From Qipengyuania flavescens (lineage in GTDB: Bacteria; Pseudomonadota; Alphaproteobacteria; Sphingomonadales; Sphingomonadaceae), in assembly GCF_029688735.1 (NCBI RefSeq), contig NZ_JARULD010000003.1, forward strand, positions 1 through 64,000: a stretch of DNA of 64,000 nucleotides, read 5' to 3'. The notes below the pieces were generated by a model. The model was given only the letters and a program-made list of their open reading frames with translations, searched no databases and had not been told where the DNA came from. Below are positions 1-64,000 of this stretch, one piece after another; position 1 is the first letter of the stretch, and the number at the start of each line of letters is the position of its first letter. The position numbers were made by a program, and so were the translations under genes.

Positions 1-2
1 GC

Positions 3-2216
3 GGGGCCCCGGTGTTCACGCTCACGCTGAGCACGGCGGGCGCATGGCAGTTTACGCTGGAAGGCGTGCTCGACCACGACGTAGCCGGCACCGAGGACGA
101 CATCGCAATCGACTTCGGCGGCCTGGTAACAGGCACCGACGCCGATGGCGACAGCGTCACCGCAACCGGATCGCTGACCGTGACGGTCGACGACGACAGT
201 CCGGTGGCGGTCACGGGCGGTCCGGCGGGCGTGACGAATGGCCCCGCGCCGATCAGCGGGCCGTTCCTGCTCGATCTGGATGGTACGCTGGCCGACAATT
301 ATGGTGCGGATGGACCGGGAACCGTCCGGTTCCCCGACAGCATCGACGGGACCGACAGCGGCCTGACATCGAGCTTCCAGCCGATCATCTACAATCGCGT
401 CGACGACCACACGCTACAGGGCGTTGCCGACGGCACGGTGATTTTCGAAATCACGCTCGACCCGGCAACGGCAACCTATCGCGTCGACATGGACGGAACG
501 ATCGATTCGACCAGCGACATCACATTCAACCCGCTGACGAACAATTTCGTCGGAGGCAATTCGAGCTGGGCCGGCTTCGTCCCAAATAACGAGGATGAAA
601 CTACCGATATCGACAACGACAGTCTCGACCTGCTGCTGACCCCCCAGGTCAACGGCCTCGACGATGGTACGATCAATTCCAACGATTTCGCCGGCGGCGT
701 CGGCGGGGGTCCGGGCCAGGGTTCGGCAGTCGGAGCAACAGAGACCTTCAGAGTGGACTTCGTGGTGGACCTGACCGGGAATCCGGCCGACGGTCCGGGC
801 GATTACGATCGCCCTGCGAACCGCGACTTCGACTTCGACCATCACTACACGGTCAACGGCGCCTTCGCCCTGCTGAAGAGCACGAGCGGCTCCAGCGTCA
901 GGATTTCCGCATTCGATGACGACGACGGCCTGTCGCCGACCGATCCGCCGAATACGTTGCGCGCCGAGAACGATGTCGGTGACGGAGCGATGGATACCAT
1001 TACGGGCGTTTCCATAGTCTATCGCGGCGTCGGCTATCAGGGGCCGGGCGGCGAGAACCTAATCACGACCAGCGGCACCTATACCGTCAACAACCGCGAT
1101 TTCGTGGTGACGTTCAACGCCGATGGATCCGTGACGGTCGACAATGTCGAGGGCGATCCCGGGAATTCGCAGGTCGGCACGCAGATCGCCGTGTTCACCG
1201 ACGATGGCTTCAACAGCGTCGAATACGAGCACGTCGGTGGAGAACCGTTCCAGATCGGCGGGTTTGGCGGGTCTTCGATCACGACCGACCCGGTGACCTG
1301 GGACGTGCCGGTCGAGGTGGTGGATTTCGACGGGGACGTGTCCGGCACGGCGGATCTCACGATTACCGCGACCACACCTACGGTGAGCGGTGTGCCAAGC
1401 AGCGCGCAGACCTTGACCGAATTCGATGGTGCGGCCGCGCAATTGCTGGCTGCCAATATCGACGAGGCGATGCCCGGGGCGTCGCTGTTCGGAGCGTCGC
1501 TTTCTCTGGCAATGCCGCATCACGGCATGGCCCGTCAGGCAGGTGTGGGTGCCATGGCGGCTGCCGCAGCCGGTCTCGCAATGAACCACCAGTTGTTCGA
1601 GTACGATGCGCATATCGCATTGCCGACCGGCGATTCCCGGTTCGAAGCTATCGGCCTGCAGCCGGTCGCCTCACCGGTCGCGTTCGAGACCGCGCCGGCA
1701 ACGTTCGCACCTGCCGCAAGCTTGGGCACCGGCATGAACCTGGAATTCGCGCCAGTCGTTCCCGACGCCGCCACGCTGTCTGCGCAGGACCTTTCCGGCG
1801 CGCCATCTGTGGCAGTTGCGGGGAGCGCGCTGCGAGGCGCTGAACAAGCTTTCCATTACGACGACACGGGCATCGAGGTGGCCGGGACGGCTGCCAGCGC
1901 GATCCCTCTGGGCGATTACACGACGGGTATGGAAGCCTTGTTGGCAATGGCCGAGACATCTGCCGAAGCTCCGGCAAGTGGAGCCGCGAGCGACAGTCAT
2001 CCAGCCATCGCGGACATTGCGGCAGAGGCCGAGATCGATCGCCTGGTCGAGCATTTTGCCGAGGACATCACGACGCTCGAGAGCGCCGGGCCCGCAGGCT
2101 TCGACGATCTGCCGGGCCTGCTGGCGATGCAGGTCGAATTCGATGTCGGGGGGCTGGCACGCCAGGCCGTGCTGCCGGATGCCGAAATCCAGGTGAATAC
2201 GCCGACCGACGTCTGA
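3..2216 (+). CDS. C-terminal part of a giant T1SS-143/VCBS-type repeat adhesin (5' end outside window)
   Basis: The frame is open from the first bases, so this is the 3' end of a longer gene; the GTG at 12 is probably internal. About 737 residues are visible. The first 70 contain a T1SS-143-like repeat unit (GAWQFTLEGVLDH, then an Asp-rich loop and DDDSP), typical of very large acidic surface proteins exported by type I secretion. The middle (about residues 90-450) is rich in Asp, Gly, Asn and Thr and looks like further beta-rich repeat material. The last 280 residues are Ala-rich, with no GGxGxDxLx RTX nonapeptides that I can see. The OmpA, TolC, ABC and HlyD genes follow on the same strand and the LapG-like protease converges on them, so this is the likely substrate of the transporter. 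Inferred role: biofilm or surface adhesion. Family assignment is by motif, not by search. Confidence 0.8.
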   Translation, partial: GAPVFTLTLSTAGAWQFTLEGVLDHDVAGTEDDIAIDFGGLVTGTDADGDSVTATGSLTVTVDDDSPVAVTGGPAGVTNGPAPISGPFLLDLDGTLADNYGADGPGTVRFPDSIDGTDSGLTSSFQPIIYNRVDDHTLQGVADGTVIFEITLDPATATYRVDMDGTIDSTSDITFNPLTNNFVGGNSSWAGFVPNNEDETTDIDNDSLDLLLTPQVNGLDDGTINSNDFAGGVGGGPGQGSAVGATETFRVDFVVDLTGNPADGPGDYDRPANRDFDFDHHYTVNGAFALLKSTSGSSVRISAFDDDDGLSPTDPPNTLRAENDVGDGAMDTITGVSIVYRGVGYQGPGGENLITTSGTYTVNNRDFVVTFNADGSVTVDNVEGDPGNSQVGTQIAVFTDDGFNSVEYEHVGGEPFQIGGFGGSSITTDPVTWDVPVEVVDFDGDVSGTADLTITATTPTVSGVPSSAQTLTEFDGAAAQLLAANIDEAMPGASLFGASLSLAMPHHGMARQAGVGAMAAAAAGLAMNHQLFEYDAHIALPTGDSRFEAIGLQPVASPVAFETAPATFAPAASLGTGMNLEFAPVVPDAATLSAQDLSGAPSVAVAGSALRGAEQAFHYDDTGIEVAGTAASAIPLGDYTTGMEALLAMAETSAEAPASGAASDSHPAIADIAAEAEIDRLVEHFAEDITTLESAGPAGFDDLPGLLAMQVEFDVGGLARQAVLPDAEIQVNTPTDV

Positions 2217-2243
2217 CCATCCCGGAAGCAACAGGGGGAAACA

Positions 2244-2945
2244 ATGACAAGAACAAAAATCATGGTGGTGGGCACCGGTGCCATGCTGGCGCTGGCAGCG
2301 TCGCCCGTAGCAGCCCAGGACAATTGGCAGGACAGGGACATCTCGTCGCTGCGCGGCGAGACGCAGCAGCGCTACGATGCGGCTCTGGCGCTTACCGATG
2401 ACGCTGCAGTGGTCGAAGCGAATGACCCGCGGTTCATCTGGGCATCCGAAGCCAAAGTCCAGTGCGGTATCGCGCTCGGCTATCTCAAGTCGCGCACTCG
2501 GGATTCCGTATCGCTCGGCAAATGCCGCGATGCCTATGCCCGCATGACCCAGACGACGCGGGCGATGGCCCCGCCGCCGCCGCCTCCCCCTCCTGCCGAA
2601 GCCTGCAACACCGAACTGCCCGGCCTGATTTTCTTCGAATTCGATTCCGCCGTACCCGGGACGGAGGCAAGCCAGATTGCAGACTATGTCGCCCAGAATG
2701 CGGCGGCTTGCAGCTGGCGCACTTTCAACGTGGTCGGCCATGCCGATCGATCGGGCAGCAACGCCTACAATATGGACCTGTCCCAGCGGCGTGCGGATGC
2801 CGTCGCCAGCCTCCTGGGCTCGCGCGGGATCGCGACCGGATCGATCGACACTACGGCGCGCGGCGAGGAAAACCCGCGCGTGCCGACGGACGATGGCGTG
2901 CGCGAACTACAGAACCGGCGCGTCGAAATCCTGGTCAACCAATAG
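2244..2945 (+). CDS. OmpA-family outer membrane/peptidoglycan-binding protein
   Basis: 233 aa. Residues 1-24 form a signal peptide ending AAQ. Residues about 30-105 are an uncharacterised stretch with two Cys, followed by a Pro-rich linker (PPPPPPPP). The C-terminal 120 residues are an OmpA peptidoglycan-binding domain: FFEFDSAVPGTE, then VVGHADRSGSNAYNMDLSQR and the closing NRRVEILV. The domain should bind diaminopimelate in peptidoglycan and anchor the protein to the wall. It starts 27 bp after the adhesin stop behind a good AGGGGGAAACA ribosome site, and the tolC-like gene follows 13 bp after its stop, so it belongs to the secretion operon. It has no transmembrane beta-barrel of the classical OmpA type. 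OmpA-like proteins do occur in T1SS adhesin operons; a role in linking channel or adhesin to the wall is inferred. Confidence 0.9.
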   Translation: MTRTKIMVVGTGAMLALAASPVAAQDNWQDRDISSLRGETQQRYDAALALTDDAAVVEANDPRFIWASEAKVQCGIALGYLKSRTRDSVSLGKCRDAYARMTQTTRAMAPPPPPPPPAEACNTELPGLIFFEFDSAVPGTEASQIADYVAQNAAACSWRTFNVVGHADRSGSNAYNMDLSQRRADAVASLLGSRGIATGSIDTTARGEENPRVPTDDGVRELQNRRVEILVNQ

Positions 2946-2958
2946 GAGGAGGGAAATC

Positions 2959-4383
2959 ATGCGTAAGCCAACCCTTATAGCCATCGGCGCAGCTCTGCTC
3001 GGCGGTGTGGCGCCCGCAGCGATGGCCCAGACCGCCGCGGTGGAAGCAGTGCCTGGCGACACCCAGGCCGTCACGATGCAGGAAGCGATCTCCGTCGCGA
3101 TGCAGTCCAACCCGGAAATCCTGCAGGCGCAGTTCAACAAGGAGGCGATCGAGTTCGAACGCGAACAGGCGCAGGGTCTGTACTACCCGCGGGTCGATAT
3201 CGAGGCCTCTGCCGGAGTGCGACGACTGGAGAACAACACCCGCCGCACCCTCGGTATCGCTTCCGACGAGCTCTATCCCCTGGAAGCGGGGATTACCGGC
3301 GAGTGGACCGTGCTCGACTTCGGTCGGCGGCGCGGTGAATTGCTACGGCAGGCCGCACGGGTCGACGGTGCATCGCTGCGCGTTGTCGAGCGTTCGGAAT
3401 TCGTCGCACTGCAAGTCGCGCGGCAGTATCTCGACGTCTTGCTGCAGCAGCGCGTTGCCGCTGTATCGCAGGACAACGCCGCCTTTCATCGCAGCCTCGT
3501 GGCCGATCTCGGCCAGGGGGTGGAGCAGGGATCGATCAGCATCGCGGATCGCCAGCAGGCCGAAGAACGGCTGCAAGCGTCGCTCGTGCAGCAGGAAGAG
3601 GCGCTGCAGGGTTTGCAGAACGCCTTTATCACCCTGCGTCGCTTGACCGGCCTCGACGTGACAGGCGCAACCATGCCGCCCAATCTCGCATCGGCGATGC
3701 CGCCCGGCCTCGAAACGGCGGTCGGGCAGGCGCGCCTGCGCAACCCGCTGGTTCGCGAAGCGCAGGCGGACGTCGATGCCGCCAACGCGCTCGTGAAGTC
3801 GGCTGAGGGCGACTACTGGCCGACCGTCGGCCTCGAAGTCAGAGGGCGCGTGGGCGAGGACATCGACGGTTTTGCCGGCGAGACCAACGATATCCAGGGG
3901 CGCGTCGTGATGCGCTGGAATATTTTCGATGGCGGCATCAAATACGCCCGCGCGCAGGAGACGATCCGTCAGGCCAGCGTGGCGCGCTACGCCTTGCACG
4001 ATCGCCAGCGGCAGGCCGAGGAAGACGTTCGCCTCGCCTGGCAGGCGCTGGAAACGCAGGGCCGGGTGGTTCAGGCTCTCGATCGCCAGAGCCAGGTCAG
4101 TGACGATTTGCTCCTGTCATACAGAAGCCAGTTCAATGTCGGCAGGCGATCGTTGCTCGATGTGCTCGATGCACAGAACACGCGCTACAACACGCAGGTG
4201 CGTCTCGAAACGGCACGCTTCTCGCAATTGTTTGCGCAGTATCAGACCCTTGCTGCTACCAATAACTTCCTCGACGCGTTGCAGATCGCGCCGGGTGCCG
4301 GCGCCGGGGCGGCGGAGCGCGAACGCTTCGACTTCGGGCCTCCGGTTCCTGCGGAATTGCAGCGCCGGGTCGAACCGGGCTGA
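2959..4383 (+). CDS. TolC-family outer membrane channel of type I secretion (LapE-like)
   Basis: 474 aa from the ATG at 2959, chosen because it has a strong AGGAGGAGGG site and begins with a signal peptide (residues 1-24, ending AMAQ). An in-frame upstream extension runs through the ompA-like gene and is not credible. The body shows the two repeated TolC halves: N-terminal ITMQEAISVAMQSNPEIL-type helix starts (here VTMQEAISVAMQSNPEIL), then helical hairpins, the WTVLDFGRRR motif near residue 115 and its counterpart MRWNIFDGG near residue 320. These are the signatures of the T1SS outer membrane factor. It would form the outer membrane exit duct for the adhesin, partnering the ABC transporter and HlyD adaptor encoded downstream. 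The C-terminus ends in a Gly/Ala-rich tail. Confidence 0.93.
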   Translation: MRKPTLIAIGAALLGGVAPAAMAQTAAVEAVPGDTQAVTMQEAISVAMQSNPEILQAQFNKEAIEFEREQAQGLYYPRVDIEASAGVRRLENNTRRTLGIASDELYPLEAGITGEWTVLDFGRRRGELLRQAARVDGASLRVVERSEFVALQVARQYLDVLLQQRVAAVSQDNAAFHRSLVADLGQGVEQGSISIADRQQAEERLQASLVQQEEALQGLQNAFITLRRLTGLDVTGATMPPNLASAMPPGLETAVGQARLRNPLVREAQADVDAANALVKSAEGDYWPTVGLEVRGRVGEDIDGFAGETNDIQGRVVMRWNIFDGGIKYARAQETIRQASVARYALHDRQRQAEEDVRLAWQALETQGRVVQALDRQSQVSDDLLLSYRSQFNVGRRSLLDVLDAQNTRYNTQVRLETARFSQLFAQYQTLAATNNFLDALQIAPGAGAGAAERERFDFGPPVPAELQRRVEPG

Positions 4384-4402
4384 GGGTGGAGCGGGACGAT
4401 AG

Positions 4403-6553
4403 ATGATGTCCAAAGAGGTGGAAATTGAGGCAGGCGTCGAGATAGACTCGCTTAGCGAGTGTATCGCGGAAGCCGCGCGCCGCTTCGGCCCCTCTTTCGA
4501 CACCACGCTGCTCGTTCAAATCCCCAAGAACGAGCGCGGCTTTCTTCCCTGGCACCAGGCCGGGGCGGCGCTCGATCTTGCGCGCCTGAACTTCGATCCC
4601 GCCAATCCGCGAAGGCTCCCGGTCGGGGCCGCCAACTACCCCGCCATTGCGAAGTTCGCCGAAGGAGACGCCGCGCTCCTGCTCGATGCGCGCGATGGCG
4701 AGATCCTCGTCTGGCGACCCGGGACCGGGCTGGAACAGTGGGAGGCCCATGCGCGGCTTGCCAAGGGCTATGCCGGGACGCTCTATCGGGTTTTCGGCGA
4801 TCCGGACGAAATGCGCGAGAGCGAGGCGCCCTGGCATGCCAAGGCGCGCGGCCACTGGTTCTGGACCGAAATGCGCAAAGAGCGGCGGTCTTTCGGCCCG
4901 GTTTTCCTCGCATCGTTCCTGATCAACCTGCTAGCCATCGCGCTGCCAATCTTCACCATGAACGTCTATGATCGCGTGATTCCGAACCGCGCGGCCGAAA
5001 CGCTCTGGGTTCTGGCCGTCGGCGTGGTTCTGGCCTTCGGGCTCGAATTCTTCCTGCGCCGGGCCCGGACAGCAGTCGTCGACCAGACTGCTCGTCGCCT
5101 CGATCTCAAACTGTCGCAAAAGATCTTCGGCCGCTTGCTCGCTTCCCCGCTGCAAGAGCGAAAAGGGCACACCGGATCGCTCGCCGCGCGCGTCTCCGAA
5201 TTCGCAATCGTCAGGGACTTTTTCGCCTCGACCACGCTGGTCATGGTCATCGACGTGCTGTTCCTGTTCGTATTCGTCGGTGTGATCGCCATAATCGGCG
5301 GCTGGCTCGCGCTGGTCCCGCTGACGATCATCCTCGCGATGCTGGGGGTGGGTTACGTGCTTCAGCGCAAGGTGGTCGACGCGGCGCGGGACGCGCAGGC
5401 GGATTACGGTCTCCAGCAGACGATGCTGGTGGAATCGCTCGCCGGCATGGAGACGTTGAAAAGCGTTTCGGGCGAGGGGACGATGCTGTCGCGCTGGCAC
5501 AAGCTGGCAGACATCGGCAGCCATTCCCAGCAGCGCCTGCGCGATATCAATTCGCTGGCGGTCGGCCTGGCCCAGACCTTCCAGCAGGTTTCGACCGTAT
5601 CGCTGATCGTCGGCGGTTATTACCTGTTCGCCAATGGCGACATCACGATGGGCGCGATCATCGCCATCGTAATGCTTTCGTCCCGCTCGCTCGCGCCCGC
5701 AGGCCAGATTGCCTACCTGCTGACCCGTGGCCGCCAGGCGCAGGAAGCGCTCGACAGTATTGAAAAGCTTTTTGAAGGGGGGGACGAGCGCAAGCAGGGC
5801 AGTAGCCTGGCGCTGGGAGCTCTGGAAAAGCCGACGATCCGGCTGGAAGACCTCTCGTTCGCCTACGAAGGCACGGCACAGTCCGCTCTTTCGGGGATCG
5901 ATCTGACGATCACGCCCGGAGAGAAGGTCGCCATCGTGGGGCGGGTCGCTTCGGGCAAGTCGACGCTGGGCAGGGTGATCTGCGGGCTATACCCGCCAAG
6001 CGACGGTGCCCTGCTGCTGAATGGCATCGACGCCCGGCAGTTCCGGCCCGAATTGCTGAGGCAGGCCTTGCGCTTCGTCGGCCAGGACGCCGTGCTGTTC
6101 ACCGGATCGATCAAGGACAATCTGGCCATCTCCGATCACGGCATAGCCGACGAGCGGTTGATCGAGGCGATGCGCAAGACCGGCGCCGACATGTTCCTGT
6201 CTCGCGACGCGGGCGGCTTCGACCGCCCCGTCGGCGAGGATGGCCGCATGCTTTCGGGAGGCCAGCGCGCTTTCATGGCGCTGACCCGCGCCCTCGTCAC
6301 CGATGCCGAGGTCCTGTTCCTCGACGAACCCACCGGTGCGATGGACAGCCACACGGAAAAGCTACTGGTAGAGCGGCTCGGCAAGGCGCTGGCACCGGAA
6401 CAGACGCTGATCATCGCGACCCACCGGCCAGCCCTGTTTTCCATCTGCGACCGGCTCATCGTGCTAGATGCCGGCAGGATCGTTGCGGACGGTCCGGTAC
6501 AGGACGTCTTGAAGCAGGCAGGGTCCGAATTGGCGAAAGGGGACCCGGCGTGA
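4403..6553 (+). CDS. Type I secretion ABC transporter, permease-ATPase (LapB-like)
   Basis: 716 aa. Residues 1-150 look like a C39-peptidase-like domain without an evident catalytic Cys, as in LapB/HlyB-type transporters where it recognises rather than cleaves substrate. Residues about 170-450 are the ABC transmembrane domain (FLINLLAIALPIFTMNVYDR onward). The ATPase follows from about 480: Walker A GRVASGKST near residue 513, signature LSGGQ near 617, Walker B VLFLDEPTGAMD near 638, and an H-loop ATHRP. All catalytic motifs are intact. It starts 19 bp after the tolC-like stop and its stop overlaps the next gene's GTG by 4 bp. It should energise export of the adhesin across the inner membrane. 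A second ATG directly after the first makes the start uncertain by one codon. Confidence 0.95.
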   Translation: MMSKEVEIEAGVEIDSLSECIAEAARRFGPSFDTTLLVQIPKNERGFLPWHQAGAALDLARLNFDPANPRRLPVGAANYPAIAKFAEGDAALLLDARDGEILVWRPGTGLEQWEAHARLAKGYAGTLYRVFGDPDEMRESEAPWHAKARGHWFWTEMRKERRSFGPVFLASFLINLLAIALPIFTMNVYDRVIPNRAAETLWVLAVGVVLAFGLEFFLRRARTAVVDQTARRLDLKLSQKIFGRLLASPLQERKGHTGSLAARVSEFAIVRDFFASTTLVMVIDVLFLFVFVGVIAIIGGWLALVPLTIILAMLGVGYVLQRKVVDAARDAQADYGLQQTMLVESLAGMETLKSVSGEGTMLSRWHKLADIGSHSQQRLRDINSLAVGLAQTFQQVSTVSLIVGGYYLFANGDITMGAIIAIVMLSSRSLAPAGQIAYLLTRGRQAQEALDSIEKLFEGGDERKQGSSLALGALEKPTIRLEDLSFAYEGTAQSALSGIDLTITPGEKVAIVGRVASGKSTLGRVICGLYPPSDGALLLNGIDARQFRPELLRQALRFVGQDAVLFTGSIKDNLAISDHGIADERLIEAMRKTGADMFLSRDAGGFDRPVGEDGRMLSGGQRAFMALTRALVTDAEVLFLDEPTGAMDSHTEKLLVERLGKALAPEQTLIIATHRPALFSICDRLIVLDAGRIVADGPVQDVLKQAGSELAKGDPA

Positions 6554-7551
6554 CCTCCGTCCCGATCGCACGCATCGGCGGCATTCTGACCGTGGTCGCC
6601 GGATGCCTGCTGGCGGCAGCGCCTTCGATCGCACCCCTGCCGCAAAAAGCGCAGGCCATGGAGTTGGCGAAAGTGCCGGACGTCGGCGATATCGCCCAGA
6701 TGTCGACCGGCGAGGACCAGCCGCTCAGCGTCTCGGCCGAGAGCGCGGAGGCCCGCAACGCGGCGATCCCGCTGGCCAGATTGCGGCTCGAGCAACCCGG
6801 CCACATATCGCGCCGGGACATGTCTGCGGGCAGTCTCGCAACGGCCGAGAAATGCCTCGCGCAGGCGATCTATTACGAAGCGGCGCTGGAACCGGTTTCG
6901 GGGCAGCGTGCCGTGGCGCAGGTCGTTCTCAATCGCGTGGCGCACCCGGCCTATCCGAACAGTGTTTGCGGCGTGGTCTACGAAGGGGTGTCGCGCCCGG
7001 TCTGCCAGTTCAGCTTCACCTGCGACGGGTCGTTGCTGCGCCAACCGATGGCGAGCCACTGGGCATCGGCCAAACGGATCGCCCGGGAGATGCTCGATGG
7101 CGGCAGGGCTCCCGAAGTCGGCACCGCAACGCATTATCATGCCGATTACGTCGTGCCGCGCTGGGCGTTCACGCTCGGCAAGATCCGTCAGATCGGCCGG
7201 CACATATTCTACCGTTTCCCCGGCAGGGCGGGCTCGGCAATGGCATTCAACCGCGCCTGGTCGGGCCGCGAGGCGATACCCATGGTGAATTTCGCCCGGC
7301 TGCGAGACCGCTTCGCGAGCGAGGAAGAAGCGGGCGCAGAGATCGCGCATGATCTGGTCCCCGGCACCACCGTTGTGCCCGATGTAACCGATCGGCACGC
7401 GGCTTCGGATGTGGGCGGGCGGCTCGATACGACGACAGGCTGGACGCTGAGCATTCCCGATCCCGTTTCCGCCAGCGCGGGTTATCGCGCCACTCTTGCA
7501 GGGCAGGCAGGCAATTCCGTCGAGCCGATGGTTGCGGGAGGCGGAGAATGA
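6550..7551 (+). CDS. SleB-like cell wall hydrolase embedded in the T1SS operon
   Basis: 333 aa, GTG start overlapping the ABC gene stop (GTGA). Residues 1-36 contain a hydrophobic segment consistent with an uncleaved or cleaved signal. Residues about 97-225 are a Hydrolase_2 (SleB/CwlJ) domain: EKCLAQAIYYEAALEP, AVAQVVLNRVAHPAYP, CQFSFTCDG, and ATHYHADYVVPRW. In this family the first Glu of YYEA is the proposed catalytic residue. Homologues cut the glycan or cortex in spores, and in Gram-negatives act on periplasmic murein. The C-terminal 110 residues are not recognised. The stop overlaps the HlyD gene start (ATGA), so transporter, hydrolase and adaptor look translationally coupled. I infer a role in opening the peptidoglycan for assembly of the secretion duct or passage of the huge adhesin. 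Confidence 0.88.
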   Translation: MTSVPIARIGGILTVVAGCLLAAAPSIAPLPQKAQAMELAKVPDVGDIAQMSTGEDQPLSVSAESAEARNAAIPLARLRLEQPGHISRRDMSAGSLATAEKCLAQAIYYEAALEPVSGQRAVAQVVLNRVAHPAYPNSVCGVVYEGVSRPVCQFSFTCDGSLLRQPMASHWASAKRIAREMLDGGRAPEVGTATHYHADYVVPRWAFTLGKIRQIGRHIFYRFPGRAGSAMAFNRAWSGREAIPMVNFARLRDRFASEEEAGAEIAHDLVPGTTVVPDVTDRHAASDVGGRLDTTTGWTLSIPDPVSASAGYRATLAGQAGNSVEPMVAGGGE

Positions 7552-8816
7552 GCGGGCTGCGGCAACGCTTCGCGGGCCTAGATGCGCCGCAGCGCCTGAT
7601 CGCGATTGCCGCCGTCGGGATCCTGCTGCTCTTCTCATGGTCGGCCTTCGCCCAGGTCGAACAGATCACCCGCGGCACCGGCAAGGTTATCCCGTCGAGC
7701 AAGGCGCAGCTTGTCCAGCCGGCCGAACCGGCCGTCATCTCCGAGATTCTCGTACGTGGAGGGCAATCGGTCAGCAAAGGCGACCTCCTCGTCCGCCTCG
7801 ACGATACCCAGTCGGCTTCCGCACTGGGCGAGCTCGAAGAGGAAAACCGCAGGCTTGCTGCGCGGGCCCAGCGGCTGGAGAACGAAGCATCGGGCGGGGC
7901 GGCCGGGTGCGAGGCGGGCAGCCTGTGCGCAGAAGAACGACGGTTGCAACAGGTGCGCACTGCGACCGCCAGGGCGCGCGAAAGCGCACTCGGCTCGGCG
8001 ATCGAACAGCGCCGCCGCGACTTGCAGGAAGCGCAGGCGACGGCGTCGGCCCTCGAAAACAGCGTACGGCTCGCGCGCGAACAGGTGCAGATGCTGGAGC
8101 CGCTGGCGCAGAAGAATATCGTCCCGCAAACCGAATTGATCCAGGCGCAGCGGGATCTCGTCGACACCCAGGGCCGGCTGGCTGCGGCCCGGCAGGCCGT
8201 GGGCCGGTCCTCGGCCGCGATCCGGCAGGCGCAAGCGGATCTCAGCCAGGCACGGCTCGATTTTCGCCAGCAGGCGCTTGCCGAACGTAGCGAAGTCACC
8301 ACGCGCCTCGCGGTCAATGAGGAATCGATCCGCGGCGCCGCAGCGCGCCAGCAGCGCAACGAACTACGCGCACCAGCCGACGGGATCGTGAACGACGTCC
8401 AGATTACCACGGTGGGCGGGTTCGTGAATGCGGGCGAGAAGATCATGCAGGTCGTGCCGGTTGGCGACAAGCTGCTGGTCGAAGCGCGCATCGCTCCGAG
8501 CGACCGGGCCTTCATCAAGGTCGGCGATCGCGCAAACGTAAAGGTCACCGCCTATGATTTCTCGATCTACGGCGGGCTGCGCGGCAAGGTGCAGCAGGTT
8601 TCGGCCGATAGCATCTACGACGAGGCGGAACGCGAAGCTTACTATACCGTGGTGATCGAAACCGATCGCTCGTTCATCGTCAAGAATGGCCAGCGCCTGC
8701 CGATCGTGCCGGGCATGATCTGTGACGTGGAGATCATTACCGGACGCCACAGCATCCTGACCTACCTGTTCAAGCCGGTAAACAAGGCCCTGGACCGGGC
8801 GATGACCGAACGGTGA
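7548..8816 (+). CDS. HlyD-family membrane fusion protein of type I secretion (LapC-like)
   Basis: 422 aa. One N-terminal transmembrane segment (about residues 19-38, AVGILLLFSWSAF) after a short cytoplasmic head. A split lipoyl-like half follows (PAEPAVISEILVRGGQSVSKGDLLVRLD), then a long coiled coil (about 95-270, many Glu/Arg/Gln heptads) and the second half with the beta-barrel (ELRAPADGIVNDVQITTVGG). The C-terminus, GMICDVEIITGRHSILTYLF, is the classic T1SS adaptor end and strongly supports export rather than drug efflux. It completes the ABC-HlyD-TolC set. It begins in ATGA overlap with the hydrolase gene and ends 9 bp before the stop of the convergent LapG-like gene, with no obvious terminator between them. 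Confidence 0.95.
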   Translation: MSGLRQRFAGLDAPQRLIAIAAVGILLLFSWSAFAQVEQITRGTGKVIPSSKAQLVQPAEPAVISEILVRGGQSVSKGDLLVRLDDTQSASALGELEEENRRLAARAQRLENEASGGAAGCEAGSLCAEERRLQQVRTATARARESALGSAIEQRRRDLQEAQATASALENSVRLAREQVQMLEPLAQKNIVPQTELIQAQRDLVDTQGRLAAARQAVGRSSAAIRQAQADLSQARLDFRQQALAERSEVTTRLAVNEESIRGAAARQQRNELRAPADGIVNDVQITTVGGFVNAGEKIMQVVPVGDKLLVEARIAPSDRAFIKVGDRANVKVTAYDFSIYGGLRGKVQQVSADSIYDEAEREAYYTVVIETDRSFIVKNGQRLPIVPGMICDVEIITGRHSILTYLFKPVNKALDRAMTER

Positions 8817-8825
8817 TGCCGGCGA

Positions 8826-9794
8826 TCAATAGCCGTGCAGCCAGCTCTTGCGGCCGCTGAAGCTCAACACCGGCCGATAGTCGTTGGCGGAACTGGCGTC
8901 GAGAACGGGGTCGCTTGCATTGTCGAGCATGCGGAATCCGTCCGGTGTACGCACGATCAGCACTGCATGATCGGCCCGGCGCACGAGATCCCGCGTGATG
9001 GTCAGGAACATGTCCTCACGCGGTACACCGGCCGCAGCGAGCATGTGCATCTTCAAAAGAGCGTAATCTTCGCAATCGCCCTGGCCCATCCGCAGGGTCT
9101 TGCGCGGTCCGGCCCAATAGTCGGCCTGCCCGAACAGGTCGCTATCTTCCCTGTAGGTGATCCGCTGGTTGACCCAGCGGTTGACGATAGCGAGTTTGTC
9201 TTCGAGTCCCTCGGACTGTCCGAGCAACTGGCGCGCCGAGCGACCCACGGAACCGCGTTCGCGGTTCACCCGGTCCCACGAGGCGTCGAAATTGGTCGTT
9301 GCGATCGGCACCCGGCGGCTGGCGAGGAAGTCGTTCGGTCCCGGCAAGCTTGTGCCGGCAATGGGTGAAGAAAGCTGCGCCAGTCTGGCGAGCGCCGTCC
9401 CTGGGCTAGAAGCGCATTCTGCCATGGGGGGAAGGGCCAGGGCTGCCGTGGTGGACATCGTTTCGACCGGCGGTTCGGCCGTTCCCGCCCCCGGCATCAA
9501 AGGGCCCATCGTTTCGAATCCATCCTGCCGCGCGCGGATCGTTTCAAGCGCGCTGGATGCACCGCCGAGAATCGCGGATGCCTTCGAGACCCCTGAACCG
9601 CTCGGCCGAGGCGTTGCGAGCGACGCGGATGCTGCAACCGGACACACGCCCGTCGACAAGGCCGAGCTCAGGGCGGGAAGGATCACAGGTGCGTAAACCT
9701 GTGCCGCCGCCGGAGCGGCAGTCATCCAAGCCGAGAGCCCGAGGCCGAGCGTGGCAATGACCTTGCGGTTCGGAAAGGTGAGGCGCTTTTCCAT
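8826..9794 (-). CDS. LapG-like periplasmic transglutaminase-type cysteine protease (BTLCP family)
   Basis: 322 aa with an N-terminal signal peptide (residues 1-32, ending AAAQ). The conserved domain lies in the last 140 residues: VNQRITYREDSDLF, GQGDCEDYALLK, RRADHAVLIVRTPDG and RMLDN. The catalytic triad reads as Cys241, His276 and Asp291. The family (bacterial transglutaminase-like cysteine proteinase, DUF920) includes LapG, which cleaves the N-terminus of LapA/Bap adhesins in the periplasm and frees them from the cell. Location next to the T1SS adhesin operon, on the opposite strand, supports that job. About 150 residues between signal and domain are unlike the short known LapG proteins and are Pro/Ser/Ala-rich. 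No LapD-like inhibitor is next to it. Confidence 0.92.
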   Translation of the reverse strand: MEKRLTFPNRKVIATLGLGLSAWMTAAPAAAQVYAPVILPALSSALSTGVCPVAASASLATPRPSGSGVSKASAILGGASSALETIRARQDGFETMGPLMPGAGTAEPPVETMSTTAALALPPMAECASSPGTALARLAQLSSPIAGTSLPGPNDFLASRRVPIATTNFDASWDRVNRERGSVGRSARQLLGQSEGLEDKLAIVNRWVNQRITYREDSDLFGQADYWAGPRKTLRMGQGDCEDYALLKMHMLAAAGVPREDMFLTITRDLVRRADHAVLIVRTPDGFRMLDNASDPVLDASSANDYRPVLSFSGRKSWLHGY

Positions 9795-9940
9795 GCAGCA
9801 TGGATTAGGTCGCCATCGTCAATCTACGGTTTCCGGTCTTGGTTAACGGGCGTTTGCCTCGAGGGAGCTGCTGCCCGGCTCGCCGGGACCGTATTGTAGG
9901 GAAATCACATGCGGCCAACGCCCGGGTGGCATGCGAAACG

Positions 9941-9972
9941 AAAAAGGGCGGCGCCATCGCTGGCACCGCCCT
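9941..9972 (-). terminator. Rho-independent terminator downstream of rplL
   Basis: Read on the minus strand, a GC-rich stem (AAGGGCGGTGCCA pairing with TGGCGCCGCCCTT, one mismatch, 4-base loop) is followed by a run of T. It lies about 30 bp after the rplL stop. The rest of 9795-10000 holds no gene that I can see. Confidence 0.85.
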
Positions 9973-10000
9973 TCCTCGATTTCGAAAGTAAGAAAGAAGC

Positions 10001-10381
10001 TTACTTGAGCTCGACGGTACCGCCGGCTGCTTCGATCTTGCCCTTGATTTCTTCGGCTTCAGCCTTGTTGACGCCTTCCTTGAGCGGCTTGGGCGCGCCT
10101 TCGACAAGAGCCTTGGCTTCGGTCAGGCCCAGGCCGGTGATGGCGCGGACTTCCTTGATGACCTGGATCTTCTTGCCACCGTCGCCGGTCAGGACGACGT
10201 CGAATTCGTCCTTTTCTTCGGCTGCGGCACCACCGTCACCACCGCCAGCGGCGGGGCCGGCAACGGCAACAGCAGCGGCGGCGCTGACGCCCCACTCTTC
10301 TTCGAGCGCCGTAGCGAGCTCGGCAGCTTCCATGACGGTCAGTTTCGACAGTTCTTCAACAAGCTTGGCGATATCGGCCAT
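10001..10381 (-). CDS. rplL: 50S ribosomal protein L7/L12
   Basis: 126 aa, the usual length. The N-terminal dimerisation helix domain ([19 protein letters not shown]), an Ala/Gly-rich hinge (about residues 36-56) and the C-terminal factor-binding domain ([20 protein letters not shown], then [13 protein letters not shown]) are all present. L7/L12 forms the ribosomal stalk that recruits elongation factors and stimulates their GTPase. It is second in an rplJ-rplL operon on the minus strand, 81 bp after rplJ, followed by a strong terminator. In most bacteria rpoBC would follow on the same strand; here it does not. Confidence 0.98.
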
Positions 10382-10462
10382 GATGTTTCACTCCAAATAA
10401 TAGGCCGGGGCGTCCGATCGGATCGACCCCGATGAATATGTGTTCGTCTCAAGAACCAGCTC

Positions 10463-10978
10463 TTACGCGGCTTCCTTGGCGCCATAGGCACCGAAAACGC
10501 GGGCGAGCTTGGCTGCGGGTGCGTTGACGACCTGGGCAATTTTCGTTGCCGGGGCGTTGACGAGACCCACGATCTTGCCACGCAGTTCGTCGAGGCTCGG
10601 CATCGAGGCGAGTGCCTTGACCCCAGCTTCGTCGAGCTTCGTTGCGCCCATCGAACCGCCGACGATTTCGATCTTGTCGGTGGTCTTGGCGAACTCCACC
10701 ACGGCTTTCGCCGCAGCAACCGGATCCTCGGAATAACCGAGGGCGGTCGGACCGCTCAGGAATTCTTCGATTCCCGCATAGTCGGTGTCCTTCAGGGCGA
10801 GCTTGGCGAGACGGTTCTTCGCGACCTGGTAGGACGCACCGGCTTCACGCATCTTCGTACGCAGTTCGGTCGACTGGGCGACCGTAAGGCCCAGGTTGCG
10901 GGTCACGACGACCACGCCAGCCTGGTTGAAGACATCGCTGAGCTGGGCGACCGCGTCGGCTTTTTGCGAACGATCCAT
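10463..10978 (-). CDS. rplJ: 50S ribosomal protein L10
   Basis: 171 aa from the ATG at 10978. This start is preferred to one five codons upstream because AAGGAG lies 6 bases before it and [10 protein letters not shown] matches the family N-terminus. Recognisable L10 motifs are [33 protein letters not shown] and the [18 protein letters not shown] stretch. The C-terminal helix ends in [17 protein letters not shown] and carries the L7/L12 dimers. L10 anchors the stalk to 23S rRNA and, in bacteria studied, represses its own operon by binding the leader mRNA. It lies upstream of rplL in a two-gene operon; rplK and rplA are not in the window. Confidence 0.97.
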
Positions 10979-11200
10979 GCCATACTCCTTCACTATGGCC
11001 GCAACGGGCGAACCCGCAGCGACCGGCTACGTTTGTCCATGCCACCGGAGCGACACGGGCGAGTCCGTTGATGGGGGAAGGAGTGCGCCGGACTGCTTGG
11101 AGTTCCTGACGCGAAACGGCGAGCGCATGGCCCACCGGAAAATCTCTTTTCCCCGTCTAGGCTGGAAATTAAGACCGGCCAATCCCGGTCACCAACTGTC
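10979..11200 (-). promoter_or_regulatory. Probable rplJ leader (untranslated region, possible L10 autoregulatory site)
   Basis: About 220 bases without a credible gene lie upstream of rplJ. L10 leaders are common regulatory RNAs in bacteria, so an L10-binding element is expected here, but I did not fold it and cannot point to the kink-turn. A weak promoter-like pair (TTGGTG, 17 bases, TTAATT on the minus strand, roughly 11161-11189) lies at the upstream end. Confidence 0.35.
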
Positions 11201-11218
11201 TCGGACGGATGAGGGCGA

Positions 11219-11251
11219 ATACAAAGAGACCCGCCTTCGGGGGCGGGCCTC
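11219..11251 (-). terminator. Terminator of the small lipoprotein gene
   Basis: On the minus strand the hairpin GAGGCCCGCC/GGCGGGTCTC (one mismatch) is followed by TTTGT. It sits 53 bp after the lipoprotein stop. It could also work weakly on the plus strand, where TAAGCTTTT follows. Confidence 0.65.
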
Positions 11252-11303
11252 TAAGCTTTTCTGGCAGCGAGTCAAGCGAAAGCGCGTTTCGCCGGGCTCT
11301 CGA

Positions 11304-11564
11304 TTATTCCGCGGGAGGGGTGCCCATGTCCTCGTCCATGACGGGGGGCTCGTCCATCGGCTCCATGGTTTCGTCGGCGGGCACGACGTCGTTCTGCAAA
11401 GGGCCGTCCTCGCCCGGCTGATACGTGTCGTCGGTCGTCTCGCCGGTTCCTGCCGTCACGGCATCGGGCGCGAGGTCTGCTGTGTCTCCCCCGTCGGGTG
11501 CTTCTCCGCAGGCGGCCAGCGCGATGGTTAGGGGGAGGGTGGCGAGAAGGGCGGATGTTTTCAT
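11304..11564 (-). CDS. Small acidic lipoprotein, unknown function
   Basis: 86 aa. The N-terminus is a lipoprotein signal peptide with a lipobox-like LAAC at residues 16-19 (LTIALAACGEAPDGG). The mature part is very acidic and rich in Asp, Glu, Pro and Met (MEPMDEPPVMDEDMGTPPAE) and looks disordered. No domain is recognised. The gene stands alone on the minus strand between the rplJ leader and the XRE operon, with its own terminator. Its start lies 34 bp downstream of the stop of the membrane-protein gene at 11599, so it may also be read through from that operon. Expected location is the outer membrane or periplasm. Confidence 0.7.
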   Translation of the reverse strand: MKTSALLATLPLTIALAACGEAPDGGDTADLAPDAVTAGTGETTDDTYQPGEDGPLQNDVVPADETMEPMDEPPVMDEDMGTPPAE

Positions 11565-11598
11565 GATCTGTCTCCGTGGGTCTGCAGTGGAAATGGCC

Positions 11599-12330
11599 TC
11601 AACTGGCCGATGTTCCCGCTGCAGCGCCTTCGATCGGCGAAGGCCGGGTGGCGATGGTGTACTGCGCCGCGACCATGACGATACCGAGCAGTGCGGTGAC
11701 GAAACTGTCGACGACCAGCAGCGTCCACTTCAGCGCGTCGCCCTCGACGAATATCGCGCCGATGCCCAAGGCGTAGTGTATCGCCATGAGTGGCAGGATC
11801 GCGACAATCGAGAAGGCGATCGCGAACAGTGCGTCGCTTGCCATGACCTTGATCGATTCCAGCGGCGTGACGAGAATGCCAAGCGGTGCCGCCACCACGA
11901 ACCGCACGATCAGCGGCATGAAGATCAGGGAAAAGACGAAGAACCCAATCCCCATGTAGCCGTCGGTCCAGACGAAGAGCGAAAGCCAGGCAAGGAACAG
12001 GCTCAGCGCCAGCACGAGGCCGAAGAGCGTGACCGCCTTGCGCGGGAAGGCGAGAGCGAAAGCCCGGTCCCCACCCGAATGCAGCCAGCGGATGACGAAA
12101 TAGCCGACGACGTTCAACGCCGCGACCTTCGCGAAGCCGAACCACATGCGCGCCGGATCGTTCTCCGCGGCCTTGGCTCCTTCCACGCCGTCGTACATGC
12201 CGATCTGCATCTCGATCACGTGCTGGACGAATTCGGCAACCAGCGGGATTGCGAAGACAAGCGGCAGGGCGGCAGCGAAGGCGAGGCTGCTGCGATGCAC
12301 ATCGCGAAAGGCGGTCAGGAAGTTTCTCAT
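11599..12330 (-). CDS. Multi-pass membrane protein, unknown function
   Basis: 243 aa from the ATG at 12330, which overlaps the upstream XRE gene stop by 4 bp (ATGA). I see about six hydrophobic segments, among them SLAFAAALPLVFAIPLVAEF, FGLVLALSLFLAWLSLFVW and AFSIVAILPLMAIHYALGIG. No catalytic motif or family is recognised. It is the last gene of a three-gene operon with a DUF2975 membrane protein and an XRE regulator, so it is probably controlled by that regulator. Longer in-frame starts would run through the XRE gene and are rejected. Confidence 0.75.
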   Translation of the reverse strand: MRNFLTAFRDVHRSSLAFAAALPLVFAIPLVAEFVQHVIEMQIGMYDGVEGAKAAENDPARMWFGFAKVAALNVVGYFVIRWLHSGGDRAFALAFPRKAVTLFGLVLALSLFLAWLSLFVWTDGYMGIGFFVFSLIFMPLIVRFVVAAPLGILVTPLESIKVMASDALFAIAFSIVAILPLMAIHYALGIGAIFVEGDALKWTLLVVDSFVTALLGIVMVAAQYTIATRPSPIEGAAAGTSAS

Positions 12331-12566
12331 CGTTTGTCCCCCTTGGATTCGTCGTAAGTCAGAAGATCGCCCGGCTGGCACTGCAGTTCGCGGCAAATCG
12401 CCTCCAACGTCGAGAAGCGGATCGCCTTCGCCTTGCCGGTCTTGAGGATGGATAGGTTGGCGAGCGTCAGTCCGATGCGCTCGGACAGTTCGGTCAGCGT
12501 CATGCCGCGATCCTGCAGCAGCTCGTCGAGCCGGACCGCGATGGCGTGCGTGTCTTCGGCGGGCAT
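12327..12566 (-). CDS. Cro/C1-type (XRE) transcriptional regulator
   Basis: 79 aa, almost entirely one helix-turn-helix domain: LDELLQDRGMTLTELSERIG, LTLANLSILKTGKAKAIRF, STLEAICRELQCQPGDLLTY. This matches the small YozG-like XRE regulators usually paired with DUF2975 membrane proteins. Start ATG at 12566 overlaps the stop of the DUF2975 gene by one base, and its stop overlaps the next gene. It likely binds the AT-rich dyads upstream of the operon (13094-13155) and regulates its own transcription; that is inference from arrangement. Confidence 0.9.
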   Translation of the reverse strand: MPAEDTHAIAVRLDELLQDRGMTLTELSERIGLTLANLSILKTGKAKAIRFSTLEAICRELQCQPGDLLTYDESKGDKR

Positions 12567-13078
12567 CAGACGGTGCCCTCCAGATCTTCGCGCATCGCCG
12601 CGCCCTCGCGGAAGACACGGGCCAACAAGAACAGCAGCAGCACGGCGAACCAACCTGTAAGCGAGAAAGTCCAGCCGAAATACTCGCCGCTGGCTTCGCT
12701 CGCCCAGATCGAAATCTGGCCGAATACGAGGTCGAGTATGTTCACGACCAGCAGCGCCCAGCCGACGGTCATCAGGCGCTTCGCATTTATCTCGCTGAAC
12801 GCCCGACCTTCGGCCGCGTCCCGGAGCAGGGCGATGAGCCGGGTGAAGATGAGATGGATACAGACCGCCATAGGCACGACCAAAGCGCAAGCCGACACCA
12901 GCCATGTCCATACGGCCTCGACCGCCTGCTGCCCCTGAACTTCGAAGGCCTGCGTAATCGCTGGATAGAAGTGCTCGTTCGCAAGCAGCAGGGCGGCAAG
13001 GAGCAATGCGAAAAGCACGGCCCCGATCCAGTTGAGCCAATTTGCGATGCGTAAAAGCCAGATGGTGGTTCCGAACAT
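12566..13078 (-). CDS. DUF2975 membrane protein
   Basis: 170 aa from the ATG at 13078, with GGGAG eight bases upstream. Four hydrophobic segments are visible (WIGAVLFALLLAALLLA, WLVSACALVVPMAVCIHLIF, LMTVGWALLVVNILDLVFG, WFAVLLLFLLARVF). The C-terminal signature VFREGAAMREDLEGTV is characteristic of DUF2975. The family has no proven activity; it nearly always sits with a small XRE regulator, as it does here. First gene of the operon. An upstream in-frame ATG at 13132 would place coding sequence over the operator-like dyads and lacks a good ribosome site. Confidence 0.85.
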   Translation of the reverse strand: MFGTTIWLLRIANWLNWIGAVLFALLLAALLLANEHFYPAITQAFEVQGQQAVEAVWTWLVSACALVVPMAVCIHLIFTRLIALLRDAAEGRAFSEINAKRLMTVGWALLVVNILDLVFGQISIWASEASGEYFGWTFSLTGWFAVLLLFLLARVFREGAAMREDLEGTV

Positions 13079-13093
13079 GAGCGCGTCTCCCTT

Positions 13094-13155
13094 ATCGATT
13101 TTCGATATGAGGGGACTCCGGCTTATCGTCAATCGATAATATCGAAAAACGATAT
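13094..13155. promoter_or_regulatory. Two AT-rich operator-like dyads upstream of the DUF2975/XRE operon
   Basis: Positions 13094-13106 read ATCGA-TTT-TCGAT and 13139-13155 read ATATCG-AAAAA-CGATAT; both are perfect dyads. TTTTCGATAT (13099-13108) and ATATCGAAAA (13139-13148) are also inverted copies of one another. They sit in strikingly AT-rich sequence just before the operon start and are good candidates for binding sites of the XRE protein. Confidence 0.6.
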
Positions 13156-13176
13156 GTCTGTCGGAGCGTCCGCCGC

Positions 13177-13205
13177 TTGACCCTACGCCGGTGGCTCCCT
13201 ATATG
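13177..13205 (+). promoter_or_regulatory. Candidate sigma-70 promoter for rpoBC
   Basis: TTGACC at 13177-13182, a 17-base spacer and TATATG at 13200-13205, on the rpoB strand about 230 bp before its start codon. The interval 13206-13437 contains no gene I would support. Because rplJL is on the other strand, rpoBC needs its own promoter here, which supports the call. Confidence 0.55.
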
Positions 13206-13437
13206 CCCTCTCGACCGACCGCTTCGAGCGAGTCCGATTCATGCGCGGGGATCGGAACCAGGATGGAAGCGGCGTTTCCATATCGCGACGTTCTAGAAGA
13301 GCTGCAGCCGCCGCCCGACCGGGCGTGCATGTCCTGCGGCCTTTTCGCGTCCCGTATGGCTCTCACGCGCATGGGACATGAACTTCCGGCTCGCACTCCC
13401 GGGCCGATGCAGCACTGATACGAGGCACAGCACCTTT

Positions 13438-16400
13438 ATGGCTACCAAGGCGAAGGCACCCCGCAACACATCGTCGGGCACCGCGAAACGGCGTATCCGC
13501 AAGATCTTCGGCGACATCCACGAAGTCGTCGACATGCCGAACCTGATCGAGGTTCAGCGCGAGAGCTACGAACAGTTCCTGCGCTCCGACAAGGAAGCGG
13601 GCCATGTGTCGGGGCTGGAAAAGACCCTGCGTTCGGTCTTCCCGCTGCGCGACTTCGCCGGCACCGCCGAACTCGACTTCGTCCATTACGAACTCGAACC
13701 GCCGAAGTACGACATCGTCGAATGCCGCCAGCGCGGGATCACCTATGCCGCGCCGATGAAGGTCACGCTGCGCCTGATCGTGTTCGAAGTCGACCAGGAA
13801 ACCGAAACCCGCTCGGTCCTCGATATCAAGGAGCAGGACGTCTACATGGGCGACATGCCCCTGATGACGGGCAACGGCACCTTCATCGTCAACGGTACCG
13901 AGCGCGTGATCGTGTCGCAGATGCACCGTTCGCCGGGCGTCCTGTTCGACCACGATCGTGGCAAGACGCACAGCTCGGGCAAGCTGCTGTTCGCGGCCCG
14001 CATCATTCCCTATCGCGGCAGCTGGCTCGATTTCGAATTCGACGCCAAGGACATCGTGAACGTGCGTATCGACCGCAAGCGCAAGCTGCCGGTCACCGCG
14101 CTGCTCTATGCGCTGGGTCTCGATAGCGAAGACATCCTCCACCACTTCTACGACATCGTCAGCTGGAAGCGTGCCAAGGAAGGGTGGGAAATCCCCTTCG
14201 TCGCCGAAAACTGGCGCGGGCAGAAGCCGGCCTTCCCGCTGGTCGATGCCAAGACGGGCGAGGAAGTCTTCCCCGCCGGCCAGAAGATCAGCCCGCGTGC
14301 CGCCAACAAGGCCGCCAAGGACGGTCTCGAAACGCTGCTGCTGCCGACCGAGGAAATCTTCGGCCGTTATGCCGCGCGCGACATGATCGACGAGAAGACC
14401 GGCCGCATCTATATCGAGGCTGGTGACGAAGTCGCCGCCGAAAACCTCGAAGCGCTGGACGCTGCGGGTGTCGATGCGGTCGACCTGCTCGACATCGACC
14501 ACGTCACCACCGGCCCGTGGATCCGCAACACGCTGAAGGTCGACAAGGCCGAGAATCGCGACGAGGGCCTCGAAGCGATCTACAAGGTCATGCGCCCCGG
14601 CGAACCGCCGACCAAGGAAACCGCCGAAGCGCTGTTCGAAGGCCTGTTCTTCGATGGCGAGCGTTACGACCTGTCGGCCGTCGGCCGCGTCAAGCTCAAC
14701 ATGCGCCTCGACCTCGATGCCGAAGACACCGTCACCACGCTGCGCAAGGAAGACATCCTCGCGGTCGTCAAGGAACTGGTCGACCTCAAGGACGGCAAGG
14801 GCGACGTCGACGACATCGACAACCTCGGCAACCGCCGCGTCCGCTCGGTCGGCGAGCTGCTGGAAAACCAGTACCGCGTCGGCCTGCTGCGCATGGAACG
14901 CGCGGTGAAGGAGCGCATGAGCTCGGTCGACGTCAGCACCGTCATGCCGAACGACCTCATCAACGCCAAGCCCGCCGTGGCCGCGGTGCGCGAGTTCTTC
15001 GGCTCGAGCCAGCTCTCGCAGTTCATGGACCAGACCAACCCGCTCTCGGAAGTCACCCACAAGCGCCGCGTTTCGGCGCTCGGCCCGGGCGGCCTTACCC
15101 GCGAGCGTGCCGGCTTCGAAGTGCGCGACGTTCATCCGACGCACTATGGCCGCATCTGCCCGATCGAAACGCCGGAAGGCCCGAACATCGGCCTGATCAA
15201 CTCGCTCTCCACCTTCGCCCGTGTCAACAAGTACGGCTTCATCGAGACGCCGTATCGCAAGGTCGTGGACGGCAAGGTGACCGACGAGGTGATCTACCTC
15301 TCGGCCATGGAAGAGCAGAAGCACACGGTCGCCCAGGCTTCGGCCGAGCTGACCGACGACGGCAGCTTCGTGGAAGAGCTGGTTTCGGCTCGCCACGACG
15401 GCGACAACCTGATGGCGCCGAACGACCAGATCACGCTGATGGACGTCAGCCCCAAGCAGCTCGTTTCGGTTGCCGCATCGCTCATTCCGTTCCTGGAAAA
15501 CGATGACGCCAACCGGGCGCTCATGGGCTCGAACATGCAGCGCCAGGCCGTGCCGCTCGTGAAGGCGGAGGCGCCTTGGGTCGGCACCGGCATGGAAGAG
15601 ACCGTGGCCCGCGACAGCGGCGCGGCCATCACCGCGACCCGCGGCGGGATCGTCGACCAAGTCGACGCGACCCGTATCGTGATCCGCGCGATCGGCGATG
15701 TCGAACCCGGCCAGTCGGGCGTGGACATCTACACGCTGCAGAAATTCCAGCGTTCGAACCAGGACACCTGCATCAACCAGCGTCCGCTGGTGAAGGTGGG
15801 CGAAACGGTTTCGGCCGGCGACGTCATTGCCGACGGCCCGTCGACCGATCTCGGCGAACTGGCTCTGGGCCGCAACAGCCTCGTCGCCTTCATGCCCTGG
15901 AACGGCTACAACTACGAGGACAGTATCCTCATCTCCGAGCGTATCGTGAAGGACGACGTCTTCACCTCGATCCACATCGAGGAGTTCGAAGTCATGGCCC
16001 GCGACACCAAGCTCGGGCCCGAGGACATCACCCGCGACATTCCGAACGTCGGCGAAGAAGCGCTACGCAACCTCGACGAGGCGGGCATCGTCTACATCGG
16101 CGCCGAAGTGCATCCGGGCGATATTCTTTGCGGCAAGATCACGCCCAAGGGCGAAAGCCCGATGACGCCGGAAGAAAAGCTCCTGCGCGCCATCTTCGGC
16201 GAAAAGGCCAGCGACGTGCGCGACACCTCGCTCCGCCTGCCGCCGGGCGTGGCCGGGACCGTCGTCGAAGTGCGTGTCTTCAACCGTCACGGTATCGAGA
16301 TCGACGACCGTACGCGCGCCATCCAGAACGAGGAAATCGAACGTCTCCGCAAGGATGCGAACGACGAACGCGCCATCCTCAACCGCGCGACCTACAACCG

Positions 16401-17622
16401 CCTGCGCGACATGCTGCTCGGCCAGACCGCTTCGGCGGCGCCGAAGGGCGTGAAGAAGGGTACCGAGGTCACCGAGGAAGTTCTCGAGGGCGTCGACAAG
16501 CACGAGTGGTTCAAGTTCGCCGTGGCCGACGATGGTCGCCAGCAGCAGCTCGAAGCGGTCAAGTCGCAATACGACGAAGCCGTCAAGACGATCGAAGAGA
16601 AGTTCGAGGACCGCAAGGAAAAGCTCGAACGCGGCGACGAACTCGCCCCGGGCGTACTCAAGATGGTCAAGGTCTTCGTCGCGGTGAAGCGCAAGCTGCA
16701 GCCGGGCGACAAGATGGCCGGCCGCCACGGTAACAAGGGTGTGATCTCGCGCATCCTGCCGGTCGAGGACATGCCGTTCCTGGAGGACGGGACCCCGGTC
16801 GACATCGTGCTCAACCCGCTGGGCGTGCCATCGCGCATGAACGTCGGCCAGATCTTCGAAACGCATCTCGGCATGGCAGCCCGCAACCTGGGCATGCAGA
16901 TCGGCGAGCAGCTCGAGGAGTGGAAGAAGGCCAATCCGAACGCTTCGGAAGATTACGCCATGGCGAAGCCGCCCGAGGCCGTGATCGACCGGCTGAAAGA
17001 CGTCTATGGCGAGCAATATATTGACGCCATCGACAGCCGCTCGACCGAGGAAATCGTCGAACTCGCCACCAACCTTCGCGCAGGTGTCCCGATGGGTACG
17101 CCGGTGTTCGACGGTGCGCGCGAAGGCGACGTGACGGTCGAGCTGGAAAAGGCCGGCCTGCATAGCTCCGGCCAGTCGGTGCTCTACGACGGGCGCACGG
17201 GCGATGCCTTCGATCGCAAGGTCACCGTGGGCATCATATACATGCTCAAGCTGCACCACCTCGTCGACGACAAGATCCACGCGCGTTCGATCGGCCCCTA
17301 CAGCCTCGTCACCCAGCAGCCGCTGGGCGGTAAGGCGCAGTTCGGCGGCCAGCGCTTCGGGGAAATGGAGGTCTGGGCGCTCCAGGCCTACGGTGCGGCT
17401 TACACGCTGCAGGAAATCCTCACCGTGAAGTCGGACGACGTGATCGGGCGCACCAAGGTCTACGAAGCCATCGTCAAGGGCGACGACACCTTCGAGGCCG
17501 GCATTCCGGAAAGCTTCAACGTGCTCGTGAAGGAAATGCGCAGCCTGGGTCTCAACGTCGAACTCAAGTCGCATGGCGACGAGGACGAGGACGACGACCC
17601 CTTCGCGATCGCGGCGGAATAG
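13438..17622 (+). CDS. rpoB: DNA-directed RNA polymerase subunit beta
   Basis: 1394 aa from the ATG at 13438 ([10 protein letters not shown]); an in-frame ATG 60 bp upstream adds residues unlike the family. Diagnostic blocks include [18 protein letters not shown], the rifampicin pocket ([33 protein letters not shown]) near residue 520, and the [17 protein letters not shown] block near residue 1100. The C-terminal region has [20 protein letters not shown]. Positions matching E. coli Asp516, His526 and Ser531 carry the wild-type residues, so rifampicin sensitivity is expected. Together with rpoC it forms the catalytic core of RNA polymerase. rpoC follows after 63 bp. Confidence 0.99.
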
Positions 17623-17685
17623 GGGAGCCACGCGCTCCCAACCGCTCTTCCGCCCATTTGAATTCACCCGTTTAGGGAAAAAGTC

Positions 17686-22014
<4,329 letters not shown>

Positions 22015-22043
22015 GCCGACCGGTCATCCACCAAATCTTGAGG

Positions 22044-22072
22044 GCCCCGCGGAGCGATCCGCGGGGCTTTTT
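22044..22072 (+). terminator. Intrinsic terminator after rpoC
   Basis: GCCCCGCGGA and TCCGCGGGGC form a perfect 10-bp stem around a 4-base loop (GCGA), followed by TTTTTC. It lies 30 bp after the rpoC stop and should end the rpoBC transcript. Confidence 0.95.
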
Positions 22073-22154
22073 CGTTCCCGCAAACGGCCTTTTCGCGCGT
22101 GTGTGGAGAAGCTGTTGGAATCGGTGGAAAACTGTCGCATAGTGTGTCGACTAC

Positions 22155-24533
22155 ATGGGAAGCGAGACGTCCGGGGGCAGGAGTGGCGCGCTTGACAGGC
22201 CGATGACATATTCGGGCAAGACCCTTGCGCAGGCACTGAGCTTGCGCTGGCGGCTGGCGGATGCGCGCAGCGGCGCTGCCATCCTGCTAGTGCCGTCATT
22301 CTTCGCTGTTTTCGTCATCGCCTTTATCTTTTCAGACGACGTCCCGCCGCTATCCCTGGTGGCCTGGGCGGGCATCCAGTTCCTGTTCGTCGGGCTGCTC
22401 GCAGCGCTCTTCGTCCGGATGCAGATCGAGGAAGCGTCGCTCGCGCGATTGCGGCGTCAGTGGAGGCTGATCCAGTTCACGCAGGGCCTGATCACGGCCG
22501 GCTGGATGGCGATCTTTCCCTACCTCACACCGGTCGCCGGGCCCCGCGAGATGTCGGTTCTCGGGATCATCGCGACGGCCGTCTATTGCGCCACGCTGAT
22601 CGTCCATCGCGGCAGCCCCCGCGCGGCGACCTTTCACATTCTGGCTCTGTCCGGCGTATTCGGCTGGTGTGCCTTCCTCGTCGCCGGATGGCGTAGCTGG
22701 CCGACCTTCCTCCTGATCGGCACGTTCGGCGCCGTACTGCTCGCGGCGGTCTGGCTGTACGAACGCAACTTCAAGCGGTCGGTGCGTTCCGAAATCGATC
22801 GGTGCGAAGCCGAAGAAACCGTGCGCATGCTCCTTAACGATTATCAGGAGCACACCAGCGACTGGTTGTGGACCGTCGGGCCAGACGGCAATTTGCGCGA
22901 TGTCGGGCCGCGTCTTGCCGCGGCCTTCAATAGCAATATCGACGCGCTCGAAGGCACGCCTCTGGCAGGGTACTTCGAAGAGACCGACAATCGCCAACGA
23001 CTGATCGATCTTCTGGCCGCGGGCGAACCGTTTCGCGACCTGCTCGTCCAGATCAGGGTCGAGGGTGTGAGGCGCTTCTGGCGGCTCTCCGCCCACCCGC
23101 GTCAGGATGGCCGGATGAGCGGGGTAGCACGCGACGTAACCGACAGCCGGCGAGCGGAAGAGCAGATCGCCTATATGGCGCATTTCGACAGCCTGACCGG
23201 CCTCGCCAATCGCCACCAGTTCGACGAGCGGTTGCGCAACGCCCTGAAGGCCAAGCCCTCCCGCAGCCGCAATCTGGCGCTGTTTTACCTCGATCTGGAC
23301 GATTTCAAGTCGATCAACGACACGCGCGGACACCTCACGGGCGACAAGGTTCTAAGGGAGGTTGCCGCACGCCTCGGCGAAGAGGTGCGTCCATCGGACA
23401 TCGTGGCGCGGCTGGGCGGGGACGAGTTCGCAATCCTGCTCGAAAGCCGGGCGGGCGTGGGCATGCTCATCGAACGTGCCCACCGTTTCCTCTCCGCCGT
23501 TCGGGAGCCGCTGGAGGTCGATGGCCACCTCTATCGGCTGTCGACCAGCATCGGCGTCGCGCGATGCAGCGAGGGCGAATGCGACGCGCAGGAACTCATG
23601 CGGCGCGCGGACCTCGCGCTGTTTGCAGCCAAGCGCAAGGGACGCGACACGCTGGCCCTGTACGAGCCCGCCATGGATCGCGAGGCGAGAGAGCGGCGCG
23701 ATCTGGAAAGCGACTTGCGCGAGGCGCTCTCGCGCGGCGAGCTGCGCGTCCATTACCAACCGGTGATCGATCTCGATACCGCAGAGACCACAGGATACGA
23801 GGCGCTGCTTCGCTGGAACCATCCCCAGCGCGGCCTGATCGGGCCGAACGAATTTCTCGAGCTCGCAGAAACGACCGGGCTGATAATCCCGATCGGCGAA
23901 TGGGTGATCCGGCAGGCCCTGGCCGAAACCGCGCCTTGGGCGGGCACTTTCCGCATCGCGATCAATCTGTCGCCGACACAGGTGCGGAGCCCACAGCTGG
24001 TGTCGCAAGTCGCCCAGGCGATTTACGCCAGCGGCATCGATCCCGGGCGCATCGAGTTCGAGATCACCGAACATGTGCTGATGCAGGAGGGCAAGCGGAT
24101 TCCCGAAGCGCTCGCGCGCCTGCGCGAGCTCGGCACACGGATCGCCCTGGACGATTTCGGTACCGGCTACAGCTCGCTCAGCTACCTGCGCCGGTTCCCC
24201 TTCGATCGCATCAAGATCGATCGGAAATTCGTCGAAGACGTCGTCGAAGACAACGATAGCCAGGCCATCGTTTCCAGCATCACCCGCCTTGCCGATGCGC
24301 TTGGTATGGGGAGCACGGCGGAAGGCATCGAAACGCGAGAGCAGCTCGACCTGCTGCGCAAGCTGGGCTGCCAGGAAGCGCAAGGCTTCCTGATCTGCAA
24401 GCCGGCTCCGGCGGAAACCTTCGCCACGCCCGAAGCGGTGGAAGCGGCGCTGACCGATCACGGCCCCGACGTGGTCGATTATCGCAAGGCGCGCGAAGCC
24501 GTGCTGCGCAAGCGCGAAGGCCGCGTCGCCTGA
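22155..24533 (+). CDS. Membrane-bound GGDEF-EAL protein (c-di-GMP synthesis/degradation)
   Basis: 792 aa; a start at 22203 is equally possible because neither ATG has a strong ribosome site. Residues about 40-215 carry five or six transmembrane helices, followed by a PAS-like segment (about 235-330). The GGDEF domain (about 345-505) has an intact RLGGDEF and an RPSD inhibitory I-site five residues before GGDEF. The EAL domain (about 515-765) keeps YEALLRW, NLSPTQ, EITEH, LDDFGTGYSS, KIDRKFV and EGIE, so phosphodiesterase activity is expected. Either or both activities could be real. It is not a LapD-type receptor: it lacks the LapD/MoxY periplasmic domain and its active sites are not degenerate. 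It could still influence the adhesin system through c-di-GMP; that is speculation. Confidence 0.92.
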   Translation: MGSETSGGRSGALDRPMTYSGKTLAQALSLRWRLADARSGAAILLVPSFFAVFVIAFIFSDDVPPLSLVAWAGIQFLFVGLLAALFVRMQIEEASLARLRRQWRLIQFTQGLITAGWMAIFPYLTPVAGPREMSVLGIIATAVYCATLIVHRGSPRAATFHILALSGVFGWCAFLVAGWRSWPTFLLIGTFGAVLLAAVWLYERNFKRSVRSEIDRCEAEETVRMLLNDYQEHTSDWLWTVGPDGNLRDVGPRLAAAFNSNIDALEGTPLAGYFEETDNRQRLIDLLAAGEPFRDLLVQIRVEGVRRFWRLSAHPRQDGRMSGVARDVTDSRRAEEQIAYMAHFDSLTGLANRHQFDERLRNALKAKPSRSRNLALFYLDLDDFKSINDTRGHLTGDKVLREVAARLGEEVRPSDIVARLGGDEFAILLESRAGVGMLIERAHRFLSAVREPLEVDGHLYRLSTSIGVARCSEGECDAQELMRRADLALFAAKRKGRDTLALYEPAMDREARERRDLESDLREALSRGELRVHYQPVIDLDTAETTGYEALLRWNHPQRGLIGPNEFLELAETTGLIIPIGEWVIRQALAETAPWAGTFRIAINLSPTQVRSPQLVSQVAQAIYASGIDPGRIEFEITEHVLMQEGKRIPEALARLRELGTRIALDDFGTGYSSLSYLRRFPFDRIKIDRKFVEDVVEDNDSQAIVSSITRLADALGMGSTAEGIETREQLDLLRKLGCQEAQGFLICKPAPAETFATPEAVEAALTDHGPDVVDYRKAREAVLRKREGRVA

Positions 24534-24573
24534 CCTCTCGCAATGGCAGGCGGGCTCGGCTATCGGCTCGGTC

Positions 24574-25923
24574 ATGACCATTACAACCCGTTTCGCGCCG
24601 TCGCCGACCGGCCGCCTGCATGTCGGCAATATCCGCACCGCGATGCACAACCGGATGCTGGCGAAGAAGGCGGGTGGCAAATTCCTGCTGCGGATCGACG
24701 ACACCGATGCGGAGCGCAGCCGTGAGGAATATGTCGATGCCATCCGCACCGACCTGGCGTGGCTGGGCCTTGAACCGGACGGCGAAGAGCGGCAGTCGCA
24801 GCGGCTCGCGATATACGAAGCGGCTTTCGAGGCGCTGAAAGGTGCGGGGCGGGTCTATCCGGCTTACGAGACCTCGCAGGAGCTGGAATTGAAGCGCAAG
24901 ATTCAGCTCGGCCGTGGACTGCCGCCGATCTACGATCGCGCCGCGCTGGCGATGAGCGATACGGAGCGCGCCGCGAAGGAGGCGGAGGGCGCGGTGCCGC
25001 ATTGGCGCTTCAAGCTTGATCACGACGAGCCCATCGCGTGGGACGATGGCGTCCGCGGCGCCCAGAAATTCGATCCCGCGCAGCTGTCCGATCCGGTAAT
25101 CAGACGCGCCGACCGTAGCTGGCTCTACATGCTGCCGAGTGCGGTCGACGATCTCGACATGGGAGTCACGGATGTGCTCCGCGGCGAGGATCACGTCAGC
25201 AATACTGCCGTGCAAATACAGATGTTTACCGCACTCATTGCTGCACTATATCCGGCGCAGCAAATGCCGCGGTTTGCGCATGAGGCGCTGCTGATCGGAC
25301 GCGAGGGCAAGCTGTCCAAACGGCTCGGCTCGCTCGGCTGCGATGCCTTTCGCGAGCAGGGGATCGAGCCGCAGGCGGTGATCGCGCTGCTGGCCCGGCT
25401 TGGCACATCGCTTCCGGTCGAACCGATTGCGGACCGGCAGGTTCTTCTGGAGACATTCGACCTTTCCACCTTCGGGCGAGCCCCGGCGCGTTTCGACGAT
25501 GCAGAACTGGAGCGGATCAATGCGGCCCTGGTCCACCAGCTGGACTTTGCCGAAGTCGCGCATCGCCTGCCCGAGGGCATGGACGAGGCGGGCTGGCATG
25601 CCATTCGTCCGAACCTCTCGCATGTCGGCGAAGCGGCGGAATGGTGGCGCCTCGTGACCGGCCCGATCGAACAACCGGCGTTCTCGGACGAGGATCGCGC
25701 CTACCTCGAGGAAGCGACAAACGCGCTTAGCTGGAGCGAGGATCCTTGGCGGGATTTGACTGCAGCGCTTAAGGAGCGGACCGGGCGCAAGGGCAAGCAG
25801 CTATTCCTCCCGTTGCGCCAGGCATTGACGGGGATGGATCACGGCCCCGATATGGGCGAGCTTCTGCCGCTGATCGGCGAAGAACGCGCGCGCAAGCGGC
25901 TGGAGGCGGCCGCCGCGCAGTAA
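24574..25923 (+). CDS. gltX: Glutamate--tRNA ligase
   Basis: 449 aa class I synthetase. The HIGH motif reads HVGN in FAPSPTGRLHVGNIRTA (residues 7-23), the KMSKS motif is KLSKR in GREGKLSKRLGS, and LRIDDTDAERS matches the GluRS specificity block. It lacks the Glu/Gln-specific extra Cys zinc site of some homologues. Alphaproteobacteria often carry two GluRS paralogues, one partly specialised for tRNA-Gln charging before GatCAB action; which one this is cannot be settled here. It starts 40 bp after the GGDEF-EAL gene and runs into the flavin reductase gene 14 bp later, suggesting co-transcription. Confidence 0.95.
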   Translation: MTITTRFAPSPTGRLHVGNIRTAMHNRMLAKKAGGKFLLRIDDTDAERSREEYVDAIRTDLAWLGLEPDGEERQSQRLAIYEAAFEALKGAGRVYPAYETSQELELKRKIQLGRGLPPIYDRAALAMSDTERAAKEAEGAVPHWRFKLDHDEPIAWDDGVRGAQKFDPAQLSDPVIRRADRSWLYMLPSAVDDLDMGVTDVLRGEDHVSNTAVQIQMFTALIAALYPAQQMPRFAHEALLIGREGKLSKRLGSLGCDAFREQGIEPQAVIALLARLGTSLPVEPIADRQVLLETFDLSTFGRAPARFDDAELERINAALVHQLDFAEVAHRLPEGMDEAGWHAIRPNLSHVGEAAEWWRLVTGPIEQPAFSDEDRAYLEEATNALSWSEDPWRDLTAALKERTGRKGKQLFLPLRQALTGMDHGPDMGELLPLIGEERARKRLEAAAAQ

Positions 25924-25937
25924 CAGGGGAGACCGGC

Positions 25938-27230
25938 ATGGCACCGACACTGGCTTCGCAGCTCGAACTGCCTTGCGGGGCGGTGCTGCCCAACCGCATC
26001 GCCAAGGCGGCGATGACCGAAGGCATGGCGACGCCCGATGGCCGCCCGACGCCGGAGCTGGAGCGCCTCTATGGCATCTGGTCCGACGGCGGTGCGGGCA
26101 TGCTTCTTTCCGGCAACATCATCGTCGATCGGGACCATCTCGAACGCCCGGGCAATGTCGTGATCGAGCACGAGCCCGACGCGGACATGAAGGCCCGGCT
26201 CGCCAGTTGGGCCAAGACCGCGACGCGAGGCGGCAACCATTTCTGGGCGCAGATCAGCCATGGCGGGCGGCAGACCCAAAAGCTGGTGAACCCGCATCCC
26301 AAGTCGTCGTCCGACGTGCAACTCGCGCTGCCCGGCGGTCAGTTCGGCAAGCCTGAGCCGCTGACGAAAGACGAAATCGCCGACCTCGTGAACCGCTGGG
26401 CCATCGTCGCGCGCGCTTGCCAGGAAGCGGGCTTCACCGGCGTGCAGATACATGGCGCGCATGGCTATCTGATCTCGCAATTTCTCTCCCCGCGCGTGAA
26501 CTTGCGGACCGACGAATATGGCGGGACCCTTGAAAACCGCGCGCGCTTCCTGCTCGAGGTCGTCGCGAAGGTTCGCGCTGCGGTCGGCCCAAGCTTCCCG
26601 ATTTCGGTCAAGCTCAACAGTGCCGACTTCCAGAAGGGTGGCTTCGATTTCGGCGACAGCTTGCAGGTCGTAAAATGGCTCGAAGCGGCTTCGGTCGATC
26701 TGATCGAGATTTCCGGCGGGACCTACGAACAGCCCAAATTGCTCGGGGTTGCGGGCCAGGAAGCCGAAGAGACGCAGGACATCGCGCCATCAACTGCGGC
26801 GCGCGAGGCCTATTTCGTCGATTTCGCCAAGGCGATGCAGGCCGAGGTCTCGGTCCCGCTCATGGTCACCGGCGGCTTCCGCACCCGCCCAGCGATGGTG
26901 CAGGCGCTGGAGAACGGTGCCGCGGATGTCATCGGCCTCGGGCGACCCATGTGCCTCGACACCCAGGCCCCGGCGCAGCTTTTGGCGGGGGCTGGCCAGC
27001 TTGCCCGTTACGAGGACGATCTCGACCTGCTGCCGGACTGGCTCGGCTTTCTCAAACGCTTCCAGACGATGAAGGCGATCAACGGGTTCGCGGGGATTTA
27101 CTGGTTCTACGAGCAACTCTGGCTGCTCGGCCACCATGGGCGCGTCGATCGCGCTCTCTCGGTGATGAAAGCATTTCGCACCGTCGACGCCCGCAACAGG
27201 CTGATCATGAAAGCGCGGCGCGCGAGTTAG
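25938..27230 (+). CDS. NADH:flavin oxidoreductase, old yellow enzyme family
   Basis: 430 aa, a single FMN-binding TIM barrel. Key blocks are PNRIAKAAMTEGMA near the N-terminus, GVQIHGAHGYLISQFLSPRV (about residues 175-194), TDEYGGTLENRARFLLEVV, and the phosphate-binding VTGGFRTRPAM and GLGRPM near residues 310-340. The His/Gly pattern IHGAHGYL fits the 2,4-dienoyl-CoA-reductase-like clade, but the C-terminal FeS and FAD domains of true dienoyl-CoA reductases are absent. The substrate is unknown; such enzymes reduce activated alkenes. Its stop overlaps the convergent pyk gene by 4 bp. Confidence 0.88.
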   Translation: MAPTLASQLELPCGAVLPNRIAKAAMTEGMATPDGRPTPELERLYGIWSDGGAGMLLSGNIIVDRDHLERPGNVVIEHEPDADMKARLASWAKTATRGGNHFWAQISHGGRQTQKLVNPHPKSSSDVQLALPGGQFGKPEPLTKDEIADLVNRWAIVARACQEAGFTGVQIHGAHGYLISQFLSPRVNLRTDEYGGTLENRARFLLEVVAKVRAAVGPSFPISVKLNSADFQKGGFDFGDSLQVVKWLEAASVDLIEISGGTYEQPKLLGVAGQEAEETQDIAPSTAAREAYFVDFAKAMQAEVSVPLMVTGGFRTRPAMVQALENGAADVIGLGRPMCLDTQAPAQLLAGAGQLARYEDDLDLLPDWLGFLKRFQTMKAINGFAGIYWFYEQLWLLGHHGRVDRALSVMKAFRTVDARNRLIMKARRAS

Positions 27231-28711
27231 CCGCCGTGCTTCTCCAGCTCGTCGCCGCTGACATTCACGACATGCATGAGATTAGTCGAGCCCGGCGTGC
27301 CGAACGGGACGCCTGCGAGGGCAATAAGTTTGCTGCCCGCTTGGCCGAAGCCGTGGCGCAAGGCCATGCGCTTGCCCTTGGCGATCATCTCCTCGAAGCT
27401 GCCGATGTCCTTGGTGGCGACCGCATGGGCGCCCCATAGCAGGCCGAGCCGGCGCGCGGTCTTCATGCTTGGCGTCAGGACCAGCATCGGTACGCTCGGT
27501 CGCTCGCGCGCCACGCGGCGTGCCGTCGAGCCGGAGCCCGTGAACACCGTGATAGCGCTGATCGAAACCGTGTCCGCCACCGTCATGCAGGCATGGGCCA
27601 GCGCATCGGCGGTGGTCGCATCGGGCGGCGTGTCGAGGAAGCGCACACGGTCGAGATAGCTTTCGTCGCCTTCGACCTGGCGCGCGATTCGGTGCATGAT
27701 GGTGACGGCTTCTTCCGGCCAGTCGCCCGCCGCGGTTTCGGCGGACAGCATCACGCAATCGGCTCCGTCGTACACCGCATTGGCCACGTCCGAAACTTCG
27801 GCGCGGGTCGGGGCGGGGCTTTCGATCATGCTTTCCAGCATCTGCGTCGCCACGATCACCGGCTTGCCCTTGAGGCGCGTCGCATTGACGATCCGCTTCT
27901 GCAGCGGCGGGACTTCCTGCGGCTCCAGCTCCACACCGAGGTCGCCGCGCGCGACCATGATGCCGTCGCTCATCTCGATGATCTCGTCGAGCCGGCGAAC
28001 CGCCATCGGTTTTTCGATCTTGGCGCACAGCGATCCGCGGCCACCCATCAGCTTGCGCGCTTCGGCAAGATCCTCCGGCCGCTGGACGAAAGACAGGCCG
28101 ATCCAGTCGACGCCCTGCTGGATGGCGAAGGCGAGGTCCTTGCGATCCTTCTCGGTCAGCGCGGGGATGGGGATCTCGGCGTCCGGCACATTTACGCCCT
28201 TGCGGTCGGAGATGACCCCGCCGACTTCGGCCGAGCACTTGATCGCGTTTTCGTCTGCACTGATGACCTTGAGGCGGATCTTGCCGTCGTTGATCAGCAG
28301 GCGCTGGCCCTTTTCGAGCAGGCCGAACAATTCGGGATGGGGCAGCTGGACCCGGGTTTCGTCGCCCGGGGTGGGATCGCGATCGAGCGTGAAGTGGCCG
28401 GAGTGGCGGATAACCGCCTCGCCGTCCTTGAACTTGCCGACGCGCAGCTTCGGGCCCTGCAGATCGGCAAGGATCGCGATCGGCCGCATGAATCGTTTCT
28501 CGAGGTCGCGGATCGCCTTGATCGTATCGGCGTGATCCGCATGCTCGCCGTGGCTCATATTGACCCGGAAGGCATCCACGCCGGCCTTGAACAGGCGCGC
28601 GAGCATTTCGGGAGAGCGGCTTGCCGGACCGACGGTGGCGAGGATCTTGACCTTGCGGCCGCGCGGATCGAGCTTGGGAGCGCCGGAGCGCGAGGACGGG
28701 GTCTTTGCCAT
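27227..28711 (-). CDS. pyk: Pyruvate kinase
   Basis: 494 aa. The N-terminal ILATVGPASRSPEMLARLF, the FRVNMSHGEHADH block, the substrate-binding active-site segment SLCAKIEKPMAVRRLDEII with the MVARGDLGVE metal site, and the MLESMIESPAPTRAEVSDVA block are all intact. The C-terminal allosteric domain is present (ALAHACMTVADTVSISAITV). Converts phosphoenolpyruvate and ADP to pyruvate and ATP, the last step of glycolysis or the Entner-Doudoroff route. It is divergent from the DUF1244 gene, with 49 bp between start codons. Confidence 0.98.
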   Translation of the reverse strand: MAKTPSSRSGAPKLDPRGRKVKILATVGPASRSPEMLARLFKAGVDAFRVNMSHGEHADHADTIKAIRDLEKRFMRPIAILADLQGPKLRVGKFKDGEAVIRHSGHFTLDRDPTPGDETRVQLPHPELFGLLEKGQRLLINDGKIRLKVISADENAIKCSAEVGGVISDRKGVNVPDAEIPIPALTEKDRKDLAFAIQQGVDWIGLSFVQRPEDLAEARKLMGGRGSLCAKIEKPMAVRRLDEIIEMSDGIMVARGDLGVELEPQEVPPLQKRIVNATRLKGKPVIVATQMLESMIESPAPTRAEVSDVANAVYDGADCVMLSAETAAGDWPEEAVTIMHRIARQVEGDESYLDRVRFLDTPPDATTADALAHACMTVADTVSISAITVFTGSGSTARRVARERPSVPMLVLTPSMKTARRLGLLWGAHAVATKDIGSFEEMIAKGKRMALRHGFGQAGSKLIALAGVPFGTPGSTNLMHVVNVSGDELEKHGG

Positions 28712-28760
28712 GGCCGATGGCTATGGCACAGGCAGGCTGCAACTCAAGGACAAGTGCTTC

Positions 28761-29084
28761 ATGGATACGAATACAGACCCGCTCGACACGCTCGACGATG
28801 CCGTCGCGGCGGCGGCTTTCCGCCGTCTGGTGCGCCATCTGCGCCATCGCCACGATGCGCAGAACATCGACCTCATGGGCCTCTCGGGCTTTTGCCGCAA
28901 TTGCCTGGCCGACTGGATCCGCGACGCCGGATACGAGGGCGACAAGGGGGCTGCGCGCGAGCTGATCCACGGCATGCCGCAGGAAGAATGGAAGGCCACC
29001 CGCCAGACGCCCGCGACCGAAGAGCAGCTCGCACGGATGCAGGCCAGCGTCGCGAAGAATGCACAGGGTCACGCACAGGAATAG
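28761..29084 (+). CDS. DUF1244 family protein
   Basis: 107 aa from the ATG at 28761, which has AAGGA ten bases upstream. A longer frame from 28710 would overlap the pyk start and is less likely. The signature LMGLSGFCRNCLADWIRDAG (two Cys, about residues 40-59) identifies DUF1244, a small helical family common in proteobacteria with no established function. The paired Cys could bind a metal. It precedes gapR by 92 bp on the same strand. Confidence 0.85.
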   Translation: MDTNTDPLDTLDDAVAAAAFRRLVRHLRHRHDAQNIDLMGLSGFCRNCLADWIRDAGYEGDKGAARELIHGMPQEEWKATRQTPATEEQLARMQASVAKNAQGHAQE

Positions 29085-29176
29085 GGATTCGCACCCTTCA
29101 CCCGCAGGGCATGGCTGGCTATCGCACCCGCCACGCGCCCCTGGGGCGATTCTCATTTCACTGGAGCTGACTGACC

Positions 29177-29413
29177 ATGGCCGAAGCCACCGACGACCGC
29201 CTGCGCCTTCTGATCGAGCGCATCGAACGACTCGAGGAAGAGAAGAAGGGCATCGCCGACGACATTCGCGACGTCTATGCGGAAGCCAAGGCCGTGGGCT
29301 ACGACACCAAGATCATGCGCCAGGTCATCCGCCTCAGGAAGATGAAGCCCGACGAGCGCAGCGAGCAGGAAACCATCCTCGATACTTACAAGGCCGCGCT
29401 CGGCATGGGCTGA
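29177..29413 (+). CDS. gapR: GapR nucleoid-associated protein (DUF2312)
   Basis: 78 aa, a close match in length and pattern to alphaproteobacterial Gap[21 protein letters not shown] coiled coil, then [20 protein letters not shown] and [20 protein letters not shown]. In Caulobacter GapR is an essential tetrameric protein that binds overtwisted DNA ahead of forks and RNA polymerase and stimulates topoisomerases. The first helix pair and the basic RLRKMK stretch used for DNA binding are present. Identification is from remembered family features. Confidence 0.85.
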
Positions 29414-29429
29414 GCGCGCCGCGCATCGA

Positions 29430-30065
29430 TCAGCAGGACATGACCGCCAGGTTCTGCGTGTTCGAGATCGTGCGGTTGCTGGAATCGCGAACGTTGAACG
29501 CGGTTTCGTAGCGGATCGTCCGCTCTTTGACGAAACCGTTCAGGAACAGCGGTTTGTATTTATAGGACACCTCGGCGAACATCACCGCATTGCCGTTTTC
29601 GGACTTGATGCGCTTGCCCGGCGGGCCGAGGCCGTCCTTCAGCGTCGCATCGTTCTTGCCCTTGCCCTGCTTGCCGTATTTCGGTGCGACGGCGAGATCG
29701 CCCCAGCAGCGCTGCCATTCGATCTTCTGGCCCTTGGCCCCACCCTTGCCGCCATTGTCCTGGAGCGAGGAAATCACCACTCGTCCCTCCGGCTCGAAGT
29801 CGATGGATTTGCCGAGCACGCCTGCCCCTGCGAAAATCTCGTAGACATTCGCCTCGTCCATGCCGTTGGTCACGCGTCCTGCATTGTCGGACACTGTATT
29901 GGCGATCTCGCTGACGCGCATGTGAGTGATGGCCAGATTGGCGAGTTCCAGGCCGCCGATGGTCAGCGCCGCCATCAACGGGGCGATCAGGGCGAATTCC
30001 AGCATGGCGATGCCATCTTCCGACCGGGCGAGGCGGCGCGTGAACGCAGTGGGCTTCAGCTTCAT
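29430..30065 (-). CDS. TadE/TadF-like pilus assembly protein
   Basis: 211 aa from the ATG at 30065; this start is chosen over one five codons upstream because GGAGA lies 7 bases before it. The N-terminus ARSEDGIAMLEFALIAPLMA is the TadE/G-type pseudopilin segment with the conserved Glu, followed by a hydrophobic helix. The remaining 150 residues are an extracytoplasmic domain with Cys residues near the C-terminus. It is third in a cluster with another TadE-like and a TadG-like gene, overlapping the upstream gene by 4 bp. Proteins of this class are minor pseudopilins of Flp/Tad adherence pili. Confidence 0.85.
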   Translation of the reverse strand: MKLKPTAFTRRLARSEDGIAMLEFALIAPLMAALTIGGLELANLAITHMRVSEIANTVSDNAGRVTNGMDEANVYEIFAGAGVLGKSIDFEPEGRVVISSLQDNGGKGGAKGQKIEWQRCWGDLAVAPKYGKQGKGKNDATLKDGLGPPGKRIKSENGNAVMFAEVSYKYKPLFLNGFVKERTIRYETAFNVRDSSNRTISNTQNLAVMSC

Positions 30066-30694
30066 GTTCCATCTCCGCACAGGACCGGCGGGGTCGATTG
30101 GTTGGCGTACGGCTGGTTGCGGACCGCGGTCTCGACCGTGAAATCGATCGTGTCCGAAAAGCCGATCAGCTCCGGCGTCGGGAACAGTCGCGGATGCTGC
30201 ACGCGCACGGAGTAGAAGGTCACGTCGTTGGCACCGCCCACCCCGACGCGTCCGGAATCAAGATCGTAGGTCCCGTTCTCGTTCAGGTCTTCCCAGCAAT
30301 CGGCATCGGCATTGTCGAACTGGCCATTCCCATTGACGTCCGTCACCAGCCGTTCCGGATTGCCGATCCCGTTGAAATCGAAGAAGTTCTTTTGCGTGAT
30401 CGTATATGTCGCTTTCGGAGCGACATTGTCGATCTGCTGCTTCAACGTATTCTCGACGCGTTCTTCCAGGGTCGAGCCGGATGCGATGAAATTGGGTTCC
30501 TCCACCGAAGCGCGACGGCTCACATCGTCGAGCGCCCCTTGCGCCACGCCGCGCATGTAGAACTGATGGCCCAGGTCCATCGCTCCGATAAGCATGACGA
30601 GGAACGGCGTCAGCAGCAGGGCGAACTCGACCGCGGCCGCCCCGGTTTCGTCTCGGCTCAGTCGAGCGGCCTGCCTTTGGCTAAATACACGCAT
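30062..30694 (-). CDS. TadE-like pseudopilin with Asp/Asn-rich calcium-loop-like repeats
   Basis: 210 aa from the ATG at 30694. It begins with SRDETGAAAVEFALLLTPFL, the TadE signature and transmembrane helix. The central extracytoplasmic part holds two loops, DVNGNGQFDNADADCW and DLNENGTYDLDSG, that match the DxNxNGxxD pattern of EF-hand/dockerin calcium sites. Start and stop are coupled to both neighbours: its ATG overlaps the TadG-like stop (TAATG) and its stop overlaps the next gene's ATG. Calcium binding is inferred from the motif only. Confidence 0.82.
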   Translation of the reverse strand: MRVFSQRQAARLSRDETGAAAVEFALLLTPFLVMLIGAMDLGHQFYMRGVAQGALDDVSRRASVEEPNFIASGSTLEERVENTLKQQIDNVAPKATYTITQKNFFDFNGIGNPERLVTDVNGNGQFDNADADCWEDLNENGTYDLDSGRVGVGGANDVTFYSVRVQHPRLFPTPELIGFSDTIDFTVETAVRNQPYANQSTPPVLCGDGT

Positions 30695-32184
30695 TATTCG
30701 GTCAGCCTGAGATTGCCGATGCCGCGACCGATCGTTTCGAAGATTTCTTCGAGGTCGCTGCCATCGCTGGTGTGGAAGTGGGAATCGCTGGTCGCGCATT
30801 TTTTGATATCGTCGACATTGGTGACATCAAGCGCGATCACCCAGACGGTGACCTTCATCGATTTTGCCAGGGTGCAGATCGACTCGAAGCGATTGACGTG
30901 CTTTTGTGTCTGAGTGCCACTGCCCTGCATGCGGTCAGTCAACCAATCGACGCCATATGCGGAATAAAGAGAAGGGCCGGTGTCGAGCTTGCCATCGGTC
31001 ATGAACACGATGTGCTGATTGACCGGATACTGCCCGCGCGTTTCGGGATTGTCGGATGCGAAGAACCCGTTCCGCGATATGAAACGCAGGCCCCACAGCA
31101 TGCCGATGTCGTGATAAGTACCGCCGGTCACGCGCGCCGTGGCGTTGCTGATGGCGTTATTGAAAGCCGTTTCGTTGGCGTATTCGCGCAAGGTGGTCGC
31201 CTCAGAAGGACAACCATCCTGCGTGTGGCCATTCTGGACCCCGGGATCGTAGCGGCCGAACTGCATTGCGGAATCATTGCCGTTTGCGGGAACGCCGTCG
31301 ACATCCTCCAGCGAGACCGTGTCTGCATATTCGATGGGATTGCTGCTGTACCCGTTCGACGCCCGTTCTTCGATGCAGGCATCACCGCTGGTACGGAACC
31401 CTTGGCGGTTGCCACCCGAATTGCCGCCACCGTTGCCAATGTTCCAGCTAGACTGGTTTATGTGCACGGTTTTCAGCCCGTTATTGGCGAAATAGGTGCG
31501 TCCGCGATTCTGGTAAAAGTATCCGTCGACATACTGCTGCTCGACCACGATGTCCCTGTTGCGGAGTGAACGGCCAACGTTCACCGTGTGCGAATAGGGC
31601 ACGATGCCGTAGCGCGTGGTCGAACCGTCGTTCGCTTCGAGTGCGCGGTAAAGGCCTGACGCGCCCGTCCTAAGCTTGGAAATCTTCGAGCCGCCACCGG
31701 TCGAGGGATTATCGTTCATCGATCCCGTCACGTCGAGCACCATGACGATGTCGTTGTGGCCGAGGTCCTTCTTGGCATTGCAGCTCACCGAAATCGAAAT
31801 CTCGGTGTAATCGAAGACCCGCATCAAAGAGGTCGGAACGTCGGCCGATGCGGTCCCTTTCAGCTCTGATGCCGCGGAGCTGTTCTGCGCGACGTTGAAT
31901 TTCAGATTCTTCGTGTTGTAGAGACCATTGGGGAAGTTGAAATCGAAGAACTTCTTCGCCTGGTCCTTTTCGGAGTCGCCGAACTGGGTTCCGGTCATCG
32001 ATTGGCGGCCGGCCAGAACGCCCGCGTCGCACGCCTTCTGGAGCTTGGACCGCGCCATATAGGCTATGCTGATGTCCATCGCCCCGCCGACGAGCGCGAT
32101 CAGCGGAAAGATGCCTGCCGCGAAGAGCGGGAGAACATTGCCCCCTTCATCTCTGGCGAGCCTTTTCATGAATGGACGACGCAT
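30694..32184 (-). CDS. TadG-like pilus protein with von Willebrand factor A domain
   Basis: 496 aa; start at 32184 has AGGGGA six bases upstream. The N-terminal TadG-type segment (DEGGNVLPLFAAGIFPLIAL, residues 12-31) is followed by a Tad-like region and, from about residue 145, a vWA domain with the MIDAS-type DVTGSMNDN. Later elements are IVFMTDGKLDTG and VTVWVIALDVTN, typical vWA strands. A Gly/Asn-rich insert (about residues 240-265) interrupts it. TadG-like vWA proteins are thought to help anchor or assemble Tad pili. First gene of a three-gene operon on the minus strand. Confidence 0.88.
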   Translation of the reverse strand: MRRPFMKRLARDEGGNVLPLFAAGIFPLIALVGGAMDISIAYMARSKLQKACDAGVLAGRQSMTGTQFGDSEKDQAKKFFDFNFPNGLYNTKNLKFNVAQNSSAASELKGTASADVPTSLMRVFDYTEISISVSCNAKKDLGHNDIVMVLDVTGSMNDNPSTGGGSKISKLRTGASGLYRALEANDGSTTRYGIVPYSHTVNVGRSLRNRDIVVEQQYVDGYFYQNRGRTYFANNGLKTVHINQSSWNIGNGGGNSGGNRQGFRTSGDACIEERASNGYSSNPIEYADTVSLEDVDGVPANGNDSAMQFGRYDPGVQNGHTQDGCPSEATTLREYANETAFNNAISNATARVTGGTYHDIGMLWGLRFISRNGFFASDNPETRGQYPVNQHIVFMTDGKLDTGPSLYSAYGVDWLTDRMQGSGTQTQKHVNRFESICTLAKSMKVTVWVIALDVTNVDDIKKCATSDSHFHTSDGSDLEEIFETIGRGIGNLRLTE

Positions 32185-32481
32185 AAAATTTCCCCTGGTG
32201 ATTACTTAGGGGAATAAAGTATTTTCCATAGGATTTGCGTGCTAGACATAGTTGAGAATTGAAGTCTGACTACGGTAAACGCAACGTTTATATTTAGGTT
32301 ACCAGCCCTTGTCGTCATGAGGTTTCGGGATCGGCAAGGCAGTTTCTCCGACAGTCCGTTCACCATTTTCCTTTGATACGATTAGCGACATGGCCGTTCA
32401 GTCGAATCAGCTTGCGCGTCGGCACCGCCTTGAAACCGGTAATTGGTGAGTTATATAAATAACACACGCAAGGAGAAAGAT
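32185..32481. other. AT-rich intergenic region between the Tad-like operon and the YbjQ-like gene
   Basis: About 300 bp, clearly richer in A+T than its surroundings, between divergently transcribed genes; it must contain promoters for both. I see no convincing sigma-70 pair, no RNA gene and no credible open frame. Confidence 0.6.
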
Positions 32482-32829
32482 ATGCCCCCACACTGGAAAG
32501 ACGCGCGCGGAGTAACCGTGACGACCACGCCGACCATCGAAGGCCAGCCGATCCGGGAATATCTCGGCATTGTCACCGGCGAGGTGATCGTCGGGGCCAA
32601 CCTCTTTCGCGACCTGTTCGCCAATATCCGTGATATCGTCGGGGGGCGGTCCGGGAGCTACGAACGCATCCTCGCCGACGCGCGCGAGCAGGCGATCCAG
32701 GAACTGCAGGCGGAAGCGGCCAGCCGCGGCGGCAATGCGGTGGTCGGGATCGACCTCGATTACGAGGTGATCGGGGACACAGGCTCGATGCTGATGGTCA
32801 GCGCCAGCGGCACGGCAGTGAAGGTCTGA
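32482..32829 (+). CDS. YbjQ/UPF0145 family protein
   Basis: 115 aa from the ATG at 32482, with AAGGAGA seven bases upstream; an in-frame ATG 13 codons earlier lacks this. The body matches the UPF0145 fold: [39 protein letters not shown], then [16 protein letters not shown] and [16 protein letters not shown]. It is listed as a putative heavy-metal-binding family but no function is proven. Single gene, ending 1 bp before the convergent CPBP stop. Confidence 0.88.
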
Positions 32830-32830
32830 G

Positions 32831-33604
32831 CTAGGCGGCCGCCTGTCCTGCAAGCAGGACGAGGCCGACGAAGGTGCCGTTGTGGAGCGTGTGCAGCAGG
32901 ATGCTCGCCCACAGCCCGTAATTCACGCGGATGTAGCCCAAAATTGCGCCGGTCGCGAATTGCGGCAGGACGAGGGGCAGCGCCATGATCATCTGGTCCG
33001 CCGGAAAGTTGAAGATGTGGATCAGCGAAAAGGCGAGCGTGCTGAGCCAGAAGAACAGCGGGAAGAGCCGTTGGAACCAGCCCATCGCGTCGCGCTTGCG
33101 CAAGGCATAGATCGTTGCCAGCGCGACGACGGCTGCGACCAGTACTCCGATCAAGGCGCCGAGCCAGATTTCTCCCAAACCTTCTCCCGCAAATGCCGAC
33201 GTGACTGCCACCGCGACAAGGGCGGCCGGGATTGCAAGAATGATCGCGAGAACATGTCCCGGCCGCCCGGATAGCCAGCCGCGGAATGCGATCTCCTCGG
33301 ACAACGGCGCGACCACGACTGCGGCGAAGACAAGTCCCACCGTCATTTCCATCCCGGCAATGGCCGTCTCCGGCAGCTCCGTCCCCGCAGCCATCACGAT
33401 ACCCGCGATCGCCAGCAACGCGAGCATGATCGCGAAGTCGAGCAGCAGCAGTCTTAGTGTCGCCAAGAGGCTGGCCATCCGCGGCATCGGCGCGCGCGGG
33501 GGTAGGGTCGGGCGCTTGAGAAAGCGACCGAACTGGCGCCATTCGCCCATGATCGAACCGGCGGGCGCGATCGCGCCGCTTGCACTTGTGGTCACTGCGT
33601 CCAT
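32831..33604 (-). CDS. CPBP family intramembrane glutamic protease (CAAX-like)
   Basis: 257 aa from the ATG at 33604. Eight or so hydrophobic segments. The protease motifs are present in order: APLSEEIAFRGWL (the EExxxR signature, about residues 98-110), FSLIHIFNF and a final LLHTLHNGTF. Members include Rce1-like enzymes and bacterial self-immunity proteins. The substrate is unknown. Longer in-frame starts up to 34771 run antisense through the yebC-like gene and are rejected. Confidence 0.88.
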   Translation of the reverse strand: MDAVTTSASGAIAPAGSIMGEWRQFGRFLKRPTLPPRAPMPRMASLLATLRLLLLDFAIMLALLAIAGIVMAAGTELPETAIAGMEMTVGLVFAAVVVAPLSEEIAFRGWLSGRPGHVLAIILAIPAALVAVAVTSAFAGEGLGEIWLGALIGVLVAAVVALATIYALRKRDAMGWFQRLFPLFFWLSTLAFSLIHIFNFPADQMIMALPLVLPQFATGAILGYIRVNYGLWASILLHTLHNGTFVGLVLLAGQAAA

Positions 33605-33670
33605 GCGGCTAAGGCTGCCCCCTGATTCCACCGAGGTGGTTCCCACCACAGCATTGCAAAAAGCGACACC

Positions 33671-34417
33671 ATGGCAGGCCATTCCAAATTCAAGAACATC
33701 ATGCATCGCAAGGGCGCGCAGGACAAGAAGCGCAGTGCGATGTTCTCCAAACTGTCCCGCGAAATCACCGTGGCGGCCAAGATGGGCATGCCCGATCCGG
33801 ACATGAACCCGCGCCTGCGGCTGGCAGTCAATGCGGCGAAATCGCAATCCATGCCCAAGGACAACATCCAGCGCGCGATCGACAAGGCGAGCGCGCAGGA
33901 CGGCGAGAATTACGAGGAAGTACGCTACGAAGGCTACGGCCCGGGCGGCAGCGCGATCATCGTCGAGGCGCTGACCGACAACCGCAACCGCACGGCCACC
34001 AGCATCCGCACCGCCTTCAGCAAGAACGGCGGCAATCTCGGCACGGAAGGCAGCGTGGCGCACGGGTTCGAGCGGCTCGGCCTGATCATCTATCCGGCGG
34101 ACGCAGGCAGCGAGGATGCGGTGCTCGAAGCAGCGATGGAAGCCGGCGCCGAGGACATCGCCTCGACCGACGACGGCCATGAGATCTGGACCGCTGCGGA
34201 AGATTTGCACCAGGTGTCCAGCGACCTCGAAAAGGCGCTGGGCGAGGCGGAGACCGTCAAGCTGGCGTGGAAGCCCAACCTCACCGTCGACATGGACGAG
34301 AAGAACGCCGCGACCCTGCTCAAGCTGATCGACACGCTCGACGACGACGACGACGTGCAGACCGTCTGGGGCAATTACGACATCTCCGACGAGGTGATGG
34401 ACAAGCTGGAGGGGTAA
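33671..34417 (+). CDS. yebC: YebC/PmpR family regulator
   Basis: 248 aa, standard length. [20 protein letters not shown] at the N-terminus, [13 protein letters not shown] near residue 60 and [20 protein letters not shown] near residue 90 are the family signatures. YebC/TACO1 proteins were described as transcription regulators; more recent work links some of them to translation of proline stretches. It lies upstream of a palindrome block and ruvC on the same strand, the common yebC-ruvC neighbourhood of proteobacteria, but ruvAB are absent. Confidence 0.96.
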
Positions 34418-34437
34418 GAAGGTTCTCGTTGGGTGCG

Positions 34438-34457
34438 GTCGGGACATCCGTCCCGAC
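34438..34457. repeat. Perfect short hairpin after yebC
   Basis: GTCGGGAC and GTCCCGAC pair perfectly around a four-base loop, 20 bp after the yebC stop. No T-run follows, so it is not a classic terminator on its own. Confidence 0.7.
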
Positions 34458-34466
34458 CTTGCTGTT

Positions 34467-34537
34467 CCATCCCGCTCCCCCACCCGGCCACCCACGGCAC
34501 TATACTGTTTGGGTGCCCGGGTGGGGGAGCGGGATGG
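34467..34537. repeat. Long palindrome, 28-bp arms with one mismatch, between yebC and ruvC
   Basis: Arms lie at 34467-34494 and 34510-34537. They pair over 28 bp with one mismatch around a 15-base AT-rich loop (34495-34509). The stem is very GC-rich (CCATCCCGCTCCCC at the outer end). This is far longer than a terminator stem and no T-run follows. It resembles dispersed palindromic intergenic elements (REP/BIME-like), but copies elsewhere cannot be checked in this window; I see none. Confidence 0.8.
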
Positions 34538-34548
34538 CACAGCCGCAA

Positions 34549-34570
34549 GCCTTCGACGGATGTCGAAGGC
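34549..34570. repeat. Third perfect hairpin in the yebC-ruvC spacer
   Basis: GCCTTCGAC and GTCGAAGGC pair perfectly over 9 bp around GGAT. It starts 11 bp after the long palindrome and ends 24 bp before the small membrane-protein start. Confidence 0.7.
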
Positions 34571-34594
34571 ACCCCCGACAATCGGGAGACAACT

Positions 34595-34684
34595 ATGCGC
34601 GACTGGGCCATCGCCGGAGTCTTGGGAGCCTGCTTCCTGCTGGCGATCGCGTGGCGGCTCGGCTGGCTGATCGGCTTGTCGTGA
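34595..34684 (+). CDS. 29-residue single-pass membrane peptide (predicted)
   Basis: ATG at 34595 with GGGAG six bases upstream, reading MRDWAIAGVLGACFLLAI then a short basic/aromatic end. It is almost entirely one hydrophobic helix. The gene starts just after the palindrome block and ends 13 bp before ruvC, on the same strand. The ribosome site and composition favour a real small protein; there is no family recognised. Confidence 0.45.
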   Translation: MRDWAIAGVLGACFLLAIAWRLGWLIGLS

Positions 34685-34697
34685 GCGAGCGCCGCGT

Positions 34698-35171
34698 ATG
34701 ATCATTCTGGGCCTCGACCCTTCGCTCAGTTGCACCGGCTGGGGCGTGATCCGCGCGGAAGGCTCGCGCATCGCCCATGTGGCGAACGGTCAGGTGCCGA
34801 CCGACGCCAAGGCTACGATAACCCAGCGGCTGGCCACATTGCAGTCGGCGCTGGCCGAGGTCATCGCAGCGCACCGACCCGACCGGGCGGCGGCGGAGGA
34901 GATCTTCGTCAACAAGAACCCGCAATCGACGCTCAAGCTGGCGCAGGCGCGCGGCGCGGTGCTGGCGGCGTGTGGCGCGGCCGGGCTGACCGTGAACGAA
35001 CACGCGGCGCGGCTGGTTAAGAAGGCGGTGGTCGGCACGGGCGGGGCCGACAAGACACAGGTCCAGGCGATGTTGAAGGTCCTGTTGCCGGGCGCGCAGA
35101 TCGCGGGCGCCGACGCAGCCGATGCTCTGGCCGTGGCGATAGCCGACGCGCACCTCGTTCAACGTTTCTAA
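34698..35171 (+). CDS. ruvC: Holliday junction resolvase RuvC
   Basis: 157 aa. Starts MIILGLDPSLSCTGWGVI with catalytic Asp7; the remaining acidic residues are Glu67 (AAAEEIF), Asp139 and Asp142 (GADAADALAVAI). The LKLAQARGAVLAAC and KKAVVGTGGADKTQVQ blocks are typical. RuvC nicks Holliday junctions symmetrically in recombination repair, guided by RuvAB, which are not encoded nearby. Located downstream of yebC as in many proteobacteria. Confidence 0.97.
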   Translation: MIILGLDPSLSCTGWGVIRAEGSRIAHVANGQVPTDAKATITQRLATLQSALAEVIAAHRPDRAAAEEIFVNKNPQSTLKLAQARGAVLAACGAAGLTVNEHAARLVKKAVVGTGGADKTQVQAMLKVLLPGAQIAGADAADALAVAIADAHLVQRF

Positions 35172-35187
35172 TGGAGTTCGCGACATT

Positions 35188-35532
35188 ATGATCCACGTCT
35201 ATGGCATTCCGAATTGCGATACGGTCAAGAAGGCGCGCAAGTGGCTCGATGCGCAGGGGCTCGAGTACACCTTTCACGACTACAAGAAGGAAGGCGCCGA
35301 TCCCGAAAAGCTGGCCGCGTGGATCGACGCGGAGGGCGTCGATACGGTGCTGAACCGGCGCGGTACGACCTGGCGCAAGCTGTCCGATGCGCAAAAGGCC
35401 GATCTGGACGCGGCCAAGGCAGTCGCATTGCTGCAAGCGAACCCGAGCATGATCAAGCGGCCGGTGGTCGAACACCCCGGTGGCCTTCTGGTCGGTTTTT
35501 CGGAAAGCGAGTGGGCAGCGGCGCTTCAGTAA
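35188..35532 (+). CDS. ArsC/Spx-like reductase, YffB type
   Basis: 114 aa thioredoxin-fold protein. MIHVYGIPNCDTVKKARKWL has the single Cys10 with Lys at +4, as in YffB/Spx-related proteins, rather than the CXXC of thioredoxins. LNRRGTTWRKL and PSMIKRPVVEH are conserved ArsC-like blocks that bind oxyanion or glutathione. True arsenate reduction is not implied; YffB is thought to be a glutathione-dependent reductase of unknown substrate. Begins 16 bp after ruvC and may share its transcript. Confidence 0.88.
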   Translation: MIHVYGIPNCDTVKKARKWLDAQGLEYTFHDYKKEGADPEKLAAWIDAEGVDTVLNRRGTTWRKLSDAQKADLDAAKAVALLQANPSMIKRPVVEHPGGLLVGFSESEWAAALQ

Positions 35533-35693
35533 CCGCTGCCGGTGCCCCAGCCGTCGTGAGAATTGCCTGTGACCCCGCGCGCATTCTCGTTCGAGGCGCT
35601 GGTCACCATGCGTTTCACCGAAGACAGGTCTTCGCCCGATCCGTACACCAGGCCAAGGACGACCATCGTCGCTAGGAGGAGTTTCTTGATCAT
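35526..35693 (-). CDS. 55-residue secreted or membrane-anchored small protein (predicted)
   Basis: On the minus strand, from ATG at 35693. MIKKLLLATMVVLGLVYGSG is a signal-like hydrophobic N-terminus, followed by 35 polar residues ending GWGTGSGY. Codon third positions are strongly G/C, as in neighbouring genes, which argues for coding. Against it: no clear ribosome site, and its start codon overlaps that of the GDPD gene on the other strand (CATG). No family recognised. Confidence 0.45.
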   Translation of the reverse strand: MIKKLLLATMVVLGLVYGSGEDLSSVKRMVTSASNENARGVTGNSHDGWGTGSGY

Positions 35694-36759
35694 GGCGCTG
35701 AAAATTGCAGGGGCGTTCGTTAAGTCCCTTTTAACGCTCATCCTTGCCGGCGCGGCAACCATAAGCTGGGCGCAGAACGGGGACATGCTGGTGATCGCCC
35801 ATCGCGGCGCGAGCGGGGAGCGGCCCGAGCACACGCTGGCGGCCTATGAACGTGCGATCGACCAGGGCGCGGATTATATCGAGCCGGACCTCGTGGCGAC
35901 GAAGGATCTGGTGCTGGTCGCTCGGCATGAAAACGAACTGTCGGAAACGACCGATGTGGACATGCGCGAGGAGTTCGAGGATCGCCAGCGGTCCAAGACC
36001 ATCGACGGGCGGCTAGTCACCGGATGGTTCGCGGAAGATTTCACACTCGCCGAATTGCGCACCCTGCGCGCGAAGGAGCGAATCCCGGCGCTTCGGCCGG
36101 CCAACGCTCGCTACAATGGCCTCTACGCGATCCCGACCCTTGCCGAGATCGTGCAGCTGGTCCGCGCCAAGGAAGCGGAGACCGGGCGGCGCATCGGGCT
36201 GTATCCCGAACTCAAGCACCCGACTTTCCTGTTGCAGGAGGCCGGCATCGACATGGTCGACTTGCTGGTGACGCAGCTGCGCGCACTCGATCTCGACGAT
36301 GCGGACGACCCCGTCTTCGTGCAGAGTTTCGAAGTCGGGCCGTTGCGGCGGCTCGACAGCATGATCGAGGTGCCGCTCGTCCAGCTGGTTAAAGCCGAGG
36401 GCGGGCCGGCCGACATTCCGGCGACGAGCTACGACGAGATGCTGAGCGCTACCGGTCTGGTCGACATCGCCAGCTATGCCGACGCGATCGGAGCGGATCT
36501 GCAGCTACTCTTCGGACCGGAGGGTATTCCGTCGGGCTTTGTTGACGAGGCCCAGCAGGCCGGGCTGCAGGTTCACGTCTGGACGCTGCGCAAAGAGAAT
36601 GCCTACCTGCCGCCCTTCCTGCAGCGCGGCGACGCCCCGGGTGCGACAGGCGATGTCCCCGGCATGGTCAACCTGCTCGAGGTGCAGGGCGTCGACGGCG
36701 TGTTCACCGACGATCCCGGACTGGTCATCAGCGCGCTCGCGCAGTTACGAGGTAATTGA
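35692..36759 (+). CDS. Glycerophosphodiester phosphodiesterase, periplasmic GlpQ type
   Basis: 355 aa from the ATG at 35692; a TTG two codons upstream (35686) is an alternative because AGGAGG at 35675-35680 is better placed for it. Signal peptide residues 1-26 (ending SWAQ). Catalytic elements are present: VIAHRGASGERPEHTLAAYE, IEPDLVATKD and VARHENELSETTDV, plus GLYPELKHP near residue 170. It hydrolyses glycerophosphodiesters to glycerol-3-phosphate and an alcohol. The 3' end overlaps the convergent ubiG gene by 32 bp. Confidence 0.92.
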   Translation: MALKIAGAFVKSLLTLILAGAATISWAQNGDMLVIAHRGASGERPEHTLAAYERAIDQGADYIEPDLVATKDLVLVARHENELSETTDVDMREEFEDRQRSKTIDGRLVTGWFAEDFTLAELRTLRAKERIPALRPANARYNGLYAIPTLAEIVQLVRAKEAETGRRIGLYPELKHPTFLLQEAGIDMVDLLVTQLRALDLDDADDPVFVQSFEVGPLRRLDSMIEVPLVQLVKAEGGPADIPATSYDEMLSATGLVDIASYADAIGADLQLLFGPEGIPSGFVDEAQQAGLQVHVWTLRKENAYLPPFLQRGDAPGATGDVPGMVNLLEVQGVDGVFTDDPGLVISALAQLRGN

Positions 36760-37498
36760 GCGAGAGATCGTCCGACAGATGCAGGCCCTTGGTGGGCGAG
36801 AAGGCGATTCCCGTCGGCTCGCCCATGTCGAGACCGGCTTCGTCCAGCAGCTCGCCAAGTTCTTCGGGAGAAACGAAATCGTCCCAATCGTGCGTGCCAC
36901 GCGGGATCAGGCCGAAGGTTTCGGCCGCGCCGACCATCAGAAGCCGCGATTGCGGCGTCCGGTTGGGAGTGGATAGCACCAGCAAGCCTCCGGCTGCGAG
37001 GCGCGCGGCGAGGGCGGCGATAAAGGCGCGCTTGTCTGAGACATGCTCGATCACCTCCATCGCGGTGACCAGGTCGAATGTGCCGATATCGAGCGCACCG
37101 ATCTCCCCCGCCATATAGCGAATAGCTAGCCCGGCACCCTCGGCATGGATCGCTGCCGCCGCGACGTTCTCGGGCGCGGCGTCCACCCCCGTGACATCTG
37201 CTCCGAGCCGCGCGAGCGGTTCGCATAGCAGCCCGGCACCGCAACCGACATCGAGCGCGCTCTTGCCCGCCAGCGGCTTGCGTGCCTCGATGTCGTTCGC
37301 CCAATGGAGGTCTATCGCCTCGCGCAGGAATTTAAGCCGGACCGGATTGAGCCGATGCAGCATGGCCGAGGAGCCTTTCGGATCCCACCAGTCCTTCGCC
37401 AGCCTGCCGAAGTGCGCCGCTTCGTCGGGGCGGATCGTCTTGCCCGACATTGTGCCTGCCGAAGTATTGCTACGCGCTTGCGTGGTTGCATCGCTCAT
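36728..37498 (-). CDS. ubiG: UbiG, ubiquinone biosynthesis O-methyltransferase
   Basis: 256 aa SAM-dependent methyltransferase. The SAM site is ALDVGCGAGLLCEPLARLGA (residues about 80-99), with VTAMEVIEHVSD and AGGLLVLSTPNRTPQS further on, as in UbiG. The N-terminal AHFGRLAKDWWDPKGSSAML is the UbiG signature. It methylates 2-polyprenyl-6-hydroxyphenol and demethylubiquinol in ubiquinone synthesis. It is divergent from lysC, and its 3' end overlaps the GDPD gene. Confidence 0.96.
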   Translation of the reverse strand: MSDATTQARSNTSAGTMSGKTIRPDEAAHFGRLAKDWWDPKGSSAMLHRLNPVRLKFLREAIDLHWANDIEARKPLAGKSALDVGCGAGLLCEPLARLGADVTGVDAAPENVAAAAIHAEGAGLAIRYMAGEIGALDIGTFDLVTAMEVIEHVSDKRAFIAALAARLAAGGLLVLSTPNRTPQSRLLMVGAAETFGLIPRGTHDWDDFVSPEELGELLDEAGLDMGEPTGIAFSPTKGLHLSDDLSLNYLVTARAR

Positions 37499-37551
37499 GC
37501 GCTCTGGCTAGCAGCCTTAGCCCACGCATTCCAGCACGGAGACGCACGCGC

Positions 37552-38832
37552 TTGGCCCGTATCGTGATGAAATTCGGCGGCACCTCCATGGCGGGGACCG
37601 AGCGCATTCGGCGCGTCGCCAATATCGTGCGCAAGCAGCAGGCGCGCGGGCACGAGGTCGCCGTGGTCGTCAGCGCGATGGCGGGGGAGACCGACCGGCT
37701 GGTGAACTTCTGCCGCGAAGCCAATGCGCTTTACGATCCGGCCGAATACGATGTCGTTGTGGCCAGCGGGGAGCAGGTGACCAGCGGGCTGCTCGCGCTG
37801 ACGCTGCAATCGCTCGGCTGCAAGGCGCGCAGCTGGCTAGGCTGGCAATTGCCGGTCCATACGATCGAGGCGCATGCGAAGGCGCGCATCGACGACATCG
37901 ACGCCGCAGCGCTCATCGCCAGCATGCAGGCGGGCGAGATCGCCGTCATCCCGGGCTTCCAGGGCCTGTCGGACGACGGCCGTATCACCACGCTCGGCCG
38001 CGGCGGCTCCGACACCTCGGCTGTCGCCGTGGCGGCGGCGATCGATGCCGACCGCTGCGACATCTACACCGATGTCGATGGCGTCTACACCACCGACCCG
38101 CGCATCGTCGCCAAGGCGAGGAAGCAGAAGGCGGTGACCTACGAGGAAATGCTCGAGCTCGCGAGCGTCGGGGCCAAAGTGCTCCAGACGCGCTCGGTGG
38201 GTCTCGCCATGAAGGAGGGCGTGCGTGTGCAGGTCCTCTCCAGCTTCGTCGGAGAGGATGCCATCCCGGCCGACGAACACCCCGGCACGATGATCGTGTC
38301 GGAGGAAGAAATGAACGAACTGGTGGAGAAGGGCGATATGGAACGCCAGCACGTGACCGGCATCGCGCATGACAAGAACGAGGCCAAGGTGATCCTCACC
38401 CGTGTGCCCGACAAGCCCGGCGCGGTGGCCCACATCTTCGAACCGCTCGCGCAGGCCAGCATCAATGTCGACATGATCATCCAGAACGTCGGGCGCGACA
38501 AGGGAGAGACCGACGTGACCTTCACCGTGCCCCAGGCCGACCTCGCCCGTGCGCAGGCCCTGCTGGAGGACAAGCGCGACGACATCGGCTTCAACCGCCT
38601 GATCACCGACAGCAAGATCGCCAAGATCAGCGTCGTCGGCGTCGGCATGAAAAGCCACGCGGGCGTCGCCGCAACCATGTTCAAATCGCTCGCCGATCGC
38701 GGGATCAACATTCAGGCGATCACCACCAGCGAGATCAAGGTCAGCGTGATGATCGACGAGGACGAGACCGAGTTGGCGGTGCGCGTTCTGCACACGGCCT
38801 ACGGGCTGGATGCCGCGGATGAGGCTGCGTAA
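37552..38832 (+). CDS. lysC: Aspartate kinase
   Basis: 426 aa from a TTG at 37552 (reads LARIVMKFGGTSM, initiated as Met), preceded by GGAG ten bases away. The longer ATG start 34 codons earlier adds residues antisense to ubiG and unlike the family. Kinase motifs: KFGGTSMAG, GRGGSDTSAVAVAAA, YTDVDGVYTTDPRI. Two ACT domains at the C-terminus (RVPDKPGAVAHIFEPLAQ; VGVGMKSHAGVAATMFKSL) allow feedback regulation by lysine or threonine. First step of lysine, threonine and methionine synthesis. Confidence 0.95.
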   Translation: MARIVMKFGGTSMAGTERIRRVANIVRKQQARGHEVAVVVSAMAGETDRLVNFCREANALYDPAEYDVVVASGEQVTSGLLALTLQSLGCKARSWLGWQLPVHTIEAHAKARIDDIDAAALIASMQAGEIAVIPGFQGLSDDGRITTLGRGGSDTSAVAVAAAIDADRCDIYTDVDGVYTTDPRIVAKARKQKAVTYEEMLELASVGAKVLQTRSVGLAMKEGVRVQVLSSFVGEDAIPADEHPGTMIVSEEEMNELVEKGDMERQHVTGIAHDKNEAKVILTRVPDKPGAVAHIFEPLAQASINVDMIIQNVGRDKGETDVTFTVPQADLARAQALLEDKRDDIGFNRLITDSKIAKISVVGVGMKSHAGVAATMFKSLADRGINIQAITTSEIKVSVMIDEDETELAVRVLHTAYGLDAADEAA

Positions 38833-39175
38833 CTTCTCGCTCGACCGTGCCCTCGATACCTGGAGCGACTTTGCAATCGAGTGCTGGGCTTTCACGCTCC
38901 GGTTGGCCCTTGCTGGGCTTGGCGTCTTTTACGCGTGGGGATTAGCTGGACGTTGGAATGAAGCAGTCTTCGACCGCCTCTCTGCCAACTGGCTCGGGAT
39001 CATAGGTTTTATCTTTGCTGGCGGCGTACTTTTGGCCATCCTGTATCGCCTTGAGCGCGCCTTCTCGAAGGAGAAAAAGCATCGCGGACCACAACTCAGC
39101 GGCGGCAGGAATGCCCCGGCGAAAAAGCGCCAGCGGAGCAGATGGGGCAACCGAAAGCGAAAGAGGAATACGTGA
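38819..39175 (+). CDS. Small basic membrane protein, unknown function
   Basis: 118 aa from the ATG at 38819 (38810 also possible), overlapping the last codons of lysC. Two hydrophobic segments (CWAFTLRLALAGLGVFYAWG and WLGIIGFIFAGGVLLAILY) precede a strongly basic tail (about residues 80-118, many Lys/Arg), so the C-terminus is likely cytoplasmic. Not recognised. Its stop overlaps the purT GTG start, suggesting translational coupling. Composition is less GC-rich than its neighbours in places. Confidence 0.6.
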   Translation: MRLRNFSLDRALDTWSDFAIECWAFTLRLALAGLGVFYAWGLAGRWNEAVFDRLSANWLGIIGFIFAGGVLLAILYRLERAFSKEKKHRGPQLSGGRNAPAKKRQRSRWGNRKRKRNT

Positions 39176-40332
39176 GCAACACTGCGAAAATCCTTCTCCT
39201 CGGCTCCGGTGAGCTTGGCCGCGAGTTCGTAATTTCGGCCAAGCGATTGGGCGCCTACGTCATCGCCTGCGATTCATACGACCATGCGCCTGCTATGCAG
39301 CTTTCGGACGCGCGCGAGGTGTTCTCCATGCTCGATGCCGAGCGGCTGCGCGCTGTCGTCGTGCAGCACCGGCCCGACTATATCGTGCCCGAGATCGAGG
39401 CGATCCGGACCGAGGTGCTTGCCGAACTCGAAAGCGAAGGTTTCACGGTCGTGCCCTCGGCGCGGGCGGCACAGCTTACGATGAACCGCGACGGTATCCG
39501 CGATCTTGCCGCGAACGAGCTTGGCCTCGTGACGTCACGCTATCGCTACGCCAAGAATTTCGAGGAAGTGCGCGCCGCCGCCCAGCACACCGGTTTCCCG
39601 TGCGTGATCAAGCCGGTCATGTCGTCGAGCGGCAAGGGCCAGACGACGGTTCGGGATGAAGGCGGGCTCGAGGCTGCGTGGGACTATGCCGTCGCCAATA
39701 TGCGCGGCGACCGGCAGCGCGTGATCGTCGAGCAGTTCGTCGATTTCGATTACGAGATCACCCTGCTGACCGTGCGCCACAAAAGCGGCGTCACCTTCTG
39801 CCCGCCGATCGGCCACCGGCAGGAACGCGGCGACTATCAGGAGAGCTGGCAGCCCACACCGATGTCGGACGATGCCATCGCCAAGGCGCAGGACATGGCG
39901 CGCAAGGTGGTCGACAATCTCGGCGGATACGGCCTGTTCGGCGTCGAATTCTTCGTGAAGGGCGACGAGGTGATCTTCTCCGAACTCAGCCCGCGCCCGC
40001 ACGATACCGGCATGGTCACGCTGGTCAGCCAGAACTTGACCGAGTTCGATCTCCACGCCCGCGCCATCCTCGGCCTTCCGGTTCCCGCCGAGTTGCGCGC
40101 CCGGCCTGCCGCCAGCGCCGTGATCCTTGCCGACCGCGACAGCGAAGCGCTGTCCTATGGCGGGCTGGCCGAGGCGATGGCGAACGGCGCGGACGTCCGC
40201 ATTTTCGGCAAGCCGAGCAGTCGACCCTATCGCCGCATGGGCGTCGCACTGGCGACGGCGGGCGACACCGACGCGGCGAGACATACGGCACGCGATGCCG
40301 CGCACAAGGTTCATATCCACTACGGCGACTGA
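39172..40332 (+). CDS. purT: Formate-dependent phosphoribosylglycinamide formyltransferase PurT
   Basis: 386 aa from GTG 39172, chosen for the AGAGGA site five bases upstream and length close to E. coli PurT (392). An ATG at 39142 is the alternative. ATP-grasp enzyme: LLGSGELGREFVISAKRLGA, PVMSSSGKGQTTV, GLFGVEFFVKGDEVIFSELS and RPHDTGMVTL are the diagnostic blocks. It uses formate and ATP to formylate GAR in purine synthesis, bypassing folate-dependent PurN. purU, which produces formate, lies 1.4 kb downstream on the same strand. Confidence 0.97.
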   Translation: MSNTAKILLLGSGELGREFVISAKRLGAYVIACDSYDHAPAMQLSDAREVFSMLDAERLRAVVVQHRPDYIVPEIEAIRTEVLAELESEGFTVVPSARAAQLTMNRDGIRDLAANELGLVTSRYRYAKNFEEVRAAAQHTGFPCVIKPVMSSSGKGQTTVRDEGGLEAAWDYAVANMRGDRQRVIVEQFVDFDYEITLLTVRHKSGVTFCPPIGHRQERGDYQESWQPTPMSDDAIAKAQDMARKVVDNLGGYGLFGVEFFVKGDEVIFSELSPRPHDTGMVTLVSQNLTEFDLHARAILGLPVPAELRARPAASAVILADRDSEALSYGGLAEAMANGADVRIFGKPSSRPYRRMGVALATAGDTDAARHTARDAAHKVHIHYGD

Positions 40333-40380
40333 TGCACTGCCGCTTGCCGTGCCGGCACAGCGGCAGTAAGCGCCCTGCGG

Positions 40381-41397
40381 ATGAAAAATTACACAAGAAC
40401 CACCGGCCTGATGCAGCGCGGCATCGACTTCCTCGGCAGCGAGACCGCGATCCTGTGCGGCGCGATGAGCTGGGTGTCGGAGCGCAATCTGGTCTCCGCC
40501 ATCTCCAATGCGGGCGGCTTCGGCGTGATCGCCTGCGGGGCGATGGACCCGGACCTGCTCGACAAGGAAATCGCCGCCACCAGGGCGCTGACCGACAAGC
40601 CGTTCGGCGTGAACCTCATCACCATGCACCCGCAATTGTTCGATCTGATCGAGGTCTGCGGGAAGCACGGGGTCGGCCATGTCGTGCTTGCGGGCGGCAT
40701 TCCGCCAAAAGGCAGCGTCGAGGCGATCAAGGGCGGTGCCAACCCGGCCAAGGTCATTTGCTTCGCCCCGACGCTCGCGCTGGCGAAGAAGCTGCTGCGC
40801 TCGGGCGCGGATGCGCTGGTGATCGAGGGCATGGAAGCGGGCGGCCATATCGGCCCCGTCTCGACCAGCGTGCTGGCGCAGGAAATGCTGCCCGAGCTGG
40901 CCGAGGAGCATTTGATCTTCGTCGCCGGCGGGATCGGCCGCGGCCATGCGATCGCGGGCTATCTGGAGATGGGTGCGGCGGGCGTCCAGCTCGGGACGCG
41001 CTTCGCCTGCGCGATGGAGAGCATCGCGCACGCCGATTTCAAGAAGGCCTTCTTCCGCGCCAGCGCCCGCGATGCGGTCGCCAGCGTGCAGGTCGATGCG
41101 CGCCTGCCGGTGATCCCGGTGCGCGCGCTCAAGAACAAGGGCACCGAGGAGTTCACCGCCAAGCAGCGCGAAGTCGCCGCCGTGCTCGACCGCGAGGAGA
41201 TCGCGATGGCGGAGGCGCAGCTTCAGATCGAGCATTACTGGGCCGGCGCCCTGCGCCGCGCGGTGATCGACGGCGATGTCGAGAACGGCAGCCTGATGGC
41301 AGGCCAGTCGGTCGGCATGCTGAAGGAAGAGGAACCGGTCGCGACCATCATCGACAAGCTGATGGCACAGAGCGAGGACGCGCTTACGCGCCGCTGA
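40381..41397 (+). CDS. Nitronate monooxygenase-like FMN enzyme
   Basis: 338 aa TIM-barrel flavoprotein of the 2-nitropropane dioxygenase/nitronate monooxygenase group. Blocks: ILCGAMSWVSERNLVSAISN, GGFGVIACGAMDPDLL, then ADALVIEGMEAGGHIGPVS (FMN-phosphate region), FVAGGIGRGHAIAGYLEMGA and GVQLGTRFACAMES. The catalytic His of EGMEAGGHIG is present. Such enzymes oxidise nitronates; many close relatives are annotated YrpB with unknown substrate. It sits between purT and purU with no obvious link to purines. Confidence 0.9.
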   Translation: MKNYTRTTGLMQRGIDFLGSETAILCGAMSWVSERNLVSAISNAGGFGVIACGAMDPDLLDKEIAATRALTDKPFGVNLITMHPQLFDLIEVCGKHGVGHVVLAGGIPPKGSVEAIKGGANPAKVICFAPTLALAKKLLRSGADALVIEGMEAGGHIGPVSTSVLAQEMLPELAEEHLIFVAGGIGRGHAIAGYLEMGAAGVQLGTRFACAMESIAHADFKKAFFRASARDAVASVQVDARLPVIPVRALKNKGTEEFTAKQREVAAVLDREEIAMAEAQLQIEHYWAGALRRAVIDGDVENGSLMAGQSVGMLKEEEPVATIIDKLMAQSEDALTRR

Positions 41398-41402
41398 CCC
41401 GC

Positions 41403-41720
41403 ATGGAAATCCGCCGCCTCGACGTGGACGTGTCCATCTATCGCAACCGGATACAGGTGACCGATCGCACGACCGGCAAGTTCGTGGACCAGACCGCGCA
41501 GCATGCCTTCTCGTCCGATAGCTCGTTGATCGCGAATACGCGATACCTCGAAGACACGATCGTCCGCGCCATCCGGCAACTTTTGGTCGGCGGCTTTTCG
41601 CTCAAGGACCCGATCGCGCACGTGGTGTCGACCGAATTGCCATTGTCGCCGAGCCAGAAGGACATCGTTGCCATTGCCTTGCGCGAAGCAGGCATGCGCG
41701 AAGTGGTGTTCGACGACTAA
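41403..41720 (+). CDS. Hypothetical protein, possible truncated MreB-like relative
   Basis: 105 aa, starting 5 bp after the previous stop. Not confidently recognised. The N-terminus DVDVSIYRNRIQVTDRTTGK and the later VVSTELPLSPSQKDIVAIAL-REAGMREVVFDD resemble in spacing the first strand of MreB and the segment before its AGAREVYLIEEP motif, as if an actin-like subdomain Ia were kept without the rest. This is a visual likeness only. Codon use matches the neighbours, and the close spacing suggests co-transcription with the upstream flavin enzyme. Confidence 0.65.
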   Translation: MEIRRLDVDVSIYRNRIQVTDRTTGKFVDQTAQHAFSSDSSLIANTRYLEDTIVRAIRQLLVGGFSLKDPIAHVVSTELPLSPSQKDIVAIALREAGMREVVFDD

Positions 41721-41783
41721 GCCATCGTTGAACGCGCCATAGGCGGTTTGCGGTTGTCGCGTGCCGGACTGCGGGGCAAACGA

Positions 41784-42644
41784 ATGGATATGTCCGCCCC
41801 ACTCGTCCTCACCCTGTCCTGCACGGACCGCCCCGGCATAACCGCGCGCGTCACATCATTTCTGTTCGAACGTGGCGGCAACATCCTCGAAGCGCAGCAG
41901 TTCAACGACCGCGCCGCCGATGCCTTTTTCATGCGCGTCGAATTCGACCCGGGCGGCGCCTCGGCGGGCAGCCTGCGAGAAGATTTCGCGGAGGTTGCAG
42001 GCGCGTTCGGGATGGACTGGAAGCTGGTCGGCCGCGATCGGCCGCGCCGTGTGCTCATCATGGTGAGCAAGTTCGACCACTGCCTCGCCGACCTGCTTTA
42101 TCGCTGGCGGATCGGGGAGCTTTCGATGGAGCCTGTCGCCATCGTCTCCAACCATCCGCGCGAAGCGATCGCGCACACGCATCTGGGCGACATCCCGTTC
42201 CACTATTTGCCGATCACCCGCGATACCAAGTCCGAGCAGGAAGCGAAGGTGCGCGGGGTTGCCGAGCAGACCGGCGCCGAGCTCGTGGTGCTGGCGCGGT
42301 ACATGCAAATCCTGTCGGACGAGCAAGCCGCCCATTTCGCCGGGCGCTGCATCAATATCCACCATAGCTTCCTGCCGGGCTTCAAGGGGGCCAAACCCTA
42401 TCACCAGGCCTATGAGCGCGGGGTCAAGATGATCGGCGCAAGCGCGCACTACGTCACCAGCGATCTGGACGAAGGGCCGATCATCCATCAGGCCGCCGAA
42501 CCGATCAGCCATGCGGACACGCCCGAAGAGCTGGTCCGCAAGGGCCGCGAGATCGAAAACCGCGTGCTGGCGGAGGCTGTGCGGCTGCATCTCGAAGAAC
42601 GTGTGCTCCTCAATGGCCGCCGGACGGTGGTCTTTCGTAGCTGA
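41784..42644 (+). CDS. purU: Formyltetrahydrofolate deformylase PurU
   Basis: 286 aa from the ATG at 41784 ([18 protein letters not shown]). The N-terminal ACT domain (about residues 6-80) is followed by a formyltransferase-like hydrolase domain: [52 protein letters not shown] and [17 protein letters not shown], with the catalytic Asn, His and Asp in the last two. It splits 10-formyl-THF to THF and formate. The formate can feed PurT encoded nearby. A hairpin overlaps its stop. Confidence 0.96.
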
Positions 42645-42667
42645 CAGGTCGCCGAAAGCGCCTGTCA
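42642..42667 (+). terminator. Hairpin overlapping the purU stop, possible terminator
   Basis: TGACAGGTCGC and GCGCCTGTCA pair over 10 bp with one bulged T around CGAAA. The stem begins with the purU stop codon. No T-run follows, so termination would be inefficient or Rho-assisted. Confidence 0.4.
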
Positions 42668-42719
42668 TGGAGGTGTCGTCTGCGATAGCTAGCCTGGCAG
42701 CAGACTTCGCAGGAAACCA

Positions 42720-44120
42720 ATGATGACCATCGACCGCCGCAACCTTTTAAAAACCTCCAGCGCCGCCTTCGTCGCTTTTGCAGCACTCGGTTCGGGCAGC
42801 CTCACGCGTGCGTACAGTGCCAACCCCGGCAAGCGCTTGGTGCCCGATCCGCGCGGGTTTCTCGATCTGCCGGAAGGCTTTTCCTATCGCCTGCTGACGC
42901 AGACCGGCAAGCTGATGAGCGACGGCTTCGCCACACCGGGACGACCAGACGGCATGGGCTGTTTCGCGCACCCGACGATGGCGAACTACTGGGTCCTTGT
43001 GCGCAATCACGAAAACTGGGCGAGCATCGACGATGGCCGTCCTTTTGCGGCTGGATCGAAATCGCTCGCCGACTTCGATACTTCGCGCATCTACGACGCG
43101 CGGCGGGAGGGTGATCCGTTCTTCGGCGGCACGACCAATGTCGTCATCGATGCGGCCTCGGGCGAGGTCGTGCGCGACAACATCTCGCTTCTCGGCACCG
43201 CTGCGAACTGCTCGGGCGGGACGACGCCCTGGGGCAGCTGGCTGACGTGCGAGGAGCAGCCGCTGAAAGTCGGCGAGGAAGACGCGCAAAAGGCCCACGG
43301 CTTCGTCTTCGAAGTGCCTGCCGATGCCACTGGCCCGGTCGATCCCGTCCCGCTGACCGCCATGGGCCGCTTCGCCCATGAAGCGGTATCGGTCGATCCC
43401 GAAAGCGGCATCGTCTACCTGACCGAGGACGATCGCGAAGGTCTGTTCTACCGCTTCATCCCGAACGAGCGCGGCAAGCTCGCCGCGGGCGGGCGCTTGC
43501 AGGCGCTGGCAATCGCCGGTCGCGATAGCGCGGACACGCGCAACTATGCGCGCGACTGGAGCCGTGGTTCGGCCGAGCGGATCGAGGCGGGGCAGGCGAT
43601 GGCCGTCCGCTGGATCGATCTCGAGGATGTCGAATCGCCCGAGGGTGACCTGCGCCAGCGCGGCTTCGCGGCAGGCGCGGCGATGTTCACGCGCGGGGAA
43701 GGGCTTGCCTACGGTTCGCGCGGCGACGGCCAGGGCGCGCATTTCTTCAACTGTACGGAGGGCGGCGCCGATCACACCGGGCAGGTCTGGCAGCTTGCGC
43801 CGGGCAAGAACGGCGCGGCGGACATGCTGACGCTCATCTACGAGAGCCCGGGCGCCGACACGCTCGACCTGTGCGACAACCTCGCGGTCACGCCGTGGGG
43901 CGATCTGATGATCTGCGAGGACGGGCGCGGCGACAACTACCTGCGCGGCCTTACACCCGAGGGCGCGATCTACGATTTCGCCCGCAACGCGCATGAAGAC
44001 AGCGCCGAATTCTGCGGCGCCTGCTTCTCGCCCGACGGCAGCACGTTGTTCGTCAACGTGCAGGAGCCGGGCTTTACCTATGCCATCACCGGCCCGTGGG
44101 AGAGCCTGCGCAGCGCCTAG
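42720..44120 (+). CDS. PhoX-family (DUF839) Tat-exported phosphatase-like protein
   Basis: 466 aa. The N-terminus has a twin-arginine signal (IDRRNLLKTSSAAFVAFAAL). The body is a DUF839/PhoX beta-propeller: FSYRLLTQTGKLMSDGFATP, GGTTNVVIDAASGEVVRD, NCSGGTTPWGSWLTCEE (the metal-ligand Glu/Cys region), GRFAHEAVSVDPESGIVYLT and TPWGDLMICEDG. PhoX phosphatases use calcium and iron and act in the periplasm on phosphomonoesters, often under phosphate control; no Pho box is evident. An AGGA lies before the paired ATG codons. The stop overlaps the convergent PQQ-dehydrogenase stop by 4 bp. Confidence 0.88.
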   Translation: MMTIDRRNLLKTSSAAFVAFAALGSGSLTRAYSANPGKRLVPDPRGFLDLPEGFSYRLLTQTGKLMSDGFATPGRPDGMGCFAHPTMANYWVLVRNHENWASIDDGRPFAAGSKSLADFDTSRIYDARREGDPFFGGTTNVVIDAASGEVVRDNISLLGTAANCSGGTTPWGSWLTCEEQPLKVGEEDAQKAHGFVFEVPADATGPVDPVPLTAMGRFAHEAVSVDPESGIVYLTEDDREGLFYRFIPNERGKLAAGGRLQALAIAGRDSADTRNYARDWSRGSAERIEAGQAMAVRWIDLEDVESPEGDLRQRGFAAGAAMFTRGEGLAYGSRGDGQGAHFFNCTEGGADHTGQVWQLAPGKNGAADMLTLIYESPGADTLDLCDNLAVTPWGDLMICEDGRGDNYLRGLTPEGAIYDFARNAHEDSAEFCGACFSPDGSTLFVNVQEPGFTYAITGPWESLRSA

Positions 44121-46282
44121 CGGCGCGCCACCCGGTCGGTCGCCAGTTGCGCTTCCATCGCCTTGTCCTCGTTCGCGCGCTTGATCACATATTCGCGGAT
44201 CGCCTGCATTTCCTCCTTGCTAAGCGAATCCGCGAAGCTGGCCATGCCGTTGTCCTTCAGCGCTCCGTCGTGGACGATCTGCAGCCACGCCGCCGGGTTC
44301 TCCAACGCGCCCGAGCGGCGCAGATCCGGCAGCACGGTCGATCCGACCGCGCCCGGCGCGTGGCACACGGCGCAGTAACGCGCGTATTTCTCCCGTCCGA
44401 GCTCGATGGTCGCGGCGCTCGCACGGCTGGGCGGCGGGTCGAGCGGAGCGCGGGCCAGCGTCGGCGCTTCGGGCAGGGCAGCTGTCCCGCCGAGCTTGAA
44501 CACCAGCAGGCGGCTGATGTTGCGGACCGGCTTCATCTGGTCGATCAGCGTGCCGTCTGCGCTCAGCGCAAAAGCACCGCCCCAGCCGGCCAGTACGGCG
44601 ACATATTGCTCGCCGTTCACGGTATAGGTGATGGGCGGGGCCACGACGCCGGTTTGTGCGGCAAAGCTCCACAATTTGTCGCCGGTCGCGCTGTCATAGG
44701 CGGCGAATTCGCTGCCCGAATTGCCCTGGAACACCAATCCACCGCCGGTGGCGAGCACGCCGCCGTTCCACGGGCCGGGATGTTCGACGGTCCATTTGGC
44801 TTCCTGATTGACCGGGTCCCATGCCATCAGCTTGCCCGTGATCGTCCCTTGCACCTCGCGGCGGATGCCGAGATCGGGTGGCAGGTCGCCTGCGCCGAGA
44901 TCGAAGCCGACATTGAAGCCGCGCGCACGGTCGGGCTTCCAGTCCGCTTCAGGTGCATAGAGCATCGCCGCCTCGAAGGCCGGGATGTAGACGAGGTTTT
45001 CGTCCGGGCTGTAAGCCATCGGATGCCAGTTGTGCCCGCCAAGTGGCCCCGGCATGACCAGCGCCGGTTCGCCCGTCACGTCGATACGGGTTTCCGGGTT
45101 CATGATCGGCCGTCCGTTCTCGTCCATCCCGGTCGACCAGTTCAGCGGGATATAGGGCTCGGCGCTGATAAACTCTCCCGTCGCGCGGTCGAGCACATAG
45201 AAATAACCGTTCTTGGGCGCCTGCATCAGCACCTGCCGCTCGCGCCCGTCGATCTCCATGTCGGCGAGGACGATGTGCTGCGTGGCGGTGTAGTCCCAGG
45301 TTTCGCCCGGAGTGGTCTGGTAATGCCAGACATACTCGCCCGTATCGGGCCGGATCGCGACGATGCTGGACAGGTAGAGATTGTCCCCTTCGCCCGTCCC
45401 GTCTGCGCCGGGGCTGCGATAGGCCCGGTTCCACGGGCTGCCGTTACCGACCCCGAAATAGAGCAGGTCCAGTTCGGGATCGTAGGCCATCGAATCCCAC
45501 ACCGTGCCCCCGCCGCCGATGCTCTCTTCGCCGTAAAGCGTGTCGCCCGACCAGGTTTCCGCCGCGGCCTTGAGATACTCCGGCTCCGCCTCGCGGTCCT
45601 CGCCGCCGGGCACGGTGTAGAAGCGCCACAGCTCCTCGCCATCGGTCGCGTCATAGGCGGCGATATAGCCGCGCACCCCGAATTCCGCGCCGCCATTGCC
45701 GATCAGCACCTTGCCGTCGATCACGCGCGGCGCGCCGGTGATGGTATAGCTGGCGTTCTGATCGACGGTGACCTTCTCCCACGCCACCTCGCCCGTATCG
45801 CGATCGAGCGCGACGAGCCGCCCGTCGAGCGTGCCGAGGAACAGGTGCTCGCCCCAGGCGGCCAGCCCGCGATTGACCACGTCGCAGCAGGCCTTCACGC
45901 CGGTTTCCCCCGGCACTTGCGGATCGTAGCTCCACAGCGGCTCGCCGGTTGCGGCATCGAAGGCGAAGACCTTGCTCCACGCGCTGGTGACGTAGAGCTT
46001 GCCATCCATGACCAGCGGCGTCGCTTCCTGTCCGCGCGCCGTATCCATGTCCGCGAACCAGGCGAGGCCGAGATCGCCCACGCTGTCGCGATTGACCTGC
46101 GTCAGCGGGGAATAGCGCTGCTCGGCATAGGTGCCGCCATGGGTGATCCAGTTGGCCGGATCCTGGCCCGCATTGACGAGGCGGATATTGTCGATGCCGC
46201 CCTCCGGCACCTCCTCCGCACCCAGATTGCACGCCCCAAGCGATAGCGCGGCCAGCGCCGCCAGCACGATCCTCGTCATCAT
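44117..46282 (-). CDS. PQQ-dependent quinohemoprotein alcohol dehydrogenase-like lipoprotein
   Basis: 721 aa; the next codon is also ATG, so the start is uncertain by one. A lipoprotein signal ends LSLGAC (Cys18). The eight-bladed PQQ propeller occupies about residues 35-580. Adjacent Cys132-Cys133 (VKACCDVV) match the vicinal disulfide over PQQ; EFGVRGYIAAYDATDGEELW and TPGETWDYTATQH contain the expected active-site and calcium-site residues. The C-terminal cytochrome c domain binds haem through CAVCH (637-641). It should oxidise alcohols or aldehydes and pass electrons to the haem, then the respiratory chain. Soluble or membrane-complex relatives usually lack a lipobox. PQQ synthesis genes are not in the window. 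Confidence 0.93.
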   Translation of the reverse strand: MMTRIVLAALAALSLGACNLGAEEVPEGGIDNIRLVNAGQDPANWITHGGTYAEQRYSPLTQVNRDSVGDLGLAWFADMDTARGQEATPLVMDGKLYVTSAWSKVFAFDAATGEPLWSYDPQVPGETGVKACCDVVNRGLAAWGEHLFLGTLDGRLVALDRDTGEVAWEKVTVDQNASYTITGAPRVIDGKVLIGNGGAEFGVRGYIAAYDATDGEELWRFYTVPGGEDREAEPEYLKAAAETWSGDTLYGEESIGGGGTVWDSMAYDPELDLLYFGVGNGSPWNRAYRSPGADGTGEGDNLYLSSIVAIRPDTGEYVWHYQTTPGETWDYTATQHIVLADMEIDGRERQVLMQAPKNGYFYVLDRATGEFISAEPYIPLNWSTGMDENGRPIMNPETRIDVTGEPALVMPGPLGGHNWHPMAYSPDENLVYIPAFEAAMLYAPEADWKPDRARGFNVGFDLGAGDLPPDLGIRREVQGTITGKLMAWDPVNQEAKWTVEHPGPWNGGVLATGGGLVFQGNSGSEFAAYDSATGDKLWSFAAQTGVVAPPITYTVNGEQYVAVLAGWGGAFALSADGTLIDQMKPVRNISRLLVFKLGGTAALPEAPTLARAPLDPPPSRASAATIELGREKYARYCAVCHAPGAVGSTVLPDLRRSGALENPAAWLQIVHDGALKDNGMASFADSLSKEEMQAIREYVIKRANEDKAMEAQLATDRVARR

Positions 46283-46402
46283 CCTCTCCCCTGGCGACTA
46301 TCGGTCGCTCTATGAAACCTATCCTGCATCGAAGTCGCGGGCTTGTCCATCGCCCAATCGCAGGTAGGATGCGCAGCGGACGGGAAGCTGGAGAGACCAA
46401 AT

Positions 46403-47275
46403 ATGTGCGACCGCGAAGACCTTGCCCGCTGGGCCAAGACCACCCTCAGCCGCCGGGGCTTCGGCGCGGGCGCACTGGCGGGGGCCGCAATGGCCTGCGC
46501 ACCGATGGACAATGCGGCGACCGGAGCAGACACGCCTGCGGGCTCAGTCACCGGCCGCCCGGTCAGCTTCCGCACGCCCGACGGTACGCTCGACGGCGAA
46601 TTCTTCGCGGCCAGCGGTACTTCTCGGCCGGGCGTCGTCATGTGGCCCGATATCGCCGGCGTCCGTCCGGCCAAGCGGCAGATGGCGCAGCGGCTGGCCG
46701 AGGCGGGCTACGCGGTACTTCTCGCCAACCCCTATTATCGCGACGTCGCCGGGCAGCAGTTCGAGGATTTCGCCAGCTTCGCGGCCAGCGGCGGCTTCGA
46801 TAAAGTCAAACCGTGGCGCGACAGGTTCACGACCGCCACCAAGCAGATCGACAATCGCGCCTGCGCCGCATGGCTGATGGCGCAGGCCGAGGTCGACGGG
46901 GCTCGCGGGATCGGAGTGCAGGGCTATTGCATGACCGGCAGCTATGCCGTCGTCGCCCCCAGCGCGGACGAGCATATTCATGCCGGGGCCAGCTTCCACG
47001 GCGGCGGCCTGGTGACCGACGATCCCTCCAGCCCGCACCGCACCTTGCGCGAGGATGCGCATTACCTGATCGCCATCGCCGAGAACGACGACGAGAAGGC
47101 GCCGGGCGACAAGACCGCGCTTCGCCAGGCAGCCGATGCGGCGAACACGACGGCCGAGATCGAGGTCTATCCCGCCGATCACGGCTGGTGCGTGCTCGAC
47201 TCACCTTCGTATAACGAGGTGCAGGCCGAACGCGCGTGGTCCAATCTGCTGGCGATGTACGCCGACGTTCTGTGA
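46403..47275 (+). CDS. Dienelactone hydrolase-family alpha/beta hydrolase, exported
   Basis: 290 aa from the ATG at 46403 with GGAGAG upstream. Residues 10-34 look like a Tat-type signal (TTLSRRGFGAGALAGAAMAC). The fold is dienelactone hydrolase: VVMWPDIAGVRPAKRQMAQR, then nucleophile Cys176 in GIGVQGYCMTGSYA, and VYPADHGWC with the catalytic His. Real substrate unknown. The stop overlaps the GTG start of the next gene (GTGA), so the two are coupled and may be used together. Confidence 0.9.
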   Translation: MCDREDLARWAKTTLSRRGFGAGALAGAAMACAPMDNAATGADTPAGSVTGRPVSFRTPDGTLDGEFFAASGTSRPGVVMWPDIAGVRPAKRQMAQRLAEAGYAVLLANPYYRDVAGQQFEDFASFAASGGFDKVKPWRDRFTTATKQIDNRACAAWLMAQAEVDGARGIGVQGYCMTGSYAVVAPSADEHIHAGASFHGGGLVTDDPSSPHRTLREDAHYLIAIAENDDEKAPGDKTALRQAADAANTTAEIEVYPADHGWCVLDSPSYNEVQAERAWSNLLAMYADVL

Positions 47276-48531
47276 AAAGACTGTACGCTATCGCGGCGCT
47301 CGCTGTCGCAACGCCGGCTGCCGCGCAGGAAAGTGAGCCCTTCGCGCCCGATTGTTCGGCGATCGCCGCCACGCTCGACGGCATGGTCGCCGAAGGACGC
47401 ACGGTCGGCGCATCGACGCTCGTCTACAAGGATGGCGAGGAAACCTGCTTTGCCGTCGCAGGCGATGCCGAACGCGAAACGAGCCGTCCGTTCGCACGCG
47501 ATACGCTGGTCCAGATATTTTCGATGACCAAGCCGGTCACCGGCGTCGCGCTGATGCAATTGTGGGAGCAGGGCCGGTTCGGTCTCGACGATCCGCTCGA
47601 ATGGCATCTGCCAGAATATGCGACTATCGAAGTGCTGGTTGGTGAAGATGGCGATGGCAACCCGATCACCCGGTCGCCAAAACGGAAGATCACCGTGCGC
47701 GACGTGCTGCGCCACACGGCGGGGTTCACTTACGGCGCCGGGGGCAATCCGCAGAACGCGGCCGATCGGATATGGGAGGACCGCAGCCCGCTTTCCGTCG
47801 ATAAGACGCTCGCCGAGTTTTCGCGCGCCATGGCGCAGGTGCCACTTCTCTACGAACCCGGAACGCACTGGAACTATTCGGCCGGAGTGGACGTCCAGGC
47901 GCGGATGGTCGAGGTCCTCTCCGGGCAATCCTTCGCCGATTATGTGCAGGACCATATCTTCGCACCGCTCGGCATGGACGACAGCGGATGGCGGCGGAGC
48001 GAGGCCGACCTGCCGCGGCTGGCGCGGATATACGTAGCGCAGGAGAATGGGGCGCTCGCCCCCATGCCGCGCGAAACATGGCTTGAACCCAACTTCATGG
48101 CCAAGCCTATGACCATGGGCGGTTCGGGCATCGTCACCACGGTTGACGACTACATGCTTTTCGCCCGCATGTTGCTCGGACGCGGGAGCCTCGACGGAGT
48201 GACGATCCTCGATCCTGCCACTGTCGAGTTGATGGCGACCAACCATCTCGATCCACGCATTGCGGCTGACGACCGCTCATGGCTGGTCGGCAAGGGCAAT
48301 GGCGGCTTCGGTTTCGATTTTTTCGTGCGGACCGGACCGCCGCTCACGCCGGAAGAAGCACGCGGTAGCGTCGGCGAATTTTACTGGGACGGTTATCCCT
48401 CGATGCTGTTCTGGGTCGATCCGCTGCAAAACATGGCGGTCGTCTTCGCCACGCAGAAGATCGACTTCGACGCGAGCTTGCACCGCGACATCCGCGCGGC
48501 GGTCTATGGCGCGGACTACCCCGGTCGCTGA
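47272..48531 (+). CDS. Class C beta-lactamase-like serine hydrolase
   Basis: 419 aa from a GTG at 47272 overlapping the previous stop. Signal peptide residues 1-19 (ending AAAQ). The penicillin-binding fold shows SxxK as SMTK (Ser84, Lys87), the Tyr motif YSAG in HWNYSAGVDVQARM, and HTAGFTYGAGG. Members of this group include esterases, DD-peptidases and lactamases; the GFGFDFFVRT and GEFYWDGYPSMLFWVDP segments are more typical of esterase-like members. No basis to claim antibiotic resistance. Confidence 0.88.
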   Translation: MKRLYAIAALAVATPAAAQESEPFAPDCSAIAATLDGMVAEGRTVGASTLVYKDGEETCFAVAGDAERETSRPFARDTLVQIFSMTKPVTGVALMQLWEQGRFGLDDPLEWHLPEYATIEVLVGEDGDGNPITRSPKRKITVRDVLRHTAGFTYGAGGNPQNAADRIWEDRSPLSVDKTLAEFSRAMAQVPLLYEPGTHWNYSAGVDVQARMVEVLSGQSFADYVQDHIFAPLGMDDSGWRRSEADLPRLARIYVAQENGALAPMPRETWLEPNFMAKPMTMGGSGIVTTVDDYMLFARMLLGRGSLDGVTILDPATVELMATNHLDPRIAADDRSWLVGKGNGGFGFDFFVRTGPPLTPEEARGSVGEFYWDGYPSMLFWVDPLQNMAVVFATQKIDFDASLHRDIRAAVYGADYPGR

Positions 48532-48535
48532 GCCG

Positions 48536-49486
48536 TCAGGCGCCCATCAGATCGGTGAAGCGGCCATGTTTGCGGTAGCGCACCATCCATTTGTCGAGGA
48601 ACAGTCCGATCGGCTTGGGCTCGATCCCCAGCTTCGCGAAACCCGGGAAGTCGCCCGAAACTACATTGCCCTGCTGGAGCAGCTTCCACTGGTCGCTCGA
48701 CATCGGCGTGCCCGGTAGCGCGGCAAACGCGCCCGAGACCGGATCGGGCATCGGCAGGAATGTACGCTTGCGGCCCTGTGCGGCGGCGATCCGGCGGTTG
48801 ATTTCCAGCATAGTGAGCTTCTCCGGCCCGCCCAGCTCATAGGTCTTGCCGCCATGCGCCGCCGGGTCTTCGGCCGCGCGGGCGCAGGCTTCGGCAACAT
48901 CGTCGACATAGACCAGCTGCAATTTGCTGTCTGGCGCAAACACCGGCAGAACCGGTAGGCGCGCGATCAGCCCGCCGAACATGTTGAGGAACTCGTCATC
49001 CTTGCCGAACAGGATAGAGGGACGCAGGATCGTCGCCTTGGGGAACGCCGCCATAACGCGCTCCTCGCCCAGTTTCTTCGCCTCGGCGTATGCGATCTCA
49101 GTTTCCTCGTCCGGTTCCGCCGCGATCGCGCTCACGTGGACGAAAGCGCTCGCGCCTTGCGCCTTGGCAGCCTCGGCCATCCAGCCCGGGCTCTCGCCCA
49201 TGAGCTTGTAGAGATCGCCCTCGAAGCTGCCAACCAGATTGACGACCGCATCTGCACCTTCGATGCAGCGCTCCACGCTCTGCCGGTCGGTCGCATCGCA
49301 GCGCGCGAATTGCAGCTGGCCGAGATTGGCGAGCGGCTTCAGCGTGAAGGCCTTTTCAGGGTTGCGACTGGCGATCCGGACGCGCGCCCCGCGCTCCAGC
49401 ATAGCCTGCGCCACGTAATTGCCGATGAAGCCGCTGCCGCCCATCAGCACCACGAGCTTGCCGTTCAACGCACTGCTTTTCGCCAT
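48536..49486 (-). CDS. NDUFA9-like NAD(P)-binding epimerase-family protein
   Basis: 316 aa from the ATG at 49486 (MAKSSALNGKLVVLMGGSGF); an extension to 49537 lacks family similarity. Rossmann motif VVLMGGSGFIGNYVAQAML. Further blocks VNLVGSFEGDLYKLM, HVSAIAAEPDEETEIAYAEA and ILRPSILFGKDDEFLN with the SDR-like Tyr/Lys region only partly kept, as in NDUFA9-type proteins associated with respiratory complex I in alphaproteobacteria. Its role in complex I here is by family only. It is convergent with the serine hydrolase, 4 bp apart. Confidence 0.87.
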   Translation of the reverse strand: MAKSSALNGKLVVLMGGSGFIGNYVAQAMLERGARVRIASRNPEKAFTLKPLANLGQLQFARCDATDRQSVERCIEGADAVVNLVGSFEGDLYKLMGESPGWMAEAAKAQGASAFVHVSAIAAEPDEETEIAYAEAKKLGEERVMAAFPKATILRPSILFGKDDEFLNMFGGLIARLPVLPVFAPDSKLQLVYVDDVAEACARAAEDPAAHGGKTYELGGPEKLTMLEINRRIAAAQGRKRTFLPMPDPVSGAFAALPGTPMSSDQWKLLQQGNVVSGDFPGFAKLGIEPKPIGLFLDKWMVRYRKHGRFTDLMGA

Positions 49487-49678
49487 CGTTACTGCCTGTG
49501 TCCGGATCGTAAGAATTGTCGCTGCGCCCCTAGCCACAACCCGCGCCGCGCCGCAAGCGTTCCGAGGGACGGAACGCCTTGGGGGGGCATGCGATTGCAG
49601 TTGACAAGAATCGCCCCCCTTCGCTAGTGGCGCGCTCCTACCCGCGGACCGGCGCAGACGACCGGCTGCCGCATGTGT

Positions 49679-49765
49679 GCCCAGATGGCGGAATTGGTAG
49701 ACGCACCGTCTTCAGGTGGCGGCGCTCGCAAGGGCGTGGAGGTTCGAGTCCTCTTCTGGGCACCA
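49679..49765 (+). tRNA. tRNA-Leu(CAG)
   Basis: 87 bases. Acceptor stem GCCCAGA pairs with TCTGGGC (7 bp), discriminator A and an encoded CCA (49763-49765). The D-arm has the leucine-type AATTGGTAGACGC; the anticodon stem CCGTC/GGCGG encloses loop TTCAGGT with anticodon CAG. The long variable arm (CGCTCGCAAGGGCG) is class II, as expected for leucine. T-arm GGTTCGAGTCC. Its 3' end is the probable integration site of the downstream element. Confidence 0.97.
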
Positions 49766-49882
49766 TTTGTTCTTCTCACGTTCTCCCAAATAATCTATAA
49801 AACCCGCAGAAATCCTTGGGATTTGGCCCTTGGATCGTTCCGGATCGTCCCGCCTGTTCTCGGGGGTTCCAGACACTTTTGT

Positions 49883-49912
49883 GGGCCTTTTGAGGCCGTT
49901 TCGCAAAGGCCC
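49883..49912 (+). promoter_or_regulatory. Hairpin in the integrase leader
   Basis: GGGCCTTT (49883-49890) and AAAGGCCC (49905-49912) pair over 8 bp, and a further AAAAGGCCCCC lies just before the integrase ATG. It could modulate integrase expression or mark recombinase arm sites; function not shown. The rest of 49766-49930 has no gene. Confidence 0.3.
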
Positions 49913-49930
49913 AGATGAAAAGGCCCCCAC

Positions 49931-51154
49931 ATGCCTCTGACAGATACTCGCCTCCGCGCTCTCAAGCCCAAGGATAAGCCGTACAAGGTAGCCGACGAGC
50001 GCGGCCTATATGTTGAGGTCACGCCGACCGGCGGCAAACTTTGGCGATTCCGATACCGGATCGGCGGCGCGCAAAAGAAGCTCTGCATCGGTAGCTATCC
50101 AGACATCAGTCTCAAGCAAGCGCGAGACGAAGCCTACGAGGCCCGACGAGCTGTTGCTTCAGGGGGCGACCCGGCCTTTGAGAAGCGGAAGCGGAAAATC
50201 CGCGCCGAGTTCCTTTCTGCACAGACGTTCGAGGCAGTCGCACGTGAGTATATTGAACAGATGATGGTCCAGAATGGCCGTGCCGATGGCACGATCGTCA
50301 AGGCCAATTATTTCCTCGATAAGCTTGCGCCTGCCATCGGGAACCGACCCATCAACGAGATCGAGCCGTTCGAAGTCCTGGCTCCTCTCAAACGACTGGA
50401 AGCCACCGGTAAGCACGAGACTGCGAAGAAATGCCGCTCTTTCGCAGGCCGCGTGTTTCGCTACGGTGTTGCTACCACCCGCTGCAAATCCGATCCGACC
50501 AGTATGCTGAAGGGCGCTCTCGTAACGCCGAGAGCCACGCATTATGCAGCAATCCTCGAGCCCACCGAGCTAGGCGGGCTGCTGCGCGCAATCGACGACT
50601 TCACTGGCTACTTGGTGACGAAGTTAGCTTTGCAGATAGCGCCGCATGTGTTCGTGCGCCCTGGCGAACTCCGGCACGCCGAATGGCATGAGATCGACCT
50701 CGTCGATGGGGTCTGGAAGATCCCTGCCGGTAAAATGAAAGCGCGCCGAGCGCATGCCGTCCCGCTTTCCAAGCAGGTTAGAGGCTATCTCACTGATCTG
50801 GCCGAGATGCTCGGCCGCGAAGGATATGTTTTCCCATCTGCGCGCAGCTCCAAGCGTCCCATGAGTGAAAACACGCTCAATGCCGCATTCCGTCGCATGG
50901 GATACTCGAAAGAAGAAGTCACCGCGCACGGACTCCGTGCGACAGCATCGACATTCCTGAACGAGTCGGGCCTTTGGAATCCCGATGCGATCGAGCGTGC
51001 CCTGGCACATGGCGACAGCAATGTTGTGCGTGGCATCTACCATCGTGGCAAGCATTGGGACGAGCGCGTGCGAATGGCTCAATGGTGGAGCGACTACCTC
51101 GATGAGCTGCGGACAGGAGGAAAGGTCATCATGGGGAAGTTTGCGAAGGGTTGA
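49931..51154 (+). CDS. Tyrosine-type site-specific integrase (P4-like, DUF4102 N-terminus)
   Basis: 407 aa. The N-terminal 90 residues are the DUF4102/Arm-binding domain (TDTRLRALKPKDKPYKVADE, then GLYVEV, WRFRYRIGG, LCIGSYPDISLKQARDEAYE). A SAM-like core-binding region (about 100-200) is followed by the catalytic domain: Arg in FVRPGELRHAEW, Lys near KMKARRAHAVPL, HGLR in TAHGLRATAST, and LAHG with the terminal Tyr in VVRGIYHRG. All catalytic residues are present, so it may be active. It lies just downstream of tRNA-Leu, the usual layout of tRNA-targeting integrases. Confidence 0.96.
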   Translation: MPLTDTRLRALKPKDKPYKVADERGLYVEVTPTGGKLWRFRYRIGGAQKKLCIGSYPDISLKQARDEAYEARRAVASGGDPAFEKRKRKIRAEFLSAQTFEAVAREYIEQMMVQNGRADGTIVKANYFLDKLAPAIGNRPINEIEPFEVLAPLKRLEATGKHETAKKCRSFAGRVFRYGVATTRCKSDPTSMLKGALVTPRATHYAAILEPTELGGLLRAIDDFTGYLVTKLALQIAPHVFVRPGELRHAEWHEIDLVDGVWKIPAGKMKARRAHAVPLSKQVRGYLTDLAEMLGREGYVFPSARSSKRPMSENTLNAAFRRMGYSKEEVTAHGLRATASTFLNESGLWNPDAIERALAHGDSNVVRGIYHRGKHWDERVRMAQWWSDYLDELRTGGKVIMGKFAKG

Positions 51155-51174
51155 TCGGGAGATCGAATTTCTTC

Positions 51175-51279
51175 TCAGCCAATGCAGGATTGAAGGCTCA
51201 GGATCAGCCCTATCAGGGACACTGACGCCAGCACGGCGAACTCAATTCTGATGCCCCAGATTCGAAGCCAATTCCGCAT
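51175..51279 (-). CDS. 34-residue membrane peptide (predicted)
   Basis: Minus strand, ATG at 51279, beginning MRNWLRIWGIRIEFAVLASV and continuing with a hydrophobic segment (LIGLILSL). A possible GAGG site lies 9 bases upstream. It starts 12 bp after the stop of the 64-residue protein gene and could be the third gene of that operon. Real coding is uncertain; no family recognised. Confidence 0.4.
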   Translation of the reverse strand: MRNWLRIWGIRIEFAVLASVSLIGLILSLQSCIG

Positions 51280-51290
51280 CGTGCCGAGCC

Positions 51291-51485
51291 TCAGTTCGTA
51301 GAGCTTTGGCAGCTAAGTTGATCGAAGCGCTCAGCAACAGTCTTCCACGTTGCTATGCCTGCCTCGTCCCCTTCGTTGGATAGCCGCTGGATTTGCTGCG
51401 CGATATACGCGGTTCCCTCTTCGCCATGGTTCTTTTCGACCCAGAGCGCGACGGCCCACAATTCCTGATCGCGGTTCAGCACCAT
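51291..51485 (-). CDS. Small conserved protein of sphingomonad mobile elements (DUF6961-like)
   Basis: 64 aa with GGGAG nine bases before its start. MVLNRDQELWAVALWVEKNH, then EEGTAYIAQQIQRLSNEGDE and AGIATWKTVAERFDQL resemble short helical proteins, possibly DUF6961, found beside SNase genes in sphingomonad elements; the family name is from memory. It overlaps the 3' end of the nuclease gene by 10 bp, so they are coupled. Function unknown. Confidence 0.7.
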   Translation of the reverse strand: MVLNRDQELWAVALWVEKNHGEEGTAYIAQQIQRLSNEGDEAGIATWKTVAERFDQLSCQSSTN

Positions 51486-52027
51486 GGTTCACGTCTCCCG
51501 ATCCAGGTTCGCGCCAGGCCTTCGCTGACCAGCTGATCGCCAAGCGAGCGGCCGCCGCGCGTTACAACCCGCAACTTGCGACCGTACTGATCCTCGTCTC
51601 TGCTACCGATGGTCCTCAGTTCAAAGGGCCCGTCATTGAGCAATTCGACAAGGCGGTGCGTCGCACGTATGCCAAGTTGGTATTCATAGTCGCAACGAGG
51701 CTCGCTAATCTCGGGAGTGTCGATGTCGGCAATGCGGATCTTCACGCCATCAAGCCAGAAAGTATCTCCATCCACGACGCATGTGCGCCGGATGGATCCG
51801 CAGATGTCGAACTGTGGGGAGCTCGCTTGCTGGATTAAAGCCTGAGGCTGCTGATCGTCGTTAGCAAGGCTGGCATCATGGACTGGCCAGTTGAGTGCCA
51901 GCATCCCTCCAGCAAATACGATCGCGAATGCTCCCAAACCCAATGCGATCTCCTTTCTCAGCTTCCGGCGCTTTTTTGCCTTCAACGCCTTGCGAAAGTC
52001 GAACGGCTCACTGGGGGTCTCACTCAC
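51476..52027 (-). CDS. Membrane-anchored staphylococcal-nuclease-like protein
   Basis: 183 aa. A basic N-terminus (KALKAKKRRKLRKE) precedes one transmembrane helix (residues about 27-47), leaving the nuclease domain outside the cytoplasm. The SNase motifs are present: CVVDGDTFWLDGVKIRIADI-DTPEISEP with the calcium-site Asp and catalytic Arg, and SRDEDQYGRKLRVV with the second catalytic pair. Such thermonuclease-type genes are common in mobile elements of sphingomonads and may process DNA during transfer; that role is inferred. Transcribed away from the lytic transglycosylase-primase side of the element. Confidence 0.9.
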   Translation of the reverse strand: MSETPSEPFDFRKALKAKKRRKLRKEIALGLGAFAIVFAGGMLALNWPVHDASLANDDQQPQALIQQASSPQFDICGSIRRTCVVDGDTFWLDGVKIRIADIDTPEISEPRCDYEYQLGIRATHRLVELLNDGPFELRTIGSRDEDQYGRKLRVVTRGGRSLGDQLVSEGLARTWIGRREPWC

Positions 52028-52091
52028 TAGCGTTGTCCGTCTTCATTCCGGCACATGACTTCAGACAATAGCCGGAAATCAGGCAGTTTCG

Positions 52092-52676
52092 TCAATTGTA
52101 CGTACCAATTGCTTGCCAACGTCCCAACACGGACCGGACATATTGCGGCGTTTCACCATTGTTGGGAATGCCGCGTGATCGGGAGACGGCACCTGGGCCA
52201 GCATTGTAAGCTGCCAAGGCTAGGTGGACCGCGTCGAACCGGTCCAACATATCGCGAAGGTACCTGGCGCCACCGTCGATCGATGCAAGAGGGTCATGAC
52301 GGTTCCGGACGCCCAGTTCTCGCGCCGTGGCCGGCATAAGCTGAGCCAGCCCGGCAGCACCGGCTGGACTCACAGCCATCGGATTGAAGCGGGATTCAGC
52401 CCAGATGAGAGCCCGAAGCAGGTTGGTCGGAAGCCCGTACCGGCGCTCGGCCTCGGCTATTGCCGCCATATACAGGCCTTCTCGGTAGGACACGTTTGCT
52501 GGCCCGGCCTGGTAGATTGCAGGAAGATATTCCCTTGCCGGCTGCTGGTCCGCCTTCGGCGGAACGATTGCGTGCTCGAACAAGGTGAAACCCTGGGCGC
52601 GGACTTGCTGTGAGGAGGTCGCGATCATTCCTAAACAGGCGAACGCTATCGCGGTCCGACGATTGAGGCGGGTCAT
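52092..52676 (-). CDS. Lytic transglycosylase (SLT domain), VirB1/TrbN-like
   Basis: 194 aa from the ATG at 52676 (MTRLNRRTAIAFACLGMIAT), with a signal peptide of about 28 residues. The SLT domain has catalytic Glu in LLRALIWAESRFNPMAVSPA, followed by GAAGLAQLMPATARELG and LALAAYNAGPGAV. It cleaves peptidoglycan glycan strands with anhydro-muramyl ends. In integrative elements such enzymes locally open the wall for a type IV secretion channel, which fits the setting. Longer in-frame starts to 52934 overlap the divergent primase gene and are rejected. Confidence 0.93.
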   Translation of the reverse strand: MTRLNRRTAIAFACLGMIATSSQQVRAQGFTLFEHAIVPPKADQQPAREYLPAIYQAGPANVSYREGLYMAAIAEAERRYGLPTNLLRALIWAESRFNPMAVSPAGAAGLAQLMPATARELGVRNRHDPLASIDGGARYLRDMLDRFDAVHLALAAYNAGPGAVSRSRGIPNNGETPQYVRSVLGRWQAIGTYN

Positions 52677-52814
52677 CTCGAGTGGTGCTCCATTGATTCG
52701 AATCGAGATAGAACATAAGTAGAACATATGCCTGTAGGAAAGCAGCGAATGCCTGCCTTTGGGAGAGAAGAGGAACGCTGACGAGGGGGCCACTTTGCTT
52801 GCTGAGGAGCTCGC

Positions 52815-53723
52815 ATGTCCCTGTCTGACCAAGCTCATCCCAACCGGTCGCTTGCCGAGACCGCCCGTCGCATTTGCGAATCGCGAGGGGGCAAATGGTC
52901 CGGCACAAAGGGCATGGCCTGCTGCCCTGCGCATGATGACCGCACGCCGTCACTCGGTGTGTCGCTCGGCCAAAAGGCCATCCTCTTCCACTGTTTCGCG
53001 GGATGCGATCAGCAGAGCGTGCTGGCTGCTCTGGCGAGAGAAGGTGTCGACGTAACCTCGCTCTTTTCAGCTTCTGCGACTACCGAAGGTCCCGAGCAGA
53101 CCAGAACGCGCAAACCCTCGGCGGCAGCGCTGAGGATCTGGCGCGATGCACAGCCACTGCGTGCCAGTCCGGCAAAGGCATATCTTGAGAGCCGCGGCAT
53201 CCTCGCCGCATCGCCGGCGCTCCGCTTCCATCCACGAACGCCGCTTGGTCCGAAGGGATGCACCCGCTTTTTGCCTGCCATGATTGCGGCGGTCAGCCTC
53301 GACGAGGGGCCGATCGCCATCCATCGCACGTTCCTTTCGGGCAATGCCAAGGCCGAATTCGACAAACCGAAGCGCGCGCTCGGCGCGCTGGGTGAAGCTG
53401 CTGTCCGTCTCTTCGCTCCGGCCTCCGGCAAGCTCGGCCTCGCCGAGGGCATCGAGAGCGCGATGTCGGCCTATGCTCTCACCGGCATTCCCGTCTGGGC
53501 GACCCTTGGCAATGAGCGATTCGGCCTCGTCAGCGTGCCCGAGAGCGTGACCGAGCTTCATCTTTTCGTCGATCACGATGCTGGCGGCGAGCTGGCTGCA
53601 TCGCGTGGCATTGAAGCTCATGCCCGCGATGGGCGGACGATCCAGGTCCGCAATCCATCCTCACGCGATACCGACTGGAACGATGAACTCACAGCATGGC
53701 TGCGCCGCAAGGCGGCGCGGTAG
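52815..53723 (+). CDS. CHC2/Toprim primase-like protein of a mobile element
   Basis: 302 aa. Residues 30-65 form a zinc-ribbon-like region (ACCPAHDDRTPSL then FHCFAGCDQQSV), as in DnaG-type primases. From about residue 190 the Toprim fold shows GLAEGIESAMSAYALTG and LHLFVDHDAGGELAA with the acidic metal residues. Without a helicase part it matches the DUF7146/Toprim primase-like proteins of proteobacterial elements. Likely role: priming element DNA after transfer or replication. The methyltransferase remnant starts 75 bp downstream. Confidence 0.9.
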   Translation: MSLSDQAHPNRSLAETARRICESRGGKWSGTKGMACCPAHDDRTPSLGVSLGQKAILFHCFAGCDQQSVLAALAREGVDVTSLFSASATTEGPEQTRTRKPSAAALRIWRDAQPLRASPAKAYLESRGILAASPALRFHPRTPLGPKGCTRFLPAMIAAVSLDEGPIAIHRTFLSGNAKAEFDKPKRALGALGEAAVRLFAPASGKLGLAEGIESAMSAYALTGIPVWATLGNERFGLVSVPESVTELHLFVDHDAGGELAASRGIEAHARDGRTIQVRNPSSRDTDWNDELTAWLRRKAAR

Positions 53724-53798
53724 AGGAGAGAAGGCTTCTCGAATTCCTGATCCGGCAGAGGGCGTGTCCCGATGCCTTCATCAGGAGGACGAATTGCC

Positions 53799-54400
53799 AT
53801 GTTTCAATCAGACCTGTTTCCCGCCGGCGAGCAGTTTCCGTCAATGCCCCTGGCCTATGCCATCGGCACCCGAGTTGCCGCGCTTCTTGCTTCGGGACGT
53901 CACCTTTCCCGTGTCGATATCGCTGGCCTTTTCGCCGAAGAGACCGGTGTTCTGGACTGGGGAGGTGCCTGGACCATCGACGACTACAACAACGCGGTCG
54001 AGATCGGCGCACTGCTCTGGCTTCGGGAGTCCTCACGCATCGATCTGGCAACAAGCGTGCAAGAAGCCGACGCGCGGTTTGACTGGCTCGAAGCAGCCTT
54101 GCCGCCGCGGCACGTTCGCAGCGAAGCACAGGTCGAGCTCCAGCAGTTCTCGACCCCGCCAATGCTGACCTGGCTGATGGCAAAGGGCGCAGCTATCTCT
54201 GAGCACGACACGCTACTCGAACCGTCCGCCGGCAATGGCGCCCTCGCTCTCTGGGGCTGCCTCCAGAACGCTTCGCTGCTCCTCAACGAGATCGATCCGG
54301 CAAGAAGAGACGGTCTGGCCCATATCTTCCCTTCGGCCACGATCACTGCGCATGACGGGGAACTGATCGCCGACCTGCTTCGCGGCCCTGTTCCGTCGTC
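53799..54400 (+). pseudogene. Truncated N-terminal part of a strawberry-notch-type methyltransferase/helicase gene
   Basis: From the ATG at 53799 (AGGAGGA ten bases upstream) about 200 residues read normally: MFQSDLFPAGEQFPSMPLAY, then HDTLLEPSAGNGALALWGCL (a SAM-binding motif), LLLNEIDPARRDGLAHIFPS and the run into LLRGPVPSSV. In intact relatives a NPPF catalytic motif and a large helicase-like region should follow at this point; instead the sequence switches. Family assignment is from remembered element genes. The remainder of the gene, several kilobases in relatives, is missing, consistent with an internal deletion. Confidence 0.7.
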
Positions 54401-54580
54401 CGTGCCCGATACTGGGAGGCGGATTTCTACGTCCCACGAACGGCAAGGGCACGGCACTGGCTCGCCCAGGTGTCGGGACGCTTTATTGACCTGTTCGGGG
54501 ATCTGCGCCTGGTCGGGCGATTCTCGAATGGCGAAGCGATCTTCGAGCGCTCCCGATCCACCTGCGACATCGGGACCTGA
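54400..54580 (+). pseudogene. Unrecognised 3' gene fragment fused at the deletion point
   Basis: In another frame (frame of 54410) the sequence reads RYWEADFYVPRTARARHWLA, then FIDLFGDLRLVGRFSNGEAI and ends at a TGA at 54578-54580. This reads like the end of a real protein but has no start of its own. I do not recognise the family. It appears joined to the methyltransferase remnant by a deletion between about 54390 and 54410. Confidence 0.5.
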
Positions 54581-54636
54581 TCCTGCCTCATCCCTGTCCG
54601 CCGGGAGAGGCCCTTGGGCCGGTCGGGGCGCGCCGC

Positions 54637-54689
54637 AACCTGCGGCCCGTCGGCCCGTGTTGCCCGCGCCAGCCGCAGGGCCGCAGGTT
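54637..54689. repeat. 12-bp perfect inverted repeat in a GC-rich spacer
   Basis: AACCTGCGGCCC (54637-54648) and GGGCCGCAGGTT (54678-54689) are exact inverted copies separated by 29 bases. The whole interval 54581-54800 is extremely GC-rich, has no credible gene and ends with the ribosome site of the DUF2493 gene. Confidence 0.7.
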
Positions 54690-54800
54690 TCCCGCTGCGC
54701 GGTGCGTCACGCCCCTTGTCCCGGCCCTGATCGGGCTCCGGCGGACAGGACCGAGGCAATGGTGCCTCCTCTCCTTGTCCCCGCGATCAGGAGACACCCC

Positions 54801-55739
54801 ATGTACGACAGCTTCATCGACCAGTTGAGCGGCCTCGACCTTTCAGGCCTCAGCATCAGGTCAGCCCCCTTCAACGAGACCGACTTTCCCTGCGAGGACG
54901 CGATCGACCAGACGCTTGGCGCCGTATGGTCCGACCTTTTCGCGATGTTTTCCGATACGGCCCTGGAGGCTGATGCCGAGGACATTGCCTGGGGCGTGGT
55001 CAATCTCTTCCACCGCGCAGCCAGCCGCAAGTCGGCTCAGCTTGACCGGGCCAGCGACGAGATCCGGGTCCTCCTCGCATCAGCCGATGGCTCCGAAGTG
55101 CATTCGAGCAATCTTGAAGAGCAGGTTGAGCGCGCGCAGGCTGCCGAAGCGAGCATGCTGGCCTTCGAGCAGATGCGCGAGGCTGCGGCAGCACTCTATC
55201 GCGACGAGACCGGTTCCTCGTGGAAGCCCGTTTCCGGCTCGCGGACCAGTCATTCGCGCCACCTGACCTCGGCTGTGATTGATGCCCGCGATTTCCTCCG
55301 CGCACGTGCTGAGAACCGGCGTCACGCTCTGATTCCGGAAGGAACTCCGGTCGTTTTCGCCGGTGGTCGCCAGAGCTTCGAGAGCGCCGAGGATGCGAAG
55401 CGATATGCCGACAATATCTGGGCCACGCTGGACAAGGTTCGCGATGCAGTTCCCGATCTCTTCTTGGTCCATGGCGGCGACGGCAAGGGAGCCGATCGCT
55501 TGGCCGCGAGTTGGGCTGAACGCCGCGAAGTGCAGCAACTGACCTACTCGCTTGATCGTCGGCTTGGTGCCCGCGCCGGGTTCAAGCGCAACGAGCAAAT
55601 GCTTTCGCTCAATCCGCGTTATGTCGTCGCCTTTCCGGGCAATGGCGTCACCGAACGACTGGTGATCGATGCCAAGACGCGCCGGATCACCGTGGTCGAT
55701 CGCAGGACCGTCACGTCCGGATCCAAGACTAAGGGATAA
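54801..55739 (+). CDS. DUF2493 domain protein of mobile elements
   Basis: 312 aa from the ATG at 54801, with CAGGAGA eight bases upstream. The first 170 residues are helical with an acidic N-terminus. The DUF2493 domain lies at about residues 190-290: VVFAGGRQSFESAEDAKRYA, LVHGGDGKGADRLAASWAER and NEQMLSLNPRYVVAFPGNG, a Rossmann-like nucleotide-binding pattern (SLOG-related). Homologues are frequent in sphingomonad plasmids and integrative elements; function unknown, possibly nucleotide-sensing. An uninterrupted frame links it to the upstream remnant by chance, so a single long product would be an annotation error. Confidence 0.88.
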   Translation: MYDSFIDQLSGLDLSGLSIRSAPFNETDFPCEDAIDQTLGAVWSDLFAMFSDTALEADAEDIAWGVVNLFHRAASRKSAQLDRASDEIRVLLASADGSEVHSSNLEEQVERAQAAEASMLAFEQMREAAAALYRDETGSSWKPVSGSRTSHSRHLTSAVIDARDFLRARAENRRHALIPEGTPVVFAGGRQSFESAEDAKRYADNIWATLDKVRDAVPDLFLVHGGDGKGADRLAASWAERREVQQLTYSLDRRLGARAGFKRNEQMLSLNPRYVVAFPGNGVTERLVIDAKTRRITVVDRRTVTSGSKTKG

Positions 55740-55869
55740 TAGCCTGTTGGTCGCCGCAGCATTTCTACCATCGGTTAGCTGCGGCGATCATCACAGATGA
55801 TCGTCGTCGAATGCCTTTTCGGTTGGAGAGGGGATTTCTTGGAAAGGCATCTCGGGGTATCAGCCTCGC

Positions 55870-56823
55870 ATGCATCACGCCGACTCCAATCCGCTCGCCC
55901 ATGACCACAACTTCCTGAGCGCCTCGCACGACGCCCATGAGCGGCGCACGCGTTATGTCGTTGCCTTGACCGCCGCGATGATGGTGGTCGAAATCGTCGC
56001 TGGCCTGTGGACCGGATCGATGGCGCTTCTCGCCGATGGTATCCACATGGCGACCCATGCAGGTGCCTTGGGGGTCGCGGCCTTCGCCTACTGGTTTGCC
56101 AGGCGCCATGCGAACAACCCGCGTTTCACATTCGGTACCGGCAAGGTGGGCGACCTCGCCGGCTTCGCGAGCGCGCTTGTCCTCGCCATCTTCGCAATCG
56201 GGATCGCGGTTGAATCGGCTCAAAGGTTCGTCAGCCCGCTCACGATTGCCTATACCGAGGCGATCTGGATCGCCGTGCTCGGCCTTGTGGTGAACCTCGC
56301 GAGTGCCTGGCTGCTTGGTGCCGATCATCACCATGGGCATGATCACGACCATCATCATCACCACCACCATGCGCATGCCGATAACAATCTGCGCTCCGCC
56401 TATTTCCACGTGCTTGCCGATGCCCTGACCTCGGTCCTGGCTATCGTGGCCCTTCTCGCCGGCATGTACCTCGGCTGGGCATGGATGGACGCGGCAATGG
56501 GGCTGGTGGGTGCATTCGTGATCGGGCGCTGGTCATGGTCACTGCTGCGCGATACCGCTGCCGTGCTTGTGGACGCCGAAGCGGCCTCTCAACGGTACAC
56601 AGAGGTGCGCGAGGCGCTCGAGGACCGGGACGCCGCGATCGGCGATCTGCACATCTGGCGGATCGGCCCTGGCAAGTATGCGGTCATCGCCTCGCTCATC
56701 GCCGGTGATCCGCTCGCGCCCGACCATTATGCGAGCCGACTTTCAGAGCATGCGGAATATGTGCACGTCACGATCGAAGTGCATCGCTGTGAGCATCCCC
56801 ATCCCGAGCTTCGCGCAGCCTGA
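55870..56823 (+). CDS. dmeF: CDF-family metal exporter, DmeF-like
   Basis: 317 aa, six transmembrane helices. Metal-site pattern in helix 2: SMALLADGIHMATHAGALGV, and in helix 5 FHVLADALTSVLAIVALLAG. A very His-rich loop (about residues 151-170) lies between helices 4 and 5. The DGxHMxTHxxAL pattern resembles DmeF cobalt/nickel exporters rather than zinc CzcD; assignment is by memory of motifs. A cytoplasmic domain follows (LHIWRIGPGKYAVIASLIA). It exports divalent metal in exchange for protons. It may form its own transcription unit ahead of the czc operon. Confidence 0.85.
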   Translation: MHHADSNPLAHDHNFLSASHDAHERRTRYVVALTAAMMVVEIVAGLWTGSMALLADGIHMATHAGALGVAAFAYWFARRHANNPRFTFGTGKVGDLAGFASALVLAIFAIGIAVESAQRFVSPLTIAYTEAIWIAVLGLVVNLASAWLLGADHHHGHDHDHHHHHHHAHADNNLRSAYFHVLADALTSVLAIVALLAGMYLGWAWMDAAMGLVGAFVIGRWSWSLLRDTAAVLVDAEAASQRYTEVREALEDRDAAIGDLHIWRIGPGKYAVIASLIAGDPLAPDHYASRLSEHAEYVHVTIEVHRCEHPHPELRAA

Positions 56824-56847
56824 TCGTCCCGTTCTTGCAAGGCCGAA

Positions 56848-56890
56848 ACAGTATTCGAGGACTGTTATACTGTAACAAACGACTTATACT
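56848..56890 (+). promoter_or_regulatory. Candidate promoter/operator region before the czc operon
   Basis: The interval 56824-56947 is much richer in A+T than its flanks. It has a dyad ACAGTA (56848-56853) / TACTGT (56868-56873) overlapping a -10-like TATACT at 56866-56871, and a second TATACT at 56885-56890. No good -35 is visible at 17 bp. This would suit a metal-responsive regulator, not seen in the window. Confidence 0.4.
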
Positions 56891-56947
56891 TCATTGTATT
56901 ACGGAGCTTGCAATCTTGATCCGGTTTGCTAGGAGCCGTCGGAATCC

Positions 56948-57322
56948 ATGACCACAAGCTATCGTCGCCTTGTCCTGCATCCTTTTGTCGTCCTGCTCAT
57001 GCTGGTCGCGATGGTGTTCGTGACCGCGGCGGATGCTGCTGCTTGCGGCGCCGAAGTGGCGCCCGGAAGCACGCCCGTTCTGGCTTCGCTCGACAGCGCG
57101 TCCGCGTCATCCGCAGCTACCGACGAAGTTCCGGGTGATTCGGATGCGCCGACCGAGCAACACGGCATGTGTGGGCACGGCCATTGTCATCATGGGGCAA
57201 GCTTTGCCAGCACCGTGCAGAAGGATTCGGTCCCTCATTTGGTTGTGGTTCCCGATGCGCCTCCCTCCGAGGCGCTCGCTTCCGACATTACCGACCGACT
57301 GAAGCGCCCTCCTCGCGCCTGA
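56948..57322 (+). CDS. Small exported His/Cys-rich protein preceding czcC (CzcI/CopL-like)
   Basis: 124 aa with a signal peptide of about 31 residues (ending ADAAA). The mature part has one cluster of potential metal ligands, HGMCGHGHCHHGAS (about residues 75-88), in a polar, low-complexity background. Position just before czcCBA matches small periplasmic metal-response proteins such as CzcI or CopL, but sequence similarity is not established. It may bind metal in the periplasm or tune the response. Confidence 0.65.
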   Translation: MTTSYRRLVLHPFVVLLMLVAMVFVTAADAAACGAEVAPGSTPVLASLDSASASSAATDEVPGDSDAPTEQHGMCGHGHCHHGASFASTVQKDSVPHLVVVPDAPPSEALASDITDRLKRPPRA

Positions 57323-57385
57323 CGACCGTCACCGCGCTGCATGCCGCAGCGCAGTTCGGATTGTCAGCAGAGGAATTTTCGGAAA

Positions 57386-58639
57386 ATGTTAGCCATTCAT
57401 TGGCGAGGAGTCCTCCTTGGAGGGCTGTTCCTCGCCGCTCATGCCACGACCGTGGCGGCGCAGGAGCGTGAGCTTCTGACGCTCGAAGACGCGCTGAGCC
57501 GCTCAGGTGTCACGGGCGAAGTCGATGAAATCTCCGCGAACCCGCGTATGGTGGGACCGCGCGCCGAAGCGGATGCCGCTCGCTCGCTCGTCGGACAGGC
57601 GCGTCTCCGACCGAACCCCGAAGTTTCGTTCGAGGTCGAGAATATCGCCGGAAGCGGCGCTTTTTCCGGACTGCGGGCTACCGAATACACGCTTGCGGTG
57701 GGGCAGCGCCTTGAACTTGGCAACAAGCGGGGGACCCGGGTCGAAGCTGCCCGGGCGCAAGCACAGCTTGCAAACCTTCGCGCCGACCTGTCCGATGTCG
57801 AACTCGGCTACCTCGTCCGCGAGCGATATGTCGCAGCGGCGGCCGCTGCATCGCGCGTGGAACTGGCCCGCGATGTGGTCGAACGGAACGAAGAGCTCGC
57901 TCGCATTGCAGGACTGCTGGTCGAAGTAGGCCGTGAGCCACCTTTGCGCGCCTTGCGTGCAGAGGCGGCTCTGGCAGAGGCGCGCGCCGAATTGCAAGCG
58001 TCTCAAGCGGCCAGTCTCGCGGCGCGCACTGCTCTCGCGTCTCTCTGGGGCGTTCAGGACGTGCCCCCTGTAGTCCCGGCGGACTTTCCGGACATCCGGC
58101 CACCTGGAGTTGCACTGGCTGCGGCGAGAGGGCTCCAGTTGCGGGTGGCGCGCGCCGAAAGCAGGGCTGCTGCGGCAGATATTGATCGTGAGCGCAGCTT
58201 GCGCGTTCCCGATCCGGTCGTCTCGGCCGGTGTGCGCCGTTTCGAAGAAAGCAACGACAACGCATTCCTTGTAGGCGTCTCGATCCCGCTTCCGTTCAGC
58301 AATCGCAATCAGGGCAATATCGCGGCTGCAGAAGCGAGGCTTCGCGCCGCAAATGCACGCGAGGCCGTGGCACTGGCGGATTTTGAACAATCGGTAACCC
58401 GGGCGCGGGCGCAGTATCTCGCTGCTGAGGCGCGCGTCGAAACGCTTTCCCGGACATCGCTGCCCCAGGCCGAAGAGGCGCTGCGGCTTGTCCGCATCGG
58501 CTACCGCAACGGCCGCTTTCCGTTGATCGAGGTGTTGAGCGCTGCCGAAGCGCGCGATGCAATTCGTGAAGCCCTGATCGCTGCCCAGCAGGACCGGGGG
58601 CAGGCTGCTGCTGAATTGATCCGGCTGGCCGCACAATGA
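57386..58639 (+). CDS. czcC: CzcC-like outer membrane factor of heavy-metal RND efflux
   Basis: 417 aa from the ATG at 57386, with a signal peptide (residues 1-26, ending AAQ). TolC fold: LTLEDALSRSGVTGEVDEIS, RLRPNPEVSFEVENIAGSGA, TEYTLAVGQRLELGNKRGTR and the C-terminal copy FLVGVSIPLPFSNRNQGNIA. The NPE(V/L)SFEVEN and SIPLPF patterns are typical of CzcC. It would provide the outer membrane duct for CzcBA. The downstream czcB start overlaps or follows its stop by a few bases. Confidence 0.92.
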   Translation: MLAIHWRGVLLGGLFLAAHATTVAAQERELLTLEDALSRSGVTGEVDEISANPRMVGPRAEADAARSLVGQARLRPNPEVSFEVENIAGSGAFSGLRATEYTLAVGQRLELGNKRGTRVEAARAQAQLANLRADLSDVELGYLVRERYVAAAAAASRVELARDVVERNEELARIAGLLVEVGREPPLRALRAEAALAEARAELQASQAASLAARTALASLWGVQDVPPVVPADFPDIRPPGVALAAARGLQLRVARAESRAAAADIDRERSLRVPDPVVSAGVRRFEESNDNAFLVGVSIPLPFSNRNQGNIAAAEARLRAANAREAVALADFEQSVTRARAQYLAAEARVETLSRTSLPQAEEALRLVRIGYRNGRFPLIEVLSAAEARDAIREALIAAQQDRGQAAAELIRLAAQ

Positions 58640-58650
58640 GGAATATTCAA

Positions 58651-59799
58651 ATGAACCGCAAGAAACTGGCGATCATCGCCGGAATCGTCATTTTCGCTAC
58701 AGCTTTGCTTCTGATGCTTTGGCCTGACAGTGAAGTCGATACCGGTGGCGTCGAAGAAGCAGCCGAAACAGAATTGCCGGAGGGCCTCGTTCTGATCGGC
58801 GAAGAACAGATTCGGGCTGCCGAAATTGTAATCGGTACAGTACGTTATGGTGCATCCGTCGACCTGGTATTTCCGGCCACGGTAGCCGCTAGTCCGACCG
58901 CAAGTGCGCGTATCGATGCGCGCGCATCGGGTGTGGTACGCACTGTGGGCAAGACGCTTGGTGATTATGTCCGCCAGGGCGAGACTGTTGCACGGATTGA
59001 AAGCGCCGATGCTGCTGCGCTCGCCTCGCAGCTCAGTGCAGCTCGTGCTCGCGTGACCGAACTGTCGTCGGCATTTGATCGTGAACATCGCCTTTTCGAG
59101 GCGAATGTTACCGCACGGCAGGATCTGGAAGCCGCGCGCGCCAATCTCGATGTCGCCCGTTCCGAATTGAACCGGGCCCAGGCCGCGGTCAGCGCTGCCG
59201 GGGTAAGCGGTGACGGTCGCTCGCTCGCCGTCACCAGTCCCCTATCCGGACGCGTGACGGCTGCGCCAATCGTACTTGGCTCCTTCGTCGATGCCGGCGA
59301 GGAACTGTATCAGGTCGTCAATCCGAACGGTCTCCAGGTCGAAGTCGCGCTACCGTCGGAAGATGCCTCGCGCATCCAGCCCGGCGATGAGGCAGCACTG
59401 ATTGTTGGCGATGGTCGCGAGATCGGCGCGCGCGTACGCTCTGTCACGCCTTCGCTCGATCCTGAAAGCCGAAGCGCGACAGCTGTCCTCAGCATCTCGC
59501 GCGCTGTTCCAGGTCTTCAGCCTGGCTCGTTCCTTCAGGCTCGCATCCGCCCTTCGGGAGAAGTGGATCAGACCCTTATCGCGGTTCCTGAAGATGCCGT
59601 GCAGGTGCTTGAGGGCCGCGATGTGGTGTTCGTCCGGACTCGCCGCGGGTTTCAGGCGCGCGAGGTGGAAACGGGCAGCCGATCCGCCGGGATGGTGACG
59701 ATCCTGTCCGGCCTCGAAACGGGTCAGCGTATCGCGACCGCCAATGCCTTCCTGCTGAAAGCCGAGCTCGAAAAGGAGGGCGCAGAACATGGCCATTGA
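58651..59799 (+). CDS. czcB: CzcB-like periplasmic adaptor of heavy-metal RND efflux
   Basis: 382 aa from the ATG at 58651, preferred because GAGGA lies eight bases upstream; 58636, overlapping czcC, is the alternative. One N-terminal membrane anchor (LAIIAGIVIFATALLLMLW). Lipoyl and hairpin domains: ARIDARASGVVRTVGKTLGD, a coiled-coil hairpin of about 60 residues and LAVTSPLSGRVTAAPIVLGS. Beta-barrel with PNGLQVEVALPSEDASRI. It bridges CzcA and CzcC. Ends overlapping the czcA start by 11 bp. Confidence 0.92.
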   Translation: MNRKKLAIIAGIVIFATALLLMLWPDSEVDTGGVEEAAETELPEGLVLIGEEQIRAAEIVIGTVRYGASVDLVFPATVAASPTASARIDARASGVVRTVGKTLGDYVRQGETVARIESADAAALASQLSAARARVTELSSAFDREHRLFEANVTARQDLEAARANLDVARSELNRAQAAVSAAGVSGDGRSLAVTSPLSGRVTAAPIVLGSFVDAGEELYQVVNPNGLQVEVALPSEDASRIQPGDEAALIVGDGREIGARVRSVTPSLDPESRSATAVLSISRAVPGLQPGSFLQARIRPSGEVDQTLIAVPEDAVQVLEGRDVVFVRTRRGFQAREVETGSRSAGMVTILSGLETGQRIATANAFLLKAELEKEGAEHGH

Positions 59800-62700
59800 T
59801 CAAACGTCGTCCCATTCGGACGAGAATAGCCATCACCATGGCCTGATCGGGATGATCCTCGATGTTGCCGTGCGATTCCGCTGGGCGATTATCGTCCTCA
59901 CCATTTTCGCGGCAATCTATGGCGCATTCAATCTGTTGCGCCTGCCGATCGACGCGGTGCCGGATATCACCAACACACAGGTGCAGATCAATACCAGCGC
60001 GGCTGCGCTTTCGCCTTCTCAGGTGGAGACGCAGGTGACCTTTCCAATCGAAACCGGGCTTGCCGGGATCGAGGGATTGGAGATGACCCGATCGATTTCG
60101 CGCAACGGCTTCAGCCAGGTCACCGCCATCTTCGAGGAAGGCACCGACATCTACTTTGCTCGCCAACAGGTGAACGAACGTCTCGCGCCGATCGGCGCCT
60201 CGCTGCCTGAAGGGGCGGAGCCGACCATGGGGCCAATTTCCACCGGGCTTGGCGAAGTGCTCATGTATACAATCGAATACGAGCATCCCGGCGGCAAGGG
60301 AGCGACCACAGGCGGCCGGACTGGGTGGCAGAGAGATGGCAGCTTCATAACCGAGCGCGGCGACCGGCTGGAAAGCGAGGTCGCCAAGGCTGCCTATCTG
60401 CGTACTGTGCAGGACTGGGTCGTGGCACCCCTCATGCGTTCGATCGACGGCGTGGCCGGGGTCGATTCAATCGGCGGTTTCGAGAAGCAATTCCTCGTTC
60501 AGCCCGATCCGGCACGGCTTACAGGCTACGGCCTGTCTTTCGACTCCCTGATCAATGCGCTCGAGGCCGCCAATCTCGCGGCGGGCGCCAATTTCGTGGA
60601 CCGGGCCGATGAAGCCCTGCTCGTTCGCGTCGATGCGCGACTGGGCGGAATCGCCGATATCGAGGAGGCTGTCGTCGCGACGCGCGAGGGTGTGCCCATC
60701 CGCATCGGCGATGTAGCGAATGTCGAAATCGGGGGCGATCTGCGCACGGGGGCTGCTTCGCTGAATGGCGACGAAGCGGTCGTCGGCACTGTGTTGATGC
60801 GCAGCGGTGAGAACAGCCGCACCGTATCGGCTCAGGCGGCAGACCGACTGGAAGAGGTGCGCGCATCGCTACCCGACGGCGTGGTGGCAGAAATTGTCTA
60901 TAACCGCTCTTCGCTTGTCGATGCGACGATCGCCACGGTCGAAAAAAACCTGGTCGAGGGCGCCTTGCTGGTTATCGCGGTGCTGTTCCTCCTGCTCGGC
61001 AATATCCGGGCCGCCATTATCGCGGCCCTGGTCATCCCGATCTCGATGCTGATGGCGGCCATCGGCATGAACAGGCTGGGCGTCTCGGGCAATTTGATGA
61101 GCCTCGGCGCGCTCGACTTCGGCCTGATCGTCGATGGCGCGGTGATCATCGTCGAGAACAGTGTCGCGCGGCTTGCCACGCGCCAGCATCGCGAAGGCCG
61201 GCTGCTCAGCCTGGGCGAACGCCTTACCGAGACGCGGCTTGCCGCGCAGGAGATGATCAAGCCGACGGTCTACGGACAGGCAATCATTTTGCTGGTCTAT
61301 GCGCCGCTGCTCACCTTCACCGGGGTCGAGGGCAAGACGTTTTCGCCAATGGCGATTACGGTCATGCTCGCGCTGGCTTCGGCCTTTGTGCTGTCACTCA
61401 CCTTCGTGCCCGCGATGATTGCGGTCCTGCTTAACAAGAAGCTGACCGAGAAGGAGGTGAAACCGATCCGTATGGCAAAGGATCGCTACGGTCCCGCTAT
61501 TCGCAAGACCATTGCGCGTCCTTGGCCGGTTATCGGTGCTGGTGCTGGCCTGTTTGCTGTCGCGGCAATAATGTTCGGCTTTCTTGGCAGTGAGTTCACT
61601 CCCCAGCTCGACGAGCGCGACATAGCGGTGCAATCGCTTCGGATTCCTTCGACCTCACTCGAACGATCCTTGGCGATGCAGCGGCGGGTCGAAGACAGGC
61701 TCGAGGAGTTTCCGCAGGTCGAGCTGGTCTTCTCGCGAACCGGTACGGCAGAAGTCGCCAGCGATCCCATGCCGCCCAACGCATCGGATGCCTATGTCAT
61801 TCTGAAACCGCGTGAGGAGTGGCCAGACCCGGATTTGCCAAAGGATGAACTCGTTGGCGAGATGGAGAGTGCACTTGGCGGTCTTGTCGGGAACCTGTAC
61901 GAGTTCAGTCAGCCTATCGAACTACGTTTCAACGAACTGATCGCAGGCGTACGCGGCGATGTGGCGGTCAAGCTGTACGGCGACGATCTCACCGCACTGA
62001 CCGAAGCGGCGGGCGACGTTGCAGGCGTACTTCGCGGTGTCGAGGGTGCGGCCGATGTAAAGGTGCAGCAGGTGACGGGCTTTCCGACGCTCGACATCGC
62101 TTTCGATCGTCCCACCATCGCGCGGTACGGTCTCACGGTCGAGGACGTGGCGCAATCCGTTGCCATCGCCCTTGGCGGCCGACCGGCGGGCCTGGTGTTC
62201 GAAGGCGACCGCCGCTTCGATGTCGTCGTACGCTTGGCAGACGCAACGCGCGACGATTTCGACCAGCTAGGAGCCCTGCCGATCGTCCTCGAAAACGGCG
62301 TCACGGTTCCGCTGCGAACGCTGGCCGATTTTGAGGTCGTCGATGGTCTCGCCGAAGTCCGGCGCGAACAGGGTCGCCGGCTCGTCATCGTTTCCGCCAA
62401 CGTCCGCGAACGCGATCTCGGTTCCTTTGTCGAAGAAGCGCAGGAAGGTGTTTCGGCCCAGGTCGATCTGCCCCCTGCCTCCTTCATCGAGTGGGGCGGG
62501 CAGTATCAGAACCTGCAGGAAGCGCAGGCTCGGCTCGCGATCGTGGTGCCCATCTGCTTCGCCGTTGTCCTGCTCCTGCTGTACATGGCGCTTGGTGGAT
62601 GGGTTCCGGCCCTGGCGGTGTTCAGCGCCATCCCGATGGCCTTGGCGGGCGGTGTGTTTGCCCTCGTGTTGAGAGGCATGCCCTTCTCGGTATCGGCGGC

Positions 62701-63106
62701 GGTCGGCTTTATTGCCCTGTCGGGTGTGGCTGTGCTCAACGGTCTCGTCATGATGACCGCGATCCGGCAGCGTCTTGAAAGTGGTATGCCACTTGATGAC
62801 GCGATCGCAGATGGCGCGCTCGCGCGCCTGCGACCGGTGTTGATGACCGCGCTGGTGGCCTCACTCGGCTTTGTACCCATGGCTCTTGCAACCGGAACAG
62901 GGGCCGAAGTGCAGCGTCCTTTGGCTACGGTCGTCATTGGCGGCCTGATCACTGCGACCGCACTCACGCTGTTCGTCCTTCCCGCGATCGCGCGGCTCGT
63001 ACTGCACAGTTCCGACGACGAGCGAAGCTGGCGCGAGAAGTGGTGGGACCGTCTGCGTCGCAATGTGACGAGCGATGAAGAGCGCGAACTGAAGGACATC
63101 GCATGA
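59789..63106 (+). CDS. czcA: CzcA-like heavy-metal efflux RND permease
   Basis: 1105 aa with AGGAGG ten bases upstream. Twelve-helix HME-RND transporter. TM1 and the first periplasmic loop (LPIDAVPDITNTQVQINTSA) are typical. The proton-relay acidic residues in TM4 are intact in LDFGLIVDGAVIIVENSVAR, matching Asp402, Asp408 and Glu415 of the archetype CzcA. The second half repeats the fold (MALGGWVPALAVFSAIPMAL, FIALSGVAVLNGLVMM). It exports divalent cations such as Co, Zn and Cd, depending on clade, driven by protons. It is the largest gene of the operon. Confidence 0.95.
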   Translation: MAIDQTSSHSDENSHHHGLIGMILDVAVRFRWAIIVLTIFAAIYGAFNLLRLPIDAVPDITNTQVQINTSAAALSPSQVETQVTFPIETGLAGIEGLEMTRSISRNGFSQVTAIFEEGTDIYFARQQVNERLAPIGASLPEGAEPTMGPISTGLGEVLMYTIEYEHPGGKGATTGGRTGWQRDGSFITERGDRLESEVAKAAYLRTVQDWVVAPLMRSIDGVAGVDSIGGFEKQFLVQPDPARLTGYGLSFDSLINALEAANLAAGANFVDRADEALLVRVDARLGGIADIEEAVVATREGVPIRIGDVANVEIGGDLRTGAASLNGDEAVVGTVLMRSGENSRTVSAQAADRLEEVRASLPDGVVAEIVYNRSSLVDATIATVEKNLVEGALLVIAVLFLLLGNIRAAIIAALVIPISMLMAAIGMNRLGVSGNLMSLGALDFGLIVDGAVIIVENSVARLATRQHREGRLLSLGERLTETRLAAQEMIKPTVYGQAIILLVYAPLLTFTGVEGKTFSPMAITVMLALASAFVLSLTFVPAMIAVLLNKKLTEKEVKPIRMAKDRYGPAIRKTIARPWPVIGAGAGLFAVAAIMFGFLGSEFTPQLDERDIAVQSLRIPSTSLERSLAMQRRVEDRLEEFPQVELVFSRTGTAEVASDPMPPNASDAYVILKPREEWPDPDLPKDELVGEMESALGGLVGNLYEFSQPIELRFNELIAGVRGDVAVKLYGDDLTALTEAAGDVAGVLRGVEGAADVKVQQVTGFPTLDIAFDRPTIARYGLTVEDVAQSVAIALGGRPAGLVFEGDRRFDVVVRLADATRDDFDQLGALPIVLENGVTVPLRTLADFEVVDGLAEVRREQGRRLVIVSANVRERDLGSFVEEAQEGVSAQVDLPPASFIEWGGQYQNLQEAQARLAIVVPICFAVVLLLLYMALGGWVPALAVFSAIPMALAGGVFALVLRGMPFSVSAAVGFIALSGVAVLNGLVMMTAIRQRLESGMPLDDAIADGALARLRPVLMTALVASLGFVPMALATGTGAEVQRPLATVVIGGLITATALTLFVLPAIARLVLHSSDDERSWREKWWDRLRRNVTSDEERELKDIA

Positions 63107-63128
63107 CCGATCGGGAAAGGAGAATACG

Positions 63129-63500
63129 GTGCTGGCACTGAAGGAAGAGAACGGACTGCTCTGGATACGCGCCGGAGGCAGGCTGGAGGATGAAGACTAT
63201 AACCGCTTTGTTCCCCAATTCGAACGTATCGCGGAGCGCGAGGCCGGCACCGTCCCGATGGTAATCGAGCTCGCGCCTGATTTTTCGGGCTGGGACCTCG
63301 GAGGTCTCTGGCGCGATCTCAAGTTCGACGTCCGGCATAAGGATTGTTTCGGCCGGATCGCCATAATCGGTGACAGCAAATGGGAAGAGTGGGGCACGGA
63401 GATGTCATCGTCGCTCTTCCGCGCCGAAATGAAGTTCTTCCAACCATCACAGCGTAGTCATGCCGAAAGCTGGGTACGAACCGGGGAGGACGCAGCATGA
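63129..63500 (+). CDS. SpoIIAA-like (STAS/SEC14-type) protein
   Basis: 123 aa from GTG 63129 with GGAG six bases upstream. LWIRAGGRLEDEDYNRFVPQ, VPMVIELAPDFSGWDLGGLW and DLKFDVRHKDCFGRIAIIGD match the SpoIIAA-like family (PF11964), single-domain cytoplasmic proteins of unknown function that resemble anti-sigma antagonists. It is 22 bp after czcA, and its stop overlaps the next gene's ATG. A role in regulating the metal module is only suggested by position. Confidence 0.85.
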   Translation: MLALKEENGLLWIRAGGRLEDEDYNRFVPQFERIAEREAGTVPMVIELAPDFSGWDLGGLWRDLKFDVRHKDCFGRIAIIGDSKWEEWGTEMSSSLFRAEMKFFQPSQRSHAESWVRTGEDAA

Positions 63501-64000
63501 GTGGCGGTCATGAGGTCGATGTCGGGTCGCCTGAAAAGCGCAAGACCCTGTGGGTTGTCCTGTGGCTTAACGTGGCCATCGCGATCGGCTTTTTCGCGGT
63601 CGGGTATTTTGCCGATTCCAACGCGCTGTTGGCAAACGGCCTCGATAATTCATCGGATGCAATCGTCTATGCGCTCAGCCTGCTTGCGCTAACCCGCTCG
63701 CGGACCTGGAAGCGCGGAGCCGCGCGCTTCTCCGGCATCATGCTGCTGATCTTCTCTGCTGGGGTCATTTTCGATGCTTACCGTCGGTTCGTGGAAGGTT
63801 CCGATCCGGGCGGCATGCTGATGATGGCGATGGCGTTCGTCGCGGGATTGGTGAATCTCTACTGCCTGCGCCTGTTGCAGAAGATGGAGAACAAGGACGT
63901 CAATATGCGGGCGGCGACAACGTTCAGCTTCAACGACTTCATCTCCAATGGCGGGATCATCATCGCCGGCATCGTTGTGCTGATTACCGGTGCCAACTGG
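63497..64000 (+). CDS. Cation diffusion facilitator-like transporter, 3' end outside window
   Basis: The ATG at 63497 overlaps the previous stop (ATGA). The frame stays open to the window end, 168 codons. It starts MSGGHEVDVGSPEKRKTLWV and shows transmembrane helices with the CDF-type ADSNALLANGLDNSSDAIVY motif (metal-binding Asp residues) and a further NDFISNGGIIIAGIVVLI at helix 5. It resembles the CDF proteins often found at the end of czc operons (CzcD or the small cation-transporter type). Exact clade cannot be judged without the C-terminus. Confidence 0.85.
   Translation, partial: MSGGHEVDVGSPEKRKTLWVVLWLNVAIAIGFFAVGYFADSNALLANGLDNSSDAIVYALSLLALTRSRTWKRGAARFSGIMLLIFSAGVIFDAYRRFVEGSDPGGMLMMAMAFVAGLVNLYCLRLLQKMENKDVNMRAATTFSFNDFISNGGIIIAGIVVLITGANW

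Follow-up and report, generated by a model that had tools for sequence, protein, structure and literature searches.

Introduction

Type I secretion is usually pictured as a three-part duct that crosses the cell wall unaided. For type III, IV, and VI secretion systems and for flagella, dedicated wall enzymes have been described, and the available excerpts of this literature describe a frequent genetic linkage of such peptidoglycan enzymes to machines that span the wall (PMC5061870; PMC6403190). Searches of an open-licence library found no published peptidoglycan enzyme dedicated to a type I secretion system (T1SS). A related case is SiiA, an auxiliary protein of the giant-adhesin T1SS of Salmonella (SiiE), which binds peptidoglycan according to the portion of the report available (PMC12607715).

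Among the closest described machines are the Lap and Bpf systems, represented by Pseudomonas LapA with its TolC-ABC-HlyD exporter, LapG, and LapD, and by the Shewanella BpfA-AggABC-SO4321-BpfG-BpfD cluster. The locus analyzed here, in Qipengyuania flavescens, has in common with them a giant adhesin, the TolC-ABC-HlyD set, and a LapG-like protease, and it is a Lap-type giant-adhesin system. A preliminary description took canonical T1SS operons to encode only ABC, HlyD, and sometimes TolC components, which proved too narrow, since the Shewanella bpf cluster, in the part of its description available, adds an OmpA-like gene, bpfG, and bpfD (PMC4523816); the OmpA-like gene is shared by both loci, and a LapG-like gene is present here too.

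Results

The window, i.e., the whole stretch of 64,000 nucleotides analyzed, begins inside the adhesin gene, of which the C-terminal part forms an open frame at the contig edge (12..2216, forward strand). It is followed on the same strand by genes for an OmpA-family protein with a peptidoglycan-binding type domain (2244..2945; PF00691, E 1.3e-14), a TolC-family outer-membrane channel (2956..4383; PF02321, E 6.1e-44), a T1SS ABC transporter of the LssB/LapB type (4403..6553; PF00664, ABC_membrane, and PF00005, ABC_tran), a SleB-type (PF07486) hydrolase of 333 aa with a GTG start (6550..7551), and a HlyD-family periplasmic adaptor (7548..8816; HlyD_3; TIGR01843, 347.6 bits against a cut-off of 208.65). 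A LapG-like periplasmic cysteine protease (BTLCP) is encoded on the reverse strand (8826..9794; PF06035, E 5.6e-24), with 88.5 bits against a cut-off of 320 for NF045674 (LapG). The transporter scored 692.8 bits for TIGR03375, 0.3 bits under the cut-off of 693.1, and the channel was below the cut-off of TIGR01844 (219.2 vs. 225.15 bits), yet far above that of PF02321. As first described, the hydrolase gene lies between those for ABC and HlyD with a 4-bp overlap on each side, GTGA at the ABC end (6553) and ATGA at the HlyD start (7548).

The adhesin fragment had no Pfam match, and reached 79.8 bits for TIGR03660 (T1SS-143 repeat; cut-off 66.05); this profile was above its cut-off in all five adhesins scanned, namely this fragment and four complete ORFs at the same place in relatives. 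The BapA/Bap/LapF profile (NF045619) was over its cut-off in one of the five, from genome G156, and below it or absent in the others. In the adhesins of eight genomes the motif P[AE]AG, which we take to resemble the TAAG site of LapG, was followed by SSG[GN]NF, while the N-terminus of the window adhesin lies off the contig. The LapD profile (PF16448) matched none of 34 genomes, control genomes being equally silent. Among wide loci bearing the hydrolase, OmpA-like matches (tblastn) were detected in 30/39 and LapG-like matches in 38/39, non-adjacent in one of the latter (L191).

The hydrolase matched PF07486 (Hydrolase_2) with E 1.9e-26 and 93.1 bits (cut-off 27), and its sequence matched solved SleB catalytic domains (E 3.4e-13). 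In its AlphaFold model (mean pLDDT 67.5), the sole PDB match at E <= 0.001 was 4f55, Bacillus cereus SleB (Foldseek E 7.2e-5, TMt 0.71, rmsd 4.3), and the SleB-like identity originally proposed is thus borne out by profile, sequence, and structure. Identity with SleB proper, the spore cortex-lytic enzyme, was rejected because the cut-off of the SleB equivalog TIGR02869 was missed (66.4 vs. 236.5 bits, over positions 82-200 of 201). The catalytic domain, delimited by the profile match and also matched in structure, covers residues 114-221 (6889..7212), and is preceded by an N-terminal hydrophobic helix (residues 6-23; 6565..6618), present in the model with modest confidence and taken as a putative signal peptide or membrane anchor; an N-terminal hydrophobic stretch exceeding 1.6 (Kyte-Doolittle, 19 residues) occurs in 39/44 hydrolases of the clade.

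The predicted catalytic residue is Glu110 of YYEA (6877..6879), invariant in 40/40 aligned hydrolases, as are Glu114, four Cys, and many catalytic-domain residues. Glu110 aligns with the Glu of VYGES in SleB, which we take to be the SleB catalytic Glu. In the section of the source available, SleB depends on its catalytic Glu for lytic transglycosylase activity (PMC12331253). In eight of eight close pairs, dN of the hydrolase was lower than dS (e.g., 0.011/0.144 and 0.0013/0.129), and also higher than dN of HlyD, indicating that the hydrolase evolves faster than the adaptor. A phage or viral origin was considered and set aside; a scan of viral contigs (80 loci kept) and phage records gave relatives of the catalytic domain, with 0/341 phage records covering 80% of the protein. 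SleB-type paralogues were also observed in exopolysaccharide clusters on two Sphingomonas plasmids.

Orthologous HlyD was identified in 36 of 199 family genomes, and 35 of these have the hydrolase gene placed between those for ABC and HlyD. A survey of the order found the same arrangement in 20/20 genomes with orthologous HlyD, 11 of them already in the family set, and with the nine additional genomes it is present in 44 of 45. The Sphingomonadales survey suggested in the preliminary description has accordingly been run, and the ABC-hydrolase-HlyD order is not unique to the Q. flavescens genome. Overlaps of 4 bp were counted at 38/43 ABC-hydrolase and 33/43 hydrolase-HlyD joints (38 and 32 under a slightly different start rule), excluding a lone copy (L120), a locus without the hydrolase (L134), and one with a truncated ABC gene (L192). 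The comparison joints overlapped in 4/31 (OmpA-TolC) and 3/39 (TolC-ABC) cases; against TolC-ABC, Fisher p was 4e-14 for the ABC-hydrolase and 9e-11 for the hydrolase-HlyD joint, values to be read with rows that are not independent. Gene order and overlap are maintained down to ~40% identity. The names on T1SS-linked loci include Erythrobacter, Qipengyuania, Novosphingobium, Sphingopyxis, Sphingobium, and Sphingomonas.

Outside the catalytic domain, a C-terminal tail motif (residues 287-303; 7408..7458), D.GG..D....W....P, has D287, G289, G290, D293, W298, and P303 invariant in alignment A1. It occurs in 45/45 clade hydrolases and 0/11 paralogues, where 45/45 is a description, the pattern having been widened after inspection of the 45 tails (initially 38/45). 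Across 80 named loci, a partly independent test as some records are the same genomes, the motif was present in 42/45 HlyD-adjacent and 0/35 non-adjacent copies; two of the three misses were motif variants and one had a run of N just behind the catalytic domain. The tail motif is nearly restricted to T1SS-linked copies. Residues 286-309 have pLDDT < 50, and on sequence grounds the tail is predicted to be a candidate docking motif to the T1SS.

The exception among genomes with orthologous HlyD is G156, whose operon comprises adhesin, TolC, ABC, and HlyD. An OmpA-like sequence is matched there in part, and the contig ends within a LapG-like match; no hydrolase was found in this operon, and ABC and HlyD overlap directly by 4 bp. 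Because duct genes occur there without it, the hydrolase is not universally required, nor indispensable in G156. In the HlyD tree, G156 is the neighbor of a clade made up of five hydrolase-bearing rows (support 87), near an unresolved base; a loss of the hydrolase is likely, and ancestral absence may be an alternative. Two candidate correlates are not claimed on this single case: among closed adhesin ORFs that of G156 is the shortest (1,641 codons), but other operons, with the hydrolase, have ORFs of 1,921 and 1,973; and DUF5801 is absent from its adhesin and present in the three scanned from hydrolase-bearing operons.

No hydrolase was found in the eight second-type T1SS loci fetched (of 38 on the list), among which is one from the genome of the window itself, and three genomes of the same genus (G146, G198, and G626) have neither the T1SS nor an orthologous hydrolase. 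Outside the family, 0/9 Lap-like loci fetched (eight plus G554) carry it, a count from class surveys of the best five or fewer candidates per genome, so that a negative outside the family carries less certainty than a positive within it; since none of these loci carries the hydrolase, the Lap-like machine type as such does not need it. In a weakly supported catalytic-domain tree of 71 selected rows, linked copies cluster, with 5 linkage changes vs. ~20 in shuffles, although they do not form one clean clade and several changes are needed. A motif-less copy near a contig end in G010 (L156) groups among them.

Discussion

With moderate confidence, we consider it probable that the hydrolase is a dedicated, tail-addressed, and inner-membrane-anchored lytic subunit of the Lap-type T1SS, whose local opening of peptidoglycan would serve the duct or the retained adhesin. 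The earlier suggestion of a dedicated T1SS component is well supported by a conserved position with two-sided overlap, by a tail motif that tracks linkage, by the absence of the hydrolase from the second-type loci fetched, and by the three members of the genus that lack both the T1SS and the ortholog. The further suggestion, that it makes an opening in the wall for the duct or room for the adhesin, stands as a hypothesis. The 4-bp overlaps lead us to infer that its translation is coupled to that of ABC and HlyD. The protein would be periplasmic and, to judge from its N-terminus, anchored in the inner membrane, while the flexible C-terminal tail probably brings it to the T1SS, where it may cut glycan strands as its family suggests. 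By analogy with VirB1, EtgA, FlgJ, and TagX, this could let the HlyD-TolC duct pass the wall together with the giant adhesin lodged inside it, and the adhesin, as in the Lap family, would stay retained in the duct. This reading has to be weighed against the G156 operon, the Lap-like loci outside the family that lack the hydrolase, the unlinked motif-bearing copy in G188 and the motif-less one in G010, the three further PF07486 proteins of the window genome, which might substitute for it, its faster change relative to HlyD, and the weak support of the catalytic-domain tree.

A less probable explanation is that the hydrolase serves retention and display of the adhesin instead of its export. By remodeling the wall where the OmpA-like protein and the adhesin stem held by TolC sit, it would keep the adhesin anchored or allow its release. 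The operon does encode an OmpA-family protein and a LapG-like protease, G156 has duct genes without the hydrolase, and in Salmonella SiiE is still secreted after siiA and siiB are deleted, with invasion reduced, according to the excerpt available (PMC12607715). However, the overlaps join the hydrolase to the duct parts ABC and HlyD, whereas the OmpA-TolC and TolC-ABC joints seldom overlap. OmpA-like genes, present in such clusters as far as the available descriptions go, would also suit a catalytically unimportant scaffold, which fixes the T1SS in position through peptidoglycan binding, cutting not being its role; this seems improbable to us, considering that Glu110, Glu114, and many other catalytic-domain residues are invariant, as expected if catalysis is kept.

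We give similarly little credence to a general wall enzyme that was inserted once by chance, is functionally unconnected with secretion, and persists because of some general role. SleB-type paralogues are indeed common, with at least one match at E <= 0.001 in 197/199 family genomes and three further PF07486 proteins in the window genome; moreover, one free-standing motif-bearing copy exists, the second copy in G188 (L120), for which a stretch of 14 kb showed no T1SS genes. Against this, the 36 places with a match at E <= 1e-60 in the 199 genomes comprise 35 T1SS-linked copies and that second G188 copy, with none in any T1SS-less genome, the order and the overlap persist across divergent loci, and the tail motif tracks linkage.

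On the reading of a dedicated lytic subunit, a broader and rather doubtful proposal may be added, namely that sphingomonads direct a single SleB-type cutting module, anchored in the inner membrane, to several export machines by swapping the address tail at its C-terminus. The D.GG..D....W tail would then belong to the Lap-type T1SS, and exopolysaccharide clusters would have a tail of another kind. If the address-tail reading is true, this would be the first dedicated peptidoglycan-lytic subunit for a T1SS. A conserved, overlapping, and motif-tagged enzyme would make the passage of a tripartite duct and its lodged giant adhesin through peptidoglycan directly testable, and would offer a handle on adhesion in a common group of environmental bacteria.

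Comparison With Known Systems

The locus differs from the Lap and Bpf systems in the SleB-type hydrolase gene that separates ABC from HlyD; the available portions of the Lap/Bpf cluster descriptions name no such gene. Like VirB1 (T4SS), EtgA (T3SS), FlgJ (flagella), and TagX (T6SS), as far as these are covered by the excerpts available, the hydrolase appears as a dedicated, genetically linked wall enzyme beside a wall-spanning machine; the machine is here a T1SS, and those enzymes are backed by experiment, whereas the role of this one is predicted from sequence. Its PF07486 family presumably differs from theirs. SiiA and SiiB, in the partial account available, likewise assist a giant-adhesin T1SS, as inner-membrane proteins related to peptidoglycan; unlike the predicted role of the hydrolase, SiiA forms a proton channel with SiiB and is not described there as wall-cutting. 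With the spore cortex-lytic enzymes SleB and CwlJ, the hydrolase has the catalytic domain and its Glu in common, and it is distinguished from them by its Gram-negative T1SS context and a C-terminal tail of its own.

Results

Genetic context and gene joints

The window begins inside a giant-adhesin gene, whose partial frame (12-2216) precedes genes for an OmpA-like protein (2244-2945), TolC (2956-4383), ABC (4403-6553), the SleB-type hydrolase (6550-7551, GTG start) and HlyD (7548-8816, ATG start), followed by a LapG-like protease gene (8826-9794) on the strand opposite to the operon. The 4-bp overlaps noted in the preliminary description at both hydrolase joints are indeed present, with the ABC stop and hydrolase GTG sharing GTGA, and the hydrolase stop and HlyD ATG sharing ATGA. 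Past the LapG-like gene, ORFs resembling ribosomal proteins L7/L12 and L10 (10001-10993, reverse strand) and the RNA polymerase beta subunit (13378-17622, forward strand) were named by eye.

Among the loci read, a 4-bp overlap was found at 38/43 ABC-hydrolase and 33/43 hydrolase-HlyD joints; elsewhere in the operon, it occurred at 4/31 OmpA-TolC and 3/39 TolC-ABC joints. Since starts were set by rule (first start codon past the previous stop), single joint values are possibly off, and the Fisher values on these overlaps are indicative only because related rows are non-independent. From the overlaps, we infer that ABC, hydrolase and HlyD are probably translationally coupled.

Distribution of the hydrolase-bearing system

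In the family survey, 199 Sphingomonadaceae genomes were searched with HlyD and with the hydrolase, HlyD being considered orthologous at E <= 1e-90. Orthologous HlyD was identified in 36/199 genomes and the next matches reached 1e-79 (about 38% identity), so the two HlyD sets are clearly apart. The order ABC-hydrolase-HlyD on one strand, described at first from a single genome, proved not to be peculiar to it, being present in 35 of these 36 genomes, a count that includes G143 (HlyD cut at a contig end) and G122 (only the ABC end remains). Moreover, in the order survey, orthologous HlyD was restricted to Sphingomonadaceae (20/147 genomes), with the hydrolase in 20/20; 11 of these 20 genomes were already in the family count, and the pooled surveys place the hydrolase between ABC and HlyD in 44/45 genomes. 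Within the window's genus, T1SS and hydrolase were both present in G000, G078, G622, G628, G629 and G631, and both missing in G146, G198 and G626. Among the best 80 named loci, some from genomes also covered by these surveys, the records with linked copies included Qipengyuania, Tsuneonella, Altererythrobacter, Erythrobacter, Croceicoccus, Novosphingobium, Sphingopyxis, Sphingobium, Sphingomonas, Rhizorhapis and Sphingomicrobium, as well as one MAG labelled Caulobacteraceae.

The sole exception of the 36 was G156 (L134, 4079-14333), in which the hydrolase is absent and ABC and HlyD directly overlap by 4 bp; among the closed adhesin ORFs seen, its own is the shortest, and DUF5801 is absent from it. 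Export by itself may thus not need the enzyme. The G122 locus (L192, 5303-12464) lacks the upstream part of the operon and most of ABC, with hydrolase and HlyD frames open; its upstream frames appeared integrase-like and transposase-like by eye.

At eight second-type HlyD places (fetched of 38; one from the window's genome), an ABC gene lay upstream in 8/8 and a hydrolase match was present in 0/8. Among 337 genomes sampled from the class, eight outside the family reached E 1e-80; same-strand ABC was directly upstream in 7/8, a LapG-like match lay in the short flank in 5/8, and the hydrolase was present in 0/8. Likewise, G554, a genome of another family from the order survey (HlyD match 38%), presented ABC and two LapG-like matches with no hydrolase. 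An orthologue-alignment search of 385 class genomes yielded 21 outside the family at E <= 1e-48, all stopping short of the C-terminal tail motif (D.GG..D....W....P; window residues 287-303), the furthest at model position 289 of 342. The two best of these, G260 and G473, had no T1SS match in the fetched 20 kb; their loci (L305 and L304, respectively) showed two SleB-type hydrolase genes in opposite orientation, about 5-6 kb apart. Given these controls, the hydrolase-bearing system seems to be a trait of Sphingomonadaceae, although absence outside the family is less certain, few candidates having been scored in each genome of the class surveys.

Hydrolase features and tail motif

The window hydrolase scored 93.1 bits against PF07486 (cut-off 27) and matched the solved SleB catalytic domain in sequence and in model (4f55). 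Identity with SleB itself was ruled out by a score far under the TIGR02869 cut-off. An alignment was made of 40 proteins, namely the window's, 38 operon copies and a free-standing copy of G188, at 37-65% identity to that of the window. Invariant throughout were Glu110, Glu114, four cysteines and many residues of the catalytic domain; the SleB catalytic glutamate is essential to lytic transglycosylase activity, according to the sections consulted of PMC12331253. In eight close pairs, hydrolase dN was well under dS, and exceeded HlyD dN in 8/8. A simple threshold detected an N-terminal hydrophobic stretch in 39/44 hydrolases, and the window model has a helix at residues 6-23.

Behind the catalytic domain, model confidence falls below 50 at residues 286-309, where the conserved motif lies, with D287, G289, G290, D293, W298 and P303 invariant in the 40 aligned proteins. 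The pattern, widened once tails had been read, matched 45/45 clade proteins (44 linked, one free-standing) versus 0/11 paralogues. For the 80 named loci, the count was 42/45 with HlyD adjoining and 0/35 without. Of the three misses, L219 carries the motif with one residue altered, L232 carries a degenerate form, and L239 shows an N run directly behind the catalytic domain. One of the 35 non-adjoining loci, L251, has an upstream ABC-type ATPase match (34%), HlyD being absent. Since the motif is conserved, lies in a probably disordered region and is almost confined to machine-linked copies, it would look like a candidate docking signal. In G188, the free-standing, motif-bearing gene is a second hydrolase copy (L120, 6419-7462), with no T1SS matches in the fetched 14 kb.

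Adhesin partner

The window's partner is, judging from TIGR03660 (T1SS-143 repeat), a giant adhesin: the window fragment and 4/4 complete relative ORFs scanned exceeded the cut-off, and three of these four, all except that of G156, carry DUF5801. Closed adhesin ORFs had 1,641 codons in G156 and 1,921 to 5,105 in the others. In G078 (L115), the adhesin upstream of OmpA appeared divided between open frames of 1,545 and 1,074 codons, perhaps by frameshift or sequencing error. The N-terminal part showed P[AE]AG followed by SSG[GN]NF in eight genomes. TAAG is the LapG cut site of LapA, and a likeness of P[AE]AG to it would fit the presence of a LapG-like gene at the locus. Hydrolase-bearing wide loci had an OmpA-like match in 30/39 and a LapG-like match in 38/39.

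Discussion

Genetic linkage to wall-spanning machines is frequent among dedicated wall enzymes, and many of these enzymes bind the machines, according to the portions consulted of PMC5061870 and PMC6403190. By analogy with this pattern, the hydrolase most likely cuts the wall locally for the duct and the lodged adhesin: ABC, hydrolase and HlyD would be co-produced, the hydrolase would be held at the inner membrane with its tail reaching HlyD or TolC, and local cutting would open the passage. The leading alternative is that the enzyme serves adhesin retention, in the manner of SiiA/SiiB: when these are lost, SiiE is still secreted but invasion is lowered, as stated in the part consulted of PMC12607715.

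Two Sphingomonas plasmids carry paralogous SleB-type hydrolase genes within exopolysaccharide clusters (L307, 5755-6849, NZ_CP101724.1; L308, 5791-6834, NZ_CP009572.1), together with tyrosine autokinase, O-antigen ligase family and glycosyltransferase genes and, in L307, a flippase. Both paralogues lack the T1SS tail motif and their C-terminal ends are, by eye, alike and of a form of their own, which suggests, from two related cases only, a common cutting module carrying machine-specific tails.

In the open-licence literature searched, we found no dedicated peptidoglycan enzyme of a T1SS described; in a Chem. Rev. 2021 T1SS review, the two passages seen of four mentioning 'peptidoglycan hydrolase' both concern FtsEX-PcsB. 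Among known adhesin systems, the Shewanella bpf cluster likewise has an OmpA-like gene, placed between exporter and protease genes and with a role in biofilm formation, according to the excerpts consulted of PMC4523816.
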